Shown here piece after piece: positions 1 through 64,000 of a DNA stretch of 64,000 nucleotides. The DNA is taken from contig CANBKJ010000002.1 in NCBI GenBank assembly GCA_947369165.1, positions 16,076 through 80,075 on the forward strand, written 5' to 3'. Position numbers and translations under genes: made by a program. The notes below the pieces were generated by a model that saw only the letters and a program-made list of their open reading frames with translations, ran no database searches and was not told the origin of the DNA. This DNA comes from an uncultured Lachnoclostridium sp. GTDB lineage: Bacteria > Bacillota > Clostridia > Lachnospirales > Lachnospiraceae. Every line of letters begins with the position of its first letter. Position 1 is the first letter of the stretch.

Positions 1-1
1 G

Positions 2-1591
2 AAAAACTTTATTTGTGAAATTCTTGAAGGGCTGCGGAGGGTGCATCCGCTGGACGTAGTCCACTGTGATATTGCGCCGGAAACAATTCTTGTCACGTCG
101 GCGGGGGAAATTAAGCTGCTTGATTTTGGCGCGACCAGGTATGTGACAACGGCCAATTCAAAGAGTCTTGCAATCATATTGAAACAGGGGTATGCGCCGG
201 AAGAGCAGTACCGCAGCAGCGGAGTCCGAGGACCATGGACAGACGTATATGCACTGGGGGCGGTTATGTATCATATGATCACGGGGACGGTTCCCCTTGA
301 GGCGGTAGACCGTGCCCTTGTCGACGAGTTAAAGGATCCTTCCCAGCTTGGGATACAGATCCCGCCCAATATGGAAAGTGCGTTAATGAATGCCCTGAAC
401 GTATACCAGAAAGACCGCACCCCTTCTGCCGAGGTGTTCTATCAGGAGCTGAACAGTGCCCAGGTTAAGCGCATTCAGGTAAAAAAGCGGAAATACGAAA
501 CCGGGAAATTTCCGGCGTGGGCAAAGGCCCTTGTGGCGGGACTGCTTTGTGCTGCGTTAGCTGGTGGGGCATATATACTTCTCAGCCCGAATAGAGGGGA
601 GAAGGTGGAAGGCGAGGCAGCTGATTCAAAAAAGGAGCCGGCGCTGAATATTATCGGAATGACAGAAGGGGAGGCTGAGGAAGCATTAAAATCAAAAGGG
701 ATAAAGTATGAACTGGGCAGGAAAGTTGTTTTTGATCCGGATGTAAAAAACGGGAGCGAAATACTCTCTCAAGAGCCCGCCGCGGGAACCGTGCCGGAGA
801 AAGGAACAGTGACAGCGGAGATAATACTCAGCAGCGAGAAATGTCTGTATCGGGATCTTCTGGAGGAGGAGGAAGTCAATTCTTTATGTGAAAAGTTTGG
901 GATAGATGTGCAGAAGGTGAGCGCCTCCGAAGAAAAGGATGCAGATGATCCAGAAAAGACCTATGGCAGGCTGTATTCTGTCATACTGGCGGACGGAAGG
1001 GTGCTAAAGCCGAAAGACCTGAAAAGTAAGGACATCATGACCCTGTCGGACATACAGTCTGTAACCTACTATGTCAGCCCGTACTTTTATGTAAAAAAGC
1101 TGGAGAATTACAAAGGGAAAAATATAGGGAAGATCAAGTTTCATAAGTATACCGAAAAGAAAGGGAAAAAGGTAAAGGCCGGAACCGGCAGGCCGCCATG
1201 TTCCTATACATATTTTTCTTTTGAGGAAGAGAGAGGCTGTATAGTCAGCCAGAGGAAGGCGAAGGGGAAAAGCTATCGCTCAGACAGAGATAACGGAAGC
1301 CTGTTTGACGTGGTGAAAGAGAAGATCAGCTGGAAAGGGAAAAAAGCGGATGAACTGATTTCAGAGTTGGAAGACAGAGGGTTTAAGAAGGACAAGCTGG
1401 TGGTAAAGGGAAATGGTACGGAGATCGGTGAGATCAAAGTGAGCGGAAAAGGAGGAAAAAAATTCTTTACCGCCAGGGACAGGATCACGATAACCCGAAA
1501 AAAGCAGGAGGCCAGACCGCAGGCAGCTAAGCCGAGTGGTAAGAAAAATAAGGAGATAACCAGTGGGGACGGGAACGGAGATTGGAATTAA
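2..1591 (+). CDS. Ser/Thr protein kinase-like protein with PASTA domain, 5' end missing
   Basis: The reading frame is open to the window edge, so the N-lobe lies outside. What remains is the kinase C-lobe, a transmembrane helix (about nt 511-585) and an extracellular part. The catalytic loop reads HCDIAPET (nt 62-85): the catalytic Asp is present, but the Asn five residues later that normally binds metal is Thr, and the usual HRD Arg is Cys. DFG (LLDFG, near nt 120) and the APEEQY segment are intact. The outer part has one PASTA-like domain (about nt 640-830) and a second weaker one near the C-terminus (about nt 1340-1490). PASTA domains in this family bind peptidoglycan fragments, so it probably senses the cell wall. 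From the membrane segment on it is almost identical to the next gene. Activity is uncertain because of the missing Asn. Confidence 0.85.
   Translation, partial: KNFICEILEGLRRVHPLDVVHCDIAPETILVTSAGEIKLLDFGATRYVTTANSKSLAIILKQGYAPEEQYRSSGVRGPWTDVYALGAVMYHMITGTVPLEAVDRALVDELKDPSQLGIQIPPNMESALMNALNVYQKDRTPSAEVFYQELNSAQVKRIQVKKRKYETGKFPAWAKALVAGLLCAALAGGAYILLSPNRGEKVEGEAADSKKEPALNIIGMTEGEAEEALKSKGIKYELGRKVVFDPDVKNGSEILSQEPAAGTVPEKGTVTAEIILSSEKCLYRDLLEEEEVNSLCEKFGIDVQKVSASEEKDADDPEKTYGRLYSVILADGRVLKPKDLKSKDIMTLSDIQSVTYYVSPYFYVKKLENYKGKNIGKIKFHKYTEKKGKKVKAGTGRPPCSYTYFSFEEERGCIVSQRKAKGKSYRSDRDNGSLFDVVKEKISWKGKKADELISELEDRGFKKDKLVVKGNGTEIGEIKVSGKGGKKFFTARDRITITRKKQEARPQAAKPSGKKNKEITSGDGNGDWN
506..1580 (+). 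repeat. Direct repeat, copy 1 (kinase membrane/PASTA half)
   Basis: This ~1,075-bp stretch recurs at 2649-3723 with a constant offset of 2143 and no indel that I can see. Scattered substitutions occur only in the first ~225 bp; from about 733 onward the two copies read as identical. It encodes the transmembrane helix, PASTA domains and basic tail of two adjacent kinases. Confidence 0.9.
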
Positions 1592-1616
1592 GAAAAATAC
1601 AAGGAGGAAAGAACCC

Positions 1617-3764
1617 ATGACCCTATGTTACAACTGCATGACCCGGCTGTCAGACCAAAAACTACATACATGCCCCCGCTGTGGCCAGCCGCTGCAGCCA
1701 GCCGCAGTAGAGCCGGATGTCCTTCTGCCCGGGACCGTTTTGCAGGGAAGGTTTATTCTGGGGCGACTTCTGGGGTTTGGCGGTTTTGGGAATACATATA
1801 TAGGATGGAACCAGATACTGGCGTGCCGGGTTGCAGTGAAGGAATTTTTCCCGCGGAGCATGTCGGCGAGGGGGCAGGACAGGAAGACGATTTCCGTGTC
1901 GGGAGAAACGATGCAGGCGCGATACAGGCAGAGCCTGCGCAGTTTCCTGGAAGAGGCGCGGAGGCTGGCGGAACTAAATGATGTTCCGGGGATACCGGAT
2001 ATTTACAGTTATTTTGAAGAAAACGGAACCGGCTATATCGTGATGGAGTACCTGGAGGGAGTTACAGTAAAGACACTGATGAAGGATTCGGGGGGCAGGC
2101 TCAGTTACGAGTTCAGCCGCCAGATCATCCTTTCTGTGCTTTATCTGTTGAAGGAAGTTCACAGGAGAGGGATTCTGCACAGGGACATCGCGCCGGACAA
2201 TATCATGATAACGGACGATGGCATAGTTGAGCTGATCGACTTTGGCGTGTCGAAAAGAAGCATGAGCGATATGGCAGATCCGGTTCTTATACTGAAAGCC
2301 GGGTATTCGCCGCTGGAGCAATATTCCCGGGGAGCGGCACAGGGCGTATACACTGACCTGTATTCGGTGGCGGCCACCTTTTACCACATGGTAACGGGAG
2401 TAAAGCCGCCGGGGGCAATGGACCGCATCCATGCGGATACGCTGCTGCCACTTACGGCTTACGGCGTGGGCTGCACCAGCCAGGCAGAGATGGCAGTTAT
2501 GATGTGCCTGTATTTAAAGCCGGAACACCGTCTGGCAAACGTAGAAGAATTTATCATGGCGCTGGATGGCGGGAATTTCAGGCCTGTCACAGAATGGAAG
2601 CCACCCATGCCGGCCGGAGATGGAAAACGGGCGGAAAAAAGAAATGGGGAATTTCCGGCGTGGGCAAAGGTCCTTGTGGCGGGACTGCTTTGTGTTGCGT
2701 TAGCTGGCGGGGCATATATACTTCTCAGTCCGAATAGAGGGGAGAAGGTGGAAGGCGAGGCAGCTGATTCAAAAGAGGAGCCGGCACTGAATATTATCGG
2801 AATGACGGAAGGGGAGGCTGAGGAGACATTAAAATCAAAAGGGATAAAGTATGAACTGGGCAGGGAGATTATTTTTGATCCGGATGTAAAAAACGGGAGC
2901 GAAATACTCTCTCAAGAGCCCGCCGCGGGAACCGTGCCGGAGAAAGGAACAGTGACAGCGGAGATAATACTCAGCAGCGAGAAATGTCTGTATCGGGATC
3001 TTCTGGAGGAGGAGGAAGTCAATTCTTTATGTGAAAAGTTTGGGATAGATGTGCAGAAGGTGAGCGCCTCCGAAGAAAAGGATGCAGATGATCCAGAAAA
3101 GACCTATGGCAGGCTGTATTCTGTCATACTGGCGGACGGAAGGGTGCTAAAGCCGAAAGACCTGAAAAGTAAGGACATCATGACCCTGTCGGACATACAG
3201 TCTGTAACCTACTATGTCAGCCCGTACTTTTATGTAAAAAAGCTGGAGAATTACAAAGGGAAAAATATAGGGAAGATCAAGTTTCATAAGTATACCGAAA
3301 AGAAAGGGAAAAAGGTAAAGGCCGGAACCGGCAGGCCGCCATGTTCCTATACATATTTTTCTTTTGAGGAAGAGAGAGGCTGTATAGTCAGCCAGAGGAA
3401 GGCGAAGGGGAAAAGCTATCGCTCAGACAGAGATAACGGAAGCCTGTTTGACGTGGTGAAAGAGAAGATCAGCTGGAAAGGGAAAAAAGCGGATGAACTG
3501 ATTTCAGAGTTGGAAGACAGAGGGTTTAAGAAGGACAAGCTGGTGGTAAAGGGAAATGGTACGGAGATCGGTGAGATCAAAGTGAGCGGAAAAGGAGGAA
3601 AAAAATTCTTTACCGCCAGGGACAGGATCACGATAACCCGAAAAAAGCAGGAGGCCAGACCGCAGGCAGCTAAGCCGAGTGGTAAGAAAAATAAGGAGAT
3701 AACCAGTGGGGACGGGAACGGAAGTTGGGGAATGTCCGGTGACGGCAATGGCGACTGGAATTAA
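1617..3764 (+). CDS. Zinc-ribbon Ser/Thr protein kinase with PASTA-type extracellular region
   Basis: A 715-aa membrane kinase. I start it at ATG 1617, which has AGGAGG at 1602-1607; an upstream in-frame start would overlap the previous gene and lacks such a site. Order of parts: N-terminal zinc ribbon (Cys4, 7, 19, 22), kinase domain with glycine loop GFGGFG (53-58), Lys75 in VAVK, HRDIAPDN at 188-195 and DFG at 208-210, one transmembrane helix (about 347-371), a PASTA domain (about 390-465) and a second PASTA-like segment near 620-680. All standard catalytic residues are present, so it should be active, with the kinase inside and PASTA outside. The last ~1 kb duplicates the preceding gene. 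The cytosolic zinc ribbon is shared with the two kinases downstream. Confidence 0.9.
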   Translation: MTLCYNCMTRLSDQKLHTCPRCGQPLQPAAVEPDVLLPGTVLQGRFILGRLLGFGGFGNTYIGWNQILACRVAVKEFFPRSMSARGQDRKTISVSGETMQARYRQSLRSFLEEARRLAELNDVPGIPDIYSYFEENGTGYIVMEYLEGVTVKTLMKDSGGRLSYEFSRQIILSVLYLLKEVHRRGILHRDIAPDNIMITDDGIVELIDFGVSKRSMSDMADPVLILKAGYSPLEQYSRGAAQGVYTDLYSVAATFYHMVTGVKPPGAMDRIHADTLLPLTAYGVGCTSQAEMAVMMCLYLKPEHRLANVEEFIMALDGGNFRPVTEWKPPMPAGDGKRAEKRNGEFPAWAKVLVAGLLCVALAGGAYILLSPNRGEKVEGEAADSKEEPALNIIGMTEGEAEETLKSKGIKYELGREIIFDPDVKNGSEILSQEPAAGTVPEKGTVTAEIILSSEKCLYRDLLEEEEVNSLCEKFGIDVQKVSASEEKDADDPEKTYGRLYSVILADGRVLKPKDLKSKDIMTLSDIQSVTYYVSPYFYVKKLENYKGKNIGKIKFHKYTEKKGKKVKAGTGRPPCSYTYFSFEEERGCIVSQRKAKGKSYRSDRDNGSLFDVVKEKISWKGKKADELISELEDRGFKKDKLVVKGNGTEIGEIKVSGKGGKKFFTARDRITITRKKQEARPQAAKPSGKKNKEITSGDGNGSWGMSGDGNGDWN
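2649..3723 (+). repeat. Direct repeat, copy 2 (kinase membrane/PASTA half)
   Basis: Second copy of the tract at 506-1580. The copies diverge again only in the last codons, where this gene has an extra short Gly/Asn/Asp-rich end. The kinase domains upstream of the repeats are clearly different, so only the membrane and outer halves have been homogenised. Confidence 0.9.
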
Positions 3765-3846
3765 TCCTAATCATTTATTCCCCGCACCCATCCCCAGACT
3801 GTCATAAACGTCACAACAGCGGAATATTACAAAGGAGGCTTGTAGA

Positions 3847-4884
3847 TTGAGTACAAAGACGGGAAAAAGATTGGTTGACCCAAACAGGCTGTGCATGGGA
3901 TGCATGGGGCTGTGGGAGGCGCCGATAGCAGTGTGCCCTTACTGCGGGTTTTCCCTGCAGCATTATGAACAGGCAGGGAACAGCCTGCCGCCGTATGAGA
4001 TATTGGACGGGAAGTATCTGGTCGGAAGGGTGATCGGCATCGGTGGATTTGGGATCACCTATATCGGCTGGGATTTTTATCAAGGCAGAAAAATATGTAT
4101 TAAGGAGTATTTTCCCCAGGGCGTGGCAGCACGGCTTACTGGAAGGGAATGGGAGTCAATGGGGGAAGTTTCCCTTTCCTGCAGCTTAAATGTCTATACC
4201 CAGAACACGAGGCAGGCGCAGCAGGCGTATGCACACGGGTTGGAAACCTATATCAAAGAGGCACAGACGCTGGCGAGATTTTTTCAAATGCCAGGCATTG
4301 TATCGGTGCGCGACTTTTTTTATGGAAATATGACAGCATATATTGTTATGGAGTTTATCGACGGAATTGATCTCCGTCAATATGCGAAAAGATGCGGGGG
4401 CAGGATGGAACCGGGACAGCTGCTGCCATTATTAAAAAATGTGTTGAGGGCGCTGCACGAGGTACATAAGGCGGGGATTATCCATCGGGACATCAGTCCG
4501 GATAATATGATGATGTCGGTTGACGGAGACGTGAAGCTGATCGATTTCGGAGCGGCAAAAAATTATGAAACTGACCGGGATCTGAGTGTCCTTTTGAAAC
4601 ACGGCTATGCGCCTGTTGAGCAATATGACCGAAATGGGAATCAGGGCCCGTGGACGGATATTTACAGCATATGCGCCAGTATTTATTATCTTCTCACAGG
4701 GATAAAGATTCCCCGGGCGACAGAACGGGAACAGAAGGATACCGTGATTCTACTGCAGGCGCAGGGGGTTCCGATTCCGGAGGAGCAGGATTTTGTGATC
4801 CGGAAGGGGATGAGCATCCGGCAGGAAGACCGCTATCAGGACGTGGCAGATTTTTACCATGCATTGTACGGGCAAAAGCTGTAA
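3847..4884 (+). CDS. Zinc-ribbon Ser/Thr protein kinase, soluble
   Basis: 345 aa. The start is TTG 3847, with AGGAGG at 3833-3838; the first in-frame ATG lies inside the zinc ribbon and would break it. Zinc ribbon Cys16, 19, 30, 33. The kinase domain follows: glycine loop GIGGFG, Lys in ICIKEYF, HRDISPDN at 213-220, DFG at 233-235, and a PVEQYD segment. It ends right after the kinase C-lobe and has no transmembrane helix or sensor domain, so it is cytosolic and probably acts on partners from the same cluster, for example the FHA proteins downstream. All canonical catalytic residues are present. An 82-bp gap separates it from the previous gene, without an obvious terminator. Confidence 0.88.
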   Translation: MSTKTGKRLVDPNRLCMGCMGLWEAPIAVCPYCGFSLQHYEQAGNSLPPYEILDGKYLVGRVIGIGGFGITYIGWDFYQGRKICIKEYFPQGVAARLTGREWESMGEVSLSCSLNVYTQNTRQAQQAYAHGLETYIKEAQTLARFFQMPGIVSVRDFFYGNMTAYIVMEFIDGIDLRQYAKRCGGRMEPGQLLPLLKNVLRALHEVHKAGIIHRDISPDNMMMSVDGDVKLIDFGAAKNYETDRDLSVLLKHGYAPVEQYDRNGNQGPWTDIYSICASIYYLLTGIKIPRATEREQKDTVILLQAQGVPIPEEQDFVIRKGMSIRQEDRYQDVADFYHALYGQKL

Positions 4885-4903
4885 GGGCAGGAGGGAAACG
4901 GGC

Positions 4904-6292
4904 ATGGAGAAGCTGACTGTTTGTAAAGGTTGTTTTACGGAGTGGAATGACGTGGACTTTCAGTGCCAGTGGTGCGGCTGGTGTCCTGACATGGAACCGG
5001 GGAGGAGTGGCATGGGGGAATGGAGCCTGGGGACCCTTCTGGAAAAGAGGTATCTGCTTGGAAATATTTACTTGAAGACAATGGACGGGTACACGGTGTG
5101 GCGGGTGTATGACCGCCATCTGGACATAAAGTGCTTCTTTCTGGCTGCAAAAAGTGAAAATGTACACTGGCTGACAAAGATTGCATGGGGGTTTTTTGAA
5201 CGGCCGGAGGGCGGCATAAAGGTTCTTGGATTAAGAGAATTCTGTGGGAAATATGTTCTCATTTTCAGGATGAAAGATAATTTTCTGCCCATTGAGACGT
5301 TCCAGGGCATGGTTCATCCGAGAGAAGAAAATGCCAATTCGGCAGCCGGGCGCATTGATACCAAAATAAATGTGGCGGTGCGGGAAGTTGTGCTGCCGGA
5401 GAACACCCTGCTTGGCGGGCGGTACCAGGTGATAGGCTGTCTTGGCATCGGTGGATTTGGGATCATGTACTTGTGTGAAGATATATTGCTGCAGCGGGAC
5501 GTAGCGGTAAAGGAATATTTTCCGGGTAAATGGGCGGAACGGGAAGGCATTTATGTAGGAAGCCGCACATCGGGGACGCTGCAGGCGTATCGGTTTGGAT
5601 TAACTTCCTTTCTGGAGGAAGCGAAAATAACGGCCAAGTTTATTGATGTGAAGCATATTGTGACGGCATACGACGTGTTTCGGGAAAATGACACGGCTTA
5701 TATTGTGATGGAATACGTGCCGGGAAAAAGCATAGCGAAGGAATTTGGGAAACGGGACTTCCGCCCTTACAGCCCCTACCGGACAGTGGAAATACTTGTT
5801 CCGGTACTCCTTGCACTAGAAGAGCTTCATAATCAGAAGGTCATACACGGAGATCTTTCGCCGGGAAATATTATGCGGACACCAAAGGGGGAAATCGTCC
5901 TCATTGACTTCGGGGCGGCGAGGTACTATTTGGAAAAAGGGAAGAACCGGGTAACTCCTTTCTTAAAGACGGATTATGCGGCACCGGAACAGTTCCGGGC
6001 GGTGAAGACGGGAAATTTGGGGGAAGAGGGACCGTGGACAGATGTTTACGCGGTTGGCGCGATCATGTACTATTTTCTAACCGGGCATAAACCGGCGGCT
6101 GCATTGCTCCGGATGTCTGCAAGGTCATCAGAATTAGTGACGCCCAAAAAGTACGGCGTAAAACTGAAGAAGGGGTGGATGAAGCTGATCCACCGATGCG
6201 TAGAGCTGGAATATAAAAAACGGATTCCCTCCTGCCGGACGGTGATAGAGGAAATGCTGAATTTATTGAAACATGAAAAAGAGGGGGGATGA
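4904..6292 (+). CDS. Zinc-ribbon protein kinase with a second, degenerate N-lobe-like segment
   Basis: 462 aa; ATG 4904 is chosen because it follows GGAGGG (4890-4894) and places the zinc ribbon (Cys7, 10, 21, 24) at the N-terminus as in the two preceding kinases. Residues ~43-135 look like a worn kinase N-lobe: they begin GTLLEKRYLLG, line up with the start of the other kinases, but lack the glycine loop and VAVK lysine. A complete kinase domain follows from ~150 with GIGGFG, VAVKEYF, HGDLSPGN (315-322; Arg of HRD is Gly) and DFG (335-337). No transmembrane helix is visible. The loss of the HRD Arg suggests regulation that does not need activation-loop phosphorylation. The gene end overlaps the upstream part of the response regulator frame, so the two are translationally close. 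Confidence 0.85.
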   Translation: MEKLTVCKGCFTEWNDVDFQCQWCGWCPDMEPGRSGMGEWSLGTLLEKRYLLGNIYLKTMDGYTVWRVYDRHLDIKCFFLAAKSENVHWLTKIAWGFFERPEGGIKVLGLREFCGKYVLIFRMKDNFLPIETFQGMVHPREENANSAAGRIDTKINVAVREVVLPENTLLGGRYQVIGCLGIGGFGIMYLCEDILLQRDVAVKEYFPGKWAEREGIYVGSRTSGTLQAYRFGLTSFLEEAKITAKFIDVKHIVTAYDVFRENDTAYIVMEYVPGKSIAKEFGKRDFRPYSPYRTVEILVPVLLALEELHNQKVIHGDLSPGNIMRTPKGEIVLIDFGAARYYLEKGKNRVTPFLKTDYAAPEQFRAVKTGNLGEEGPWTDVYAVGAIMYYFLTGHKPAAALLRMSARSSELVTPKKYGVKLKKGWMKLIHRCVELEYKKRIPSCRTVIEEMLNLLKHEKEGG

Positions 6293-6296
6293 GGAG

Positions 6297-7022
6297 GTGC
6301 TTTACATTGGAATTTGCGATGACGAGAAGGAATGCCGGAGTCAGGTAAGGGAACTGTTCAGCCGTGCCCTGTTCCAATACGACGAGATCGAAACTGTCCT
6401 TTTTAAAAATGCCGTGGAGGTGATCAAGGCGATCGAAAAAGACGAGTTTTGCATCGACCTCCTGCTGCTTGACATACACATGCCGGGTAAAAGCGGTCTC
6501 GCCCTGGCAGAGTACATCCGCATGAACCAGATCGACGTGGATATTATTTTTATAACGGTATCGCATGACCACGTATTTGACGGATATACGTATCAGGCAT
6601 TTACATATCTTCTAAAGCCGCTTGATTATGAGCGGATCAAAGAGGAGGTCAAACGATATGTGGAGCTTAAGAATAAGAACACAGACTGCCTTCATATCAG
6701 GATCAATGGGAGGAGTGAAAAGGTAATCCTGAACCAGGTGTTTTACATTTCAGCGGTGGGGCGCAAGGTTTCATTTCATAACAGGGATGGTGAACTGTCT
6801 GCTTATGCGAAACTGGGCGACCTGGAGGAAACCCTGGAAGAGTATGGCTTTTTCCGTTGCCACCAAAGCTATTTGATCAATAAAAAGTTTGTGCAGTCAC
6901 ATTCCCGGTCAGTACTGACGGTGGCGGGCGAGGAAATCCCGGTCAGCCGCAGGTATATCGAAAGTGTCAGAAACATAATGGAGGCGGAGACGCAAGGAAA
7001 TGTGAAGGAAGGAGGAGGATAA
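6297..7022 (+). CDS. LytTR-family response regulator (orphan)
   Basis: 241 aa. I prefer GTG 6297 (protein begins MLYIGICDDE, the usual start of a receiver domain) with GAGGGGGG just upstream; an in-frame ATG at 6273 would add eight residues inside the previous gene. The receiver domain has the acidic pair at 8-9, the phospho-acceptor Asp59 in LLLLDIHMPG, and a Thr/Lys pair further on (FITVS, LLKPL). The C-terminal ~100 residues are a LytTR DNA-binding domain, with the typical RCHQSYLIN motif. LytTR regulators bind pairs of 9-bp direct repeats and often control cell-wall or virulence genes. No histidine kinase is adjacent; the neighbours are Ser/Thr kinases, so it may be phosphorylated by them or by a distant kinase. 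Candidate sites occur at 10675 and 12960. Confidence 0.92.
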   Translation: MLYIGICDDEKECRSQVRELFSRALFQYDEIETVLFKNAVEVIKAIEKDEFCIDLLLLDIHMPGKSGLALAEYIRMNQIDVDIIFITVSHDHVFDGYTYQAFTYLLKPLDYERIKEEVKRYVELKNKNTDCLHIRINGRSEKVILNQVFYISAVGRKVSFHNRDGELSAYAKLGDLEETLEEYGFFRCHQSYLINKKFVQSHSRSVLTVAGEEIPVSRRYIESVRNIMEAETQGNVKEGGG

Positions 7023-7024
7023 CG

Positions 7025-7399
7025 ATGCCGGAAATCAATACGAGGGAGACGATGCAGGTTACGCGGAGCCTGGCGCTGTCGTCGGAGGCGGCAGGCGGCC
7101 TAATCTGTATCCGGGGAAACCACCTTGGCCACATGATCCCGCTGCCTGGCGATAAAACGGTCACGTTTGGACGTGACCCAGTGGCGTGTCAGGTCGTGCT
7201 GGACGACGGGCAGGTCAGCAGAAAACACTGCCAGATCACGTACATAGCATCGCTTAAGCAGTATCGTATTATTGATCTTTCAAAAAATGGGACTTTTTTC
7301 GCTGATGGCACGCGGCTGAAACAGGGGAAAAAATATTATGTGAAGCCTGCGGCTGAGATTTACATGGGAAACGGCGACAACTTATACAAATTCAGATAG
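7025..7399 (+). CDS. FHA-domain protein, soluble
   Basis: 124 aa, ATG 7025 two bases after the regulator stop, with AAGGAGGAGG upstream. Nearly the whole protein is one forkhead-associated domain: FGRDP (Arg for phosphate contact), SRKH and SKNGTF are the three conserved motifs, all intact. FHA domains bind phosphothreonine, so this is the natural reader of the Ser/Thr kinases encoded just upstream. An N-terminal arm of ~25 residues (starts PEINTRETMQVTRS) contains several Thr and could itself be a phosphorylation target. No membrane segment. Confidence 0.9.
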   Translation: MPEINTRETMQVTRSLALSSEAAGGLICIRGNHLGHMIPLPGDKTVTFGRDPVACQVVLDDGQVSRKHCQITYIASLKQYRIIDLSKNGTFFADGTRLKQGKKYYVKPAAEIYMGNGDNLYKFR

Positions 7400-7411
7400 G
7401 AGGAGATACAT

Positions 7412-8608
7412 ATGGTTTGTAATTATTGCGGCAGTCACATCCCGGATGGAAGTGCCGTCTGTCCGTACTGCCAGAAACCGGTCGGCGGCATGGGTTATCC
7501 GGGAAATGGGCAGTTTCCGGGCAGTGCACAGAATCAGCCCATAAAGGCAGGCAATATTTTTTCAGCACTGGTTTATGAAAAAACGCCTGGGGCTATTTGG
7601 GAATTTTCCCTGTGGTGTGTGGTGTGCGTATGCGTGGTTCTTTCTTTGGCGGCGACGGTGTCAGTAAGCTCGTGGATCAACGGCGAGAGTTATTTCCGCT
7701 TTATATGGCTGTACCTGATGACTGCGGAAACCATAATCGGTTTTTTTATGGCAGTTCGAAAGAAACCGGAGGCCATGTCTGCCACTGTCGGCTCCATACA
7801 ATTTTTGATGCCGGTTATTCTGTTTACCGTATATGGCAGGGCATTCGATAAAATAAAGGGCAGTATTCCAGCGGTAATGGTTATACTGTTTGTACTTGTG
7901 TTTTTAGCGGCACTGGGCTTGCTGGTCTGTTCTTTTATCCAGTTTCATTCCAGTGCGTATTTAGGAAAGGTAGCAGCAATACTGGATGCCGCCACCACGG
8001 GAGCGATCCTGCTTTTCATCATAGGAATTGGAGCCTCGTCGGGCTTTATAAGCAGCTGGGTCATCTCAAAAAGCGGGTTTGGTCCTGGTGCCGTCTCGCT
8101 GGTCTGTTTCACTATCGTAATGGCTGTTTACTTCATGCTGTTTTTCTTTGGGTGTATCGACAGCAGAATTGACAAGGTCACCAGTGGCATAAAGCTTTTT
8201 ACTGTGAGTAATTTCGGTCAGCGGGGTACGGCCGGAGGTGATTTTGGTAAAAAAAATTTTAGCGGGAGTTCAGGACAGGCGCTGGGATTTGTACCAGGTG
8301 TACAGTGCATCCGCGGTCAGTACCAGGGACAGGTTATGTACTTAAATGGAAAGGAACTGGTCTTTGGCTCACAGGCCGGCGCAGCGAATATTATTATTGT
8401 GAATCCGTATATCAGCCACAGGCACTGTTCCATACGGTATAATTACCATTCGGGAATGTACGAGATTCTGGATATGTCGTCAAATGGGGTTTATATCACT
8501 GCTCCGAACGGAGGTGCGGACAGGATTCCGGCCGGGCAGTATATTCCGTGCCAGCGCGGGAATGTGATCAGTCTGGGCGGTATGGAGCAGCAGTTCAGAC
8601 TGCTTTAA
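7412..8608 (+). CDS. Zinc-ribbon, multi-pass membrane protein with C-terminal FHA domain
   Basis: 398 aa, start ATG 7412 after AGGAGGAG. N-terminal zinc ribbon (CNYCG...CPYC, residues ~3-20), then a glycine-rich linker, about six hydrophobic segments (roughly 60-250), and a C-terminal FHA domain (about 290-395). In the FHA domain the first motif is FGSQ, where the phosphate-contacting Arg is replaced by Ser; the other motifs (SHRH, SSNGVYI) are recognisable. Binding of phosphothreonine may therefore be weak or altered. It probably ties the kinase system to the membrane. I recognise no transport or enzyme family in the membrane part. Confidence 0.85.
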   Translation: MVCNYCGSHIPDGSAVCPYCQKPVGGMGYPGNGQFPGSAQNQPIKAGNIFSALVYEKTPGAIWEFSLWCVVCVCVVLSLAATVSVSSWINGESYFRFIWLYLMTAETIIGFFMAVRKKPEAMSATVGSIQFLMPVILFTVYGRAFDKIKGSIPAVMVILFVLVFLAALGLLVCSFIQFHSSAYLGKVAAILDAATTGAILLFIIGIGASSGFISSWVISKSGFGPGAVSLVCFTIVMAVYFMLFFFGCIDSRIDKVTSGIKLFTVSNFGQRGTAGGDFGKKNFSGSSGQALGFVPGVQCIRGQYQGQVMYLNGKELVFGSQAGAANIIIVNPYISHRHCSIRYNYHSGMYEILDMSSNGVYITAPNGGADRIPAGQYIPCQRGNVISLGGMEQQFRLL

Positions 8609-8638
8609 ACAAATTAATAAAAAAGGGGTAAAAGATAC

Positions 8639-9949
8639 ATGAAAGAAAAAAATACAATGAAGTTATGGCAGATGTTGTCTCTGGCAGTGATCTGTGTCGG
8701 ATTGCTCGTTAATATGTTTTTGCCACTTTGGAATACAAATGGGACGAAGATCATGGACTGGATGCTGGATTCTGTTTCAGAGAATCCGGAGCAGGCAGGT
8801 TCATTATTTTCCTCATTAAGCGAAATGAATATTAGTAAAGAAGAGTTAAGCATAGCTCTTGGTAAACTGGAAGAAGGTGATCCAGATACAAAAAGAAAAT
8901 TAGAAGAGTCCATAGATGACATAGATGACAACCTGGAAAAAATTGAAGACAAACTGGGGATAAATTTGTTCTCCATGAGCGGTTTTGATCTTATCACTAT
9001 GGATGTAAATGCCTTTCTTTTAGGTGATAAAAATTATACGGAAGAGGAGTTGGAGGAATTTGAACAAAAGTTCGAAAAAGAAGAAAGGGAATCAGAAAAA
9101 GTTACAGCAGATTCATTGGAAGAGATCAGAGGGAAGATTATAAGCGGTAAAATAGTGTGTATGACCATGTATGTCTGTACAGGTATCGTTCTGCTTCTTA
9201 TTTTTCTGGGATTTTTTCTTGGATGGAACAAGCTTATTGTTTCAATCTCCAGTTCTGTCCTGGGAGCTGGAATTATGTGTTATCATGGGTGGATGTGGTG
9301 GGCGACACCGAATTATGCTGTGGGACAGATGGAAGAAGGAGATATGGTGCTTCCATATATCCAATCATTTTGGGGATCGATTGTGTCAATTGGAATTATA
9401 GCAGGTTTCATCCTTGGGGCACTTTTTCTGCTTATGGCTCTCACCACCTGCTTCGTGGGAAGACCGGAAGTGATTCCAGAACCAGAACCGTTACCAGAAC
9501 CAAACCCGTTCCCATTTCCAGAACCGTTTCCAGAGCCAAACCCGTTCCCATTTCCAGAACCGTTTCCAGAGCCAAAACCATTCCCCAATCCAACACCGTT
9601 CCCCCAACCGGTTCCCCCACCGCCAGTACCGGTTCCGCCAAAGAGCGGGCGTGTCAAGTGTACACAAGGAGTTGCTGTCGGGCAGGGATATAAGCTGCCG
9701 GAGGACAGAAAGGTCATCGTGGGAAAAAGCCCGCAAAATGCGACGCTGGTCATTCATGACCAGCATGTGAGCAACATTCACTGCAGTATTCGGTACCGTG
9801 CAGAAACTGACACTTATATAGTAAAAGACCATTCTACAAATGGCACGTTTGTGCACGGAGTCCGGCTTGGTAAGGATGTAGCGGTGGAGTATCCGTCAGG
9901 AACGGTACTTTCGCTTGCAGACGGCACAAACAAGATCACCCTGGGGTGA
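8639..9949 (+). CDS. Membrane protein with Pro-rich repeat linker and C-terminal FHA domain
   Basis: 436 aa; ATG 8639 preceded by AAGGGG. One N-terminal transmembrane helix (about 8-27), an acidic, Glu/Asp-rich outer domain (about 40-170) that may form coiled coil, three further helices (about 175-265), then a proline-rich linker made of a repeated PEPNPFPF-type unit (about 285-335), and a C-terminal FHA domain (about 340-436). The FHA motifs VGKSP, SNIH and STNGTF are present, with Lys in place of Arg in the first. The topology puts the FHA domain inside and the acidic part outside. It is the third FHA protein in a row and is likely co-transcribed with the others. Confidence 0.87.
   Translation: MKEKNTMKLWQMLSLAVICVGLLVNMFLPLWNTNGTKIMDWMLDSVSENPEQAGSLFSSLSEMNISKEELSIALGKLEEGDPDTKRKLEESIDDIDDNLEKIEDKLGINLFSMSGFDLITMDVNAFLLGDKNYTEEELEEFEQKFEKEERESEKVTADSLEEIRGKIISGKIVCMTMYVCTGIVLLLIFLGFFLGWNKLIVSISSSVLGAGIMCYHGWMWWATPNYAVGQMEEGDMVLPYIQSFWGSIVSIGIIAGFILGALFLLMALTTCFVGRPEVIPEPEPLPEPNPFPFPEPFPEPNPFPFPEPFPEPKPFPNPTPFPQPVPPPPVPVPPKSGRVKCTQGVAVGQGYKLPEDRKVIVGKSPQNATLVIHDQHVSNIHCSIRYRAETDTYIVKDHSTNGTFVHGVRLGKDVAVEYPSGTVLSLADGTNKITLG
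9494..9580 (+). repeat. 36-bp tandem repeat encoding a proline-rich linker
   Basis: Two full units (9494-9529, 9530-9565) and a partial third. The units are nearly identical and begin CCAGARCCAAACCCGTT. They encode the PEPNPFPFPEPF linker between membrane helices and FHA domain. Such in-frame repeats can change length by slippage. Confidence 0.85.
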
Positions 9950-9968
9950 GTGTGGAGATATTATAACC

Positions 9969-10015
9969 ACATTTAACAAAAACAATGTTCTTCTGGCATT
10001 GTTGTCGTCAAATGT
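9969..10015 (+). terminator. Weak nested hairpin between FHA gene and DUF4190 gene
   Basis: ACATTT pairs with AAATGT at the ends, and AACAATG pairs with CATTGTT inside (9-nt loop). Only a short T run follows (TTTTGT), so it may be a leaky terminator or an RNA processing hairpin rather than the end of the operon. Confidence 0.35.
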
Positions 10016-10045
10016 TTTGTAAAAAAATGATTGGAGGAAAGACCA

Positions 10046-10588
10046 ATGGGTAAAAAATGTCCAAAATGTAATAGAATACTGCCGGATCATGCTGCTTCAT
10101 GCGTATGTGGTGCAAAATTTCAGCCACATGGGGCGCATCTGCCGTATCCGGTGGGTCACCAGCCGTATCAGGGAGGCCAGCCGTATCAGGGAGGCCAGCC
10201 ATATCAGGGAGGCCAGCCGTATCAGGGAGGCCAGCCGTATCAGGGAGGCCAGCCATATCAGGGAGGCCAGCCATATCAGGGAGGTCAGCCATATCAGGGA
10301 GGTCAGCCGTATCAGGGAGGCCAGGTTGCATACAAGGGGGGCGCCGGGCTGGCAATCGGATCGATGGTACTTGGAATCCTTTCGCTTGTTTTATCCTGTT
10401 TCGGTTTTTCCGTCGTTCTGGCAATTATCAGTTTGGCTCTGGGAGGTGCCAGCCTGAAGGGAAACAGGGAAGGACGGGGAATGGCCACAGCTGGGATAGT
10501 GTGTTCGGTGATTGCATTTATGGTGTTCTTAGTGCTGCTTCTAATAGGAGTATCCATTTTGAGCCAGTCTGGAATGCAGAGTTGGTAA
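10046..10588 (+). CDS. Zinc-ribbon, Gly-Gln-Pro-Tyr repeat, DUF4190-like membrane protein
   Basis: 180 aa; ATG 10046 with GGAGG at 10033. Parts in order: zinc ribbon (CPKC...CVCG, residues 5-24), nine copies of the hexapeptide QPYQGG (about 39-92), and two hydrophobic helices with a short polar loop of the DUF4190 type (about 100-175). The repeat is very low in charge and probably a flexible or self-associating linker inside the cell. The zinc ribbon and position at the end of the kinase/FHA cluster suggest that it is one of its membrane components. No enzymatic motif is visible. Confidence 0.8.
   Translation: MGKKCPKCNRILPDHAASCVCGAKFQPHGAHLPYPVGHQPYQGGQPYQGGQPYQGGQPYQGGQPYQGGQPYQGGQPYQGGQPYQGGQPYQGGQVAYKGGAGLAIGSMVLGILSLVLSCFGFSVVLAIISLALGGASLKGNREGRGMATAGIVCSVIAFMVFLVLLLIGVSILSQSGMQSW
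10160..10321 (+). repeat. Nine exact-length 18-bp tandem repeats within a gene
   Basis: Units have the form CAGCCRTATCAGGGAGGY, 9 x 18 = 162 bp, differing only at third codon positions (G/A and C/T). They encode QPYQGG. The repeats are direct and contiguous with no spacers, so this is a coding minisatellite. Confidence 0.95.
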
Positions 10589-10674
10589 GAGGGCGGGGGA
10601 ACGAAGCAGGGACATATGCAAAGAATAATGAAGATAGATAATATTATCTGCATAGCCTCCTTGTGCCAAAAACA

Positions 10675-10731
10675 ACATAAAAAGTGTTAATTATTACATA
10701 TTCCGTCAGACAGGAAAAGCCTTGTTATAAT
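10675..10731 (+). promoter_or_regulatory. Promoter with LytTR-like direct half-sites, upstream of the CHAP amidase
   Basis: A 37-bp block (10675-10711) matches the block at 12960-12996 at 29 positions, and in both a -10 element begins exactly 15 bp after the block (here TATAAT 10726-10731). There is no -35 hexamer at normal spacing. Half-sites AAAGTGTTA (GT at 10684) and TCCGTCAGA (GT at 10705) are 21 bp apart, the distance expected for LytTR dimers. This suggests activator-dependent transcription. Confidence 0.6.
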
Positions 10732-10777
10732 GAGTTCATCATTAAAAAATACCAAAAAGAAAGGAATGGTGATCATT

Positions 10778-12241
10778 ATGAAGGTATTGTTTAAAAAAAT
10801 CAGTTTGGCGGTGGCGGCATTTACACTTGCCCTTGCTGCAGGGATCTGTGGCCGACAGCCTGCCGAAGCAGGTGCGGCTGTGAAGGGCTATACGATCGGC
10901 ACATCAAATGTACAGGTGTATTCAAACACAGGGCTGACAAACAGGTATGGCGCGATCTATCCGTCGGATGAGGTTACAGTCAATACTGTAACTGACCGCT
11001 ATTGCAAGGTAACGTATCCGGTCGCAAGAGGAAGGAAGACCGGATATATCAGTACAAAGAAGATTTTAACTAAGACGACAGGGAACAATTATACCTCAAG
11101 GGCAAAGATCACGACATACCGGCGGGCAGGTGGCAGCACCTATGGCTACGTTTCAAAGGGAGATGTGGTGAAGGTGCTGGGGGCCTCGGGTGGATACACG
11201 CAGATCAAGTATCCGGTTAGTGGCGGATACAAATATGCATTTATAAAGACGGCGGATTTAAATGCCAGCATACTGCCGGCTGCCTCGAACACGGGGATTA
11301 TCAAGAATGGCACGTACAAGCTCGTATCTGCCCTGAATGGGAATTATGTTATGGACGTCAACGGGGCGTCTGTATACAATGGCGCCAACGTGCAGCTGTA
11401 TGCTGACAACGGGAGCAATGCCCAGAAGTTTACATTTACCCGCCAGTCCGACGGCTATTATACGATCAGTAATGTAAACAGTGGGAAAATGCTGGATTGT
11501 TCCGGTGCAGGAAGGACGAACGGAACGAACATCCAGCAGTATCAGTCGAACTATTCGGCGGCGCAGCGATGGAAGGTAACATCTGCCGGAAATGGATATT
11601 ACACATTGACGTGCAAATGCAATGGCCTTTTGGCGGATGTGACGGGGGCCAAAGTTGCAAAGGGAACTAACATCCAGATGTATTCGGCCAATAGAAGTGC
11701 AGCCCAAAAATGGAAACTGGTTCCCGCAACCGCCTCCAGCAAGCCGGGAAATTCTGATATTGGACGGAAAATTGTGGATTATGAACTGTCACAGGTAGGC
11801 ATAGGAGATTTCAGGGGAAATAACCGGGTAATATACAACGACTGGTTCTATAAAAGACCGGTGTCCGGACCCGGATACGCATGGTGCATGGTGTTCCAGT
11901 CATACTGTGCGGAAAAGATGGGTATACTTGGCACCGGGATTCCCAGGACGGCCAGCTGCAGGGAAGCGGCAGACTGGTACAGGAAAAATAACCGGTTTAA
12001 AGACAGCAGATATTATGGCGGATCTTATACACCCAAAGCGGGTGATCTGGTATTTTATTATGAAAAGGGAAGTTACAGCCATGTCGGCATGGTCACGGCG
12101 CCCCCAGTCAATGGCTATTTGCAGACGGTAGAGGGAAATTCCAGGGAATCCAATGGAAATTACAGCGTTGTCCGCTTTACCAGGAATGCCAAAAGAACCA
12201 TCCATAACAGCTACGTGCGCGGATATGGCCTGTTGTATTGA
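10778..12241 (+). CDS. Secreted SH3 / ricin-type lectin / CHAP amidase, cell-wall hydrolase
   Basis: 487 aa from ATG 10778; in-frame ATG 10766 is too close to the AAAGGA site, so I prefer the later one. Signal peptide (about 1-33, ending near PAEAGA), two bacterial SH3 domains (about 35-165), a ricin-type beta-trefoil with three AQKF/AQRW/AQKW repeats (about 175-320), and a C-terminal CHAP domain (about 330-487) with the catalytic Cys in YAWCMVF and His in SHVGMV. CHAP enzymes cut peptidoglycan peptide or amide bonds; the SH3 and ricin parts would bind wall peptide and glycan. It lies directly behind the kinase cluster and has its own promoter with candidate LytTR sites. Confidence 0.88.
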   Translation: MKVLFKKISLAVAAFTLALAAGICGRQPAEAGAAVKGYTIGTSNVQVYSNTGLTNRYGAIYPSDEVTVNTVTDRYCKVTYPVARGRKTGYISTKKILTKTTGNNYTSRAKITTYRRAGGSTYGYVSKGDVVKVLGASGGYTQIKYPVSGGYKYAFIKTADLNASILPAASNTGIIKNGTYKLVSALNGNYVMDVNGASVYNGANVQLYADNGSNAQKFTFTRQSDGYYTISNVNSGKMLDCSGAGRTNGTNIQQYQSNYSAAQRWKVTSAGNGYYTLTCKCNGLLADVTGAKVAKGTNIQMYSANRSAAQKWKLVPATASSKPGNSDIGRKIVDYELSQVGIGDFRGNNRVIYNDWFYKRPVSGPGYAWCMVFQSYCAEKMGILGTGIPRTASCREAADWYRKNNRFKDSRYYGGSYTPKAGDLVFYYEKGSYSHVGMVTAPPVNGYLQTVEGNSRESNGNYSVVRFTRNAKRTIHNSYVRGYGLLY

Positions 12242-12293
12242 CAGAAGTATTTTATATCTTACTTGACACTACCGAAAACATCGGAGGTTATAA

Positions 12294-12878
12294 ATGAGAA
12301 AAGGTTATCAAAGAGGAATTGCTCTAATTATCGTAATCATGTTGTTTCTAATTACAGGCTGCGGAACGGAAAGCAGATGGTTGAAAAAATCATCCCGTGA
12401 AGAAAACGAATCACGTTCGGATTTTGGATTTCAGAAGGAAAATCCCCTCTCATCGTTGGCTGCAAAAGACGAGGAGAGAGCAGAGGAAGAGGATCTACAG
12501 ACGATCAATACAGTGTTATCGGCATTTACGACTGCAATTGCAGATGCGAAAGCGACTGGAACAGGAATAATTACGATAGATAGTGAATCTACGCTCAAGC
12601 AGGCTGAAACGGATGGAAAGGATACTCAGAGAGTACTGGATATTATGGTAGAAGTGTTGGGAGACGGAGAAATTAAATTAAAGTCAGATGTGGGGAAAGG
12701 GCGGGAGTTTATATGTTACTATGAGGCTTCAAAAAATTTGGTCGAAGTATATGTGGCGCAGCATGACGATTCCGTTGGCGGTAGTGAGATATCACCGCAT
12801 AGTAATAGTGGAGTTGTCGTGCAAAATTGTAAGTATCATGATAATACACCTTTGATGGCAGCAAATTATAGTTTGTGA
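12294..12878 (+). CDS. Predicted lipoprotein of unknown function
   Basis: 194 aa, ATG 12294 with CGGAGG upstream. The N-terminus has a hydrophobic stretch and a lipobox (LITGC, Cys near residue 24), so it should be lipid-anchored on the outer face of the membrane. The mature part is charged at first, then contains a mixed alpha/beta region (about 75-165). I do not recognise a family. It starts 52 bp after the CHAP amidase with no terminator between, and is followed by a good terminator, so it is probably co-transcribed with the amidase. It could be an immunity, inhibitor or accessory protein for it, but this is only inferred from position. Confidence 0.75.
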   Translation: MRKGYQRGIALIIVIMLFLITGCGTESRWLKKSSREENESRSDFGFQKENPLSSLAAKDEERAEEEDLQTINTVLSAFTTAIADAKATGTGIITIDSESTLKQAETDGKDTQRVLDIMVEVLGDGEIKLKSDVGKGREFICYYEASKNLVEVYVAQHDDSVGGSEISPHSNSGVVVQNCKYHDNTPLMAANYSL

Positions 12879-12889
12879 AATATTAAATG

Positions 12890-12931
12890 AGTCGGAAGAT
12901 CCTAATATTAGGTTTTCCGGCTTTATCTTTT
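12890..12931 (+). terminator. Intrinsic terminator after the amidase-lipoprotein pair
   Basis: A long hairpin (AGTCGGAA ... TTCCGGCT outer stem, CCTAA ... TTAGG inner stem) is followed by TTTATCTTTT. It ends the transcript before the promoter at 12960. Confidence 0.85.
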
Positions 12932-12959
12932 GTACTGATAATATAAAATGTCAAAATAG

Positions 12960-13016
12960 ACATAAAAGTTGTTATTTTTTACATTTTTCGTTTGACTAAA
13001 CAAATTATATTACAAT
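12960..13016 (+). promoter_or_regulatory. Promoter with LytTR-like direct half-sites, upstream of the Ig/ricin/M23 protein
   Basis: Second copy of the 37-bp block found at 10675, with -10 TACAAT at 13011-13016, again exactly 15 bp after the block. Half-sites AAAGTTGTT (GT at 12968) and TTCGTTTGA (GT at 12990) are 22 bp apart. A TTGACT lies at 12992 but only 13 bp from the -10, too close for an ordinary sigma-A promoter. Confidence 0.6.
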
Positions 13017-13059
13017 TAATATAAAATAAAACATCAGCAAGAAAGGAAAGGTGGTAAAT

Positions 13060-15324
13060 ATGAAAAGAAATATTGTAGTATTTTTAGTAATCGCATTACT
13101 TGTTGGATTGATACCGGATACGGGTATTTCAGCAAAGGCGGGCTATGTTAAGCTGACCAGCAAGTCAGCGGAATTATCAGTAACAGAAGATGAGGATGGC
13201 ACTACATATGAAACAACCCGGATAAAGCTGAAAAAGGCGTACGGCGTAAAGGTAATAAAGACAACCTATGCTTCTCAAAACAAAAAAATAGCGACTGTGA
13301 CAGCCAAAGGAAAAGTAAGGGCAAGGAAGCAGGGAACCACCCGCATAACCATAACCGTGAGATACAAACGCCTGGGGAGACAATACGTAAAAAAATTAAC
13401 GTTTACCGTAAAAGTGGTAGAAATCGTAGATTACGATTCTGAGGAACAGGAGTCAGAAGAGACAGAAACAGAACCGGAAGAGATCGACGATCCAGGAGAG
13501 GATCAGATGAGTGGGCCCGGCAGAAAAGCGCCGATTCAGATTGCAAACACCGTGAAACCGACTGCAAAACCAACGGTAAAACCGACTGTGAAACCAACGG
13601 TAAAGCCGATTGCAAAACCGACTGTGAAACCTACCGCAAAACCAACTGTGAAGTCGACCGTGAAACCCACCGCGAAGCCGACCAAAAAAACAACTCCTAC
13701 ACCAGTTCCATATAAGATGCTCCCGAATGGGGTATACAAGCTTAACACAAAGCTGCATAGCAGTATGATGCTGGATGTATCGGGACATGGGACAAGTGAT
13801 GGGGCAAACATCCAGATTTACCAGAACAATGACAGCGGTGCCCAGAAATTTTATGTGGAGCATGTGGGGAATGGCTGGTATACCATTTCAAACACATATC
13901 CTAAAAAGTGTTTGGATGTACAGGGGGCTTCAAATAAAAGCGGAACCAATGTGCAGCTTTATCAATCTAATGGTTCGGACGCGCAAAAATGGCGGTTTTA
14001 CCCGACTGGCGACGGTTATTACACCATTTTGAACAAATGCGGACATTACTTGGATGTAGCCGGGGGAAGTGCAAAGAACGATACCAACGTGCAGGTATAT
14101 ACATACAATGGGACAAATGCCCAAAGGTGGAAACTGGTTGCTGCCAGACAGGACTATGTGAACATTGCGGACAGCCTTTATACCATTAAAGCTCAGGTTG
14201 GAAACGGCATGACGCTGGACGTATCAGGCTGCGGAACAACAGATGGAACTAACATACAGGTTTATCAGGGCAATAACAGCATTGCACAGAAGTTTAAGGT
14301 ACAAAGCACAGGAGATGGCTGGTTTAAGATTTCTAACCCGTTTTCAGGGAAGTGCCTGGACGTGCAGGGAGGAAGTGCAAAAAGCGGAACCAATGTGCAA
14401 TTATATACTTATAACGGAAGCAACGCGCAGAAATGGCGTTTTTACAAGGAAGGAGACTGCTTTGTCATAAAAAACAAGCTTGGATGTTATCTGGATGTAG
14501 ACGGAGGAAAAAACAAAAACGGAACTAATGTATTGGTTTATACAAAAAACGGGACGCCTGCGCAAAAATGGAAAATACAGGAGACCAGCGCAATTGTAGC
14601 GAACTCGTCCAGTTTTACGCTGGATGGATTGGGACAAACGAAAACAATATCCATTTCCTATGAACCGGCATATATTTTTGCATTAAATAAAACGATCCAA
14701 TGGAGCTCTTCGCAGCCCAAGGTCGCAACGGTGTCGAACGGGGTAGTAAAGGCGGTAGGAGCAGGAACGGCTACCATCGTGGCGAGGGCTTTTAATGGAC
14801 AGACATGCCTCATAACGGTTACGGTAAAGACGACTGCGGCTTCGTCAAACGGCCAGGCGCTGGGAGCGCCGGTTCCAGCCGGATGCAAATTCACTAAAAA
14901 GACAAATGATGGCGGATGGTTTGGTTTTCATGATATAAATAGAGGCGTTAAAATAGGGACACCAGTATATGCGGTCGCAGATGGAACGGTTACTTTTAAA
15001 CAGGCGTATACAGTATTTGGCGGCGTTCAAAAGCTGACCAGTTACGGAAATTTTATTGAATTGAAGACGACGAATGGTTATAAGGCGAAATACTGCCATC
15101 TAAACAGCTTTGTAAATGTGGCGCAGAAAATCAGAAGTACAAATACGGTACAGCAGGGAGGCAGCAGTGGGACGTATACTCTAGGAACGAGAAACGTAAA
15201 AAAAGGCGAGGTAATCGGATATATCGGGACAACCGGTAATTCATCGGGTGCGCATCTCCATTTTGAACTTTATAAGAACGGAGGGCGTATCGATCCGACT
15301 TCGGTTATCAAAGGGCTCTACTAA
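13060..15324 (+). CDS. Secreted Ig-like / ricin-type lectin / M23 peptidase-fold protein
   Basis: 754 aa; ATG 13060 follows AAAGGTGG. Signal peptide (1-27), Ig-like Big_2 domain (about 30-130), an acidic stretch, a Lys-Pro-Thr repeat linker (about 165-220), two ricin-type beta-trefoils with repeated AQKF/AQKW motifs (about 225-360 and 365-505), a second Big_2 (about 515-595) and an M23/LytM domain (about 600-754). M23 enzymes cut peptidoglycan cross-links with a zinc ion. Here YCHL and the HLHFEL motif are intact, but in the first motif (FGFHDINRG) the Asp ligand expected four residues after His is missing. Activity is therefore uncertain. Its promoter matches that of the CHAP amidase. Confidence 0.87.
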   Translation: MKRNIVVFLVIALLVGLIPDTGISAKAGYVKLTSKSAELSVTEDEDGTTYETTRIKLKKAYGVKVIKTTYASQNKKIATVTAKGKVRARKQGTTRITITVRYKRLGRQYVKKLTFTVKVVEIVDYDSEEQESEETETEPEEIDDPGEDQMSGPGRKAPIQIANTVKPTAKPTVKPTVKPTVKPIAKPTVKPTAKPTVKSTVKPTAKPTKKTTPTPVPYKMLPNGVYKLNTKLHSSMMLDVSGHGTSDGANIQIYQNNDSGAQKFYVEHVGNGWYTISNTYPKKCLDVQGASNKSGTNVQLYQSNGSDAQKWRFYPTGDGYYTILNKCGHYLDVAGGSAKNDTNVQVYTYNGTNAQRWKLVAARQDYVNIADSLYTIKAQVGNGMTLDVSGCGTTDGTNIQVYQGNNSIAQKFKVQSTGDGWFKISNPFSGKCLDVQGGSAKSGTNVQLYTYNGSNAQKWRFYKEGDCFVIKNKLGCYLDVDGGKNKNGTNVLVYTKNGTPAQKWKIQETSAIVANSSSFTLDGLGQTKTISISYEPAYIFALNKTIQWSSSQPKVATVSNGVVKAVGAGTATIVARAFNGQTCLITVTVKTTAASSNGQALGAPVPAGCKFTKKTNDGGWFGFHDINRGVKIGTPVYAVADGTVTFKQAYTVFGGVQKLTSYGNFIELKTTNGYKAKYCHLNSFVNVAQKIRSTNTVQQGGSSGTYTLGTRNVKKGEVIGYIGTTGNSSGAHLHFELYKNGGRIDPTSVIKGLY

Positions 15325-15385
15325 AAATAGAAACTGGTAAAGCAGGCAGAGGATATGCTTCATCCCCGCAGGAGGGCAGGTATCT

Positions 15386-17371
15386 CTACCCCACCCTCCT
15401 GCAGTTCCCCTCCAGATCATAATCCCTCGTGTACCCATCGTCCTCATATAGGAGGTATGAACTACCTTTATAGCCGATCATTTTCATATGATCCGTATCG
15501 ATGCTGGATACACATTCAGCCACATCAGCAAGAGGTATGCACCTGCCCTGGCGTATGAAAAGGGGGACAACGTTCAGTGGCACAGAGATATAATGATGTC
15601 CCTGGGGAAGTATTTCCTCCGAGATTTCACCATCTGGAAGAAACCGGATGAACATCATCTCTTCCGGGAGATAGACATAGCGTCCTTTTGCATTCTGGGT
15701 GTACACAGGGGCGATCATCAGCTCACCGCCAAGCATAAGCTGATCTTCCACATTGGCCGCCATAGAGTCGTGAGGAAAATCAAAAGCCAGAGGCTTAAAG
15801 AACATATCATCCTTCAAGGCTGCCTTCATATACTCGCTGTAGAGATAAGGAAGAAGCCGGTAGCGGACGCCGATGATATGCCGGAAGTCCTCGATATGTT
15901 CAAAACGGTAGCATTCCTGATCCCTGGTTCCCAGTGCGGCGTGGTTGCGCATAAGAGGGGTAAATACGCCGAGAGCCAGCCAGCGCAATAATAAATCCCG
16001 TGAAGCATCCGCACCGAAGCCCCCCAGATCCGCACCGATATAAAGAAAACCGCACATGTTCAGGGAGGGAAGCATTTTCAAGTTCAGAAGAATGTGCGAC
16101 CACCAGGATTTATTGTCGCCGGTCCATATGCCGCCATAGCGGTGCATGCCGATATAGGAGGAGCGTGAGAAGAGCAGGCAGCGTTTTTCAGGGGAAATGC
16201 TTCGCAGAGCTTCGCCGGCAGCCCTTGTCATGTTAAAACCATACAGATTATGAAGCTTTTCGTGGCAGACCAAGGATCCATTTATGTTGTGGTAAATGGA
16301 GGCATAATCAGCAGGGGAATTTGCCAGACTCATCACCTCATTCTGCATGTTCCACACATCGTCTTTGTTTTCATCCTGCTCGATAAAAGTTTTCATCTTA
16401 TTTTTAATATTTTGTATGCCCTCCGGTGTGTAGAACATTGCCGGTTCATTCATATCATTCCAGAAGCCCTCGATGCCCTGATCCGTCAGTATACGGTATT
16501 TGGAACCGAACCATCTGCGTACTTCTGGGTTCAGCACATCGGGAAGATGTGTATATCCTGGCCAGACCGCAGCGACGAAATCGCTGCCATCTTTTTTCTT
16601 ACAGAAATAATTATTTTTTACCCCTTCTTCATATATTTCGTAGTCTTTTTCGATCTTTACCCCAGCATCGATAATCGGGATCAGGCGGATGCCGTTCTTT
16701 TTCATATTATGTACAAAAGCCGGAAAGTCTGCAAACTCATTGTTTACCGTGAAATCTTTATAGTCTTCCATATAATCAATATCCATGTAGATCATATCGA
16801 TGGGAATATGATTGCGGCGGTAACCGCGGGCCACCTCAAGAAAGTCCTCTGTTGTCCTGTACCCCCAGCGGCTCTGGCCAAAACCAAAAGCGAACTTTGG
16901 AGGGATATAGCTTCTGCCGATCATTTTTCGGAACTGCTTTGTGATGTGGTACGCGCCATCCCCCTCGATGATGTATAAGTCCAGATCCGCCTCCTGGCAA
17001 TGGATCTTTAACTCATCTGTCCGGGTAAAACCGATATCAAAAGTCAATGAAGACGGATAGTCGATATAGATTCCAAAAGTCAGGACACCGGAAACAACGA
17101 TAAAATTATGGGCGCCATAGAGGGAAATGGTATCTTCCAGATGGTTCGGATTATCGCTGCAGTTACTGGTATAGACAAATCCTCTCTTATTGATTCCGCG
17201 GTTTGCCTCACCAAGACCATAGACAATGTCCTCGGAATCCATGTGGAAGGAGAAGGTAAATCCGTTCTCCAGGCTGACTTCTCCATACTCCGGAACCCCC
17301 TGGGCAGGTTCGATGGGAACAATAATGCTTTCTGTGGGAAAGGGTGTGCCGAAGATGTATTTTTTTATCAT
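15386..17371 (-). CDS. GH31 alpha-glucosidase family glycoside hydrolase
   Basis: 661 aa, read right to left; ATG at 17369-17371 with AAAGGAGG before it. A beta-sandwich N-domain (1-130) precedes the TIM barrel. The barrel shows the GH31 nucleophile motif WNDMNEP, the RSSYIGMHRYGG segment and WTGDNKSWW with the acid/base Asp. No signal peptide, so it works in the cytosol on imported alpha-linked oligosaccharides such as maltose- or isomaltose-like sugars; the exact linkage cannot be read from sequence. It is slightly short for the family. It is a single gene, divergent from the two-component operon, with a minus-strand promoter at 17413-17441. No sugar transporter is next to it. Confidence 0.92.
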   Translation of the reverse strand: MIKKYIFGTPFPTESIIVPIEPAQGVPEYGEVSLENGFTFSFHMDSEDIVYGLGEANRGINKRGFVYTSNCSDNPNHLEDTISLYGAHNFIVVSGVLTFGIYIDYPSSLTFDIGFTRTDELKIHCQEADLDLYIIEGDGAYHITKQFRKMIGRSYIPPKFAFGFGQSRWGYRTTEDFLEVARGYRRNHIPIDMIYMDIDYMEDYKDFTVNNEFADFPAFVHNMKKNGIRLIPIIDAGVKIEKDYEIYEEGVKNNYFCKKKDGSDFVAAVWPGYTHLPDVLNPEVRRWFGSKYRILTDQGIEGFWNDMNEPAMFYTPEGIQNIKNKMKTFIEQDENKDDVWNMQNEVMSLANSPADYASIYHNINGSLVCHEKLHNLYGFNMTRAAGEALRSISPEKRCLLFSRSSYIGMHRYGGIWTGDNKSWWSHILLNLKMLPSLNMCGFLYIGADLGGFGADASRDLLLRWLALGVFTPLMRNHAALGTRDQECYRFEHIEDFRHIIGVRYRLLPYLYSEYMKAALKDDMFFKPLAFDFPHDSMAANVEDQLMLGGELMIAPVYTQNAKGRYVYLPEEMMFIRFLPDGEISEEILPQGHHYISVPLNVVPLFIRQGRCIPLADVAECVSSIDTDHMKMIGYKGSSYLLYEDDGYTRDYDLEGNCRRVG

Positions 17372-17412
17372 AGGGGGTTCCTCCTTTTGGATCCATCGTG
17401 GTATATGTATTC

Positions 17413-17441
17413 TTTATAGCATAATTTTACCTGTTGTGCAA
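17413..17441 (-). promoter_or_regulatory. Promoter of the GH31 gene
   Basis: On the minus strand TTGCAC (17436-17441) and TATAAA (17413-17418) are separated by 17 bp and lie about 45 bp upstream of the start codon. I see no catabolite-repression cre-like palindrome. Confidence 0.55.
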
Positions 17442-17507
17442 CAATATAAAGTCAAAGCCTTTAGTGGAAGAATGAATATTGACTAATGATAAATAAAAAT
17501 GTTTCAT

Positions 17508-17540
17508 TGTAACATTTCACGGACATTTGCCTGTTATACT
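17508..17540 (+). promoter_or_regulatory. Promoter of the two-component operon with OmpR-type direct repeat
   Basis: ACATTT occurs at 17512 and 17523, 11 bp apart, inside TGTAACATTTCACGGACATTT; -10 TATACT follows at 17535-17540, and no -35 hexamer is at the normal place. The same layout with the same 23-bp distance from first repeat to -10 occurs in front of the ABC genes at 19391. This fits self-activation by the OmpR-family regulator. Confidence 0.7.
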
Positions 17541-17568
17541 ATCTGCAAAAAGAAAAGGAAGTGACGAT

Positions 17569-18261
17569 ATGAAGCAGATTTTAATTGTCGAGGACGACAG
17601 TTTTTTGAATAAGATGTTGGCCTACAACCTGACCGCTGACGGTTACGGTGTGACCTCTGCCCTGAACGCCAGGACAGCCACCGAAGCCCTGCACACGCGA
17701 GAATTTGATTTAGTCCTGCTGGACATCAACCTGCCGGATGGCAGTGGCTACGACCTATGCCGGTTGATTAAGCCGGAACACCCGGACACTATTGTGATCT
17801 TCCTGACCGCCAACGATCAGGAGAGCGACCAGATACGGGGCTATGAGGTGGGCGCGGTGGACTATATCACAAAGCCCTTTGTGATTGGAGCATTGCAGCG
17901 GAAAATCAAAGCCATGTTCGCCATGCTGGAACACCACAGGCCCGCAAAGGATATTTACGATGATGGGCGGCTGTTTCTGGACTTCTCCGAGCAGGCCGCA
18001 GACCTGAACGGAAAGCCGCTGTCCTTATCCCCAATGGAGTATAAAATGCTGAACCTGTTCCGCAAAAACCCGAAGCAGGTACTTACACGCCAGCAGCTTT
18101 TGGAAAGGCTGTGGGATGTGGACGAGCGTTTTGTTGACGAACACACCCTGACAACCTCTATCAGCCGTATTCGCAGCAAGATCGAAGCGGATGGCGGTGC
18201 GCCCTATATCAAGACGATTTACGGCATGGGCTATCAATGGACGGGAGGCGAGAAGAAATGA
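17569..18261 (+). CDS. OmpR/PhoB-family response regulator
   Basis: 230 aa; ATG 17569 with AAAAGGAAG upstream gives the normal receiver start MKQILIVEDD. The receiver domain has the acidic pair (9-10), phospho-acceptor Asp in LLDINLPDG (about 52), Thr in FLTAND and Lys in YITKPF. The C-terminal winged-helix domain (about 130-230) includes the LLERLWD and VDEHTLTTSISRIRSKI segments. Its stop codon overlaps the start of the kinase gene (ATGA), so they are translationally coupled. It probably controls the downstream ABC transporter genes through the 11-bp direct repeats. Confidence 0.95.
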   Translation: MKQILIVEDDSFLNKMLAYNLTADGYGVTSALNARTATEALHTREFDLVLLDINLPDGSGYDLCRLIKPEHPDTIVIFLTANDQESDQIRGYEVGAVDYITKPFVIGALQRKIKAMFAMLEHHRPAKDIYDDGRLFLDFSEQAADLNGKPLSLSPMEYKMLNLFRKNPKQVLTRQQLLERLWDVDERFVDEHTLTTSISRIRSKIEADGGAPYIKTIYGMGYQWTGGEKK

Positions 18262-19289
18262 CGCTCAAAGACCTATCGGTAAAAAAGCTGTTCCGTCTGG
18301 TGGTGGCTGGTCTGCTGCTTTCCATGACGGCGATCACGCTGGCCCTGTTCCTTGTGACAAAACAGACGGCGGTATTGCTTGCAGGTGGCGCACTGTTTCT
18401 CTGCACCCTCGTCTGGTTTTTTCTGCTGACGTTAGCTTTTGGAAAGCGCCTGTCCCTGTTTACCTCTGACCTGTGCCAGACCCTTGACCACATGATTGAG
18501 GGTGAGGTCGCACCCCAGCGTGCAGAGGACAGCGAAACCATGCTGGCCCGTATAAGCCATCGGCTTTCCCGCCTCTATCAAATTATGCAGGAGAACCGGC
18601 GTAAGGTGGATGAAGAACGGCAGGAGCTTCAAGCCCTGGTATCGGATATTTCCCACCAGATAAAAACGCCGGTGAGCAATCTGAAAATGGCAGCGGACAC
18701 TCTGCTGGAAAAGCCTATGGCCGAAACGGAGCGTACCGATTTCATCCGGGGTATTCGTACCCAAACGGATAAGCTGGATTTTCTTTTTCAGGCGCTTGTG
18801 AAAACCTCCCGTCTGGAAACGGGCGTCATTCAGTTGAATAAGAAACCGGGCTGTCTCTTTGATACTGTGGCCCAGGCCATGAGCGGGATCGTGTATGCTG
18901 CGGAGAAAAAACAAATCGCCGTGTCCGTGGACTGCCCGGAAGATCTCACCCTCTCCCATGACAGCAAATGGACAAGCGAAGCCCTGTTCAATCTGCTGGA
19001 CAATGCGGTAAAGTACACCCCGGCAGGAGGAAACATTTCTGTATCGGTGATGGAATGGGAAATGTATGTGGAGGTCAAAGTCACCGACACCGGCAAGGGC
19101 ATTTCCGAGAGCAGCCAGGCGGCTGTCTTCCGGCGATTCTACCGGGAGGAAGCAGTGCATGAGCAGCAGGGCGTGGGCATTGGCCTGTATCTGGCCCGTG
19201 AAATTGTGACCCGGCAGGGCGGCTATATCAAAGTGGTTTCAGAGCCGGGGCAAGGTTCTGCTTTTTCCATTATGCTCCCTGTGAAGTAA
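18258..19289 (+). CDS. Sensor histidine kinase with almost no extracellular loop
   Basis: 343 aa; ATG 18258 overlaps the regulator stop. Two transmembrane helices (about 13-33 and 38-58) are separated by only a few residues, so there is no outer sensor domain. This is typical of intramembrane-sensing kinases that work with BceAB-type ABC transporters. A linker/HAMP-like region, HisKA with the phosphorylated His in SDISHQIKTP (about 137), and an HATPase domain with NLLDNAVKYTP, DTGKGI and GVGIGLYLA follow. The likely role is to sense flux or conformational state of the transporter encoded downstream, often in response to peptide antibiotics; this is inferred from family knowledge and context. 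Confidence 0.93.
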   Translation: MTLKDLSVKKLFRLVVAGLLLSMTAITLALFLVTKQTAVLLAGGALFLCTLVWFFLLTLAFGKRLSLFTSDLCQTLDHMIEGEVAPQRAEDSETMLARISHRLSRLYQIMQENRRKVDEERQELQALVSDISHQIKTPVSNLKMAADTLLEKPMAETERTDFIRGIRTQTDKLDFLFQALVKTSRLETGVIQLNKKPGCLFDTVAQAMSGIVYAAEKKQIAVSVDCPEDLTLSHDSKWTSEALFNLLDNAVKYTPAGGNISVSVMEWEMYVEVKVTDTGKGISESSQAAVFRRFYREEAVHEQQGVGIGLYLAREIVTRQGGYIKVVSEPGQGSAFSIMLPVK

Positions 19290-19334
19290 AGGACAGCGGG
19301 CGGCCTTTTCCGGCTGTCTGCTGAAATTTTCTTG

Positions 19335-19353
19335 AAATGTCCGAGCATTGTAA
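19335..19353 (-). promoter_or_regulatory. Inverted copy of the OmpR-type site
   Basis: AAATGTCCG (19335-19343) followed by CATTGTA is the reverse complement of the CGGACATTT element seen at 17521 and 19404. It lies about 50 bp upstream of the direct-repeat promoter of the ABC genes and could be a further binding site for the same regulator. Confidence 0.45.
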
Positions 19354-19390
19354 TAATTCACCCTGATTTTCATTAAAATTTTTTTGCCGC

Positions 19391-19423
19391 TGTAACATTT
19401 CGCGGACATTTGGGTTTTACAAT
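19391..19423 (+). promoter_or_regulatory. Promoter of the ABC transporter genes with OmpR-type direct repeat
   Basis: TGTAACATTTCGCGGACATTT has ACATTT at 19395 and 19406 (11 bp apart); -10 TACAAT is at 19418-19423. Repeat sequence and spacing match the promoter at 17508. Confidence 0.7.
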
Positions 19424-19465
19424 AGCCTTATCAACAGGTAAAAGCCTTGAAAGGAGTATTTGAAC

Positions 19466-20131
<666 letters not shown>

Positions 20132-20146
20132 AGGAGGTGGCAGGCT

Positions 20147-22522
20147 ATGACGTGGCCTTTTGAAAATGATACCTGCACCATTGAAAAAAAGCTGGCGAAA
20201 AGAAGTCTGAAAAGCGAAAAACGCCGAAACATGATGGTGATGATCTCTGTTGCGCTGGCTGCATTTTTGGTTTGCTTTACAGGAATTGTATCTACCTCTG
20301 TAATGCAAATACAGCGCAATCAGGTTGTCGATACTTACGAGGTCGTTTGGCTGGGAATTGACGAAACCGATATAGAAACCTTAAAAGGGCTGCCGGAGTT
20401 TGCCCGTGTGGGCGGTTACTATGAGCTCGGGCAGGAACACTCTGAACAGGGCTATCATGCGTCCTATGTATATTGCGACGAGGAAATGATGTATATTGCC
20501 CGCGACCAGATGAATCTGCTGGAGGGCCGTGTGCCTGAAAAAGCGAACGAGGTTGTGGTAAGTGAATATTTTCTAGCCACTTATGGAAATAACGCCAAGA
20601 TTGGGGAAACTGTCATTTTACATACAGACAGCTTTCACGGAGAATATACCGTAACAGGCATTATGGACAGCGTGGGAGAAAAAGAGGCAAATACCTGCGC
20701 TATAATTCTTTCAAAGGCAGCACTGACTGAATGGACAGGTTTTGATTCGGCGGGGTATCGTGCCTATGTGCATTTTAAAAATGATACGCAACTGGATGAA
20801 GAAACCATGACAGCTTATTGCCGGGAAATTGCCAGCAACTATGATCTGCCTCCTGTGGGAATGAACAGCACCTATTTAACTTACTATTCCAGGTCGATAG
20901 ATTTTGCTGCTCTTGGCAGTGTCGCATTACTTGTTTTGGTTGGTGGATATATCGTCATTCAGAGTATCTTCCGTATCTCTATCAATGACAAGATAAAAAG
21001 CTATGGGCAGTTTCGTACCATTGGCACAACACAGAAACAAGTCAGACGGATTGTGAAGAAAGAGGGGCAGCGGCTCGGCAGTATCGGTATTGTGGCTGGT
21101 GTGATGTTAGGCGTATGCGGCGGATATATCCTGTTCCCCAAAGGTTTCAATGCTTTCTATTATGGGGGAGTCATTGTTTTAGCAGTGCTGATCTGCTGGT
21201 TTATGGTGTCCATTTCGATTCGGAAACCGATTAAAATTGCCTCAAACATTTCACCATTAGAAGCAGTACGCTTCTCCGCTGAACAGAAAACCATACACTG
21301 CCGGAAGAAAAATATCAAGCTCAACCCTGTTTCGATGGGCATTGCAAATTTCAAGCGTGACCGCAAAAAGACGATCAGCATTGTGGCCTCGTTAAGTTTA
21401 GGCGGTATTTTCCTTTTGATTATTGCATCTGCACTTTTGACAAGATCGCCGGAACAGTATGCACGGCAATTCTACCCGGATGGTGATTATAAAATCTATA
21501 TGGATTCAGATCAATCCGAAATAGAGCTGATGGCCGTAGGAAATCCCTTAAATGAAGAATTGAGGCTGGAAATCTTATCCATCGACGGCGTGACCGATGT
21601 AATTGAGAAAAGAGAAGCGATTCACGGAAAGGTTACAGCAGCAAATAGTAATTCCACAAGTGGAGCGTGTGATTTTCTTAACGAAGAAAATTACCATGAA
21701 GCCGAACACGCTTTAATTGCTGGTTCTCTGCCAACGGGTGAACATGAGGTTGTGATTGGGCAGCTTATTCAGGAATACCTCGGAGATATAGAAATTGGCA
21801 CAACACTTGAACTTTCTGTTGGGCAAGAGGTTGTCCCCATTACGGTATCTGGTATATTTGATACAAAGAAAGTTACAAACGGTCATGGGGCTTTAGCAAT
21901 GGATGCAACACAAATGTTCCTTTCCAGAGAATTTGCAGAGAAAGTCTTTCCTGAAATCGAGAACTTCAATTATTCATGGAGTATTGTAAGCGAACCTGAA
22001 AAAGCGCAAAGCGTAGAAAATGGACTACGCAATATCGTCGCAAACCACAGCAACATTTCTTTAGATGCTTTTAGCATACAGAAGGAGTATCAGGAAGCGC
22101 AAAGTTCAATTATATTTGGTGGTTTACAGGCACTTTCTTGGATGATCTTCCTGTTTGGTGTTATCAACCTTATTAACACCACACTCTCAAATCAGATTTC
22201 ACGCAAGAAGGAAAACAGCATTTTACGATCTGTCGGTTTAACCGGGAAACAGCTCTGTCAGATGAATGTTTACGAGGGGTTGTGTTATGCGTCCTCTGCT
22301 GCATTGGTAACCCTGATTGTTGGACTACCTATAGCAATCATCGTTAGTAGGAAGATAAGCACGGTGGCCTTTGCCGGTGAAATAGTTCCTTACCAGTTCC
22401 CGGTTTTAGAAATGGGACTGTTCATCCTGGTGCTGTTTGGGATGGAATTGATTCTGTCTGTGTGGACGGTGAACAGGCAGAAAAAGCAATCTCTGATCGA
22501 GCAAATGCGTTCAATAGAATGA
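20147..22522 (+). CDS. FtsX-fold ABC transporter permease
   Basis: 791 aa; ATG 20147 after AAAGGAGG. The N-terminal helix (about 29-53) is followed by an outer domain (about 60-260), a three-helix FtsX unit (about 265-375), a second helix and large outer domain (about 410-650) and a final three-helix FtsX unit (about 660-775). This duplicated layout is found in MacB/BceB-like permeases linked to antimicrobial peptide resistance. Cell envelope location is certain from the helices; the substrate is unknown. The response regulator, kinase and ATPase genes are richer in G+C codons than the permease 3' part, so the operon may have been transferred as a unit from a relative. Confidence 0.9.
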   Translation: MTWPFENDTCTIEKKLAKRSLKSEKRRNMMVMISVALAAFLVCFTGIVSTSVMQIQRNQVVDTYEVVWLGIDETDIETLKGLPEFARVGGYYELGQEHSEQGYHASYVYCDEEMMYIARDQMNLLEGRVPEKANEVVVSEYFLATYGNNAKIGETVILHTDSFHGEYTVTGIMDSVGEKEANTCAIILSKAALTEWTGFDSAGYRAYVHFKNDTQLDEETMTAYCREIASNYDLPPVGMNSTYLTYYSRSIDFAALGSVALLVLVGGYIVIQSIFRISINDKIKSYGQFRTIGTTQKQVRRIVKKEGQRLGSIGIVAGVMLGVCGGYILFPKGFNAFYYGGVIVLAVLICWFMVSISIRKPIKIASNISPLEAVRFSAEQKTIHCRKKNIKLNPVSMGIANFKRDRKKTISIVASLSLGGIFLLIIASALLTRSPEQYARQFYPDGDYKIYMDSDQSEIELMAVGNPLNEELRLEILSIDGVTDVIEKREAIHGKVTAANSNSTSGACDFLNEENYHEAEHALIAGSLPTGEHEVVIGQLIQEYLGDIEIGTTLELSVGQEVVPITVSGIFDTKKVTNGHGALAMDATQMFLSREFAEKVFPEIENFNYSWSIVSEPEKAQSVENGLRNIVANHSNISLDAFSIQKEYQEAQSSIIFGGLQALSWMIFLFGVINLINTTLSNQISRKKENSILRSVGLTGKQLCQMNVYEGLCYASSAALVTLIVGLPIAIIVSRKISTVAFAGEIVPYQFPVLEMGLFILVLFGMELILSVWTVNRQKKQSLIEQMRSIE

Positions 22523-22560
22523 GCTCGAACCCATGCAGGATAAGCTGGTGGAGTACGCCT

Positions 22561-22612
22561 AGCTCGATGGCGCCATCGAGCTACAAGGAGTTGTCCGATG
22601 AACCATCGGAGT
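22561..22612. repeat. Two palindromes downstream of the permease
   Basis: AGCTCGATGG/CGCCATCGAGCT (22561-22582) is a perfect 22-bp palindrome, and TCCGATG...CATCGGA follows within 25 bp. No T run follows either, so they are poor terminators. Related words (CTCGATGG, GCCATCGA) recur near 31351 and 40940, suggesting a dispersed intergenic element. Confidence 0.6.
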
Positions 22613-22661
22613 TGATTTGTATTGGGATATAGGCATAGTTACTATCAGACAATAGTTCTAC

Positions 22662-22690
22662 TTGTCCTTCGATTAAAAGAATGATACAAT
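22662..22690 (+). promoter_or_regulatory. Promoter of the DUF6465-like/parA pair
   Basis: TTGTCC (22662-22667), 17-bp spacer, TACAAT (22685-22690), about 50 bp upstream of the start codon. Confidence 0.6.
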
Positions 22691-22740
22691 AGAATAAAGC
22701 AACAGAAAATGGAAGAATTGTTATTTCTGGAGGTGACTAT

Positions 22741-22995
22741 ATGGCACGGAGATGTAGTGTCGAGAGGGCAAATCAGCAGATTGGCAGCTTTGCCAGTGCC
22801 AGGAAAAATCTGATCATACAGTATCAGGGGCGGGAACGCTCGGAAAAGCATTTGCTTGACCTGATCTATCAGGATATTCTGGACCGGGGTGTGCAGGAGA
22901 CAGAGATTGAGGACATAGACATTTATGTAAAGCCAGAGGATCAGGCAGTATTTTACGTAATAAATAAAATGATAGAAGGGCAGATTGCTTTTTAA
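22741..22995 (+). CDS. Small conserved protein, resembles DUF6465
   Basis: 84 aa, ATG 22741 with TGGAGG upstream. No signal or membrane segment. The C-terminal half contains DIDIYVKPEDQAVFYVIN, a Tyr-Val-Lys-Pro-Glu core that I associate with the small DUF6465 family of Lachnospiraceae; I could not test this by search. Function is unknown. It ends 33 bp before the ParA gene and shares its promoter, so a role in the same process is possible. Confidence 0.75.
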   Translation: MARRCSVERANQQIGSFASARKNLIIQYQGRERSEKHLLDLIYQDILDRGVQETEIEDIDIYVKPEDQAVFYVINKMIEGQIAF

Positions 22996-23028
22996 TCTAT
23001 GCTTAAATGCAAAAGATGGAGGAGAACT

Positions 23029-23808
23029 ATGGCAGTAACATATGTGATCGCAAACCAAAAAGGCGGGATAGGGAAGACAACGACAGCGACGACGCTGGCA
23101 GGGATTCTAGGGACGAAGGGAAAAACATTATTGATCGATGCCGATCCCCAGGGGAACAGCACAAGCACCTATCAGGCTCTGATTGAAGATCAGGCTACGC
23201 TGTATGATGTGATGGTTGACTCTGATGCCTTGCCGATCGAAGAAGCGATCCAGCACATGCCCAATGGAGATATTGTGGCGTCAGACCCATTGCTTGCCAA
23301 AGCTGGGAAAATGCTGGATGGAAACGTGGAGGGACTTTACCGGCTGCAGGATGCGCTGGAATTATTAGAGGGATACGATTATATCGTGATTGACACAGCG
23401 CCATCATTAGATGTCGTATTATATAACTGTCTGATCGCGGCAGACCGGGTGATTATCCCGGTGACAGCGGATGCTTATGCGATGCAGGGATTATCCAAAT
23501 TAAATGAGACCATCAAGGCGGTACAGAAACGCCAAAATCCCAAATTGGAGATCGCAGGACTTTTGCTGGTAAAATATGCAGGGCGTTCCAATCTTGAAAA
23601 AAATGTAAAAGAAGAGATTCAGCAAGTCGCAGACCAGATCGGAACCAGACTCTTTCCAACCGCGGTGCGCGAGTGCGTGAAGACAAAGGAAGCACAGATG
23701 AATAAGAAACTGTTGATCGATTATGCTCCGAACTGTACCACGATGCAGGATTACCGGGAATTTGTGGAGGAGCTGCTGGCAGGTGAGGATGGAAGTGCCC
23801 GTGCCTGA
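23029..23808 (+). CDS. ParA/Soj-family ATPase (no ParB next to it)
   Basis: 259 aa. ATG 23029 (GGAGGAG upstream) places the deviant Walker A motif KGGIGKTTT at residues 11-19, as is usual. Other family marks are LLIDADPQGNST and YIVIDTAPS. ParA ATPases position chromosomes, plasmids or large complexes by forming ATP-dependent dimers on DNA. There is no ParB gene or parS-like repeat nearby, so this may be an orphan acting with the small protein before it or with the main chromosomal system. Length is normal for the chromosomal Soj type. Confidence 0.9.
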   Translation: MAVTYVIANQKGGIGKTTTATTLAGILGTKGKTLLIDADPQGNSTSTYQALIEDQATLYDVMVDSDALPIEEAIQHMPNGDIVASDPLLAKAGKMLDGNVEGLYRLQDALELLEGYDYIVIDTAPSLDVVLYNCLIAADRVIIPVTADAYAMQGLSKLNETIKAVQKRQNPKLEIAGLLLVKYAGRSNLEKNVKEEIQQVADQIGTRLFPTAVRECVKTKEAQMNKKLLIDYAPNCTTMQDYREFVEELLAGEDGSARA

Positions 23809-23834
23809 GACATACGATTGCAGGCAATTTACAG

Positions 23835-23863
23835 TTGACAATCCGCATCCAAATGATTATAAT
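23835..23863 (+). promoter_or_regulatory. Promoter of the thrS leader
   Basis: Consensus TTGACA (23835-23840), 17-bp spacer and TATAAT (23858-23863). The transcript would start near 23870, at the beginning of the T-box leader. Confidence 0.85.
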
Positions 23864-23869
23864 AGCCAT

Positions 23870-24150
23870 AACACGTTGAAGAGACGAGTAAAATGCGGTA
23901 ACATGACAGAGAAGGGTGTCGGAATGCAGGCGGTTTTAAAGTGACCAAAGGCATCGGGCTGGAAGCACCCCCATGGGAAACATTTGAAAACTACCTCTGA
24001 GTGGCCCTCATCCGGTCCGGTGACTCCGTTATCGTCAAATGAAGCCGGGTATCCTTCGGGTGAAGAGATGCCAATTAGGGTGGAACCGCGGGAATTAACA
24101 GATGATTATGCCCCGTCCCTGTAAACAAAAACTGTTTGCCGGGACGGGGC
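23870..24150 (+). promoter_or_regulatory. T-box riboswitch (tRNA-Thr-responsive) before thrS
   Basis: The T-box sequence TGGAACCGCGGG is at 24081-24092. AGGG just before it (24077-24080) can pair with CCCT at 24117-24120 (antiterminator), while CGTCCC in the same place can pair with GGGACG (24141-24146) to form the competing hairpin 24110-24150. Uncharged tRNA-Thr would favour the antiterminator and thrS expression. A possible Thr specifier is ACC in GTGACCAAAGG near 23940-23950, which would fit the tRNA-Thr(GGT) gene at 43327, but I have not folded stem I fully. The terminator stem is followed by TTCGTGCG rather than a T run, which is unusual. The remaining 130 bp before thrS show no gene. 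Confidence 0.88.
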
Positions 24151-24279
24151 TTCGTGCGTGTAAACAACAAGATACGCATCTCCCCTGGAGACAGCCGATT
24201 TCATGCCTGCATGTAAAAATAGCTGCATCTGGGAGGAATATGTGACGACTTAAATGAATGGGAAAGGAATGGAATAAAC

Positions 24280-26259
24280 ATGAAAGTATTATTAAAAGAT
24301 GGTTCCAGCAAAGAATATGCGGATCCAATGGCGATCATTGATATTGCGAAGGACATCAGCGAAGGGCTTGCCAGAGTGGCCTGTGTGGCAGAGCTGGATG
24401 GTGAGACGGTGGATCTTCGTACGGTGGTGGACGGAGAGCATGAGTTAAATATACTAACTTTTGACAGCGAGGAAGGAAAGGCGGCCTATCGGCACACCGC
24501 TTCCCATGTGCTGGCGCAGGCAGTCAAGCGTCTGTACCCGGAGGCAAAATGTGCCATCGGTCCTTCGATCGCCGATGGATTTTACTATGATTTTGATATG
24601 GAGTCATTGGACAGGGAAGCCCTGGATAAAATAGAAAAAGAGATGAAAAAGATCGTGAAGGAGGGGGCAGAGCTTGAGCGTTTTACCCTTCCGAGACAGG
24701 AAGCGATCGAATTGATGAAAAAGCGGGAAGAGCCATATAAAGTAGAACTGATCGAAGATCTTCCAGAAGACGCACAGATCTCCTTCTACCAGCAGGGCGA
24801 ATATATCGACCTGTGCGCCGGTCCACATCTGATGAGTACAAAGCCATTAAAAGCAATGAAATTGATCTCGTCCTCTGGAGCATACTGGAGAGGAAATGAA
24901 AAAAATAAGATGCTGACCCGCGTATATGGTACGGCATTTACCAAAAAGGCAGACCTGGATGCCCATATGGAACATCTGGCGGACATTAAAAAACGGGATC
25001 ACAATAAACTGGGCCGGGAGATGGAGCTCTTCACCACGGTGGATGTGATCGGACAGGGACTTCCTCTGATCATGCCAAACGGAGCGAAAATGATCATGAA
25101 GCTTCAGCGCTGGATCGAGGATCTGGAGGATAAAGAGTGGGGCTATATCCGGACAAAGACACCGCTTATGGCAAAGAGCGATCTGTATAAGATTTCCGGG
25201 CACTGGGACCACTATACCGATGGAATGTTTGTGCTGGGAGATGAGGAAAAAGACAAAGAAGTTTTTGCACTGCGGCCTATGACCTGTCCCTTCCAGTATT
25301 ATGTGTTCAAAGCCAGCCAGAAATCCTATCGTGACCTGCCATGCCGTTATGGCGAGACTTCTACCCTGTTTCGGAATGAAGAGTCGGGAGAGATGCACGG
25401 TCTCACCCGTGTAAGACAGTTCACGATCTCCGAGGGACATCTGGTGGTGCGTCCTGATCAGATGGTGGAGGAATTCAAAGGTTGTATCGCATTGGCACAG
25501 TACTGTCTTCAGACCCTTGGTCTGGAAGAGGATGTGACCTATCATCTGTCCAAATGGGATCCGGAGAATAAAGAAAAATATATAGGTGAGGCAGAAGTCT
25601 GGGAGGAGACGGAACAGCATATCCGCAATATTCTTAAGGAACTGAACATTCCTTTTACCGAGGACGTGGGCGAAGCTGCCTTTTATGGTCCGAAGGTAGA
25701 TATCAATGCGAAAAACGTCTATGGCAAAGAGGATACCATGATTACCATTCAGTGGGATGCCCTGCTGGCAGAGCAGTTTGACATGTACTATATCGATGAA
25801 AATGGGGAAAAGGTACGTCCCTATATCATCCACAGGACTTCCCTTGGGTGCTATGAGAGAACACTGGCATGGCTGATCGAAAAATATGCAGGTTTGTTCC
25901 CGACATGGCTGTGTCCGGAGCAGGTTCGTGTCCTTCCTATATCAGAAAAATATTCTGAGTATGCGGAACAGGTAAAGGCGGAACTGGATAAGAATGGTGT
26001 GGATGCCACAGTGGACAGCCGTTCGGAAAAGATCGGGTTTAAGATCCGTGAGGCGAGACTCAAAAAGATTCCTTATATGCTGATCGTTGGCCAGAAGGAA
26101 CAGGAAGAAAACCTGGTATCTTTGCGGAGCCGTTATAAGGGGGATGAAGGTCAGGTAGCGCTTTCTGATTTCATTCAGGATATCGTAGAAGAGATCCGAA
26201 CCAAAGAGATCCGAAAGATTGAAGTAGAGGAACAGCCTTCGGAGGGAAAGAAAGGTTGA
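24280..26259 (+). CDS. thrS: Threonyl-tRNA synthetase
   Basis: 659 aa, full length; ATG 24280 with AAAGGA upstream. TGS domain (about 1-62), second additional domain with the editing motif HTASHVLAQ (about 70-230), class II catalytic core (about 240-535) with MTCPFQ (zinc Cys) and motif 3 region HRTSLGCYERTLAWLIEK, and anticodon-binding domain (about 540-645). It joins Thr to tRNA-Thr in the cytosol and clears mischarged Ser. The T-box leader gives induction on threonine shortage. It is followed by two small membrane protein genes 29 and 26 bp downstream that may be read from the same transcript. Confidence 0.98.
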   Translation: MKVLLKDGSSKEYADPMAIIDIAKDISEGLARVACVAELDGETVDLRTVVDGEHELNILTFDSEEGKAAYRHTASHVLAQAVKRLYPEAKCAIGPSIADGFYYDFDMESLDREALDKIEKEMKKIVKEGAELERFTLPRQEAIELMKKREEPYKVELIEDLPEDAQISFYQQGEYIDLCAGPHLMSTKPLKAMKLISSSGAYWRGNEKNKMLTRVYGTAFTKKADLDAHMEHLADIKKRDHNKLGREMELFTTVDVIGQGLPLIMPNGAKMIMKLQRWIEDLEDKEWGYIRTKTPLMAKSDLYKISGHWDHYTDGMFVLGDEEKDKEVFALRPMTCPFQYYVFKASQKSYRDLPCRYGETSTLFRNEESGEMHGLTRVRQFTISEGHLVVRPDQMVEEFKGCIALAQYCLQTLGLEEDVTYHLSKWDPENKEKYIGEAEVWEETEQHIRNILKELNIPFTEDVGEAAFYGPKVDINAKNVYGKEDTMITIQWDALLAEQFDMYYIDENGEKVRPYIIHRTSLGCYERTLAWLIEKYAGLFPTWLCPEQVRVLPISEKYSEYAEQVKAELDKNGVDATVDSRSEKIGFKIREARLKKIPYMLIVGQKEQEENLVSLRSRYKGDEGQVALSDFIQDIVEEIRTKEIRKIEVEEQPSEGKKG

Positions 26260-26287
26260 AAACCTTCGGTTGAAAAGGAGACGAGTC

Positions 26288-26632
26288 ATGGAAACAAACA
26301 ATAGACCGAACACAAAGGCGATTGCGTCCCTGGTAATATCCTGCATATCGGTGTTGAATTGCTGCCTGTGGCAGTTAGCGATACTGTGTGCTGTGGTAGG
26401 GATCGTACTTGGGATCATCGCACTGCGGGAAGAGAACCAGAGACAGAAGGATCTGGCGGTTGCCGGTATTGTAGTGGGAGCAGTGGGGCTGACACTGAGT
26501 ATAACCCTGGTTGTGATCAGTATCATGTTATATTCAGAAGGAGGCGGCGTGAATCCGGGAACTGTCCCAGCCGGAAAAGATACAGTAATGGCAGCATTTT
26601 ATATCTGGGGACAAAAAATCTTTTGTCCCTGA
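26288..26632 (+). CDS. DUF4190-like small membrane protein
   Basis: 114 aa; ATG 26288 with AAAAGGAG upstream, 28 bp behind thrS. Two hydrophobic helices (about 11-47 and 58-83) with a short charged loop between (REENQRQKD), the layout of DUF4190 proteins. No function is known for the family. The last codons lie in a hairpin (26608-26629), so the C-terminus (FYIWGQKIFCP) may be an accidental extension over an intergenic element. A second, related gene follows directly. Confidence 0.75.
   Translation: METNNRPNTKAIASLVISCISVLNCCLWQLAILCAVVGIVLGIIALREENQRQKDLAVAGIVVGAVGLTLSITLVVISIMLYSEGGGVNPGTVPAGKDTVMAAFYIWGQKIFCP
26608..26629. repeat. Palindromic hairpin over the 3' end of a small gene
   Basis: GGGACAAAA ... 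TTTTGTCCC with a 4-nt loop, ending at the stop codon. A hairpin of the same type (TTGGGGGCAAAA ... TTTTGGCCCCAA) occurs at 63448-63474. In a third place, 43500-43533, ATTGGGGG and CTCCCAAT face each other. Confidence 0.6.
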
Positions 26633-26658
26633 ACATAACGGAAAAGGAGTAGAGATAA

Positions 26659-27024
26659 ATGGAAGAGAATGCAAAAAAAGGACTGGGTATTGCAGCAGTC
26701 ATATTGGGGGGATTTTCCATCCTCTGCTGTACCTGTCTGGGATTTGGAATGATACCGGCGATCGTAGGTATGATTTTTTCGATTATATGTATTGTAAAGG
26801 GGACTGGTTCCGGCAAAACGCTGGGAATCGTCGGAATTATCCTGAATGGGATCGGAATCCTGTTAGGGGTCTATATATTGTTCAGCCTGGCTATGATGAT
26901 CGATTGGAACAATGTAATGGATCCTCAGATCTGGGATCAGTTGGATCAGATTGACCCCAATGACCAGAATCAGGTCAGGGACTGGATGCAGCAGTTTTTC
27001 CGAATGGACATCAGTTATTATTGA
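26659..27024 (+). CDS. DUF4190-like small membrane protein
   Basis: 121 aa; ATG 26659 after AAAAGGAG. Two or three hydrophobic helices (about 10-30, 34-48, 55-82) precede a C-terminal tail rich in Asp, Gln and Asn (about 84-121: WNNVMDPQIWDQLDQ is part of it). It resembles the preceding gene product in layout. Function unknown. It probably belongs to the thrS transcript or is driven by a weak promoter. It faces the next gene, which is on the other strand, with only 9 bp between stops and no clear terminator. Confidence 0.75.
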   Translation: MEENAKKGLGIAAVILGGFSILCCTCLGFGMIPAIVGMIFSIICIVKGTGSGKTLGIVGIILNGIGILLGVYILFSLAMMIDWNNVMDPQIWDQLDQIDPNDQNQVRDWMQQFFRMDISYY

Positions 27025-27033
27025 TTAATGCAG

Positions 27034-27462
27034 TCAGCACATTAGCAGTAATAAGTTCTTAATCATCCATTGTAATAGTATGATGACAATGCCGAAGTAA
27101 ACATAACTGATACGAAAAGAAAGTCCTCTTGCAAAAGGAGATCTGCAGGGGGCTTTTTTTTTCCAGATACAGATTTTTTGCAGTGTATGGCTTGCCATAT
27201 ACAGGACATACATCACAAAACAGTAAAATACAAATGGATGATAGACAAAGCAGGAGATGAAATCCCCCTGTAACAGTGATGTAAAGGCGCGGGTTCCCCC
27301 GCAGCCGGGACAGTAAAGACCGGTGATCCGGTGAAACAGGCAGGGGTAAAGTAACTGTGAAAAATTTATCACTTCCCAATTTTGCAAAATAGAAATAATA
27401 ATACCTGCCATAAACAAAAAAATGCCAAGACGGTATAAAACTTTATCTGTCAGAGAGATCAC
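27034..27462 (-). CDS. DUF2752 membrane protein
   Basis: 142 aa from GTG at 27460-27462; a TTG at 27495 would add 11 residues but has no ribosome-binding site and lies in a palindrome (27480-27499), so the start is uncertain. The sequence has the DUF2752 signature CPGCGGTRAF between the first two of about three transmembrane helices. The family is widespread as a single small membrane protein next to DUF4190 or other small proteins; its function is not known. It lies convergent with the two DUF4190-like genes, a common neighbourhood. Confidence 0.82.
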   Translation of the reverse strand: MISLTDKVLYRLGIFLFMAGIIISILQNWEVINFSQLLYPCLFHRITGLYCPGCGGTRAFTSLLQGDFISCFVYHPFVFYCFVMYVLYMASHTLQKICIWKKKAPCRSPFARGLSFRISYVYFGIVIILLQWMIKNLLLLMC

Positions 27463-27479
27463 CTGCTTTCCGCACAAAC

Positions 27480-27499
27480 CAAGTTGCACAGGCAACTTG
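27480..27499. repeat. Palindrome at the 5' end of the DUF2752 gene
   Basis: CAAGTTGC, four bases, GCAACTTG: eight perfect base pairs. It covers the possible upstream TTG start and could be an operator or a 5' UTR hairpin. Confidence 0.55.
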
Positions 27500-27594
27500 C
27501 TAATAACTTAGTCAGAAGTTATTTTAACACATCAAAACGGGGTTGACAATGTAGTTTATGAGGGGATTTTTGCTATTTTTTGGAGTAATATTTC

Positions 27595-27623
27595 TTGACA
27601 ACATAAGTAAATTATGATCTAAT
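27595..27623 (+). promoter_or_regulatory. Promoter of the AT-rich two-gene unit
   Basis: TTGACA (27595-27600), 17-bp spacer and TCTAAT (27618-27623), 60 bp before the start codon. Confidence 0.7.
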
Positions 27624-27682
27624 AATGTATGTAAATTGTTTGAAAAAACAAAAGATAAAGAATAAATTAGGAGGAAGAAAAA

Positions 27683-28006
27683 ATGAATTCAAAGTACAAA
27701 AGATTATGTGAGAGATTAGCAGTTGTAGTTTTGGTGTTGGGAATTATTGGTTCGATATTTCTTGCTGCAAAATATGGGGAAGTTAAAGAGGTGTCTTATT
27801 CCCGATATTATGGTGTATCAGGGGAGGCAAAACGGGATGTTGCTTTGACACTTTCCATTTTAGTTTCAAGTATTTTCAGCACGGGTGTTTTGTATGCGAT
27901 TCTAGCAGGCTTAGGTGAAGCTTTGGAATATTTGGAGAGGTTGTCTAAAAAAGAAGAAGAGAGTAGTACTAGTATTTTTGAACAGTCAAAATTACCACCG
28001 TTATAA
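27683..28006 (+). CDS. Small membrane protein of unknown family
   Basis: 107 aa; ATG 27683 with AGGAGG upstream. Two hydrophobic helices (about 12-29 and 50-76) are separated by a polar loop containing SYSRYYGVSGEAKRD. The C-terminal tail is acidic and charged. I do not recognise it. It is 18 bp from the larger gene that follows, so they form one unit. Both genes are clearly richer in A+T than their neighbours, which suggests a different origin. Confidence 0.72.
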   Translation: MNSKYKRLCERLAVVVLVLGIIGSIFLAAKYGEVKEVSYSRYYGVSGEAKRDVALTLSILVSSIFSTGVLYAILAGLGEALEYLERLSKKEEESSTSIFEQSKLPPL

Positions 28007-28023
28007 AAAAGAGGTCAGGCAGG

Positions 28024-30000
28024 ATGAAAGAACGCTATCGAAGAATACTAAGTATAGATGAAATGTATTACCAGGAGGAATCACCGTTACTTCTTAAGAA
28101 AGCAGCCTTATTATTTGATGAACAAAAGGAAATTAATATTTTTCAAGGCAAGTTTACGAATGTACAAAGTCTCCCAATAGCGGCTGTATATGTGGATATT
28201 ACTTGTTATGATATTTCCGGAAAAGAGCTCGGCATTGTTCAAGGAATTTATCTTGACATGAATATTCATCAAAACTCATCTTTTGGAACAGATATTCCAG
28301 TAGAAATTCCATATGCAGATGCGAGAAAATTTGCTTTTGCAATAACGAAAACAGCGTATACAAATGGGACAATAAGTGATCAGAATGTTTCATTACATAG
28401 TATTCCTAAAATTGAAAGATTAATTATAGACAGTCCAGATATGGAACAATATATTCGTGAAATCAGTCTTTTAAATTCAAGGGTGAAATGCAAAAATTTG
28501 TTGGTGGAAAATGAAGAATACTGGATATGTCCTTGTGGTATTTTGAATGCTAAAAGAGGTAAAACATGCCGCAAATGTGGTTTGAATATTGATGAATTAA
28601 CGAAATTATCTGATAAATCATATTTGAATCAGAGGTACATGGAATATGAAGAAGAAATACGAAGAAAAGAGGAAATAGAGAAACAACAGGAAGAAGAAAG
28701 ACGCAGGGATAAACATAACCAGAACATAAAACGGGTTAAGTTATTTTCCATCTGTGTATTAATTTTAATCTGTGTATTTTTGTTGGCAAAATATGTGGTT
28801 TTGCCTCGATACTACAGTGGTGAGGCCCAGAGATATTTAAATGAAAAGGATTTTGATTCTGCTGAAAAAACCTATCAGAAGATAACAGGCTCATTACGAA
28901 CATCTAGAGAATTAGAAGGATATTATGATTACTGCATTAAGTTTCTGAATGAAAATGATATTGAAAGTGCAGAAACATGTTACGGGAAAATCCAGAACAC
29001 AGAGGAAGCAAAAGGTAATGAATTAAATGAACTGTGGAAAAAAGCATGTATAGATGAAGCAAATAATAGTAACCAGGATAATATGCTTTTATGTTATTCC
29101 AATATTAAAAATCAAGACATAATAGAAAGCAAGGAATTAAATGACACTTTGCTGCAATGTGGTAAAAAATTATTAATTAATTTGGATTTTGAAAACGCAA
29201 AAGAGTTATATTTATCGAAAGTTGTAGATAAATACTCTGCTTCCATAGAAAATGTGTACTATGAAAGTGCATTATGTTTGATTGAAGAAGGAAATTACAT
29301 AGAGGCTGTTGAACATTGCTATGAGCATATTTCCTCTGCACATATATCTGAATTAAGCAGTGATTTAAAAAAGGCATACTTACTTTCTATTGACAAAAAA
29401 TATACAGACGTCAATAACTTTAGCGAAATACAGGAATATTTATTGAAAGAAGATGTATCTTCAATTCAAAAGGCCTTGTATACAAAAGGCAAAAAGAATT
29501 TGAGGAATAATGAATATAGTGCTTTTTCTGATTACTGTTTTGCTCAATTGAAGAATTACAAAGATTCAGCAAAGTATCGTAAGTTTTTGGAAATTGTTAA
29601 ATCGGGTGATATCCGAGGCGTTTATAAAAAACTACAAAAGCTGAATAGCGGAATTGCAAAAAGGTATCTCAGAGAAAATATAGAAATGAAGGAATATAAA
29701 GAATCCCTGAAGGAAATCATAGGCTCCTGGAAAGGAAACGGTTCAGGATATGATTATTATGTTACCATCTCCGAATCAAAGGTTACCTATAAAAGGTATT
29801 ATGATGATAAGCCTGTATGGGGAATAGTAGATCCACGGGCAGGAGAATTGAGAGATTCTGATAGTTATAAACTTGAATATTCTTCTTACTATGGGTGGTA
29901 TTATACTCGGTTTGGAAAAAATTTGAAAATAAAACGTACCGGAAATGTACTTAAATTTGAGTTTTATGATGTGTGGAAAAGAACAATAAAAATGCATTAA
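28024..30000 (+). CDS. Zinc-ribbon, single-pass membrane protein with tetratricopeptide-like repeats
   Basis: 658 aa; ATG 28024 (GAGGTCAGG upstream). Residues 1-150 form a beta-rich domain of unknown type. A zinc ribbon follows (CPCG...CRKCG, Cys169 onward), then a highly charged coiled coil (about 200-236), one transmembrane helix (about 239-261), a long helical-repeat region (about 265-560) in which lines such as ...YLNEKDFDSAEKTYQKI recur with TPR spacing, and a small C-terminal beta domain (about 575-658; begins GSWKGNGSGYDYY) reminiscent of a calycin fold. The TPR part should be outside. Probably a scaffold or envelope stress sensor; this is inference. AT content is high. Confidence 0.72.
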   Translation: MKERYRRILSIDEMYYQEESPLLLKKAALLFDEQKEINIFQGKFTNVQSLPIAAVYVDITCYDISGKELGIVQGIYLDMNIHQNSSFGTDIPVEIPYADARKFAFAITKTAYTNGTISDQNVSLHSIPKIERLIIDSPDMEQYIREISLLNSRVKCKNLLVENEEYWICPCGILNAKRGKTCRKCGLNIDELTKLSDKSYLNQRYMEYEEEIRRKEEIEKQQEEERRRDKHNQNIKRVKLFSICVLILICVFLLAKYVVLPRYYSGEAQRYLNEKDFDSAEKTYQKITGSLRTSRELEGYYDYCIKFLNENDIESAETCYGKIQNTEEAKGNELNELWKKACIDEANNSNQDNMLLCYSNIKNQDIIESKELNDTLLQCGKKLLINLDFENAKELYLSKVVDKYSASIENVYYESALCLIEEGNYIEAVEHCYEHISSAHISELSSDLKKAYLLSIDKKYTDVNNFSEIQEYLLKEDVSSIQKALYTKGKKNLRNNEYSAFSDYCFAQLKNYKDSAKYRKFLEIVKSGDIRGVYKKLQKLNSGIAKRYLRENIEMKEYKESLKEIIGSWKGNGSGYDYYVTISESKVTYKRYYDDKPVWGIVDPRAGELRDSDSYKLEYSSYYGWYYTRFGKNLKIKRTGNVLKFEFYDVWKRTIKMH

Positions 30001-30024
30001 TCGGAAATTTATAATGAAAAAAAC

Positions 30025-30054
30025 TTGACACATTACGCTCCTCTATGGTAAAAT
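30025..30054 (+). promoter_or_regulatory. Promoter of infC-rpmI-rplT
   Basis: TTGACA (30025-30030), 18-bp spacer and TAAAAT (30049-30054). It lies just after the preceding gene's stop codon; the leader would start near 30061. Confidence 0.75.
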
Positions 30055-30060
30055 AGCAAA

Positions 30061-30215
30061 GGTGCAAAAAGCAGAGTTATCCACTCTCACCTTGCCGCCA
30101 TATGAGGAGCGCGCAATGGTCAACCATTTTTTCAAAATGAAAGAATACTGAATTTATGTGGATAGCTGGCTTTAAAAACAGTTATCTTTTTTTATTACAT
30201 TTGGAGGTGCAGGTT
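30061..30215 (+). promoter_or_regulatory. infC leader with attenuator, probably L20-controlled
   Basis: AGTTATCCAC (30075-30084) can pair over ten positions with GTGGATAGCT (30158-30167). The latter overlaps the 5' arm of the terminator at 30161-30193, so the two structures exclude each other. In Bacillus subtilis this operon is known to be repressed by L20 through premature termination in the leader; the layout here fits that model. Confidence 0.7.
30161..30193 (+). terminator. Attenuator hairpin in the infC leader
   Basis: GATAGCTG pairs with CAGTTATC (one G-T pair), followed by seven T. It sits ten bases before the infC ribosome-binding site, so termination here would shut off all three genes. 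Confidence 0.8.
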
Positions 30216-30722
30216 ATCAGCGATTTAATGATTAACGAGCAGATTCGCGACAGAGAAGTGCGCGTGATCGGCCCGGACGGAGAACAGCTTGGAATTATGT
30301 CAGCGAAAGAAGCTTATTTGAAAGCAAAGGATGCTGACCTTGATCTGGTTAAGATTGCCCCGACGGCAAAGCCGCCGGTATGTAAGATCATCAATTACGG
30401 AAAATTCCGATATGATCAGGCAAGAAAAGAAAAAGAAGCCAAGAAGAAGCAGAGAACGATAGATGTGAAGGAGATTCGTCTTTCGCCGAACATTGATACA
30501 AATGATTTAAATACAAAGGCTAATCAGGCTCGTAAATTCCTGTCCAAGGGTGACAAGGTAAAAGTGACCCTTCGTTTCCGTGGCCGTGAGATGGCGCATA
30601 AGGATGTGGGGCGCGAAGTTCTCAATGCATTTTATGAGAAATTAGAAGACGTCGCTGCGATCGATAAGGAAGCCAAAATGGAAGGAAGAAGCATGATCAT
30701 GTTTTTAACAGCCGCAAAATAG
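30216..30722 (+). CDS. infC: Translation initiation factor IF-3
   Basis: 168 aa. The best-placed start is ATC 30216: GGAGG lies at 30203-30207 with eight bases between, and the protein then begins ISDLMINEQIRDREV. The in-frame GTG at 30207 overlaps the ribosome-binding site, and ATG 30228 is too far from it. Rare start codons are a known feature of infC (ATT in E. coli and Geobacillus), since IF-3 itself rejects them and so limits its own synthesis. The N-domain (1-75), basic linker (QARKEKEAKKKQR) and C-domain (85-168) are complete. It binds the 30S subunit and controls start-codon choice. First gene of infC-rpmI-rplT. Confidence 0.93.
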   Translation: MSDLMINEQIRDREVRVIGPDGEQLGIMSAKEAYLKAKDADLDLVKIAPTAKPPVCKIINYGKFRYDQARKEKEAKKKQRTIDVKEIRLSPNIDTNDLNTKANQARKFLSKGDKVKVTLRFRGREMAHKDVGREVLNAFYEKLEDVAAIDKEAKMEGRSMIMFLTAAK

Positions 30723-30763
30723 TGGTAGATATCTGCTACCAAATATAAATGGAGGAAATAATC

Positions 30764-30967
30764 ATGGCAAATCAGAAAATGAAGACAAAAAGAGCCGCTG
30801 CAAAGCGATTCAAAGTAACCGGAACTGGCAAACTGGTTCGTAACAAAGCTTACAAGAGCCATATCCTGACTAAGAAGACCACGAAGAGAAAAAGAAATCT
30901 CAGAAAATCAACTCTTGTGGATGATACCAACGTAAAGACAATGAAGAAGATCATGCCATATATCTGA
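30764..30967 (+). CDS. rpmI: 50S ribosomal protein L35
   Basis: 67 aa, typical length; ATG 30764 after GGAGG. The basic sequence with [19 protein letters not shown] near the start and the KRKRNLR segment is the usual L35. Second gene of the infC operon, 41 bp behind infC and 27 bp before rplT. Confidence 0.97.
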
Positions 30968-30994
30968 TGGATTGGCGAAGGAGGTAAATGACAA

Positions 30995-31351
30995 ATGGCT
31001 AGAATTAAAGGCGGATTGAACGCAAAGAAAAAACATAAAAGAGTATTGAAACTGGCAAAAGGTTACAGAGGCGCCAGATCCAAACAGTACCGTGTGGCAA
31101 AGCAGTCAGTAATGCGTGCCCTGGAGACTTCTTACACAGGAAGAAAGCAGAGAAAAAGACAGTTCAGACAGCTGTGGATCGCACGTATCAATGCGGCAGC
31201 ACGCATCAATGGACTTTCTTACAGTAAGTTTATGCATGGTCTGAAGCTTGCAGAGGTGGATGTAAACCGTAAAATGCTTTCCGAGATGGCGATCAGTGAT
31301 CCAGAAGGATTTGCAGCTCTTGTTGATGTGGCAAAGAGCAAACTTGCATAG
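30995..31351 (+). CDS. rplT: 50S ribosomal protein L20
   Basis: 118 aa, complete. ATG 30995 with GGAGG upstream. The N-terminal basic extension ([17 protein letters not shown]) and globular part ([13 protein letters not shown]) are typical. Besides its role in 50S assembly, L20 represses its own operon in Bacillus by binding the leader mRNA; the leader at 30061-30215 is likely its target here. Confidence 0.97.
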
Positions 31352-31407
31352 CTCGATGGTGCTATTTTTGACATAGTTTTCAGTTAAACTGTCTATAATG
31401 AATTTAG

Positions 31408-31441
31408 AAAGGGTACTTCATCCATATGAGGTACCCTTTTT
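31408..31441 (+). terminator. Terminator after rplT
   Basis: AAAGGGTAC ... GTACCCTTT with an extended upper stem (TTCAT/ATGAG) followed by TTTTT. Confidence 0.85.
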
Positions 31442-31485
31442 AGACCAGACGGGCTTAGTGTCGTCGAGTAAAGAGGTGGGAAAGG

Positions 31486-33186
31486 ATGAAAATGATAAGC
31501 AGTAAAAAAGCATGGTTGAGAGTATGGCTGATTCTGTTATTTATTTTAGGCTGTACGGTGTGGGAACCGGTGAAGGCGGAGCAGACCGATAGGGCGGGGG
31601 ATTTTGCTGTAACCCAGACGCCTCTTCCGGAAATGCCTGTATTTCCTTCGGAAACATCTGCCCCTGCTGAAGTGACAGTTCCCACAGAAACGCCATTGCC
31701 ACCGACGCCTGCTCCCACTGCTTCCCCGGCTCCGCTGGTGCTTAAAAACAAAAACGCGGCTTATCGTGCAGGGAAACAAAAAGGGATCGGATATGGAAAG
31801 ATAAAAAAGGGAAAAATATACCGCATATCATCCTATGGTTCTGATCCTGTCAGGCTGCTGCCGTCAAAGAAATCTACTTTTCGTATAATAGGAGGGATAC
31901 GGAAGAAGGATATCACCTCAAAAAAGATAAAGGTCTCGCGGGCGGGGGTTGTTTCCTGTGCCGATAGGGCAAGGGACAAAAAACAGTATGCTATCGTGCA
32001 GGTGACGGCAAAGGAGACTGGGGAAAGTATTTTCGTGTACATTTATTTTGCCCCGCGCCTCTATACAAAGACGCCGGCAAAGCAGGTGGTGTATCAGGGA
32101 AAGACGACGAGACTGTCATATAATTATTCGGCCAAAAAGATTAAGTTCAAATCTTCTAATAAAAAAGTGGCGCGTGTTGATAAAAAAGGAATTGTGACGG
32201 CGAGACAGAAGGGAACAGCTGTCATCGAGGCGAAGGTCAGAGGGTCCCAGAAGAACTTAGTTAAAGTTAAGATTATTGTAAAAGAAGAACCCTGGCTGGT
32301 CAATGACAGGGACACGGTATACAGTTATGAGGATATGACAGAGGATATGCAGCAGATTGCCAGAAAATACCGCGGCAGGGCGGCACTCAAATGTCTTGGA
32401 ACAAGCGAAGATGGGAGAAATATCTGGTGCCTTCGCATTGGCAGTCCTTCCGCGGGGAGAAAGCTTCTGCTGGATGGGGGCATCCATGCGAGAGAATGGC
32501 TGAATTCACTGATGCTTATGCGGAAGAGCGAGGAGATACTGAGACAGTATTCCGATTATAAAAACACGCTGGCACATACATGTCTTTATGTGGTACCCAT
32601 GATCAATCCAGACGGCGTGACGATCTCACAGTCCGGATTTGGTTCTATCAGGAATAAAAAGTTGCGAAAAATCTGCAAAAAGACAAAAAAATCTGCCCGT
32701 ACATGGAAGGGAAATGCCAGAGGGGTAAATCTGAATCTGAATTTTCCTGGGGGCTGGAACACAAAAAACAAGTCTAAAAAACCCGATGGGATGACATATC
32801 CGGGCGAAAAGGCAGCCTCAGAAAAAGAGACGAAGGCAATGATGAGGTTTGTCAACAGCATATCCGGTCTTAAGGAGGCGTTGAATTATCATTCCACCGG
32901 GAGCATTCTCTACTGGAACTATAACGTGGAGGGGACGCCGGCACTCTATAACAGACAGAAGGCACTGGCGGAAAAGGTGAATGAATTTACCGGCTACCGG
33001 CTTATGCCAAAATCCATCAGCACAGATCCCAACGGCGGCTTTGGTGACTGGCTGATCTACAACAAAAAGATTCCCAATGTGACGGTGGAGACGGGATCTG
33101 TTATGTGTCCGCTCCCTCATTCACAGCTGGGGAAAATTACCCGGGAAAACAGCAGCCTGCTCTCCTGGTTTGCCGGAAGCAGATAA
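31486..33186 (+). CDS. Secreted M14 zinc carboxypeptidase with Ig-like domains
   Basis: 566 aa; ATG 31486 follows GGAAAGG. The N-terminus is a signal peptide; ILGC near residue 23 could be a lipobox, and VKAEQ near 30 could be an ordinary cleavage site. A Pro/Thr linker (about 40-82), a lysine-rich region with a Big_2-type Ig domain (about 90-265), and an M14 domain (about 285-566) follow. M14 motifs: GGIHAREW (zinc His and Glu), LNYHSTG (zinc His), and the catalytic Glu in VTVETG. M14 members cut C-terminal residues from peptides; bacterial secreted forms may trim wall peptides. It shares the lysine-rich Ig module with the xylanase group at 46-62 kb. Confidence 0.9.
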   Translation: MKMISSKKAWLRVWLILLFILGCTVWEPVKAEQTDRAGDFAVTQTPLPEMPVFPSETSAPAEVTVPTETPLPPTPAPTASPAPLVLKNKNAAYRAGKQKGIGYGKIKKGKIYRISSYGSDPVRLLPSKKSTFRIIGGIRKKDITSKKIKVSRAGVVSCADRARDKKQYAIVQVTAKETGESIFVYIYFAPRLYTKTPAKQVVYQGKTTRLSYNYSAKKIKFKSSNKKVARVDKKGIVTARQKGTAVIEAKVRGSQKNLVKVKIIVKEEPWLVNDRDTVYSYEDMTEDMQQIARKYRGRAALKCLGTSEDGRNIWCLRIGSPSAGRKLLLDGGIHAREWLNSLMLMRKSEEILRQYSDYKNTLAHTCLYVVPMINPDGVTISQSGFGSIRNKKLRKICKKTKKSARTWKGNARGVNLNLNFPGGWNTKNKSKKPDGMTYPGEKAASEKETKAMMRFVNSISGLKEALNYHSTGSILYWNYNVEGTPALYNRQKALAEKVNEFTGYRLMPKSISTDPNGGFGDWLIYNKKIPNVTVETGSVMCPLPHSQLGKITRENSSLLSWFAGSR

Positions 33187-33212
33187 AAATAGATAAAAAA
33201 ATGAAAAAACAT

Positions 33213-33241
33213 TTGACAATGAGGAAGAAATCTGGTATTAT
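33213..33241 (+). promoter_or_regulatory. Promoter of tRNA-Leu
   Basis: TTGACA (33213-33218), 17-bp spacer, TATTAT (33236-33241), 23 bp upstream of the tRNA. Confidence 0.8.
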
Positions 33242-33264
33242 AGTCAAGCAGTGTTAAATTGCAT

Positions 33265-33347
33265 GCGGAGTTGCTGGAATTGGCAGACAGGCATGACTAA
33301 GGATCATGTGTCTCTGAGACGTGTGGGTTCAAGTCCCATACTCCGCA
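33265..33347 (+). tRNA. tRNA-Leu (anticodon AAG)
   Basis: An 83-nt tRNA with long variable arm. Acceptor GCGGAGT pairs with the 3' ACTCCGC (discriminator A). The anticodon arm CATGA-CTAAGGA-TCATG shows anticodon AAG. GGTTCAAGTCC is the T arm. CCA is not encoded. Confidence 0.93.
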
Positions 33348-33363
33348 TTGGCAAAATGATAGG

Positions 33364-33387
33364 AACCGCCTTGGATGGGCGGTTTTT
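33364..33387 (+). terminator. Terminator after tRNA-Leu
   Basis: AACCGCC, seven-base loop, GGCGGTT followed by TTT. Confidence 0.8.
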
Positions 33388-33498
33388 GTCGTTATGTATG
33401 GATCAATGACTTTCGGGGAAATGGTATCCGTGCCGTTGAGCTGACTCGATGGCATATCGGGCCGGAGACGGGCATAAGAAATGAGAGGAGAGGGAAAG

Positions 33499-34227
33499 AT
33501 GAAGTTGAATGTGAAAGTAAAATTAGCTTCGGCGGTTATTTTGACAGGCTTGTGCCTGTCGTTTTCGGCGGCAGATGCAAAGGAGGCCTGTGCGGCGAGG
33601 CAGAAGGTTATAGCCATCGATGCGGGGCATCAGCTGCGGGGAAACAACGCGAAGGAACCTAATGGCCCAGGTTCTTCTACAAAAAAGGCAAAGGTGACGT
33701 CGGGTACCTCCGGCTGTGCAACAAAACTGCCTGAATATAAACTGAACCTTCAGGTGGCTAAGAAGTTAAAGAAAGAACTGGTGAAGCGGGGCTACAAGGT
33801 GGTCATGATCCGCACCAGCCATAATGTAAATATATCCAATGTTCAGCGGGCCCAGGTGGCAAACCAGGCAAAAGCAGATGCCTTTGTGAGAATCCATGCA
33901 AATTCCGCTTCCAGTTCCTCGGTCAGCGGGGCGCTGACCATCGCTCCGACGAACAAAAACCGGTATCTGTCAAAAAAAGTACGGAGCGCCAGCCAGAAAT
34001 TTTCCAAAAAGGTTATTGATGCTTTCTGCCGTGCCACAGGAGCGAAGAACCGTGGTGTCATGTATACGGACACAATGACGGGAATTAACTGGTGTAAGAT
34101 TCCTGTAACTATCATTGAAATGGGCTTTATGAGCAATCCGGCGGAAGACCGGAAGATGTCTTCGGCTTCCTATCAGAAAAAGATGGTAAAGGGAATTGCG
34201 GATGGAATAGATTCATATCTTGCCTGA
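33499..34227 (+). CDS. N-acetylmuramoyl-L-alanine amidase (Amidase_3), secreted
   Basis: 242 aa; ATG 33499 with GAGAGGG upstream (an earlier in-frame ATG at 33481 overlaps this site). Signal peptide (1-27, ending near ADAKEACA). The Amidase_3 domain covers the rest: zinc His in IDAGHQ, a second His in VRIHANS, and the catalytic Glu in IIEMGFMSNPAED. These enzymes split the bond between muramic acid and L-Ala in peptidoglycan. Unlike many relatives it has no wall-binding repeats. It is alone between a tRNA and the tandem RNA element. Confidence 0.92.
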   Translation: MKLNVKVKLASAVILTGLCLSFSAADAKEACAARQKVIAIDAGHQLRGNNAKEPNGPGSSTKKAKVTSGTSGCATKLPEYKLNLQVAKKLKKELVKRGYKVVMIRTSHNVNISNVQRAQVANQAKADAFVRIHANSASSSSVSGALTIAPTNKNRYLSKKVRSASQKFSKKVIDAFCRATGAKNRGVMYTDTMTGINWCKIPVTIIEMGFMSNPAEDRKMSSASYQKKMVKGIADGIDSYLA

Positions 34228-34248
34228 TGCCATTTTTTGTGGTAAAAT
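34220..34248 (+). promoter_or_regulatory. Promoter of the tandem structured RNA
   Basis: TTGCCT (34220-34225), 17-bp spacer and TAAAAT (34243-34248). The predicted start, near 34255, coincides with the first stem of the RNA (34253), which supports a transcript that begins with this structure. The -35 element overlaps the end of the amidase gene. Confidence 0.7.
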
Positions 34249-34252
34249 GAAC

Positions 34253-34378
34253 GCATAAGCGCGAACGCAGACTTTTAAAGAATGCGGCGCCTGTTTACAG
34301 GCAGATCGCATTCTGAAAAAGGCTATGTGAGCCAAACGAACAGGGAGAAACCGCAGGTTTCGACGTGAGCGCTTATGC
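34253..34378 (+). ncRNA. Structured RNA, copy 1 of a tandem pair (class not recognised)
   Basis: Outer stem GCATAAGCGC (34253-34262) pairs perfectly with GCGCTTATGC (34369-34378). Inside: a conserved word GCGAACGCAGACTTT (34261-34275), a variable hairpin (AGAATGCG/CGCATTCT, with inner GCCTG/CAGGC), a small hairpin GGCT-ATGTG-AGCC (34321-34333), the single strand AAACGAACAGGGA, and hairpin GAAACC-GCA-GGTTTC (34347-34361). Its last 61 nt (34318-34378) recur exactly in copy 2. I see no ORF. It could be a riboswitch aptamer for the SEC-C/fba genes or a trans-acting RNA. Confidence 0.75.
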
Positions 34379-34387
34379 AGATAACAT

Positions 34388-34505
34388 GCGAACGCAGACT
34401 TTCAGGAGCATACATGTCTGCCAGCAGTCAGATGTATGTGACAGAAAGGCTATGTGAGCCAAACGAACAGGGAGAAACCGCAGGTTTCGACGTGAGCGCT
34501 TATGC
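34388..34505 (+). ncRNA. Structured RNA, copy 2 of the tandem pair
   Basis: From GCGAACGCAGACTTT (34388) to GCGCTTATGC (34505) it is 118 nt, exactly as long as the same stretch of copy 1 (34261-34378). The 61 bases 34445-34505 are identical to copy 1. The variable hairpin has a different sequence but again about eight pairs (CATACAT/ATGTATG), so the shape is kept while the bases differ. The outer stem is weaker here (CAT/ATG and GCG/CGC with a TT bulge). No T-rich terminator follows before the gene at 34592. Confidence 0.75.
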
Positions 34506-34591
34506 CAGTGAAGTATAAAATAAGTACATTATGGGGCTGCCGCCCTGTCCGGCAGAACAAAAACAGAGAAAAAGCCAGGGAGGACAATTGA

Positions 34592-35101
34592 ATGGCATTA
34601 TTACAGGAATGGAGAGATTATGCATACGCAGAGGATATGCAGAATTCCAAAAAGGGAGAAGAACTTTGGAGAAATTATTTTGAACTGGAAAAAGGAATCT
34701 ATGAGCAGCTTCTGGCGAACCCGGAGGAAGTAGTCGAGGGGACAGTAGAAGGGCTGGCAGAAAAATATGATGTGCCCCTTTCTATGATGGTTGGATTTTT
34801 AGATGGTATTAACGACAGTCTGAAGGAGCCCAATCCCATTGACACGATGGAGAAGGACACACAGGTAAAGCTCGATATTGACTGCGAAAAATTATACTAC
34901 AATATGGTTGAGTGCAATGCCGAGTGGCTGTATACGCTTCCCCAGTGGGACGAGATTCTGACTAAGGAGCGTCAGAAGGAGTTGTACCGCAAACAGAAGG
35001 ACTCTGGTACAGTGCGCAATGAAGAACCGAAAGTGGGAAGAAATGAGCCCTGTCCATGCGGCAGCGGTAAGAAATACAAACATTGCTGCGGTAGAAAATA
35101 A
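34592..35101 (+). CDS. SEC-C motif protein
   Basis: 169 aa; ATG 34592 with GGGAGGA upstream. Most of the protein is helical and acidic, with no known enzyme motif. The C-terminus is a clear SEC-C zinc-binding motif ([17 protein letters not shown]), the same fold as the tail of SecA, where it contacts SecB or ribosomes. Stand-alone SEC-C proteins are thought to bind ribosomes or nascent-chain machinery. It follows the tandem RNA element at 86 bp and may be on the same transcript; fba is 89 bp downstream. Confidence 0.85.
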
Positions 35102-35190
35102 GTTCTGGCGAACTTATTTGCGAGTTTTTGCAAAACTCGGGATGAGCAGAAATCATGTACAGAAATTAAAAATAAAATGGAGGTAAGGAA

Positions 35191-36054
35191 ATGTTAGTTT
35201 CAGCAAAAGAGATGCTTACAAAAGCAAAGGCAGGAAAATATGCGGTAGGACAGTTTAATATCAACAATCTTGAGTGGACAAAATCAATTCTCCTCACAGC
35301 AGAAGAGTTAAAATCCCCTGTTATTCTTGGTGTATCTGAGGGAGCGGGAAAGTACATGTGCGGTTATAAGACTGTTGTGGGTATGGTAAATGGAATGTTG
35401 GAGGAGCTTGGAATCACCGTACCAGTAGCCCTTCATCTTGACCATGGCAGCTATGAGGGAGCAAAGGCATGTATCGAAGCAGGTTTTTCTTCTATTATGT
35501 TTGATGGATCTCATTATCCGATCGAGGAAAATGTGGCAAAGACAAAAGAACTGGTAGCAGTCTGCAATGAAAAAGGCATGTCCATTGAGGCAGAGGTTGG
35601 TTCTATCGGCGGTGAAGAGGATGGAGTCGTTGGCGCAGGAGAGTGCGCAGATCCTGAAGAATGTAAGATGATCGCAGACCTTGGTGTTACTATGCTGGCA
35701 GCCGGAATCGGAAATATTCACGGAAAATACCCAGAGAACTGGGCGGGTCTCAGCTTTGAGACACTGGATGCTGTACAGCAGCTGACAGGAGATATGCCGT
35801 TGGTACTTCACGGTGGAACAGGAATCCCTGAGGATATGATTAAAAAGGCCATTAGCCTTGGAGTTTCTAAGATTAATGTAAATACAGAGTGTCAGCTTTC
35901 CTTTGCAGATGCGACACGTAAATATATTGAGGCTGGAAAAGATCTGGAAGGAAAGGGCTTTGACCCACGTAAGCTTCTGGCTCCGGGTGCCGAAGCAATT
36001 AAAGCTACAGTAAAAGAAAAAATGGAATTATTTGGTTCAGTTGGAAAAGCTTGA
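35191..36054 (+). CDS. fba: Class II fructose-1,6-bisphosphate aldolase
   Basis: 287 aa, complete; ATG 35191 with GGAGG upstream. Zinc and active-site motifs are present: LDHG (catalytic Asp and zinc His near 82), EAEVGSIGGEEDG, IGNIHGKYP (His), HGGTGIP (His) and KINVNTE. It splits fructose-1,6-bisphosphate into dihydroxyacetone phosphate and glyceraldehyde-3-phosphate in glycolysis, in the cytosol. A short hairpin (35122-35138) lies between it and the SEC-C gene. Confidence 0.96.
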   Translation: MLVSAKEMLTKAKAGKYAVGQFNINNLEWTKSILLTAEELKSPVILGVSEGAGKYMCGYKTVVGMVNGMLEELGITVPVALHLDHGSYEGAKACIEAGFSSIMFDGSHYPIEENVAKTKELVAVCNEKGMSIEAEVGSIGGEEDGVVGAGECADPEECKMIADLGVTMLAAGIGNIHGKYPENWAGLSFETLDAVQQLTGDMPLVLHGGTGIPEDMIKKAISLGVSKINVNTECQLSFADATRKYIEAGKDLEGKGFDPRKLLAPGAEAIKATVKEKMELFGSVGKA

Positions 36055-36128
36055 TCAGTATAACGTCATATAAAAAAGCCATACTATTCCTGTAACGTTA
36101 ACACATTACAAACAGGAGGAATACTACA

Positions 36129-36398
36129 ATGGCTAAGAATTTTTTAGACGATTTCAATGAAAAGAACAGTACAAACAACAACTCGAACAACAGCACGAAG
36201 AATAGTACAAATAACAGTACTAACAACAGGTCAAACTGCTCAAACTGCCGGAACTCTTCAGGTTGCAAGAACAGCACAAACAACAACTCGAACAACAGCA
36301 CAAAGAACACAAGCAGCAACTCAAGTAACAGTTCAAGTAAGAATTCCAGCAAAAATTCTACAAAGAATGCAAACAATTCTTACAACAGCACAAAGTAG
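36129..36398 (+). CDS. Small Asn/Ser/Thr-rich low-complexity protein with three Cys
   Basis: 89 aa; ATG 36129 preceded by a strong AGGAGG (36115-36120), which supports real translation. After a short start (MAKNFLDDFNEKN) nearly the whole sequence is Asn, Ser, Thr and Lys in short repeats; the middle has a Cys cluster (CSNCRNSSGC). No signal peptide or helix is expected; it should be disordered. I recognise no family. The gene is followed by a hairpin (36411-36442). Possible roles are a storage, coat or metal-binding protein, but none is shown by the sequence. Confidence 0.75.
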   Translation: MAKNFLDDFNEKNSTNNNSNNSTKNSTNNSTNNRSNCSNCRNSSGCKNSTNNNSNNSTKNTSSNSSNSSSKNSSKNSTKNANNSYNSTK

Positions 36399-36410
36399 TT
36401 TGCCACAGCG

Positions 36411-36442
36411 ATCAGGCCGTCACCATTTGGGGGCGGCTTGAT
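36411..36442 (+). terminator. Hairpin after the Asn-rich gene
   Basis: ATCAGGCCGTC pairs over 11 positions with GGCGGCTTGAT (two G-T pairs). Only TTTG follows, so termination efficiency is uncertain. Confidence 0.55.
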
Positions 36443-36600
36443 TTGTGCGGAAGGCACAAGCCATGGTGCGCCCGCGAACCCGAGTGGTCTCGCGAAGCGT
36501 GAGGCTCATGGTTTACGCGGAGGTAGTTTAATGGAGCCCATTACGCCAGTACGGCTTGGTGAGCAAAATGGGCTGTCGGCGTTATTCTTATGGGTCACGT
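36443..36600. other. GC-rich, palindrome-rich intergenic segment
   Basis: No convincing gene. It contains CGCGA...TCGCG and a longer inverted repeat AGCCCATT (36535-36542) / AATGGGCT (36567-36574). It is more G+C-rich than its neighbours and could be the remains of a mobile element or a structured RNA. Confidence 0.4.
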
Positions 36601-36647
36601 TTTACATAATCATGTCATATAATGTAATAAAAAAGAACGTGATAAGT

Positions 36648-36968
36648 ATGAGTTTTTCGATAATACCCATCCAGGATCTGGAGAATTATCTCAGAAGACC
36701 GGGAACAATTCTCATAGATTTACGGGAGGAAGAAGATTATGAACATGGCCATATAAAAGGTGCTAAAAATATACCTTATGAGCGCTGGCAGGTGGAAAAA
36801 GAAACCTGGACCCACAGATACGACACCGTGGTGTTTTATTGTGAACGGGGGAATCAGAGTATGTATGCGGCGAGGGAAATGAACAAGAAGGGCTATTATG
36901 CCATCAGCATCGCCGGGGGATACCAGGGATATAAGGTATGGAAAAGAAAGGAAACGAATGCTGAATGA
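36648..36968 (+). CDS. Rhodanese-like domain protein
   Basis: 106 aa from ATG 36648 (GTG 36639 is possible; neither has a strong ribosome-binding site). A single rhodanese domain: LIDLREEEDYEHGHIKGAKNIPY, and the active-site Cys in FYCERGNQS. Such single-domain proteins carry persulfide sulfur to acceptors in the cytosol. Its stop overlaps the start of the methyltransferase gene by four bases (ATGA), so they are translated together. A TATAAT-like -10 lies at 36618-36623 but no -35 hexamer is clear. Confidence 0.87.
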   Translation: MSFSIIPIQDLENYLRRPGTILIDLREEEDYEHGHIKGAKNIPYERWQVEKETWTHRYDTVVFYCERGNQSMYAAREMNKKGYYAISIAGGYQGYKVWKRKETNAE

Positions 36969-38113
36969 AAAATAACACATATGAGCTGATCGCACCATGC
37001 CATTTTGGAATGGAAGCAGTGTTAAAACGGGAAATTCTGGATCTTGGCTATGAGATTTCGGCAGTGGATAATGGAAAAGTTACTTTTCGGGCAGATGCGG
37101 AGGGAATTTGCCGGGCTAATATTTTCCTGCGGACAACAGAACGGATTCTTTTGAAGGTGGCAGAATTTAAGGCATATACCTTTGATGAACTGTTTGAAAA
37201 TATTAAGGCGCTGCCATGGGACAGATACATCCCCAAAGATGGAAAATTCTGGGTAGCTAAAGCTTCCTCGGTAAACAGCCAGCTGTTCAGCCCATCAGAT
37301 ATTCAGCGCATTGTAAAAAAGGCAATGGTAGAAAGTCTGAAACAGACTTATCGCCAGGAGTGGTTTGCGGAGGACGGGGCAGAATATCCTCTGCGTATCA
37401 GTATTCTAAAAAATGTTGTGACGGTGGGGCTTGATACGACAGGGACGTCTCTTCACAAGAGAGGTTACCGTAAGTATACAGCTCCCGCACCGGTGACGGA
37501 GACGCTGGCGGCAGCGCTGCTCCTTCTTTCGCCATGGAAAAAGGACCGGATTCTGGTGGATCCATTTTGTGGAAGTGGCACAATCCTCATTGAGGCAGCG
37601 ATGATCGCCATGAATATGGCTCCAGGGATGAACCGGGAATTTACTGCCGAGGGCTGGACCAACCTCATTCCTAAAAAGGAGTGGTACTCAGTGGTAGAGG
37701 AAGCTTCTGATCTATTGGAAGAGGAAGCAGAGGTTAACATACAGGGCTACGATATCGACGGAGAAGTTTTGAAAATGGCAAGGGCAAATGCGGCACTTGC
37801 CGGTGTGGACAAGCAGATTCATTTTCAACAGAGAGACATCATTAATTTCAGTTCACCGAAAAAATATGGTTTTGTTATATCCAATCCACCCTATGGTGAG
37901 AGACTTTCATCTAAAAAGGAAATGGAGCTGTTATACCGTACTATTGGCAACATCATTCGAGAAAATGAGACTTGGTCTTTCTTCCTTCTGAGCGGTTTTG
38001 AGGAAGCGCAGAAGGCCATCGGAAAAAAAGCGACGAAAAACCGGAAGATCTATAACGGCATGATGAAGACCTACCTTTATCAGTACATGGGGACAAAGCC
38101 TCCAAGACGCTGA
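36965..38113 (+). CDS. THUMP-domain class I rRNA methyltransferase (RlmL/YpsC type)
   Basis: 382 aa; ATG 36965 overlaps the rhodanese stop. Ferredoxin-like plus THUMP RNA-binding region (about 1-160), then a Rossmann methyltransferase domain (about 165-378) with PFCGSGTILIEAA (SAM binding) and the catalytic NPPYGERL motif. By family it methylates a guanine N2 in 23S rRNA, corresponding to the G2445 activity of E. coli RlmL; it lacks the second methyltransferase half of that fused enzyme, as usual in Firmicutes. Cytosolic. Confidence 0.92.
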   Translation: MKNNTYELIAPCHFGMEAVLKREILDLGYEISAVDNGKVTFRADAEGICRANIFLRTTERILLKVAEFKAYTFDELFENIKALPWDRYIPKDGKFWVAKASSVNSQLFSPSDIQRIVKKAMVESLKQTYRQEWFAEDGAEYPLRISILKNVVTVGLDTTGTSLHKRGYRKYTAPAPVTETLAAALLLLSPWKKDRILVDPFCGSGTILIEAAMIAMNMAPGMNREFTAEGWTNLIPKKEWYSVVEEASDLLEEEAEVNIQGYDIDGEVLKMARANAALAGVDKQIHFQQRDIINFSSPKKYGFVISNPPYGERLSSKKEMELLYRTIGNIIRENETWSFFLLSGFEEAQKAIGKKATKNRKIYNGMMKTYLYQYMGTKPPRR

Positions 38114-38153
38114 TTTATTCCTGCTCATTTTGATATGTAAATGTAAAAGTCGC

Positions 38154-38182
38154 TTGCTATTTTACGCTGTACCGATTATACT
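38154..38182 (+). promoter_or_regulatory. Promoter of the rdgB gene
   Basis: TTGCTA (38154-38159), 17-bp spacer, TATACT (38177-38182), 22 bp before the start codon. Confidence 0.65.
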
Positions 38183-38204
38183 AAGAAAGAAGTGAGGAAA
38201 TATT

Positions 38205-38789
38205 ATGGCAAAGAAACTTATATTTGCGACCAATAATCAGGGAAAAGTAAATGAGATCCGCCAGATTCTGGGAGAGGGTTATGACGTATATTCTCTCAAA
38301 GATTTGGACATACATACTGATATCGTGGAAGATGGAGCCAGTTTTGAAGAAAATGCTGTGATCAAAGCAAAGGCCATCTGTGAGGAGACAGGAGAGATGG
38401 TACTGGCGGATGATTCCGGTTTTGAGGTAGATTATCTGAATGGTGAACCTGGCATCTATTCTGCCAGATATCTGGGAGAAGAGACATCCTACGATATTAA
38501 AAATGCAGATCTGCTCCGCCGTTGCGAAGCGGCCGGAGAAGGTGAAAGGACGGCGCGGTTTGTGTGCGTGATCGCATGTGCTTACCCAGATGGAAGAGTC
38601 GATACCACCAGAGGGGTAATTGAAGGAGTACTGGCGCATGAGCCGAAGGGAACCAATGGATTTGGCTACGATCCGATCTTTTATCTGCCGGAGCGGGGCT
38701 GCACTACCGGGGAACTGGAGCCGGAGGAAAAGAACCGCATCAGCCACCGGGGGATCGCATTGAGAAAAATGGTAGAAAAATTAAAGTAG
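38205..38789 (+). CDS. rdgB: XTP/dITP diphosphatase (RdgB/HAM1)
   Basis: 194 aa; ATG 38205 after GTGAGGA. Family motifs: FATNNQGKVNEI at the N-terminus, LADDSGFEVDYLNGEPGIYSARY, GTNGFGYDPIF, and SHRGIALRKM near the end. It hydrolyses non-canonical purine nucleoside triphosphates (ITP, dITP, XTP) to monophosphates, keeping them out of DNA and RNA. It is followed by a phosphodiesterase of the YfcE/YsnB type, the common order in Firmicutes. Confidence 0.95.
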   Translation: MAKKLIFATNNQGKVNEIRQILGEGYDVYSLKDLDIHTDIVEDGASFEENAVIKAKAICEETGEMVLADDSGFEVDYLNGEPGIYSARYLGEETSYDIKNADLLRRCEAAGEGERTARFVCVIACAYPDGRVDTTRGVIEGVLAHEPKGTNGFGYDPIFYLPERGCTTGELEPEEKNRISHRGIALRKMVEKLK

Positions 38790-38848
38790 TACTTGAAAAA
38801 AGTAGTATTTGTTGTACTGGCGGCACCTTTATCGGGAGAATATATGAT

Positions 38849-39331
38849 ATGGCAAAATATCTAGTGTTCAGCGACTCACATGGAAGAGATGAGAAAATGC
38901 TGGACATCATTAAACAATATAAAGAAGCAGAGGGAGTTTTTTTCCTGGGAGACATAGAAAATCATGGAGACAGGCTGAGAAATTCCATTCCAGGACCTGT
39001 TTATATGGTCAGGGGAAATTGTGACTGGTCTTCGGATGCGCCGGAGTTTCTTACGTTTCCGTTGCATGGCCACCGCATCGCCATGACTCATGGGCACAGA
39101 CAGCACGTGGTTGGCGGAGTAAACATCCTTAAGTATTGGGCGTTGGAACAGGAAGCGGATATCGTGATGTATGGTCACACCCATGTTCCTTTTGTGGAGC
39201 AGACCTCCCAACTGACGATTCTAAATCCAGGCAGCATCTCCAAACCGAGACAGGGTGATGGCATACCTACTTATGCGGTAATTGATTTTGCAGAGGGTGG
39301 AGAAGTTCAGATTGAGATTTGTAAAGTATGA
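38849..39331 (+). CDS. YfcE/MJ0936-type metallophosphoesterase
   Basis: 160 aa; ATG 38849 with GGGAGAA upstream. Calcineurin-like metal-binding motifs are all present: SDSHG, FFLGDIENHGD, VRGNCDW, MTHGH and YGHTHVP. Members act on phosphodiester bonds in vitro, often with manganese, but the natural substrate is unclear. Cytosolic. Follows rdgB by 59 bp; the two are usually one unit. Confidence 0.92.
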   Translation: MAKYLVFSDSHGRDEKMLDIIKQYKEAEGVFFLGDIENHGDRLRNSIPGPVYMVRGNCDWSSDAPEFLTFPLHGHRIAMTHGHRQHVVGGVNILKYWALEQEADIVMYGHTHVPFVEQTSQLTILNPGSISKPRQGDGIPTYAVIDFAEGGEVQIEICKV

Positions 39332-39378
39332 GATGCCGCTCTCACCGGCACTACCATAAAGGAAAGGATTAATATAAA

Positions 39379-39870
39379 ATGTTACAGTATTTGATTGTTT
39401 TTTTAGTATCTATGGTACCCATCGTTGAATTGAGGGGAGCGATTCCCATTGCAGCGACCTATATGGCGGCGGGATATGATATTTCTATGCCGATATCTTT
39501 TGTCGTAGCAGTGGTGGGAAATATGCTTCCGGTTCCTTTTATCTACCTCTTTGCCAGAAAACTGCTGGAATGGGGGGCGGACAAGCCGGTTATCGGAAAG
39601 TTCTTCACCTTTTGTCTGGAAAAAGGCGAAAAGGGAGGAAAGAAGCTTCAGGAAAAGGCTGGGAAAGGTCTTTTTGTGGCCCTTCTTCTGTTTGTGGGTA
39701 TTCCTCTTCCAGGGACAGGTGCATGGACTGGTACTTTAGCAGCAAGTCTTCTGGATATGGATTTCAAGTCCAGTGCGTTAGCAGCTATGGGTGGAGTGCT
39801 TCTGGCGGGCGTGATTATGTATACGCTCAGTGTGGTGGCAGCAGGAACTTTTACGGCATTATTCCTCTAG
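39379..39870 (+). CDS. COG2426-type small multidrug-export family membrane protein
   Basis: 163 aa; ATG 39379 with AAAGGA upstream. About four to five hydrophobic helices. The start VPIVELRGAIPIAA and the motif FVGIPLPGTGAWTGTLAA are typical of this family, annotated as putative small multi-drug export proteins although transport has not been firmly shown. The signature with conserved Glu, Arg and Pro in the first helix suggests a shared fold with DedA-like proteins. It lies 47 bp behind the phosphodiesterase. Confidence 0.87.
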   Translation: MLQYLIVFLVSMVPIVELRGAIPIAATYMAAGYDISMPISFVVAVVGNMLPVPFIYLFARKLLEWGADKPVIGKFFTFCLEKGEKGGKKLQEKAGKGLFVALLLFVGIPLPGTGAWTGTLAASLLDMDFKSSALAAMGGVLLAGVIMYTLSVVAAGTFTALFL

Positions 39871-39948
39871 AAAATTAAGTTAATTTTCCATGAAAAAACG
39901 GTCTTATGGAAAAAATAAATAAAAAAATAGAAAAAAGTCAAAAAAGGC

Positions 39949-39977
39949 TTGACAAATTTGTCTTGTCCTAATATAAT
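39949..39977 (+). promoter_or_regulatory. Promoter of the tRNA-Val/tRNA-Met pair
   Basis: Consensus TTGACA (39949-39954), 17-bp spacer and TATAAT (39972-39977). Confidence 0.88.
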
Positions 39978-40011
39978 AATCAATGGCGCTGCTGATAAGC
40001 GAATGGCGTAT

Positions 40012-40084
40012 GGGATCTTAGCTCAGCTGGGAGAGCATCTGCCTTACAAGCAGAGGGTCACAGGTTCGAGCCCTGTAGGTCCCA
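40012..40084 (+). tRNA. tRNA-Val (anticodon TAC)
   Basis: 73 nt. Acceptor GGGATCT pairs with AGGTCCC (one G-T pair), discriminator A. D arm GCTC...GAGC, anticodon arm CTGC-CTTACAA-GCAG with anticodon TAC, T arm with GGTTCGAGCC. CCA not encoded. Confidence 0.95.
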
Positions 40085-40137
40085 TTTATTTTCTTATTTT
40101 GTGGCAGCTTAATATAAAGCCATTTTATATGGCATAT

Positions 40138-40211
40138 GGCGGGATAGCTCAGTTGGCAAGAGCACACGGTTCATACCCGTGGTGTCGGGGGTTCAAATCC
40201 CTTTCCCGCTA
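40138..40211 (+). tRNA. tRNA-Met (anticodon CAT)
   Basis: 74 nt. Acceptor GGCGGGA pairs with TCCCGCT (first pair G-T). Anticodon arm CACGG-TTCATAC-CCGTG gives anticodon CAT. With G-T at position 1 and no G-C run below the anticodon it is an elongator Met, or possibly the Ile tRNA modified by lysidine; sequence alone does not settle this. CCA not encoded. Confidence 0.9.
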
Positions 40212-40217
40212 CTTGTA

Positions 40218-40243
40218 AGCCTTGATTATTCAAGGCTTTTTTT
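40218..40243 (+). terminator. Terminator after the tRNA pair
   Basis: AGCCTTGA-TTAT-TCAAGGCT followed by six T. Confidence 0.92.
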
Positions 40244-40264
40244 GCGCGAAGGCTACAAGCCGTG

Positions 40265-40374
40265 TGTCAGAAAATACCATCTACTTGTTGTGAGCTTGCT
40301 CACATAAAAGTAGATGAGTGTTTTCTGACATAGGGCGCCAGCCCGCGATTCTTCGCTGCGGAGCAGCGAAGAAT
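40265..40374. repeat. Two long hairpins in the gap before ispF
   Basis: First: 40265-40330, three stacked stems (TGTCAGAAAATAC/GTGTTTTCTGACA, CATCTACTT/AAGTAGATG, GTGAGC/GCTCAC), 28 base pairs in 66 nt. Second: ATTCTTCGCTGC-GGA-GCAGCGAAGAAT (40348-40374), perfect. No T run. This may be a small non-autonomous mobile element or a REP-like unit. Together with the tRNAs it accounts for the whole 39871-40432 gap. Confidence 0.65.
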
Positions 40375-40432
40375 GCACGGCGAGTGAAAGAAGGGCGAAC
40401 GGGGAAGTTCTCAGTAAAAAGGAGGTCATCTT

Positions 40433-40909
40433 ATGCGGATTGGCACAGGATATGATGTACACAGGCTGGTTAAGGGTAGAGGTCTGATACTTGGTGGGGT
40501 AAAGATCGATCATGAATATGGACTGCTTGGTCATTCTGACGCAGATGTATTGGTACATGCCATCATGGATGCTCTTCTGGGAGCAGCGGCTTTGGGAGAC
40601 ATAGGAAAGCATTTTCCCGATACAGAGCAAATCTATCGGGGGATCTCCAGTATCTCCCTGCTGGAGCATGTGGCGGGGCTGCTAAAGGAAAATGGATACT
40701 CCGTAGGGAATATCGATTCTGTCATTATCGCCCAAAGTCCTAAAATGGCACCACATATAGAGAATATGCGAGAAAATATAGCCAGAGCGCTCTCTATAGA
40801 GCTTGGTCAGATCAGTATAAAGGCGACAACAGAAGAAGGGCTCGGGTTCACGGGAGCTGGGGAAGGGATATCTTCTCATGCGGTGTGCATATTAAACAAC
40901 AATGTCTGA
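40433..40909 (+). CDS. ispF: 2-C-methyl-D-erythritol 2,4-cyclodiphosphate synthase
   Basis: 158 aa, full length; ATG 40433 with AGGAGG upstream. The metal-binding start [44 protein letters not shown] and the end [22 protein letters not shown] are all canonical. It makes the cyclic diphosphate intermediate of the non-mevalonate isoprenoid pathway in the cytosol. In many Firmicutes it stands before cysS-mrnC-rlmB-sigH; here rlmB and sigH follow after one extra gene, while mrnC is at 45713 and cysS is not in the window. Confidence 0.97.
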
Positions 40910-40968
40910 CTTGGTGCCATTGAGCTAGTCAGGCGATGCCATCGATAGAAAGAGAGGGATTCTCTGGA

Positions 40969-41829
40969 ATGAACCATCGGGAACTTTGGAAAGAAATATT
41001 TGGTGATACGGACAAATATATCGATTATTATTTTAAAGAAAAGGCGAAAAAAAGTAAAATTTATTCCATATATGAGAGTGACGAATTGGTGAGTATGGCG
41101 TTTTTTACGCCTTATGAGATGGTCTGCCGGGGGGAGCTCTGCTCCTGTCCCTATATTGTAGGCGTGGCGACCAGGGAAGAAAGCCGTGGCCGGGGACACA
41201 TGAGAACAAATATCGAACAGGGGCTGGGTGAATTTCGGGAGGCTGGAGCCCGACTTGCTTTTCTCAGTCCGGCGGATGAGAAGATTTATCGGCCTCTTGG
41301 GTTTTTGCCAGTATATTACCATGAGCGAATTGAGGTGTATGGGCATAAAAAGAAGTGGTATGAGGTGGTGTCTTTGTCTCAGATGGACAAGGAAAAAATG
41401 AAGGAGATGGAGAAATTTTGCTGTGATCTTTTGACTGCTTCTGACCTGGATCTCTACATGTATCACAGCACAAAATATTTGTCACAGCTTCATAAGGAAA
41501 TGAAGGCTTTGGAAGGTGAAGTGGTTGCCTTATGGGAAGGTGAGAGAATTTGCGGCGTGGCAGCTTACACCCGGGAAGAAGATGTTTATGAGGTGACAGA
41601 AGTGATCTGTGATCCCAAAGATGGCAGAAAGGTCATGGAATCACTATGTGCTTATCTGGATGAAGAGGAGACCAAAAAAGTTACCATTTTGGACGGATAT
41701 TTTCTGGGAGAGGTGTCTGGTGAGGGAATCCAAATTATGCAGTCGAACAAACCGTATATCATGGTAAAGCCGCTGAATATGAAAGAAGAAGTAACCGGAT
41801 TACGTGTATATATAAACGACATTACCTGA
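40969..41829 (+). CDS. GNAT-family N-acetyltransferase (Eis-like layout)
   Basis: 286 aa; ATG 40969 follows GAGAGGG, better placed than an in-frame ATG at 40936. The N-terminal GNAT domain has the acetyl-CoA loop (GVATREESRGRGHMR) and the later SPADEKIYRPLGF segment. The C-terminal half (about 150-286) is a second, divergent domain, as in Eis-like proteins. Substrate unknown. It sits between ispF and rlmB, 17 bp before rlmB, so it is in their operon. Confidence 0.87.
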   Translation: MNHRELWKEIFGDTDKYIDYYFKEKAKKSKIYSIYESDELVSMAFFTPYEMVCRGELCSCPYIVGVATREESRGRGHMRTNIEQGLGEFREAGARLAFLSPADEKIYRPLGFLPVYYHERIEVYGHKKKWYEVVSLSQMDKEKMKEMEKFCCDLLTASDLDLYMYHSTKYLSQLHKEMKALEGEVVALWEGERICGVAAYTREEDVYEVTEVICDPKDGRKVMESLCAYLDEEETKKVTILDGYFLGEVSGEGIQIMQSNKPYIMVKPLNMKEEVTGLRVYINDIT

Positions 41830-41846
41830 ATGTGAAGGAGAAGAAA

Positions 41847-42605
41847 ATGGAAGATGAGAGCAGATTAGAGGGGCGTCACAGCGTATTAGAGGCATTTCGC
41901 GCGGGAAAGCTGATCGAAAAGCTGTTTGTGCTCAAAGGATGTAAGGACGGTCCGGTGCTGAGCATATTGAGGGAGGCAAAAAAAGCAGGAACCCTGGTAG
42001 ATTTTGTTCCGAAAGAGCGCCTGGACCATATGAGTGAAACCGGGAAGCATCAAGGGGTGGTGGCCGTTCTGTCGGCATTTCATTACAGTACTGTAGAAGA
42101 TATGTTTGAGCTGGCAGAGCAGAGAGGAGAGGAGCCTTTTATTTTTCTGCTGGATGGTATTGAGGATCCCCATAACCTGGGAGCTATTATCCGTACCGCC
42201 AACCTGGCAGGGGCACATGGAGTGATTATCCCGAAGCGCCGGGCGGTGGGACTGACTGCCACGGTGGTGAAAGCATCTGCCGGAGCGATCCATTATACCC
42301 CGGTGGCAAAGGTGACAAATCTTTCTGCCGAGATGGAGCAGCTCAAGGAAAAGGGAATGTGGTTTGTGTGCGCGGATATGGAAGGAGAGATCATGTACCA
42401 CCAGAATCTGAAAGGCTCTATTGGCCTGGTGATTGGGAATGAAGGTTCTGGGGTGTCGAGGCTGGTGAATGAGCACTGCGATTTTAAGTCAGCGATCCCC
42501 ATGTCAGGAGATATCGATTCCCTGAATGCCTCTGTGGCGGCAGGAGTTCTTGCATTTGAGATTTTAAGACAAAGGAAATATGCAAATATAACGAATATTA
42601 AGTAA
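41847..42605 (+). CDS. rlmB: SPOUT-type 23S rRNA 2'-O-methyltransferase (RlmB/TrmH family)
   Basis: 252 aa; ATG 41847 with AAGGAG upstream. The N-terminal substrate-binding domain (EGRHSVLEAFRAGK) is followed by the knotted catalytic domain with LDGIEDPHNLGAIIRTA, the IGNEGSGVS loop and SLNASVAAGV. In E. coli RlmB methylates G2251 in the peptidyl-transferase loop of 23S rRNA. It is followed by sigH, as in Bacillus. Confidence 0.93.
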   Translation: MEDESRLEGRHSVLEAFRAGKLIEKLFVLKGCKDGPVLSILREAKKAGTLVDFVPKERLDHMSETGKHQGVVAVLSAFHYSTVEDMFELAEQRGEEPFIFLLDGIEDPHNLGAIIRTANLAGAHGVIIPKRRAVGLTATVVKASAGAIHYTPVAKVTNLSAEMEQLKEKGMWFVCADMEGEIMYHQNLKGSIGLVIGNEGSGVSRLVNEHCDFKSAIPMSGDIDSLNASVAAGVLAFEILRQRKYANITNIK

Positions 42606-42649
42606 TTAACTTAATGTCTGTTGTATTTACTGAGGGGAAAGGGAAATGT

Positions 42650-43264
42650 ATGGCAGAGCGGTATGATGATTTGACTGATGAGGAAATCATATTTCAAATC
42701 CGGCAGGGGGACAATTCTGGTGTAGATTATCTCATGGAAAAATATAAAAATCTGGTGCGCAAAAAGGCAAGGGCGCTTTACTTGATCGGTGGCGACAGTG
42801 ACGATCTGATCCAGGAGGGGATGATCGGGCTGTTTAAGGCGATTCGTGATTATCAGCGGGAAAAAGAAAATTCTTTTTATGGATTTGCTAATCTATGTGT
42901 CGAGCGGCAGCTGTATAATGCAGTAAAGGGAGCAAACCGGCTCAAGAACTCGCCCCTGAATTCCTATGTTTCTCTGGATGTCCCGGTGGGAGGTGCCGGA
43001 ACCGAGGAGACAGGACAAACTCTGGGGGAAACTTTGGAGAAAAATGGAATATCCAATCCTGAAGATATTATGATCGACAGGGAAAGGGTGGGCAAGATCG
43101 AGGCATACATTCAGAACCAACTGAGCCAGTTCGAGCAAAATGTGGTAAATTTATACATTGAGGGCATGAATTATCAGCAGATTGCAGAGCGTTTGGGACG
43201 TACACCAAAGTCGATCGATAATGCTCTTCAGCGCATTAAGAAAAAATTAGGTGAATTGTGTTGA
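42650..43264 (+). CDS. sigH: RNA polymerase sigma factor SigH
   Basis: 204 aa; ATG 42650 (GAGGGGAAAGGG upstream) gives MAERYDDLTDEEI, the usual start. Sigma-70 region 2 includes DDLIQEGMIGLFKAIRDY and FYGFANLCVERQL; region 4 ends with AERLGRTPKSIDNALQRIKKKL (helix-turn-helix). SigH (Spo0H) directs stationary-phase and early sporulation genes in spore-formers, and its place behind rlmB is conserved. Followed by a tRNA-Thr with its own promoter. Confidence 0.93.
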   Translation: MAERYDDLTDEEIIFQIRQGDNSGVDYLMEKYKNLVRKKARALYLIGGDSDDLIQEGMIGLFKAIRDYQREKENSFYGFANLCVERQLYNAVKGANRLKNSPLNSYVSLDVPVGGAGTEETGQTLGETLEKNGISNPEDIMIDRERVGKIEAYIQNQLSQFEQNVVNLYIEGMNYQQIAERLGRTPKSIDNALQRIKKKLGELC

Positions 43265-43271
43265 TTACCTG

Positions 43272-43300
43272 TTGACATAATCATATTACTCTGCTACAAT
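43272..43300 (+). promoter_or_regulatory. Promoter of tRNA-Thr
   Basis: TTGACA (43272-43277), 17-bp spacer, TACAAT (43295-43300). Confidence 0.85.
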
Positions 43301-43326
43301 AATGCGTGGGTTAAAAATTAATCTAA

Positions 43327-43399
43327 GCTGGCGTGGCACAGTCGGTAGCGCACTTCATTGGTAGTGAAGAGGTCACGGGTTCGATTCCCGTCGCTAGCT
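43327..43399 (+). tRNA. tRNA-Thr (anticodon GGT)
   Basis: 73 nt. Acceptor GCTGGCG pairs with CGCTAGC (one G-T). Anticodon arm CTTCA-TTGGTAG-TGAAG gives anticodon GGT, reading ACC/ACU. T arm with GGTTCGATTCC. Discriminator T, no CCA. Confidence 0.93.
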
Positions 43400-43428
43400 T
43401 TATAAAATTATAAGTTGTGAAAGATAGG

Positions 43429-43469
43429 AAAAGAGGAGACGTGAGTTAGCTCATGGGATTCTCTTTTTT
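43429..43469 (+). terminator. Terminator after tRNA-Thr
   Basis: AAAAGAG ... CTCTTTTTT outer stem with GTGAG-TTAG-CTCAT inside. Confidence 0.8.
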
Positions 43470-43572
43470 CAATTTACAGGACATAAACCTTAGGTATCAA
43501 TTGGGGGTAATCTGCCTTTTGCTCCCAATATAACAAGGATAGAACATCGCGGAGAGCACGTAGGAGGGAGTT

Positions 43573-45708
43573 ATGGACGCTTCAAGAAGCAGAGGGGAGA
43601 TTATCGCCTCCCACACCTTTACTTATTTTAATTTTCTGAATCTTGTACTTGCGGGTTTGATCCTCTTTTCAGGCCAGTATAAAAATATGCTGTTTATGGG
43701 GATCGTCATTACCAATGCCCTGATTGGAATCATCCAGGAAATAAAAGTAAAGAAACTGGTGGATGCGCTGTCTGTAGTAACTGCCACAAAGGCTAAACTT
43801 GTGCTGGGGGAGGAGATTCGTGAAGTTCCGATTGAAAGCCTGAAGAAAGGAGACACGATCCAGATATCTATAGGCGACCAGATCCCGGTGGATTGTGTGA
43901 CCAGAGAATCTCAGGGATTAGAGGTAAATGAGTCCCTTCTCACCGGTGAATCACTGGCAGTTTTGAAAAAAGGCGGCGATATACTATATTCAGGAAGTAC
44001 AGCAGTGGCAGGTACGGCGGCGGCAGAAGTGATTCATGTAGGTGAAGATAATTATGCGACTCAGCTTGTAAAAAAAGCAAAGACAAAAAGGCGGGCTACT
44101 TCTGAGATGCAGATCGCCATCAAAAAGATTATAAAATATGTTGGCTACGCCATCGTGCCCATCGGAACGGTATTGTTTGTTATCCAGCGGCAGGTGGCAG
44201 GAAATGATATATCCGATTCCCTGGTGAACACTGTGGCAGGAGTACTTGGAATGATTCCGGAGGGCCTGGTACTTCTGACCAGTATATCTTTCATTCTTGG
44301 TGTGGGAAGGCTGGCGAAGAAGAATGCCCTGGTTCAGGAGATGGAGGCCATCGAGGCGCTGGCAAGAGTGGATGTGCTCTGCCTTGATAAGACAGGTACG
44401 ATCACCACCGGAGAACTCCTGGTAGAAAAGGTGCTACCAGGAGAAGGCGCAGAAGAAAAGGAAGTGTATTCTGCCATGGAAAGTCTCTCCTACGCTTTTG
44501 AGGAGACCAACAGCACCACAGAGGCACTGAGGAATCATTTTAAAAATACGGGGAGACTGGAAGTCATAGATAAGATTCCATTTAGTTCAGAAAGAAAGTA
44601 TATGGGAATCACGGTGAGGTGCGCAGAGGGAAAAAGAAAGTATTTTCTTGGGGCGCCAGAATATCTCACAGAGGAAAGACAGTCGCTGGAACAGGCGGAG
44701 CAGTTCGCTTCAGAGGGGATGCGGGTTCTGCTGCTGGCAGATGAAAAAAGACAACCCCTTGCACTTATCGTCCTGGCAGATGTAATAAAAGGGGACGCCC
44801 CGGAGACATTTCATTTTTTCCGGGAGAAAGGTGTGAATATCAAAATTTTGTCGGGTGATAATCCATTGACGGTATCTGTTGTGGCGAAGCGGGCAGGGCT
44901 TGACGGGGCAGAAAGATATGTGGATGCAAGGGAACTGCCGGAACAACCGGAGCAGCTTCGGAAAGAAATCAATAAGTATCAGGTGTTTGGCAGAGTATCT
45001 CCGGAGAAAAAACAATGTATCGTAAAAGCTCTTGAGGCAGAAGGAAATGTGACAGGAATGGTGGGAGACGGCGTCAATGATGTTCTGGCGCTGAAGGATG
45101 CGGATTGCGGGATCGCCATGGCCTCCGGCAGCGATGCGGCAAAGCAGAGCGCTCATATCGTACTTCTGGATTCGGATTTTTCCTCTATGAAAGAAATCGT
45201 AAATGAAGGAAGGACGATCATATCCAATATAGAAAGAGTTAGTGCATTATATTTGACCAAGACATTATATTCTATTTTATTATGTGTGTTTTTTATTATT
45301 ATCGGAAAAACGTATCCCTTCATACCGATCCAGCTCAGTCTGATCGGCGCGACATCCATCGGCATTCCCAGTTTTGTGCTGGCACTGGAGCGCCATGAGG
45401 ATACGATTCCCAGAGGTTTTTTGAAAAATGTCCTGCGAATATCACTGCCGGCAGCAGTTACTTTGACCGGAGGCCTGGTGGTTATCGCATTTTTCAGCCA
45501 TCTATTTCATATGGGCGAGGTGGCAGTCTCCACATGCAATCTATTGGCTGGCGGTTTTGTGAGTTTCGCTGTGCTCCTGGTGGTCTGCATGCCGATGAGC
45601 AGAATGCGCTTTGGTCTCTGTGTGACGGTGATCGGCTTATTTTGTGGGGCTGTGCTCCTGTTTCCGCATTTTTTCAATGTCATATCCATCTTTGAATTAT
45701 TGTTCTGA
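43573..45708 (+). CDS. Cation-transporting P-type ATPase, short N-terminus
   Basis: 711 aa; ATG 43573 with AGGAGGGAG upstream and an in-frame stop just before. E1-E2 ATPase motifs: LTGES actuator loop, PEGLV in the membrane helix, phosphorylation site LCLDKTGTITTGE, and VGDGVNDVLALKDADCGIAM. About six to eight transmembrane helices. Related MgtA/Ca-type pumps start with ~50 more residues carrying the Cation_ATPase_N motif; here the protein begins right at the first membrane helix (FTYFNFLNLVLAG). The ion cannot be named. The 108-bp gap to the tRNA terminator holds only a hairpin-like repeat (43500-43533). Confidence 0.92.
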   Translation: MDASRSRGEIIASHTFTYFNFLNLVLAGLILFSGQYKNMLFMGIVITNALIGIIQEIKVKKLVDALSVVTATKAKLVLGEEIREVPIESLKKGDTIQISIGDQIPVDCVTRESQGLEVNESLLTGESLAVLKKGGDILYSGSTAVAGTAAAEVIHVGEDNYATQLVKKAKTKRRATSEMQIAIKKIIKYVGYAIVPIGTVLFVIQRQVAGNDISDSLVNTVAGVLGMIPEGLVLLTSISFILGVGRLAKKNALVQEMEAIEALARVDVLCLDKTGTITTGELLVEKVLPGEGAEEKEVYSAMESLSYAFEETNSTTEALRNHFKNTGRLEVIDKIPFSSERKYMGITVRCAEGKRKYFLGAPEYLTEERQSLEQAEQFASEGMRVLLLADEKRQPLALIVLADVIKGDAPETFHFFREKGVNIKILSGDNPLTVSVVAKRAGLDGAERYVDARELPEQPEQLRKEINKYQVFGRVSPEKKQCIVKALEAEGNVTGMVGDGVNDVLALKDADCGIAMASGSDAAKQSAHIVLLDSDFSSMKEIVNEGRTIISNIERVSALYLTKTLYSILLCVFFIIIGKTYPFIPIQLSLIGATSIGIPSFVLALERHEDTIPRGFLKNVLRISLPAAVTLTGGLVVIAFFSHLFHMGEVAVSTCNLLAGGFVSFAVLLVVCMPMSRMRFGLCVTVIGLFCGAVLLFPHFFNVISIFELLF

Positions 45709-45712
45709 AGGA

Positions 45713-46144
45713 TTATTGAGAGTCGTCTGCAAGACCAAGCCGGATCAGTTCCAGCAGACGTTCCATTTCACCGTTCAGATACAGGTATCCTATTAGCGCC
45801 TCAAAACCGGTGGCAGTACGGTAGTCGTGGATATCAGCGTTTTTAGCTACAGAATGAGACTTGGCATTGCGTCCTCTCTTAAAGATGGAAATTTCTTGTT
45901 CTGTCAAAGCACCCATGATCCGGGACATAAGTTCAGCCTGTGCTTTCGCATTGACGAGATCGCTTGACTGCCGGTGCAGGGATTTTACGGTGCCAGATTT
46001 TTTCTCAACAATAATTGTCCGGATTATGATTTCAAAGACGGCATCTCCCAGATAGGCGAGGGTAAGGGGGGGATAGCTGTTGATCTCTTTCTGGCTGATG
46101 TGAAAGAAGTCGTGAATGTCATCGAGAAAATGATTTGTGTTCAT
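45713..46144 (-). CDS. mrnC: Mini-ribonuclease III
   Basis: 143 aa, read right to left, ATG at 46142-46144 with AGGAGAA upstream. Only the RNase III catalytic domain is present, with no double-stranded RNA-binding domain, as in MrnC. Motifs: LAYLGDAVFEIIIR with the metal-binding acidic residues and TGFEALIGYLYL. In Bacillus it matures 23S rRNA ends. Usually it lies between cysS and rlmB; here it stands alone, convergent with the P-type ATPase, so the cluster has been rearranged. Confidence 0.93.
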   Translation of the reverse strand: MNTNHFLDDIHDFFHISQKEINSYPPLTLAYLGDAVFEIIIRTIIVEKKSGTVKSLHRQSSDLVNAKAQAELMSRIMGALTEQEISIFKRGRNAKSHSVAKNADIHDYRTATGFEALIGYLYLNGEMERLLELIRLGLADDSQ

Positions 46145-46330
46145 GTTAAATAGTTCTCCTTATTTTTCAAATAGTATCTATATCCGCCATAGGAATGACA
46201 AAATGTTTCTATATATTGTATCTTGAAACAACCAGAGAAGTCAATTCTAAAAAGAAACAAAATGTGAATAAATTGTAAATAATGTAAAAACAAGGGGGGA
46301 TGTGAGAGGGGGCTAAAATGAAAAATAGCC

Positions 46331-46359
46331 TTGCATATTGGACAGAGTGGTGATATAAT
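46331..46359 (+). promoter_or_regulatory. Promoter of the large carbohydrate-binding protein gene
   Basis: TTGCAT (46331-46336), 17-bp spacer, TATAAT (46354-46359), 70 bp upstream of the start codon. Confidence 0.75.
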
Positions 46360-46428
46360 GATGATAATTTCATTGCGGAAGAAATGGAGTTTTTCCGCAG
46401 TAAGAAAAACAATTTAGGAGGTATTTCG

Positions 46429-49356
46429 ATGAGACAAATCGGTACACAGTCACACAAGTGTTTCAGAAGGATTGTCACATTTTTACTGGCGATTGCCATG
46501 GTGTTGACATCTTTGGCTGTTTCATCCGTTGACTCTCAGGCAGCGACTAAGAAGGTTAAAAAAGTTTCTATCGGAGTCAAAGTGGGCGGTTCTGGCATAC
46601 TTGTATTGAAAAAAGGACAGAAGAAAAAGTTAAATGTTTCTGTGACCCCTAAAAAGGCGAGCAAAAAGGTATCTTACAAGTCAAGTAAAAAATCCGTTGT
46701 AAGTGTCAGCTCAAAGGGTGTTGTCAAAGCTCGCAAGAGCAAAGGTTCTGCGAAGATCACAGTGACATCCAAGCAGAATAAAAAGAAAAAAGCAACGATC
46801 AAGGTTAAGATTGGTACACCGGTAAAGAAAGTATCTATCGATTCCAAAGCTGTTTGCTCATGGAGCAGTGCGAACTGGGTACTTAAAACAGTAAACGGAC
46901 AGATGCAGAAGGTGTATCCAAAATATAAAGAGACGTTGAAGGTGTCAAAGGGTACATACACGGTCATGAGAGGAAGGGAACTGACTCTTAAGAGTTCAGT
47001 TTCTCCGAAAAAGGCGACCCATAAAAAATTGTACTGGAAATCCAGTAAATCCAGCGTAGCTTTCATTCCGGAGGCGTACAGGGCTGGTACCAGCACAAAG
47101 ATTACCCCCAAAAAAGAGGGAACAGCTAAGATTACAGCAACAGCCATGGACGGAAGCGGCAAGAAGGCAAGTGTGAAGCTGAAAGTTGTTAAATTCATTA
47201 CGGACAAGACAGCAGCACCAACAGCGCCTCCAGATACCAGGAAGTATACGATGGTCGAGGATTTTGAGAGTTATCCAGTGGGAACAACCTGGACGAAATA
47301 CACATCTGCCGGAAAGAATTCCGGACATATGACAGTGGTACAGGATCCGGAGAATCCGGAAAATAAATGTCTGGAGATCAGGATGGATGGACCGGATAAA
47401 GCATTTGACTTTGCGCCGATATTCAGTGTAGATACTGCCAACCTGAAAGATTCTGAAGGAGTTTCCGCAGCAGGAAAGACGCTGGGCAATTATACCACGA
47501 TCCGTGCAGACTGGCGTGTAGTTGGAAATGCACCGGATATTAAGTATAAAGAGATCCGCTGTTATTTTGACCAGTATGGGGCGATCAAGACAACAGATTT
47601 CTTCTCTACTACAAATAATGAGACGGATTCAGCACACGTGGCAGGTCATCCGGAATACCGTTTTGGAAAGAATATTTCCATGGCAACGGGAAGTGATAAA
47701 GAAGTAGGAATAACTCTTCACAACGATAAAGCTTCGAAGGAAGTACATAAGTATCTTCCGACATACCACGATAACGTATGGAAGATGGAGCAGCCGAATA
47801 CCCACTTCATTGAGAATTCCTGTACAAAAGGATTTAAGATGAACGAGGCGCAGGCAAAAGTTGGCTTTGCTACCAGAAACCTGATCTTCAATACATCACG
47901 TATTAAAGAGGCAGACGATACCTTGTTGAATCAGACTAAGTTTGATGTGGTTATGGGCAGTACCTATGAGGGAGATACGCTGTATGCTTCCACAGGTGTA
48001 AGCCTTGTATATTACATGGACAATGTAGCACTTGTATCAGACGATGTTCCGATCACTGGATTTGATCTTGCTTTGAGCGAGGGCGGCGATGTTGTTTATC
48101 CGGGCGGATCTACGAATGTTAATGTGAAGTTTACTCCAGAGGATACGACACAGAAAGACCTTACCTGGACATCGAACAATGCACAGGTGACAGTAAGCAG
48201 TGAAGGAAAAGTAACAGTACCTGAGAACTTTGACTACGCAGGTGCGGAGACCGTTGAGGTCGTGGTTACTGCTACATCTAAGGTAAACCCAGCTCTGACA
48301 AAGAGTGTGACCATTAAGGTCTGCAAGCTGGTACTTCCTACTGTGCCATATTATGTGGATTTAGATGCATGGTATGATCCAGAGCTTTCTGGAGATCTGA
48401 AACCAGAGAAGACCACTGACAGCGAAGGTACTGAGTGCTGGAAGTTTACATTTACAGATAAGAACCAGAGAATTTATTTCAAATTGCCGGAAGAAGTGAA
48501 TCTGTCGGCATATCAGAAGGCAGAGCTGAAAGGATTTTCGACTTTCCAGACCACTCTGGACTTCTATGACAAGAATCTGCCAGAACAGCAGAAAGTAACG
48601 GATGCTGAGTGGTGGAAGAATGCAGCGATAGCGACCCAGCCATTCTATGATGGTTCATCACCGGATCGAAATGATAAAGGTGAATTTGTTACTAGCGGTA
48701 TTGAGACTTTCTCAGAACTGTTGAGTACTTTGAAATCCACCGAGGCGACAGCAGGTAATTTCAATGCAGTCAAATATATTGCCATCGGAAATGCCTGCAA
48801 CGATAATGGTCCAGGAGAGTTCTTTGTTTACTCTCTCAGACTGACACCAAAACCACAGGGTGATCTGCCGAAACTTCCTGTTGCAGATATGCCGGATGGA
48901 AAGTTTGCAGAGTCCATGGAAGGTGAAAGTGTTTCTCTTCTGGGAGCCACAAATTCGACAGTAGCTGAGGGCGATGCAAAAGACGGTACACATTATCTGA
49001 AAGTAGCCGAGGGAGATAAACCATCAATCCTGATCGACAACCGTGCCGGTGAAGAAGAGAAGCAGTATATGGTAAGTGCATGGGTAAGAGCCGAGGATGC
49101 AAATTCCGGTACTGTGACTGTACTCAGTCCGAAAACCTATATGAAGGCAGAGTACGAGAATTACGAAGATTATGATAAGGTTGAAAAGTTGATTTGGAAC
49201 CAGGCAACAAAACAGGATTTGTCAGGAAACAGTGAATGGGTTCAGATCAGAGCAAGAATCCGGGTTAGTGCAGGAAAGATATCAGAAGTAGGATTTGGTC
49301 CTGAAGATGATACGGCATCCTTTGCATTCCAGCTGGATAATATTACGATAGAGTGA
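46429..49356 (+). CDS. Large secreted multi-domain carbohydrate-binding protein without an enzyme domain
   Basis: 975 aa; ATG 46429 with AGGAGG upstream. Signal peptide (about 1-39), two lysine-rich Ig-like Big_2 domains (about 40-260), a jelly-roll module beginning MVEDFESYPVGTTW (about 270-535), a further Big_2 (about 540-640), a second module (about 645-830) and a C-terminal CBM4/9-like module (about 850-975; KPSILIDNRAG, MVSAWVRAED). No catalytic residues or known hydrolase fold are visible. It probably binds plant polysaccharides at the cell surface for the xylanases encoded nearby. No sortase motif, dockerin or S-layer domain is visible, so attachment may rest on the basic Ig modules. 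Confidence 0.83.
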   Translation: MRQIGTQSHKCFRRIVTFLLAIAMVLTSLAVSSVDSQAATKKVKKVSIGVKVGGSGILVLKKGQKKKLNVSVTPKKASKKVSYKSSKKSVVSVSSKGVVKARKSKGSAKITVTSKQNKKKKATIKVKIGTPVKKVSIDSKAVCSWSSANWVLKTVNGQMQKVYPKYKETLKVSKGTYTVMRGRELTLKSSVSPKKATHKKLYWKSSKSSVAFIPEAYRAGTSTKITPKKEGTAKITATAMDGSGKKASVKLKVVKFITDKTAAPTAPPDTRKYTMVEDFESYPVGTTWTKYTSAGKNSGHMTVVQDPENPENKCLEIRMDGPDKAFDFAPIFSVDTANLKDSEGVSAAGKTLGNYTTIRADWRVVGNAPDIKYKEIRCYFDQYGAIKTTDFFSTTNNETDSAHVAGHPEYRFGKNISMATGSDKEVGITLHNDKASKEVHKYLPTYHDNVWKMEQPNTHFIENSCTKGFKMNEAQAKVGFATRNLIFNTSRIKEADDTLLNQTKFDVVMGSTYEGDTLYASTGVSLVYYMDNVALVSDDVPITGFDLALSEGGDVVYPGGSTNVNVKFTPEDTTQKDLTWTSNNAQVTVSSEGKVTVPENFDYAGAETVEVVVTATSKVNPALTKSVTIKVCKLVLPTVPYYVDLDAWYDPELSGDLKPEKTTDSEGTECWKFTFTDKNQRIYFKLPEEVNLSAYQKAELKGFSTFQTTLDFYDKNLPEQQKVTDAEWWKNAAIATQPFYDGSSPDRNDKGEFVTSGIETFSELLSTLKSTEATAGNFNAVKYIAIGNACNDNGPGEFFVYSLRLTPKPQGDLPKLPVADMPDGKFAESMEGESVSLLGATNSTVAEGDAKDGTHYLKVAEGDKPSILIDNRAGEEEKQYMVSAWVRAEDANSGTVTVLSPKTYMKAEYENYEDYDKVEKLIWNQATKQDLSGNSEWVQIRARIRVSAGKISEVGFGPEDDTASFAFQLDNITIE

Positions 49357-49393
49357 AAATAATCACTTATTAAATAACCATGTATTAAGCGGG

Positions 49394-49413
49394 GGCCTTC
49401 CCCCGGGAAGGCC
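49394..49413 (+). other. Strong hairpin between two surface-protein genes
   Basis: GGCCTTCC-CCCG-GGAAGGCC. No T run follows, so it may stabilise the upstream mRNA or mark a cleavage site between co-transcribed genes. Confidence 0.6.
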
Positions 49414-49462
49414 ACTGTTTAAGGAATTTTATAAATTCTATAAAAATTAGGAGGTAAGAGTT

Positions 49463-51313
49463 TTGAAAAGAAATTTCAAAAGAACTTTAGCTAAAGTTAT
49501 GGCCGTTGCCCTGACAGTTGCTCTGGCAGGAACTGCAGCACCGGAAGCTGACGCAGCTAAGAAAGCGAAGCTTTCCGCGAAATCCGTAACAGTAGTTAAG
49601 GGAAAGAGCAAAAAAGTAACTATTAAGAACGTTAAAGCAAAGCAGGTTAAAAAACTGGCAGTAACAACTTCTAACAAAAAGATTGCTACTGTAAAGAAAA
49701 AAGGAAAAACAGCTTTTAATGTAACTGGTAAAAAGGCTGGAAATGCTAAAGTTACAGTTAAAGTTACAGTTAAAGGAAAGAAGAAAGCTACAAAGCTGAC
49801 TTTGAAAGTAAAAGTTAAAAATGCTACGACACCTAAGGTGACGACGGCACCTACAGCAGTTCCTACTACGGCACCTACAACAACACCTGTTGTGACACCG
49901 CCGACTACTACAGATGCACCACAGACGACACAGACACCACAGAAGACAAAGAAACCAACTCCAACGCCTACGCCGGCATGGGAGGTAAATCCCATTAAGA
50001 ATATCCAGCTTGGTGGTAACGCAGCTTCTAAGCTGACTTACTTCAATGTGGATGAGAATGGTACTGCTGATCTGATCCTCAATGAGAGTGCAAAATATGG
50101 TAATGTATATACCTATTTTGATGTTGTTCTTCCTGAAGGATCTACAGTAAAAGATCTTTACAGTGTAAAATTTGATTTTGACGCTGTATCCGGAGACTTG
50201 GAGAATAAGAAGGTATATCTTCTTGCAGGAAGCACAGATAATGATTCACTGGATGCATTCCCAGGAGAGTTGCTGTATGAGTGGGATCCTGTAAATCAGT
50301 TTACAAATATTAAAAATATTGCCGTTGATGAGTATGCAATCAGCTTCAGCAATGCCGGTCTTCTGGAGGATCAGGAGCTTGAGATCGATACAGCAATACT
50401 TGAAGATATGGAACTTAAAGACAACAAGATTCGTTTTAGTATTTTTGCAATCCTGGATGGAGTGAAGGGTGCAAATACCGAGTATAAAGTTGGTAACATT
50501 CGTGTATTAAGCAAAAATGGTGTGACAGATGGCAATGATAAGCCTTCCGATAAGATTGACGCTACAGAAGGTATCGCTCCAGCTGGACTTGTTGCACTTG
50601 GCAGAGGAACCATTGGAGTAGGAGATGAGACAACTGCTGAGGCTGTTGTAAAGAATGCTTCTATCGTTGGTGATATTAAAGAAGCTAAGTGGAGTACAGA
50701 TGGAACAGATGTAGTTGAGCTTAAAGCTAACGCAGATGATCCTAAGCTGGCAACTATTACTGCTAAGGCAGCTGGTGTAGAGACCGTTTCTGTAGAAATT
50801 ACTACGACAAAGGATAAGAAAGTCACATTTACAAAACAGATTACTGTTACTGCTGAAAAACCTGTAATCGAAGACATTACATTAGAGTTGACAGAGAATA
50901 ATGTAGTTACCATTGCTAAGGATACCGCACAGGGTAAAGGAAAGGGAACCATTGATATTACAAAACTTATCGAGGGTGTTGATCTTGCTAACTATGAGAA
51001 CATTACGATGTTCGGTAGTGCTACCTATAAGGGTGAATCCTTAGAGGATGATGGAATCCTGACCCTGCAGTTTGTAAATACGGATGCTTCCGACACAGGT
51101 CTTGTGACCGTTCACAACATTAAGGGAAGCAGCCTGGCAGAAGGTAAAGGAATTGTTGCTGAAGGTTCTCTTGAGACACTTATAAGTGGTTCCAGCATGT
51201 TGAAACTTCTCTTCCAGAATTCTGTAGCACTTACAGATGGTGACCTTGTAATTACAATTGATAAGGTTGTACTGAATGCAAAGAAAGATGCAACAGAGGA
51301 GCCAGCAGAGTAA
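49463..51313 (+). CDS. Secreted surface protein with lysine-rich Ig-like domain and CBM-like modules
   Basis: 616 aa. Start TTG 49463 with a perfect AGGAGG eight bases upstream; the protein then begins with a normal signal peptide (about 1-32, ending ADAAKK). A very basic Big_2 domain (about 33-120), a Thr/Pro linker (about 125-175), a beta-sandwich domain resembling a cohesin or carbohydrate-binding module (about 178-350), another Big_2 (about 365-460) and a C-terminal beta domain (about 465-616). No enzyme motif. The N-terminal module is very similar to that of the GH10 protein that follows. Likely a wall-attached sugar-binding protein; cohesin identity was not confirmed. Confidence 0.8.
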   Translation: MKRNFKRTLAKVMAVALTVALAGTAAPEADAAKKAKLSAKSVTVVKGKSKKVTIKNVKAKQVKKLAVTTSNKKIATVKKKGKTAFNVTGKKAGNAKVTVKVTVKGKKKATKLTLKVKVKNATTPKVTTAPTAVPTTAPTTTPVVTPPTTTDAPQTTQTPQKTKKPTPTPTPAWEVNPIKNIQLGGNAASKLTYFNVDENGTADLILNESAKYGNVYTYFDVVLPEGSTVKDLYSVKFDFDAVSGDLENKKVYLLAGSTDNDSLDAFPGELLYEWDPVNQFTNIKNIAVDEYAISFSNAGLLEDQELEIDTAILEDMELKDNKIRFSIFAILDGVKGANTEYKVGNIRVLSKNGVTDGNDKPSDKIDATEGIAPAGLVALGRGTIGVGDETTAEAVVKNASIVGDIKEAKWSTDGTDVVELKANADDPKLATITAKAAGVETVSVEITTTKDKKVTFTKQITVTAEKPVIEDITLELTENNVVTIAKDTAQGKGKGTIDITKLIEGVDLANYENITMFGSATYKGESLEDDGILTLQFVNTDASDTGLVTVHNIKGSSLAEGKGIVAEGSLETLISGSSMLKLLFQNSVALTDGDLVITIDKVVLNAKKDATEEPAE

Positions 51314-51367
51314 GATACTTTGTAAAACAAATCAAATAGTAGGTAAATCGTTACCTGATTAAAAACA

Positions 51368-51404
51368 AAAAAAGGTGCATTCCTATGCGTATGCACCTTT
51401 TTTT
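51368..51404 (+). terminator. Terminator before the first GH10 gene
   Basis: AAAAAAGGTGCAT ... ATGCACCTTTTTTT; strong and usable on both strands. Confidence 0.92.
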
Positions 51405-51439
51405 AAAAGATAGTTCTAAATAAAAAGGAGGTATTACTT

Positions 51440-53848
51440 ATGCACAAAAATGTAAAAGGTGCATTAGCCAAAACGCTGATCGCTGCCATGGCTATTACTA
51501 TGGCTGGTGTGCAGGCTCCAGATTCGTCTGCCGCAAAAAAACCAGCACTTAGCACGAAAAAAGCGACAGTAGAGGTTAAAAAATCCAAGAAAGTAACGAT
51601 TAAAAATGTAAAGGCAAAGGCAGTCAAAAAGCTTACAGTTAAGTCCAGTAAGACGAAGATTGCAACTGTCAAGAAAAAGGGAAAAACAGCATTTACTATC
51701 ACTGGTAAGAAAGCAGGAAAAGCGACAATTACTGCGAAACTTACTTTGAAGGGGAAGAAAAAGGCCACAAGTCTTAAAGTCCAGGTTACTGTGAAGAAGG
51801 CGGCACCAAAAACGACAAGTGCTCCTGATGTGACCAGCACACCGACCGCAGCTCCGACGAATGCGCCAACTACGCCACCTGCGGGAACACCAGGAAATCC
51901 AACTTCAACACCAGGGGATGACAATGGACCAAAACCAGACTATACAGCCGCTCCTAACGCTGGTGAAAAGCGAATCAAACATAAGAGTAGTATAGCAGAT
52001 CCTAAGATCAATAATATTACGATCTGGGGGCTTCGTGATAATCCATACCTGGAAACCGGATATGATTATACTCAGTTTGGAACTTTCTCAGGACTGTTTT
52101 CAAAATGGTATGATGCAAAGGATAACTTTAAGACTCTTCACGAATTGTTTACAGCAAGTACAGCTCAAAGCCTTAATTCCATGAAATTGATGGCTGATGA
52201 GACTACTGATACAGAGGGTCCTCTTTATACAATCGGTGAGACCAGTGATAAGAGTGTAAAATCAATTGTTTCTACTGGTAAGTTGAATTGGGATAAAAAA
52301 GAGTATTTCGACATGGTTGAGCACTCAGTAGATTTCAATTCCAGAACAACTTCTGATAATACAGATCAGAGAGTAACTGTTGTTGATGCGGGTACTTTAG
52401 AGCCGACAGATAGTGGAAACGGACCAGCTGTACTTGTATCTGGCCGTAAAGATAACTGGCATGGAATTCAGATTGAAATCACAGATTACTTAGTAGATCC
52501 TTCCAAAGACTATCGAATCTCTATCGATGTAAGACATACGAATCCTAAGCATAACGGTAGTGCTTTCTACGGACAGATTTTGTTTGTAGATGAAAATGGT
52601 GAAGAGGCTAATGACAGGCCGATGCTTGTTCAGGAGAGAGTAACTTCTGGAAGCTGGAAAACACTTGCAGCCAACTATTCCACCAATGGGGTAAACGCAG
52701 CCAAGATTTTTGTATGTATGAACTGGTATGGAAATACTACAACTCATGATGATTTCTATATCAAAGATGTAAAGGTTACAGAGATTGCTTCTGATAAAGA
52801 GGATGCTTCCGCAGAGACCTTGAAATATTCTCCGCTTTATGAGAATACAGAAGATAAATTCGGATTTACCATTGGCGGTGTAATTTCAAATACGAACTTC
52901 AAAGATGAGAGTTATAAGGCTGTACTTAATAGACATTTTTCAAGTATGACCATTGACAATGATCTGAAATTGTATGGACTTCTTGATCAGGATGCGACGG
53001 TTGCAAATGCAAACGGTGACGGTATGCCTGTTCTCAGGAAAGACTTCAGTGGAGAGAATATGGTTAAGTGGGCATATGAGAATGGTATTGGCGTTCGTGG
53101 ACATACCATCGTGTGTGATTCTAACATGGACACAAACTGTAAATTCTTCTTCCATGAAGACTACGATACTACAAAACCGCTGGCAAGTAAAGAGGTTATG
53201 CTGGAGCGTTTGAGAAGCATCACCAAACAGGCAATTATGTATTTTGAAGAGAAGTATCCTGGAACAATTCACACATGGGATGTTGTAAACGAAGCGATTG
53301 ATACAGGAAACGGCCAGTATGAGAAAGGTGATGATCGTAAAATCCAGATCAATAATAACCTTTTCTACGATACGATTGGACGTGATTATGTAGAGTATTC
53401 CTTCCTCTTTGCAAGAGAAGCTGTGGATGAGCTGAAAGCACTGTATCCAGATCGTGACATTAACATCAAACTTTTCTATAATGACTTTGGTTGCTTCCAG
53501 AGAAACAAGCGTGATGCGATATGTGCATTGATTGAAAGCATCAAGGCTTTCGGAAACGAAAGAGGAAAAGGTGATTTGATTGATGGTGTAGGTATGCAGT
53601 GTTATCTTGGAAGCAGTACAAGTGAGTTTAGAGATGATCTTCTTCTTCCGACAGAGAAGGCAACTGCTGACAGTATCCCGAATGCTGTATTTAAGTTCAC
53701 TGACTTAGGAGTTCAGGTTCAGTTTACTGAGCTGACCATCAAGAACTATGATGAGTCCAGAAATGCAGCACAGGCAGCATATTATAAAAAATTCATGCAG
53801 ATGGCCATTGACATCAACAATGGAACTATGCAGCCAGTATTAGAGTAA
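51440..53848 (+). CDS. Secreted GH10-like protein with CBM, divergent and C-terminally short
   Basis: 802 aa; ATG 51440 with AGGAGG upstream. Signal peptide (1-31), lysine-rich Big_2 (about 32-118), Pro/Thr linker, a CBM-type beta-sandwich (about 175-460) and a GH10 barrel from ~470. The acid/base Glu (DVVNEAID, ~618) and nucleophile (VQFTELT, ~764) are present. But the usual RGHTLVWHSQ segment reads RGHTIVCDSNM, the NEMK segment reads DNDLK, and the protein stops 38 residues after the nucleophile, without the last strand and its WGLYD..SW motif that both other GH10 proteins here keep. Substrate or activity is therefore doubtful; it may bind rather than cut. Confidence 0.85.
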   Translation: MHKNVKGALAKTLIAAMAITMAGVQAPDSSAAKKPALSTKKATVEVKKSKKVTIKNVKAKAVKKLTVKSSKTKIATVKKKGKTAFTITGKKAGKATITAKLTLKGKKKATSLKVQVTVKKAAPKTTSAPDVTSTPTAAPTNAPTTPPAGTPGNPTSTPGDDNGPKPDYTAAPNAGEKRIKHKSSIADPKINNITIWGLRDNPYLETGYDYTQFGTFSGLFSKWYDAKDNFKTLHELFTASTAQSLNSMKLMADETTDTEGPLYTIGETSDKSVKSIVSTGKLNWDKKEYFDMVEHSVDFNSRTTSDNTDQRVTVVDAGTLEPTDSGNGPAVLVSGRKDNWHGIQIEITDYLVDPSKDYRISIDVRHTNPKHNGSAFYGQILFVDENGEEANDRPMLVQERVTSGSWKTLAANYSTNGVNAAKIFVCMNWYGNTTTHDDFYIKDVKVTEIASDKEDASAETLKYSPLYENTEDKFGFTIGGVISNTNFKDESYKAVLNRHFSSMTIDNDLKLYGLLDQDATVANANGDGMPVLRKDFSGENMVKWAYENGIGVRGHTIVCDSNMDTNCKFFFHEDYDTTKPLASKEVMLERLRSITKQAIMYFEEKYPGTIHTWDVVNEAIDTGNGQYEKGDDRKIQINNNLFYDTIGRDYVEYSFLFAREAVDELKALYPDRDINIKLFYNDFGCFQRNKRDAICALIESIKAFGNERGKGDLIDGVGMQCYLGSSTSEFRDDLLLPTEKATADSIPNAVFKFTDLGVQVQFTELTIKNYDESRNAAQAAYYKKFMQMAIDINNGTMQPVLE

Positions 53849-53890
53849 TAGTTTTTTAAGATTTGGATATTATATATATTCAGATACTCA

Positions 53891-53924
53891 GAACTGCCAC
53901 AGACAATATTGCCTGTGGCAGTTC
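53891..53924 (+). terminator. Hairpin after the first GH10 gene
   Basis: GAACTGCCACAG ... CTGTGGCAGTTC, 12 base pairs. The T run is weak (TCTATAAA). Confidence 0.65.
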
Positions 53925-53950
53925 TATAAAAAAATAGAGAAAAGAGGGAC

Positions 53951-54832
53951 ATGATGAAGGGTATCATATTAGCAGGAGGATCAGGGACAAGATTGTATCC
54001 TTTGACGAAAGTGACTTCCAAGCAGCTTCTTCCGGTTTACGATAAACCTATGATCTATTATCCGCTCTCTACATTAATGCTGGCAGGCATTAGGGATATT
54101 CTGATCATTTCCACGCCGACGGACCTGCCAAATTTTGAACGCCTTCTCGGCGATGGTTCCCGTCTTGGAATGCATTTGGAATACAAAGTACAGCCTAGTC
54201 CGGATGGACTGGCGCAGGCCTTTTTGATTGGTGAGGAGTTTATTGACGGGGATTCCTGTGCTATGGTGTTAGGAGATAATATATTTTACGGAAGCGGGCT
54301 TGGGCAGCATCTGCGGAATGCAGCGGCAAAGCAGGAAGGAGCTACGGTATTTGGCTACTATGTTGATGATCCAGAGCGTTTTGGTATTGTGGAGTTTGAT
54401 GAAAATGGAAAAGCGATATCCATAGAAGAAAAGCCCAAGGTTCCAAAATCAAATTATTGTATTACCGGTCTGTATTTTTATGATAACCGGGTTGTGGAAT
54501 TTGCTAAAAGAGTAAGACCATCAGCGCGGGGGGAACTGGAAATCACAGATTTGAATCGCATGTATCTGGAAGAGGAAAAATTGAATGTGGTCACATTGGG
54601 ACGTGGATTTGCCTGGCTGGATACTGGTACGATGGACGCTTTGGCAGACGCCAGTGATTTCGTCCGTGTTATTGAAAAAAGACAGGGCATTATGCTTTCG
54701 GCAGTAGAAGAAATTTCTTATAAAAATGGATGGATTGACAGGGACAGATTGATTGAGGAAGCAAATTCCTATGGGAATTCAAGCTATGGAAAACATCTGA
54801 TGCAGGTGGCAAATGGAAAGATCCTGCACTAA
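53951..54832 (+). CDS. rfbA: Glucose-1-phosphate thymidylyltransferase
   Basis: 293 aa, normal length; ATG 53951 or the next codon 53954, with GAGGG upstream. Nucleotidyltransferase signature [25 protein letters not shown] is split by the substrate loop, followed by [18 protein letters not shown], the EEKP motif and FAWLDTGT. It makes dTDP-glucose from glucose-1-phosphate and dTTP, the first step to dTDP-rhamnose for wall polysaccharides. The other rml genes are not in the window. It fits with the sugar-transfer genes at 55.7-59 kb. Confidence 0.96.
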
Positions 54833-54975
54833 TCTTTCTTAGTTTCCTTGGCGTGAATTCCAACTCTGTTTCGTCTGTTTTTCAGAAATATTTACCAGGC
54901 TTAATTTACTTATAAATTGTATAATCACCTGAATTCAGGCAAGAATATAGATAAAACTTGAATTGAGGTGATAAA

Positions 54976-55689
54976 ATGTTTTATAAAGAAAAAGGATTTT
55001 ATATATCGCTGATCTGTGGAATCGTATGTCTGGTGGCTTTTGGTGCGATCTGTATGAATGTTTTTTCAGATAGTGGAAAGGATCAGGGCAATATACCAGT
55101 GGCACAGGAAACTCCCATGCCGACGGCGCCGGCAGAGGCGGCAGCGACCCAGGAACCACAAACTGAGGAAGCAACAACGGATAATGTAAAATCCGAAGTG
55201 AAAAAGAAAACTCCGGCACCAACTCCAAAAGCAAAGACAACGATGAAAAAGGTATCTGCTGAGGATCGGCTTCATTTTGACCAGGAAACGGGACTTTTGT
55301 GGCCCGTGGAGGGAGATATTTTGATCGAGTACAGTGCCGATAAGGTTGTTTTTTTTCCAACCCTGTCACAGTTTAAGACCAATCCAGCGTTGATAATTGG
55401 CAGTAAAGTGGGAGAAGATGTAAAGGCAAGTGCTGCTGGAATCGTGAAACGCATAGAGAAAAATGACGAGACAGGTACGACCGTGACGATGGCGATTGGC
55501 GACGATTTTAAGGTGATCTATGGTCAGTTGAAAGATGTAACTGTATCCAAGGGAGACGAAGTGAGTGAGGGACAGGTGATTGGCAAGATTGCTAAGCCTA
55601 CGAAGTATTATTCCGTGGAAGGTGCAAATTTATATTATCAGGTGAAGCAAAAGGGAGAGACGATAAATCCACTGGTGCTTCTGCGATAA
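54976..55689 (+). CDS. Membrane-anchored, catalytically dead LytM/M23-fold protein (SpoIIQ-like layout)
   Basis: 237 aa; ATG 54976 with GAGGTG upstream. A single N-terminal helix (about 9-29), a Pro/Ala/Glu/Thr linker (about 35-90) and a C-terminal LytM fold (about 100-237). The zinc ligands are gone: the His-x3-Asp motif before GEDVKASAAG has no His, and the HLHFE motif reads NLYYQ. The short cytosolic start plus linker plus degenerate LytM domain resembles SpoIIQ, which serves as a scaffold between mother cell and forespore. The match is by layout, so the role is uncertain; no sporulation promoter was recognised. Confidence 0.75.
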   Translation: MFYKEKGFYISLICGIVCLVAFGAICMNVFSDSGKDQGNIPVAQETPMPTAPAEAAATQEPQTEEATTDNVKSEVKKKTPAPTPKAKTTMKKVSAEDRLHFDQETGLLWPVEGDILIEYSADKVVFFPTLSQFKTNPALIIGSKVGEDVKASAAGIVKRIEKNDETGTTVTMAIGDDFKVIYGQLKDVTVSKGDEVSEGQVIGKIAKPTKYYSVEGANLYYQVKQKGETINPLVLLR

Positions 55690-55698
55690 TAAAGTTTT

Positions 55699-55724
55699 AA
55701 GGGGCGTTCTCAGTCGCCCCTTTT
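55699..55724. terminator. Bidirectional terminator between convergent genes
   Basis: AAGGGGCG ... CGCCCCTT with T or A runs on either side. It overlaps the stop codon of the minus-strand sugar transferase gene. Confidence 0.85.
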
Positions 55725-57131
55725 CTTATTAGAAATTTCCTGGAGGACCTGGTGTACATCAGAATCATCCTTATCTTTTAATGCAGTGGTTTGTTCTTCG
55801 TCAATTCCTTCTGTAGATTCACGCTTAAATACAATTTTCATTGTCATGAGTATAAGTTTTATATCGAGCCAGAGAGAATAGTGCTCGATATAAAAAAGGT
55901 CTAATTTCAGTTTGTCGTAAGGAACGGTGTTGTATTTTCCATAAATCTGGGCAAAGCCCGTAAGTCCTGCTTTGACACGCATACGGAATTCAAATTCCGG
56001 CATTTCTTTTCGGTAATCCTCTATGATCTCCGGGCGCTCAGGTCTTGGTCCCACAAAGGACATATTTCCTTTTAAAATATTAAAAAGTTGAGGCAGCTCG
56101 TCGATTCTGGTAGAACGAATCAGTTTTCCAACAGGAGTGATGCGGGCGTCATGAGAAGAGGCTAATTTGGCAATGCCATCCTTTTCTGCATCTTCCACCA
56201 TGGAACGAAACTTTATAATAGAAAAAGTTCGCCCCTCCTGGGTGCAGCGAGTCTGCCGGTAAAGTATGCTTCCACCGTCGTAGAGCTTGATTGCAGCAGC
56301 GGTAATGAGCATAATAGGAGAAGAGAGCAGGATCATAGGAATCGAGAGAAAGATATCCAGTGCCCGCTTCATAAAGCGCTGATCAAAGCTCAGAGAATAT
56401 CCTTTAGCGAGAAGAAACGGGGTGTCGAAGATATGAATCCGGTCACTTCCCATCATAATGATATCTGATATTTTGGGAATGACATAGGCCCGAATTCCAT
56501 TTCCATAACAAAATTTAAGCACATCATTTCTCTGATGGGAAGGAATATCTCCAATGATCACAGCTTCAAAATCATTTACTTTCCTGGCGATTGCCTCCAT
56601 TCCTTCGTTTACATTAATAGCGTCGTGAATGGCATATTTGTCACGCCGTTCCTCTACTTTATAAACAAGGTCAGTGGCGGGACGGTCTCCATAAATGAGA
56701 AGAATCTTCCAGGATTTAAATATGCGTCCATAGATCCGTCCTGCTAAAAAGGTCCAGAGAGTCGTAATTATAAAGTCCCCCATGGTCATAAAGAGCATGG
56801 GAAGTATGTTGACAAAGCGGAATGCCAGCAGGGAAATGATTACATATGTGATCAGATTTGAAATAAATATGGAGAGATACTGGGATAAAATAACTTCTAT
56901 ACGACGAAGTTGTCCTATTTTCATTGCTCCGTACATGCGGGTAAAGAAAATGAGGAACACGGCATACAAAATGATGACGACATAGTTACCTCTTCGGTAA
57001 AACTGAAAAGTGTACATTGTTTCCGCAAAATAGTGATACCAGAAGTAAGAAAACAGTATCGTCATCAAAATGATATTGAGCAGGGATAAGAAGAACAGAA
57101 TCGTCTTTTTATATGGATCAAAGTTTCTCAT
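55710..57131 (-). CDS. Polyprenyl-phosphate glycosyl-1-phosphate transferase (WbaP/CpsE type)
   Basis: 473 aa, read right to left; ATG at 57129-57131. Four N-terminal transmembrane helices, a central Rossmann-like part (about 125-240), a further membrane helix (about 265-290) and the bacterial sugar transferase domain with KFRSMVEDAEKDG, RIDELPQLFNILKGNMSFVGPRPERPE and GLTGFAQIYGKYN. It starts repeat-unit assembly of exopolysaccharide or capsule by moving a sugar phosphate to undecaprenyl phosphate. Next to an O-antigen-ligase-like gene and rfbA, so a surface polysaccharide pathway continues here. Confidence 0.93.
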   Translation of the reverse strand: MRNFDPYKKTILFFLSLLNIILMTILFSYFWYHYFAETMYTFQFYRRGNYVVIILYAVFLIFFTRMYGAMKIGQLRRIEVILSQYLSIFISNLITYVIISLLAFRFVNILPMLFMTMGDFIITTLWTFLAGRIYGRIFKSWKILLIYGDRPATDLVYKVEERRDKYAIHDAINVNEGMEAIARKVNDFEAVIIGDIPSHQRNDVLKFCYGNGIRAYVIPKISDIIMMGSDRIHIFDTPFLLAKGYSLSFDQRFMKRALDIFLSIPMILLSSPIMLITAAAIKLYDGGSILYRQTRCTQEGRTFSIIKFRSMVEDAEKDGIAKLASSHDARITPVGKLIRSTRIDELPQLFNILKGNMSFVGPRPERPEIIEDYRKEMPEFEFRMRVKAGLTGFAQIYGKYNTVPYDKLKLDLFYIEHYSLWLDIKLILMTMKIVFKRESTEGIDEEQTTALKDKDDSDVHQVLQEISNKKRGD

Positions 57132-57161
57132 GGTACACCTCTGTTTTTAAGTCAGTATTTG

Positions 57162-59069
57162 TTATTGCCGTTCGTCTGACCGGATGATGCGGTTTACAGC
57201 ATATCCGGTGCCCAGTAAAGTCCAGTAGATTACCTGTGTGCCGATGATCGTGTCATTCGTAATACCTGATACAGCAAAGGAGAAGATTCCCACCAGAAGT
57301 CCTAGTCCTATCATATCGATGTTACGGTATTGTTTTCTGCGCCAGAAGAGACGAATTCCGCCAATTATATAGAGAACCCAGAGTCCTCCGTAGGCCAAGG
57401 CAGATATTCCACCAGTCTGTATATAGATCTGAAGAAAAGCATTATGAGGCTTATCTACAAGAGTAGTGGTATCGCCTACACGTTTTGATCCTACAAAGTC
57501 GTCGTTTGGAAAGGCAATGATAAAGGCATTCGGTCCGATACCTTTGAACCAATAATCCTTCATCAGAGGGATGGTTCGGGACCAGATAAATCCACGACGG
57601 TTTGCGATATTCTGATAATCTTTAAAGCCAAAACTTTCCACTTCATGAAGCCGGGTAAACTTACCAAATGGAGTATAATATCTCCATTTGCCATCTTTAA
57701 ATACAAAAGTCCAGGAGATATTATTTGGGGTATCCTTAATTTTGAAGCCAGAATAAACCTGGTTTTCAATACTAAAATTATTAACTGCCAGTGTGATCAT
57801 GGAAAAACGCTGATCGGATAATGAATATATACCCTGTTCAGCAGTCTGCTGAATACTGATTGGTTTCTTGGAGTCGTCATAAGCAGTAATCGTAAACTGA
57901 CCATTTGTATCTACCTTTGGCGCCAGGGTGAAATGAGTGTCATTCCGCAGGGTAATATCCAGTTCATCTGCTTTATTATTGACAATAGAAGCGACATTTC
58001 TTGTGTCGTTTCCACCTTCAAGCAGTTTGTTGAGGGTGTTTTGGATGTAGCTGCTCTGTAAAGAGAAGATTCCGGCAGTGACCAGCACAGCCACAGCACA
58101 CAGACCGATGATAAGTCCCTTTTTACTATTTCTATGGGGGTGCTCGTCAGAATCCGTTTTTTCTTCTGTTTCTGGTCGTTTTCCCCAGAAAAATCCAGAG
58201 AGGATCAGGATCAGTGCAAATACGACGCCTGCCAGAACAGAAATGATACCGGCAGAGGAAGATGATCCGATCAGTGTTCTGACCAATCCATTGACAATCA
58301 GTACACCAGCTATTTTGGCTGCAATAGCTTTGCTCTTATCTTCGGATGCCCGCAGAAAAATAAAAGCTGCTGAAACAGGAAGAATAAGTGCTATATAGGG
58401 ACCGACGTAGTTAGGATTATTGAAAGACAGGATAACATTGGATACCCCCTCTTTAAAATCGATGCCTTCTACGTTACTTTGACTGGTGATGATATTTTGA
58501 ACCCATTTCCAGCTGAGAGGGTTGTGTCCCAACGTCTGGAGAACTCCCATAAGAGCCAGTATGCCTGTGGTTATCATGAGAAATTTAATAGTCAGTAATC
58601 CTCGTTTTTCAGAGTTGATAAAAAGATATGCGTACATAAACAACATTCCATAACCCAGAAGAACCCACATCGTCTGCCACTGTCCGTATCCGCCGCCGTG
58701 AAAGACAAGATTCGTGTGCTGGCTGAAAACAGAAGAGATTATGACCATGACCAGGTATACTGCCAAAAGTATAATAACTTTCAGATCCGCATTTTCAAAA
58801 AGTCGTTTCTTTTTCTGCATTTTACCGTATTCGCTAAAACCAATGATAACAGCAGCGATGGCTCCCATAATGATTACCAGAACACCCTTGGCATATTCAA
58901 AGGAATCGATCTGATTAAGTTCCGTGTTATTAAACCAGGGAAATTTGCTAAATTCCGTCTGATAATCCTTGGTCAGTATGACCAGGGGAATCAGGCATAA
59001 TGCGATCAGAACGGGAAGCAGCGCCTGTATATCTTTTTTTGTTGTATCTTCTTTTTGTACTGTTTTCAT
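57162..59069 (-). CDS. O-antigen ligase / Wzy-like membrane protein with large inserted domain
   Basis: 635 aa, right to left; ATG at 59067-59069. About 10-12 transmembrane helices in two groups (about 10-290 and 325-345, 545-630) around a large outer domain (about 350-540) rich in Asn, Lys and aromatic residues. The loop has the ligase-type motif (GIGPNAFIIAFPND ... KPHNAFLQIYIQTG), with the conserved His of WaaL/Wzy proteins. It would join or polymerise lipid-linked glycans outside the membrane. It is upstream in the same transcription unit as the sugar transferase, 30 bp apart. Confidence 0.9.
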   Translation of the reverse strand: MKTVQKEDTTKKDIQALLPVLIALCLIPLVILTKDYQTEFSKFPWFNNTELNQIDSFEYAKGVLVIIMGAIAAVIIGFSEYGKMQKKKRLFENADLKVIILLAVYLVMVIISSVFSQHTNLVFHGGGYGQWQTMWVLLGYGMLFMYAYLFINSEKRGLLTIKFLMITTGILALMGVLQTLGHNPLSWKWVQNIITSQSNVEGIDFKEGVSNVILSFNNPNYVGPYIALILPVSAAFIFLRASEDKSKAIAAKIAGVLIVNGLVRTLIGSSSSAGIISVLAGVVFALILILSGFFWGKRPETEEKTDSDEHPHRNSKKGLIIGLCAVAVLVTAGIFSLQSSYIQNTLNKLLEGGNDTRNVASIVNNKADELDITLRNDTHFTLAPKVDTNGQFTITAYDDSKKPISIQQTAEQGIYSLSDQRFSMITLAVNNFSIENQVYSGFKIKDTPNNISWTFVFKDGKWRYYTPFGKFTRLHEVESFGFKDYQNIANRRGFIWSRTIPLMKDYWFKGIGPNAFIIAFPNDDFVGSKRVGDTTTLVDKPHNAFLQIYIQTGGISALAYGGLWVLYIIGGIRLFWRRKQYRNIDMIGLGLLVGIFSFAVSGITNDTIIGTQVIYWTLLGTGYAVNRIIRSDERQ

Positions 59070-59156
59070 ACTTCATTTGCCCCTTTTTGATTTTGTGTAC
59101 AAAGATATCATACTATATTTGTCACTGTTTATCTACTATTTTTTAAAAAAAGAACA

Positions 59157-59199
59157 GAATAAAAAGAGGATATTTCTGCCTGTGGGAAATATCCTCTTT
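59157..59199 (-). terminator. Terminator of the second GH10 gene (minus strand)
   Basis: AAAGAGGATATTTC pairs with GAAATATCCTCTTT across an eight- to nine-base loop; on the minus strand it is followed by TTTTTATTC. Confidence 0.85.
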
Positions 59200-59229
59200 A
59201 TTCTTATCAGTGAAATATATTAATACTTT

Positions 59230-60933
59230 TTAAGAATACCATATTCCTGCCGCGTTCATGAAGGAATAGTAGGATTCTTTGGGATCTGTGATCGAGTTGC
59301 CAAAAAGGAGGGGTCTTGTATTTGCCTTCCAGGAACATTTATCATAAAGTCCCCAGACCGTTACACTGGCAATTCCCTTTTCATTTTTGGTTCGGTCCAG
59401 ATTTTTCTGCTTGGATACGATCGTTTCCATCAGACTCTTAATATAGTCTGCCTGGTCTTCATCGGTCTGTCCCAAATCGGTATAGGCCCATTTATCCCAT
59501 CCTTGAGCATCCTTGTCGCCAGTTTTGCCATAATTAATGGAAGCATCCAGTTCGGTAATACTGACTTCAAGTCCTGTATTCAGAAATTTTTCCAGAGTGT
59601 CACCATAACTTTCTATGGTTGGATAATCCACGCATAGATGACTCTGCATACCGATACCGCTACAGATATTCACAGGTTTTCCTGATTTATCAGTGGCATC
59701 GCTGTTGATAAAGTTTACGACGGAAATAATATCATCGGCGCATTCATATGTGTTGTAATCATTTATATAAAGGACAACTTTATCCTGCACACCGTAATTT
59801 TCCAGTTCTTCATAAGCGATCTCAAATGCCTTCTTTACATAAGAAGGTTCCAGCCCCATATCACCATATACGTCGTGCCAGCTGATGCGTGTGGCCTCGT
59901 GAGTGCGGTGTATATATTCATTTACCACATCCCAGGCATAGACCAGTGTTCCGGCGGAACCAGTCAGTTCTTTTTCTTTGTCCATGACATGACGCATCAT
60001 GTTCCTGACAAAGAACTCAAGTCTTGCATCCATTGTTTCAGGAGTCACTTTTGAGTTTCCGGAATAATTTTTAACAAAAAATTCTGCTGGTGTCTGCTGG
60101 TGCCATACAAAAGTATGGCCTCTCATCTGAAGTCCTTCTTTTTTTAGTGTCTCCAGTGTACTGTCTATCGTATCATAATTTATGAGTGGAACCTTGCTCT
60201 CCGGATAATTCTCTGGAATATAATAGCCCATTTCTTTTGCCTGACTTAATGTAATTTGTTGTATGCCTATGCCCCAGGTGCTTAGGGTAGAATCTGGTTT
60301 CATTTCATTTTCAAGAGTAATACTGTTAAAATTTTCCTTGATAAAATCAAGATTGCTGCGGGTTCTCAACTGATCCTTCTTCTCATCATAGCCATAATAA
60401 TTAGCGCAGACCCCCATATGTTCGAAAATACCATCATAGGCTTCCAGAATATTTGATGGTTCCTGCCATGGCTTACTGCTGACTGCCGGAGGCTGGGATA
60501 CTGCTGGTGTTCCGGCTGGAGGATGTGATGTTGCAGCAACGGTAGGTTTCGGTGTGGTGACGGGTTTTTTGTCCTTTTTAACTGTCACAGTAACGACAGA
60601 TGAAACTGGTTTTTTCTTTGTTTTCAGATAGATTTTTGCTGTTACTTTTGTAGTGCCGGTCTTTTTTCCTTTAATACTGGCGGCGAGCTTTCCGCTTTTC
60701 TTGACAGTAACAATCTTTTTGTTTTTTGCTTTCCAGGTGATTTTTTTCAGTTGTTTTTTCTTAACGTTTTTAACCTGAACCTTTTTGGATTTACCAAGGT
60801 TCAGCGTCAACTTTTTGACACTCAGTTTGGGTTTGGCAGCGGCTTCTGCCTGGGAAGCCTGAGTGTATGGTAACACTGCCGAGAGTAAAAGTGTGCCTGC
60901 CATCAGCAGAGCAATGTGTTGTATTCGTTTCAT
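59230..60933 (-). CDS. Secreted GH10 endo-1,4-beta-xylanase with lysine-rich Ig-like domain
   Basis: 567 aa, right to left; ATG at 60931-60933 with AAGGAGG upstream. Signal peptide (1-33), lysine-rich Big_2 domain (about 34-122), Pro/Thr linker (about 125-160) and a full GH10 barrel (about 165-567). Catalytic residues: acid/base Glu in WDVVNEYIH (about 338) and nucleophile in SITELDAS (about 461). Substrate-binding motifs NEMKPD, RGHTFVWHQQ and WGLYDKCSW are intact. It cuts xylan backbones outside the cell. It is a close relative of the next gene upstream, and the two lie 39 bp apart. Confidence 0.95.
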   Translation of the reverse strand: MKRIQHIALLMAGTLLLSAVLPYTQASQAEAAAKPKLSVKKLTLNLGKSKKVQVKNVKKKQLKKITWKAKNKKIVTVKKSGKLAASIKGKKTGTTKVTAKIYLKTKKKPVSSVVTVTVKKDKKPVTTPKPTVAATSHPPAGTPAVSQPPAVSSKPWQEPSNILEAYDGIFEHMGVCANYYGYDEKKDQLRTRSNLDFIKENFNSITLENEMKPDSTLSTWGIGIQQITLSQAKEMGYYIPENYPESKVPLINYDTIDSTLETLKKEGLQMRGHTFVWHQQTPAEFFVKNYSGNSKVTPETMDARLEFFVRNMMRHVMDKEKELTGSAGTLVYAWDVVNEYIHRTHEATRISWHDVYGDMGLEPSYVKKAFEIAYEELENYGVQDKVVLYINDYNTYECADDIISVVNFINSDATDKSGKPVNICSGIGMQSHLCVDYPTIESYGDTLEKFLNTGLEVSITELDASINYGKTGDKDAQGWDKWAYTDLGQTDEDQADYIKSLMETIVSKQKNLDRTKNEKGIASVTVWGLYDKCSWKANTRPLLFGNSITDPKESYYSFMNAAGIWYS

Positions 60934-60972
60934 GATAACCTCCTTAAGTTTTTTACATTAATATTAATATAG

Positions 60973-62613
60973 TTATGATTGATGCCATACCTCCGCTGCA
61001 TTTAAAAACTCTTCAAAAGATGGTTTCGGATCGTTGATGGAAGTATCAAAGAGTGTAGGATGGCTGTTTCCTTTTTGCTGGGCTCCGCCTCTCCATGACA
61101 CACTGTCATACAGTCCCCAGATGGTAAGACTGGTGATTCCCTTTGGATTGACTGTTGTGTCCCGGTTTTTCTGGGTATCCACGACCATTTCCATAAAGTC
61201 CCGGACATAAGGCGCCTGGTCTTCGTCGGTCTGACCTTCATCTTTATAATCATAGGATGACTTGTGATCCCAGTTGATGGTTACATCCAGCTCCGTGATC
61301 TGAATCTCCAGACCGGTATCCAGGAACATATCCAATGCTTTTTTATAGACATCGATGGTGGGGCGGTCCACGTCTAAGTGGCTCTGCATACCAATACCGC
61401 TGCAGATCTCAGTTTCTTCCCCTTCATTGATATAATTCACGAGTTTCACGAGATGATCCGCATTGAAATAGGTGTCATAGTCGTTATAAAACAGAGTCAC
61501 TTTATCCTGCGCGTCATATTTTACCAGCTGCTCATAGGCAAGTTCGTATGCTTTCTTTACATAGGTAGGTTTCAAATTCTGTTCGCCGTACACGGAAGTC
61601 CAGGTGGTGATGTTGCCGGCATAACCGTGATGAAGATATTCATTTACCACATCCCAGGCATATACGATACTTCCTGCCTCGCCCGTCAGTTCTATTTCTT
61701 TTTCCATGACATGGGACATAACGGTGGAAACGTAAAATTCCAGTCTTGCGTCCATGACCTCTTTAGTGACAACAGTGGATCCGTTTTTGTAATCCTTAAC
61801 GAAAAACCACTGCGGTGTCTGGCTGTGCCAGAGCAGGGTGTGACCGCGCATTTTAAGGTCATTGTTGTATGCGACTTCAAGGGATTTGTCCAGCTGTTCA
61901 AAGTTGAGCTGGGGCACATAGGTTTCCTTATATGTATCTGGCAGGATGTATCCCTTTTCCCTTGCCTGTTTCTTGGAAATGGGAGTAGCCCAAAAGCCCA
62001 GCAGGGAGTTCGGTTTCATCTCGTTCTCAAGGGTAAAGCTGTTATAATGTTTTTTTACATGGCTCATAATTTCGGCATCCTGAAACTGCCAGCTGTTGAG
62101 ACAGTTTCCAAGATAAGGGAAAATGTCACCGTATTTTCCTAAAATGCTGTTAGGATCTGGTGTTGGAGCTGGCGTTGGTGTTTCCGGTGGTGTTATAATT
62201 GGCGCCGGAGCCGGAGTGGCAGGGGGCGTATTCGTCGGTACAGGGGTTTTCTTCGATGAATCGATCTTCTTCGAAGGCTGGACCGTAACCTTACATTTCA
62301 ATGTAGTAGTTTTTTTACCTTTTTTGATCCGGCAGGTGATCACAGCATTTCCACGTTTTACCCCTGTAATCTTACAACCGTATTTTCCGCTGGCTTTCAC
62401 CTTCGCAATCTTTTTTTTGCTGCTCTTCCAGCTAATCTTTGCCTTAGCAGCATTTTTTACTTTTAATGCTGCTGTTTTACCGGTTTTTACGCTAAGCCTG
62501 CTCTTTGAGAGTTTCGGTTTTTTTGCTGCACCTTCTGCTGCTGTTGGAACCATTAGTGTTATGCAGAGCGCTGCTGTAAGTACCCCGGCGGCTGTTTTTC
62601 TGAATCTTGTCAT
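60973..62613 (-). CDS. Secreted GH10 endo-1,4-beta-xylanase with lysine-rich Ig-like domain
   Basis: 546 aa, right to left; ATG at 62611-62613 with AAGGAGAAGG upstream. Signal peptide (1-29), very basic Big_2 domain (about 30-112), Pro/Thr linker (about 115-150) and full GH10 barrel (about 155-546). Acid/base Glu in WDVVNEYLH (about 323), nucleophile in QITELDVT (about 438); NEMKPN, RGHTLLWHSQ and WGLYDSVSWR are intact. It is first in the xylanase pair, so the two were probably made by duplication and are transcribed together, followed by the terminator at 59157. Confidence 0.95.
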   Translation of the reverse strand: MTRFRKTAAGVLTAALCITLMVPTAAEGAAKKPKLSKSRLSVKTGKTAALKVKNAAKAKISWKSSKKKIAKVKASGKYGCKITGVKRGNAVITCRIKKGKKTTTLKCKVTVQPSKKIDSSKKTPVPTNTPPATPAPAPIITPPETPTPAPTPDPNSILGKYGDIFPYLGNCLNSWQFQDAEIMSHVKKHYNSFTLENEMKPNSLLGFWATPISKKQAREKGYILPDTYKETYVPQLNFEQLDKSLEVAYNNDLKMRGHTLLWHSQTPQWFFVKDYKNGSTVVTKEVMDARLEFYVSTVMSHVMEKEIELTGEAGSIVYAWDVVNEYLHHGYAGNITTWTSVYGEQNLKPTYVKKAYELAYEQLVKYDAQDKVTLFYNDYDTYFNADHLVKLVNYINEGEETEICSGIGMQSHLDVDRPTIDVYKKALDMFLDTGLEIQITELDVTINWDHKSSYDYKDEGQTDEDQAPYVRDFMEMVVDTQKNRDTTVNPKGITSLTIWGLYDSVSWRGGAQQKGNSHPTLFDTSINDPKPSFEEFLNAAEVWHQS

Positions 62614-62639
62614 TTTCCTTCTCCTTTAATTTTATTTCA

Positions 62640-63257
62640 TCAATTACATATAGACTGTACGTAGTTTTTGATACATTCTACCGTTTTGTCAATGCCGATG
62701 CGGTCACTGCGGAGTGCCAGGTCGTAGTTGAAAAGATTATCCCATCGCTCCCCGGCGTGATAGCGGTAATAATTTCCGCGGCTTTTATCCTTTTTGGATA
62801 CGGTTTCGGCAGCGTTTTCCGGCGGGATCTGATCGATCTCGATGGAGCGCTGGATACGAAAATCAAGGTTGGCACTGATGAATACATTTACTATATCATC
62901 TAAATCTTTCAAAATGTAGTCAGCGCATCTTCCGACGATCACACAGGCGCCTTCCTCTGCCACCTTCCGGATCACATTGGACTGGGCGAGAAATATCCGG
63001 TCATCTAAAGAAAGCCCTGCAAATCCGGTGTCTTGACTGGTAAATACGTTCATGCCCATGGCAATGGAGTAAAGAAGACTGTTCGTCGCCTTATCTTCTA
63101 CGGATTCAAAAGCGGCCTCTGAAAAACCGGTTTCTTTGGCAGCCCTGGAAATGATCTCGTTGTCATAAAAAGGGATCCCCAGCTGGTCAGCCAGTTTTTT
63201 TCCGATTTCTCGTCCTCCGCTTCCGTATTGTCTGCTGATCGTGATTACTGTTTTCAT
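62640..63257 (-). CDS. Cytidylate kinase-like family protein
   Basis: 205 aa, right to left; ATG at 63255-63257. P-loop-type start (ISRQYGSGGREIGKKLADQL), GIPFYDNEII, a long middle with VIVGRCADYIL, and the C-terminal region SKKDKSRGNYYRYHAG that matches the arginine-rich lid of cytidylate kinases. This class of stand-alone Cmk-like proteins is common in Clostridia; substrate preference is not known, and a separate true Cmk is usually present elsewhere. Cytosolic. 26 bp separate it from the xylanase gene, perhaps by chance. Confidence 0.88.
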   Translation of the reverse strand: MKTVITISRQYGSGGREIGKKLADQLGIPFYDNEIISRAAKETGFSEAAFESVEDKATNSLLYSIAMGMNVFTSQDTGFAGLSLDDRIFLAQSNVIRKVAEEGACVIVGRCADYILKDLDDIVNVFISANLDFRIQRSIEIDQIPPENAAETVSKKDKSRGNYYRYHAGERWDNLFNYDLALRSDRIGIDKTVECIKNYVQSICN

Positions 63258-63447
63258 TTAAAATCACCATGCCTTTCTATCAATTTAGAACAAATCTTTA
63301 AAAATTCTTAACTGATATTTTAATTATACAAAATTTTTAGCGGAAATACTAGTGAATTCTTTGAAAAATAAGTATTGTCATATCCTAAAAATGTATTATA
63401 ATTAATATGATACCAGGGTCACAAAGTGCGGAGCAATCCGTGTATCA

Positions 63448-63474
63448 TTGGGGGCAAAAACTTTTTGGCCCCAA
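63448..63474. repeat. Palindromic hairpin upstream of ridA
   Basis: TTGGGGGCAAAA ... TTTTGGCCCCAA with one mismatched pair. Same type as 26608-26629. It lies 44 bp before the ridA start and could act as a 5' UTR structure. Confidence 0.6.
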
Positions 63475-63517
63475 CGTCTTAATGTTGAAAAAATTGGAAA
63501 GGGTTCAGGTGATAAAC

Positions 63518-63895
63518 ATGAAAAAAATTATAGCTACGAAACAGGCTCCTGCAGCAATTGGTCCATATTCTCAGGCGGTTGAAGTAAATGGACTGCTCTT
63601 TACATCCGGCGTGATCCCGATCATACCGGAGACAGGGGAACTTGTGGATGGCGGTATAGAAGCACAGGCAGAACAGGCGATCGGCAATCTGGCGGCGCTG
63701 GTCCAGGCTTCCGGTGCCAGTTTGGAAAATACGATTAAAACCACGGTGTTTATTAAAAATATGGATGATTTCGCCCTGGTAAATGAGATCTATGCGAAAT
63801 ATTTTACAAAGGATTTCCCAGCGCGCTCCTGTGTAGAGGTGGCACGTCTTCCCAAGGATGTACTGATCGAGATCGAAGCGATTGTAGAAAAATAG
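63518..63895 (+). CDS. ridA: RidA-family enamine/imine deaminase
   Basis: 125 aa, typical; ATG 63518 gives MKKIIATKQAPAAIGPYSQAV, the normal start. The upstream in-frame extension crosses a palindrome and is not coding. Signature parts: GPYSQAV, FTSGVIPI, AQAEQAIGNLAALVQASG and ARSCVEVARLPKDVLIEIE, with the Arg that holds the substrate carboxylate. It hydrolyses reactive enamines made by PLP enzymes, preventing damage. Cytosolic homotrimer by family knowledge. Confidence 0.96.
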   Translation: MKKIIATKQAPAAIGPYSQAVEVNGLLFTSGVIPIIPETGELVDGGIEAQAEQAIGNLAALVQASGASLENTIKTTVFIKNMDDFALVNEIYAKYFTKDFPARSCVEVARLPKDVLIEIEAIVEK

Positions 63896-63925
63896 AAGGT
63901 TGATTTACTGGAAGAATGAGGAATG

Positions 63926-63944
63926 CCGATAAATCGGTATTTTT
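63926..63944 (+). terminator. Terminator after ridA
   Basis: CCGAT-AA-ATCGG (plus a flanking T-A pair) followed by TATTTTT. Confidence 0.75.
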
Positions 63945-63945
63945 C

Positions 63946-63974
63946 TTGACAAGGCGGTATAATGTTGGTATACT
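63946..63974 (+). promoter_or_regulatory. Promoter reading out of the window
   Basis: TTGACA (63946-63951), exact 17-bp spacer and TATACT (63969-63974). The gene it drives starts beyond position 64000. Confidence 0.82.
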
Positions 63975-64000
63975 TAAAACCTGGATGTAATATTTTTGTA

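Follow-up and report, generated by a model that had tools for sequence, protein, structure and literature searches.

A multi-copy structured RNA of Lachnospiraceae, putatively allied to Clostridiales-1, and its possible role as an mRNA leader

What kind of element are the two similar units that lie in tandem upstream of a SEC-C/fba operon in a 64,000-nucleotide stretch of Lachnospiraceae DNA (the window), and do they act on the genes behind them? The first-pass annotation took them for a structured RNA of unrecognised class with its own promoter, possibly a tandem aptamer for two-input control. We examined the locus, its relatives in other genomes and the fit of several explanations.

The tandem units and the promoter in front of them

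The two units were correctly placed at 34261-34378 and 34388-34505. They share two blocks, both with an offset of 127: a 3′ direct repeat of 61 nt that is exact (100% identity between 34318-34378 and 34445-34505) and a 5′ word of 15 nt, likewise exact (34261-34275 and 34388-34402). Their middle hairpins, at about 34265-34328 and 34392-34455, are unlike in sequence and alike in shape, as had been described, and sister species also hold both sequence classes. The first gene 3′ of this leader is the ORF of a SEC-C motif protein (34592-35101, + strand), followed by that of fba, a class II fructose-bisphosphate aldolase (35191-36054, +). No ORF of at least 60 aa was listed across the two units, a scan of the window found no intrinsic terminator behind them, and no pairing with or sequestration of the ribosome-binding site by the units was found. 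Elsewhere in the window, ARAGORN finds a tRNA-Leu(aag) at 33264-33348 that scores below the Rfam tRNA gathering threshold, and 3′ of fba (36129-36398) repetitive coding sequence specifies an 89-aa protein made mostly of Asn, Ser, Thr and Lys.

A promoter-like layout, TTGCCT-17-TAAAAT with TG, occupies 34220-34248 (+), with a -35-like TTGCCT at 34220-34225 and the extended -10 TGGTAAAAT at 34240-34248. A promoter scan of the window returned one such site where 0.8 were expected by chance, so that the scan alone would not make it improbable as a chance match. It is convincing because three genomes without the element at the SEC-C locus (G003, G029 and G030) retain the same extended -10 before the same gene. 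The promoter does lie directly before the element, as first proposed, but is not the element's own: it is the ancestral, host promoter from which SEC-C, and probably fba, is transcribed.

Two models were used, R1, built from alignment A1 of 23 copies (the window and 22 close copies), and R2, built from 34 diverse copies found with R1. Unit 1 (34249-34378, +) is a complete element running from GAACGCATAAGC... to GCGCTTATGC, as indicated by its fold and by an R2 match at 34250-34378 (111.6 bits, E 1.5e-24; R2 descends from the window sequence). Fold and alignment place the 5′ strand of the closing stem P1, GCATAAGCGC, at 34253-34262, and transcription is predicted to start at its base, 5 nt past the -10. 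The alignment then gives the long hairpin P2, of sequence class A with a GUUUAC apical loop (34265-34328), and the hairpin P3 with a GNA triloop and a GA/GA internal loop (34341-34367); the first P1 3′ strand (34369-34378) is seen from repeat and fold. Unit 2 (34388-34505, +) is an incomplete tandem copy, recognised by the repeat, its fold and profile search. It consists of a class B P2 (34392-34455; fold and alignment), P3 (34468-34494) and a second P1 3′ strand (34496-34505), the last two assigned from repeat and fold. Its own P1 5′ strand has been lost, positions 34379-34387 reading AGATAACAT, and the two P1 3′ strands compete for the sole 5′ strand. To the right of the element, sequence and flank comparison identify a -10-like TATAAAAT (34514-34521, +), a target duplication or the element's end.

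Structure, covariation and relation to Clostridiales-1

The fold of unit 1 has an energy of -53.4 kcal/mol (z -6.7), which none of 200 shuffles equalled. Unit 2 reaches -36.9 (z -2.1), a weak fold explained by the loss of its P1 5′ strand. In the general architecture P1 is the terminal stem and closes a junction that is three- or four-way; R1 is a three-way junction of P1, P2 and P3, and an extra small hairpin in many family members makes it four-way. Refolding gave z of about -3 or lower for all 91 copies (median -8.3), a descriptive result rather than an independent test because the copies were selected by model; in 74 of the 91, a multi-branch loop was closed by a terminal stem. A natural short element, L083 1501-1554, lacks P2 entirely.

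Covariation was present on all helices. Among the close copies of A1, double changes affect 16 of 48 pairs, against 12.1 in shuffles (0/500 as high). The diverse copies of alignment A3 show them in 47/48 pairs, A3 having been fitted to the model; likewise, 93% of A3 cells are paired, compared with 29-48% when the partners are slid, in an alignment fitted to the structure. More weight belongs to two single-locus checks. At a GtrA-like/glycosyltransferase locus, six orthologous copies aligned by MAFFT, gap-free and not fitted to structure, contain three double-changed pairs, one of them with three pair types. At prfA, copies from several genera keep P1 and the P2/P3 shape while the sequence of P2 is replaced (fitted alignment). 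Some of the P2 covariation could be mimicked by templated repair of long palindromes, an explanation less plausible in the case of P1, whose two strands are separated by about 110 nt. The window element is a genuine structured RNA, and the proposal that its fold is under selection is borne out by close, diverse and orthologous copies alike.

P2 sequences form two main classes, A and B, either of which may occupy a given locus, depending on the species. In the window the loop at the tip of P2 reads GUUUAC (class A) or is degenerate; class B sisters have GCUUGC. The A and B tandem of the window can be read as an ancestral state that collapsed differently in the sisters, or as conversion. Tandem copies are common elsewhere (e.g., L086, L116, L117, L119, L137 and L141), and several loci carry repeats of the 3′ part (P3 and the P1 3′ strand), most of which have the P1 3′ strand as their end. 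Next to the element at the GtrA-like/glycosyltransferase locus, on its 3′ side, L063-L068 carry arrays of ~20-nt mini-hairpins (AAGCACGAANNTGCTTATGCG) whose number varies by species. An integron attC-like reading, prompted by CTAACG/CGTTAG arms, was set aside: the arms occur in one subgroup only, and the neighbours are housekeeping genes.

The units had been assigned to no recognised class, and the window itself matches no Rfam model at gathering and none credibly at E≤10; the first 15 relatives scanned against Rfam gave tRNAs only. Relatives reached with our own models, in contrast, do match Clostridiales-1 (RF01699). Three exceed its gathering score of 48 bits (L139, 83.2; L120, 52.5; L110, 51.7 bits), seven more fall below gathering at E≤0.003 (L093, L107, L138, L046, L134, L097 and L108), and the matches coincide with places that R2 had found. 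R2 finds L139, L110 and L120, and R1 finds the same-genus copy L046 at 47.2 bits. The window is thereby tied to RF01699 indirectly, by a chain of profile matches, and on this sequence evidence its element appears to be a divergent branch that is allied to Clostridiales-1 and lacks P4. Both have a P1-closed junction, a long P2 with a GCUUGC-type loop, a AACGGACA-type junction and P3, and both come from the same bacterial group and the human gut. The window element differs in having no P4, one P3 per unit and the GUUUAC loop in class A. Since the RF01699 matches of L046 and L097 span repeated 3′ modules, such modules may take the place of P4.

Rfam types Clostridiales-1 as "Gene; sRNA", function unknown (RF01699), and the table of Weinberg 2010 lists the motif as RNA but not as cis-regulatory (PMC2864571); a full-text literature search found no study on its function. 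Unlike the motif of that table, the copies described here are leaders and intergenic elements. The Rfam type, together with a conserved single-stranded UGAGUSYAACGNACA, would fit an sRNA transcribed or cut from the leaders that acts elsewhere or binds a protein, as would some copies (L118) that have no near sense gene call yet a -10-like sequence in front. We consider such a trans-acting role unlikely: no terminator lies behind the units, transcription of most copies would run on into a gene, and the conserved loops differ between clades.

Dispersal, placement and insertion

By DNA search, the window's genome contains one further copy and sister species contain dozens, beside unrelated genes. 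R1 gave 1-14 matches in 18 of 39 same-genus genomes. R2 matched 77/250 genomes, or 76/249 genera, in the sample of the family and 12/92 genera in that of the order; G558 was the only matching genome outside the order in the class sample, and the phylum sample gave no match beyond the window's own genome. Such scarcity beyond the order doubles as a control for false positives. No match was found in the phages, plasmids and viral contigs searched. Named carriers include uncultured Roseburia MAGs, Lachnospiraceae bacterium P6B14, Coprococcus comes, Faecalicatena contorta, Merdimonas faecis and Mordavella massiliensis; most genomes are draft MAGs, in which repeat arrays may be imperfectly assembled.

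The search across Lachnospiraceae yielded covarying homologs, which the first reading had named as support, with no fixed downstream gene. The neighbours are unrelated to one another and mostly what we take, from reading the proteins, to be housekeeping genes: prfA, tufA, rplT, fba, purF, pheA, pckA, mnmE, mscL, aroB, adk, metK, ileS and thrS. The element is multi-copy and dispersed, not a one-off tandem aptamer. Two copies within a 5′ leader and a complex junction were reasons to think of a riboswitch in tandem, or of another ligand sensor that controls the SEC-C/fba operon, and of two-input regulation. That idea is now hardly tenable: the tandem is specific to this locus, sister species have one full unit there, gene context is random with no fixed gene, and there is no expression platform, neither a terminator nor pairing to the ribosome-binding site.

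Orientation and placement follow a pattern. At 48 of 89 loci both neighbours are in sense with the element (+/+), at 16 only the downstream neighbour is (-/+), at 13 only the upstream one (+/-) and at four neither (-/-), one neighbour being missing from the fetched stretch at the remaining eight. At least some of the four -/- loci may have spurious gene calls or a promoter of their own. At promoter-type loci of the window's clade, the element starts directly after the TAnAAT of the host promoter, which makes a transcription start at the base of P1 likely; L062 and L083, directly after coding sequence, are exceptions in the clade. In other genera, among the 68 cases in which the upstream gene is in sense, the element begins no more than 12 nt from that gene's stop codon in 31. 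The end of prfA, with its last codons and stop, falls within or beside the P1 5′ strand. Copies are also found after tRNAs (L104, L044) and after 23S rRNA ends (L130, L131; the 23S end identified by eye). Copies behind 23S and tRNA, like gene-independent sense placement at transcript starts and in operons, might suggest a leader that modifies RNA polymerase or causes processive antitermination, acting on any downstream operon. Frequently, however, a single gene follows, and we regard this as very improbable.

Insertion can be seen at mrnC. G017 has the element there, between "...caatataaaat" and "atatagaaatattttg", whereas its close relatives G000, G018, G024 and G004 have an empty site, which indicates an insertion of about 150 bp in G017. 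The insertion ends in a second -10-like sequence, ATGATAAAAT, and at some loci such copies flank both sides of the element. Flanks match at 7.3/10 within a locus and 6.95 across loci by a target-site duplication statistic, and the right -10-like sequence could either have been duplicated from the target or belong to the element as its end. G001 retains a deletion remnant at the SEC-C locus.

The main rival to a host function is a purely selfish small interspersed repeat of the BOX/RUP/MITE kind, tolerated at these places, whose fold would help it to move as single-stranded DNA or RNA, and whose sense orientation and tight placement would merely mark harmless insertion sites. Copy number, unrelated genes, filled and empty sites, and -10-like copies on both sides are all as such a repeat would leave them, and the modular 3′ repeats of the window's family resemble those of BOX (PMC3049150), an example of modular folded repeats that can spread without a known host role. 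Like BOX, the element is small, multi-copy, built from a repeatable module, folded when transcribed and co-transcribed with genes. BOX of Streptococcus pneumoniae, in contrast, is enriched between convergent genes (PMC3049150), while the element described here is strictly in sense, begins at a -10 box or a stop codon and shows covariation between genera. Compensatory changes within one orthologous locus, absence from the plasmids and phages searched, and transposase data also speak against the selfish reading: no transposase was noticed beside copies, and a search for PF01797 (IS200/IS605), the one transposase family covered, was positive in only two of six clade genomes. The mobile/repeat sequence candidates (MRSC) of PMC11109978 are likewise multi-copy, structured and covarying; repeat candidates are recognised there by inconsistent orientation, whereas the orientation of the window's family is consistent, with no transposase noticed. 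An unnamed entry in the supplementary MRSC list of that paper may be related to the family. Nothing relevant on Lachnospiraceae or Roseburia was found in the texts of PMC8040213, PMC8632094 and PMC11109978. On balance, we view a purely selfish repeat as a possible but not a probable account.

A second, apparently unrelated dispersed repeat, element II, is present in the window at 35098-35185 (+) and about 27460-27525 (-), with hairpins ATAAGTTCTGGCGAACTTAT, CAAGTTGC..GCAACTTG and TGTGCA..TGCACA. It obeys the same placement rule: its first hairpin contains the TAA stop codon of the SEC-C gene, and in sister species it lies directly after -10 boxes. G004 has element II at the SEC-C site where the window has the structured RNA element, and at phoB element II occupies the place where G004 has that element. 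In L013 1281-1500, L271 and L272, element II is flanked by direct -10 repeats (ATGCTAAAAT twice; ATGTTAAAAT/ATGTTACAAT) that look like target-site duplications of promoters.

A putative cis-acting leader

Sense orientation, placement at transcript starts and covariation at an orthologous locus argue for a transcribed RNA that functions in cis. We favour, with about even confidence, a mobile-like cis leader, that is, a divergent multi-copy RNA allied to Clostridiales-1 that would cap the 5′ end of mRNAs. In an ancestor of the window's clade, the element would have come to rest exactly after the -10 of SEC-C/fba. With transcription presumably starting at the base of P1, the mRNA would open with a closed multi-branch structure. 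The folded leader could then cap the 5′ end against 5′-dependent decay and separate the ribosome site from the transcript start. In operons, an element at a stop codon might cap the mRNA of the next gene after processing. Unit 2 would be a tandem duplication of the 3′ part, of a kind recurrent in the family, so that several P1 3′ strands would vie for one 5′ strand.

Capping is the simplest proposal because, in Bacillus subtilis, 5′ hairpins or structures stabilise long downstream stretches of mRNA (review PMC3997798). The stabilising stem-loops described there, such as that of the aprE leader, similarly lie at the extreme 5′ end (PMC3997798); they are leaders of single genes, whereas the window's family is dispersed and its stabilising role is proposed by analogy. 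Against this proposal, close species differ in whether a given housekeeping gene carries the element, so that no single target gene needs it, and capping offers no direct explanation for the 13 of 89 copies whose only sense neighbour lies upstream.

More tentatively, such elements could be RNA-structured mobile elements that integrate specifically, and in sense, after -10 boxes and at stop codons and so become mRNA leaders, their fold coming under selection afterwards. Element II would then point to a general mechanism of leader insertion in Lachnospiraceae, a possibility that we consider less than probable.

The family is much wider than the Rfam model sees, extending to about 30% of the sampled Lachnospiraceae genera. 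Because its copies lie in sense at transcript starts and stop codons and the insertion sites are clean, its role can be tested directly, and cultured gut bacteria, including Coprococcus comes and Faecalicatena contorta, are among the carriers. If the lifetime of mRNAs is affected, the element would be a portable expression module that shapes the housekeeping genes of dominant gut bacteria.
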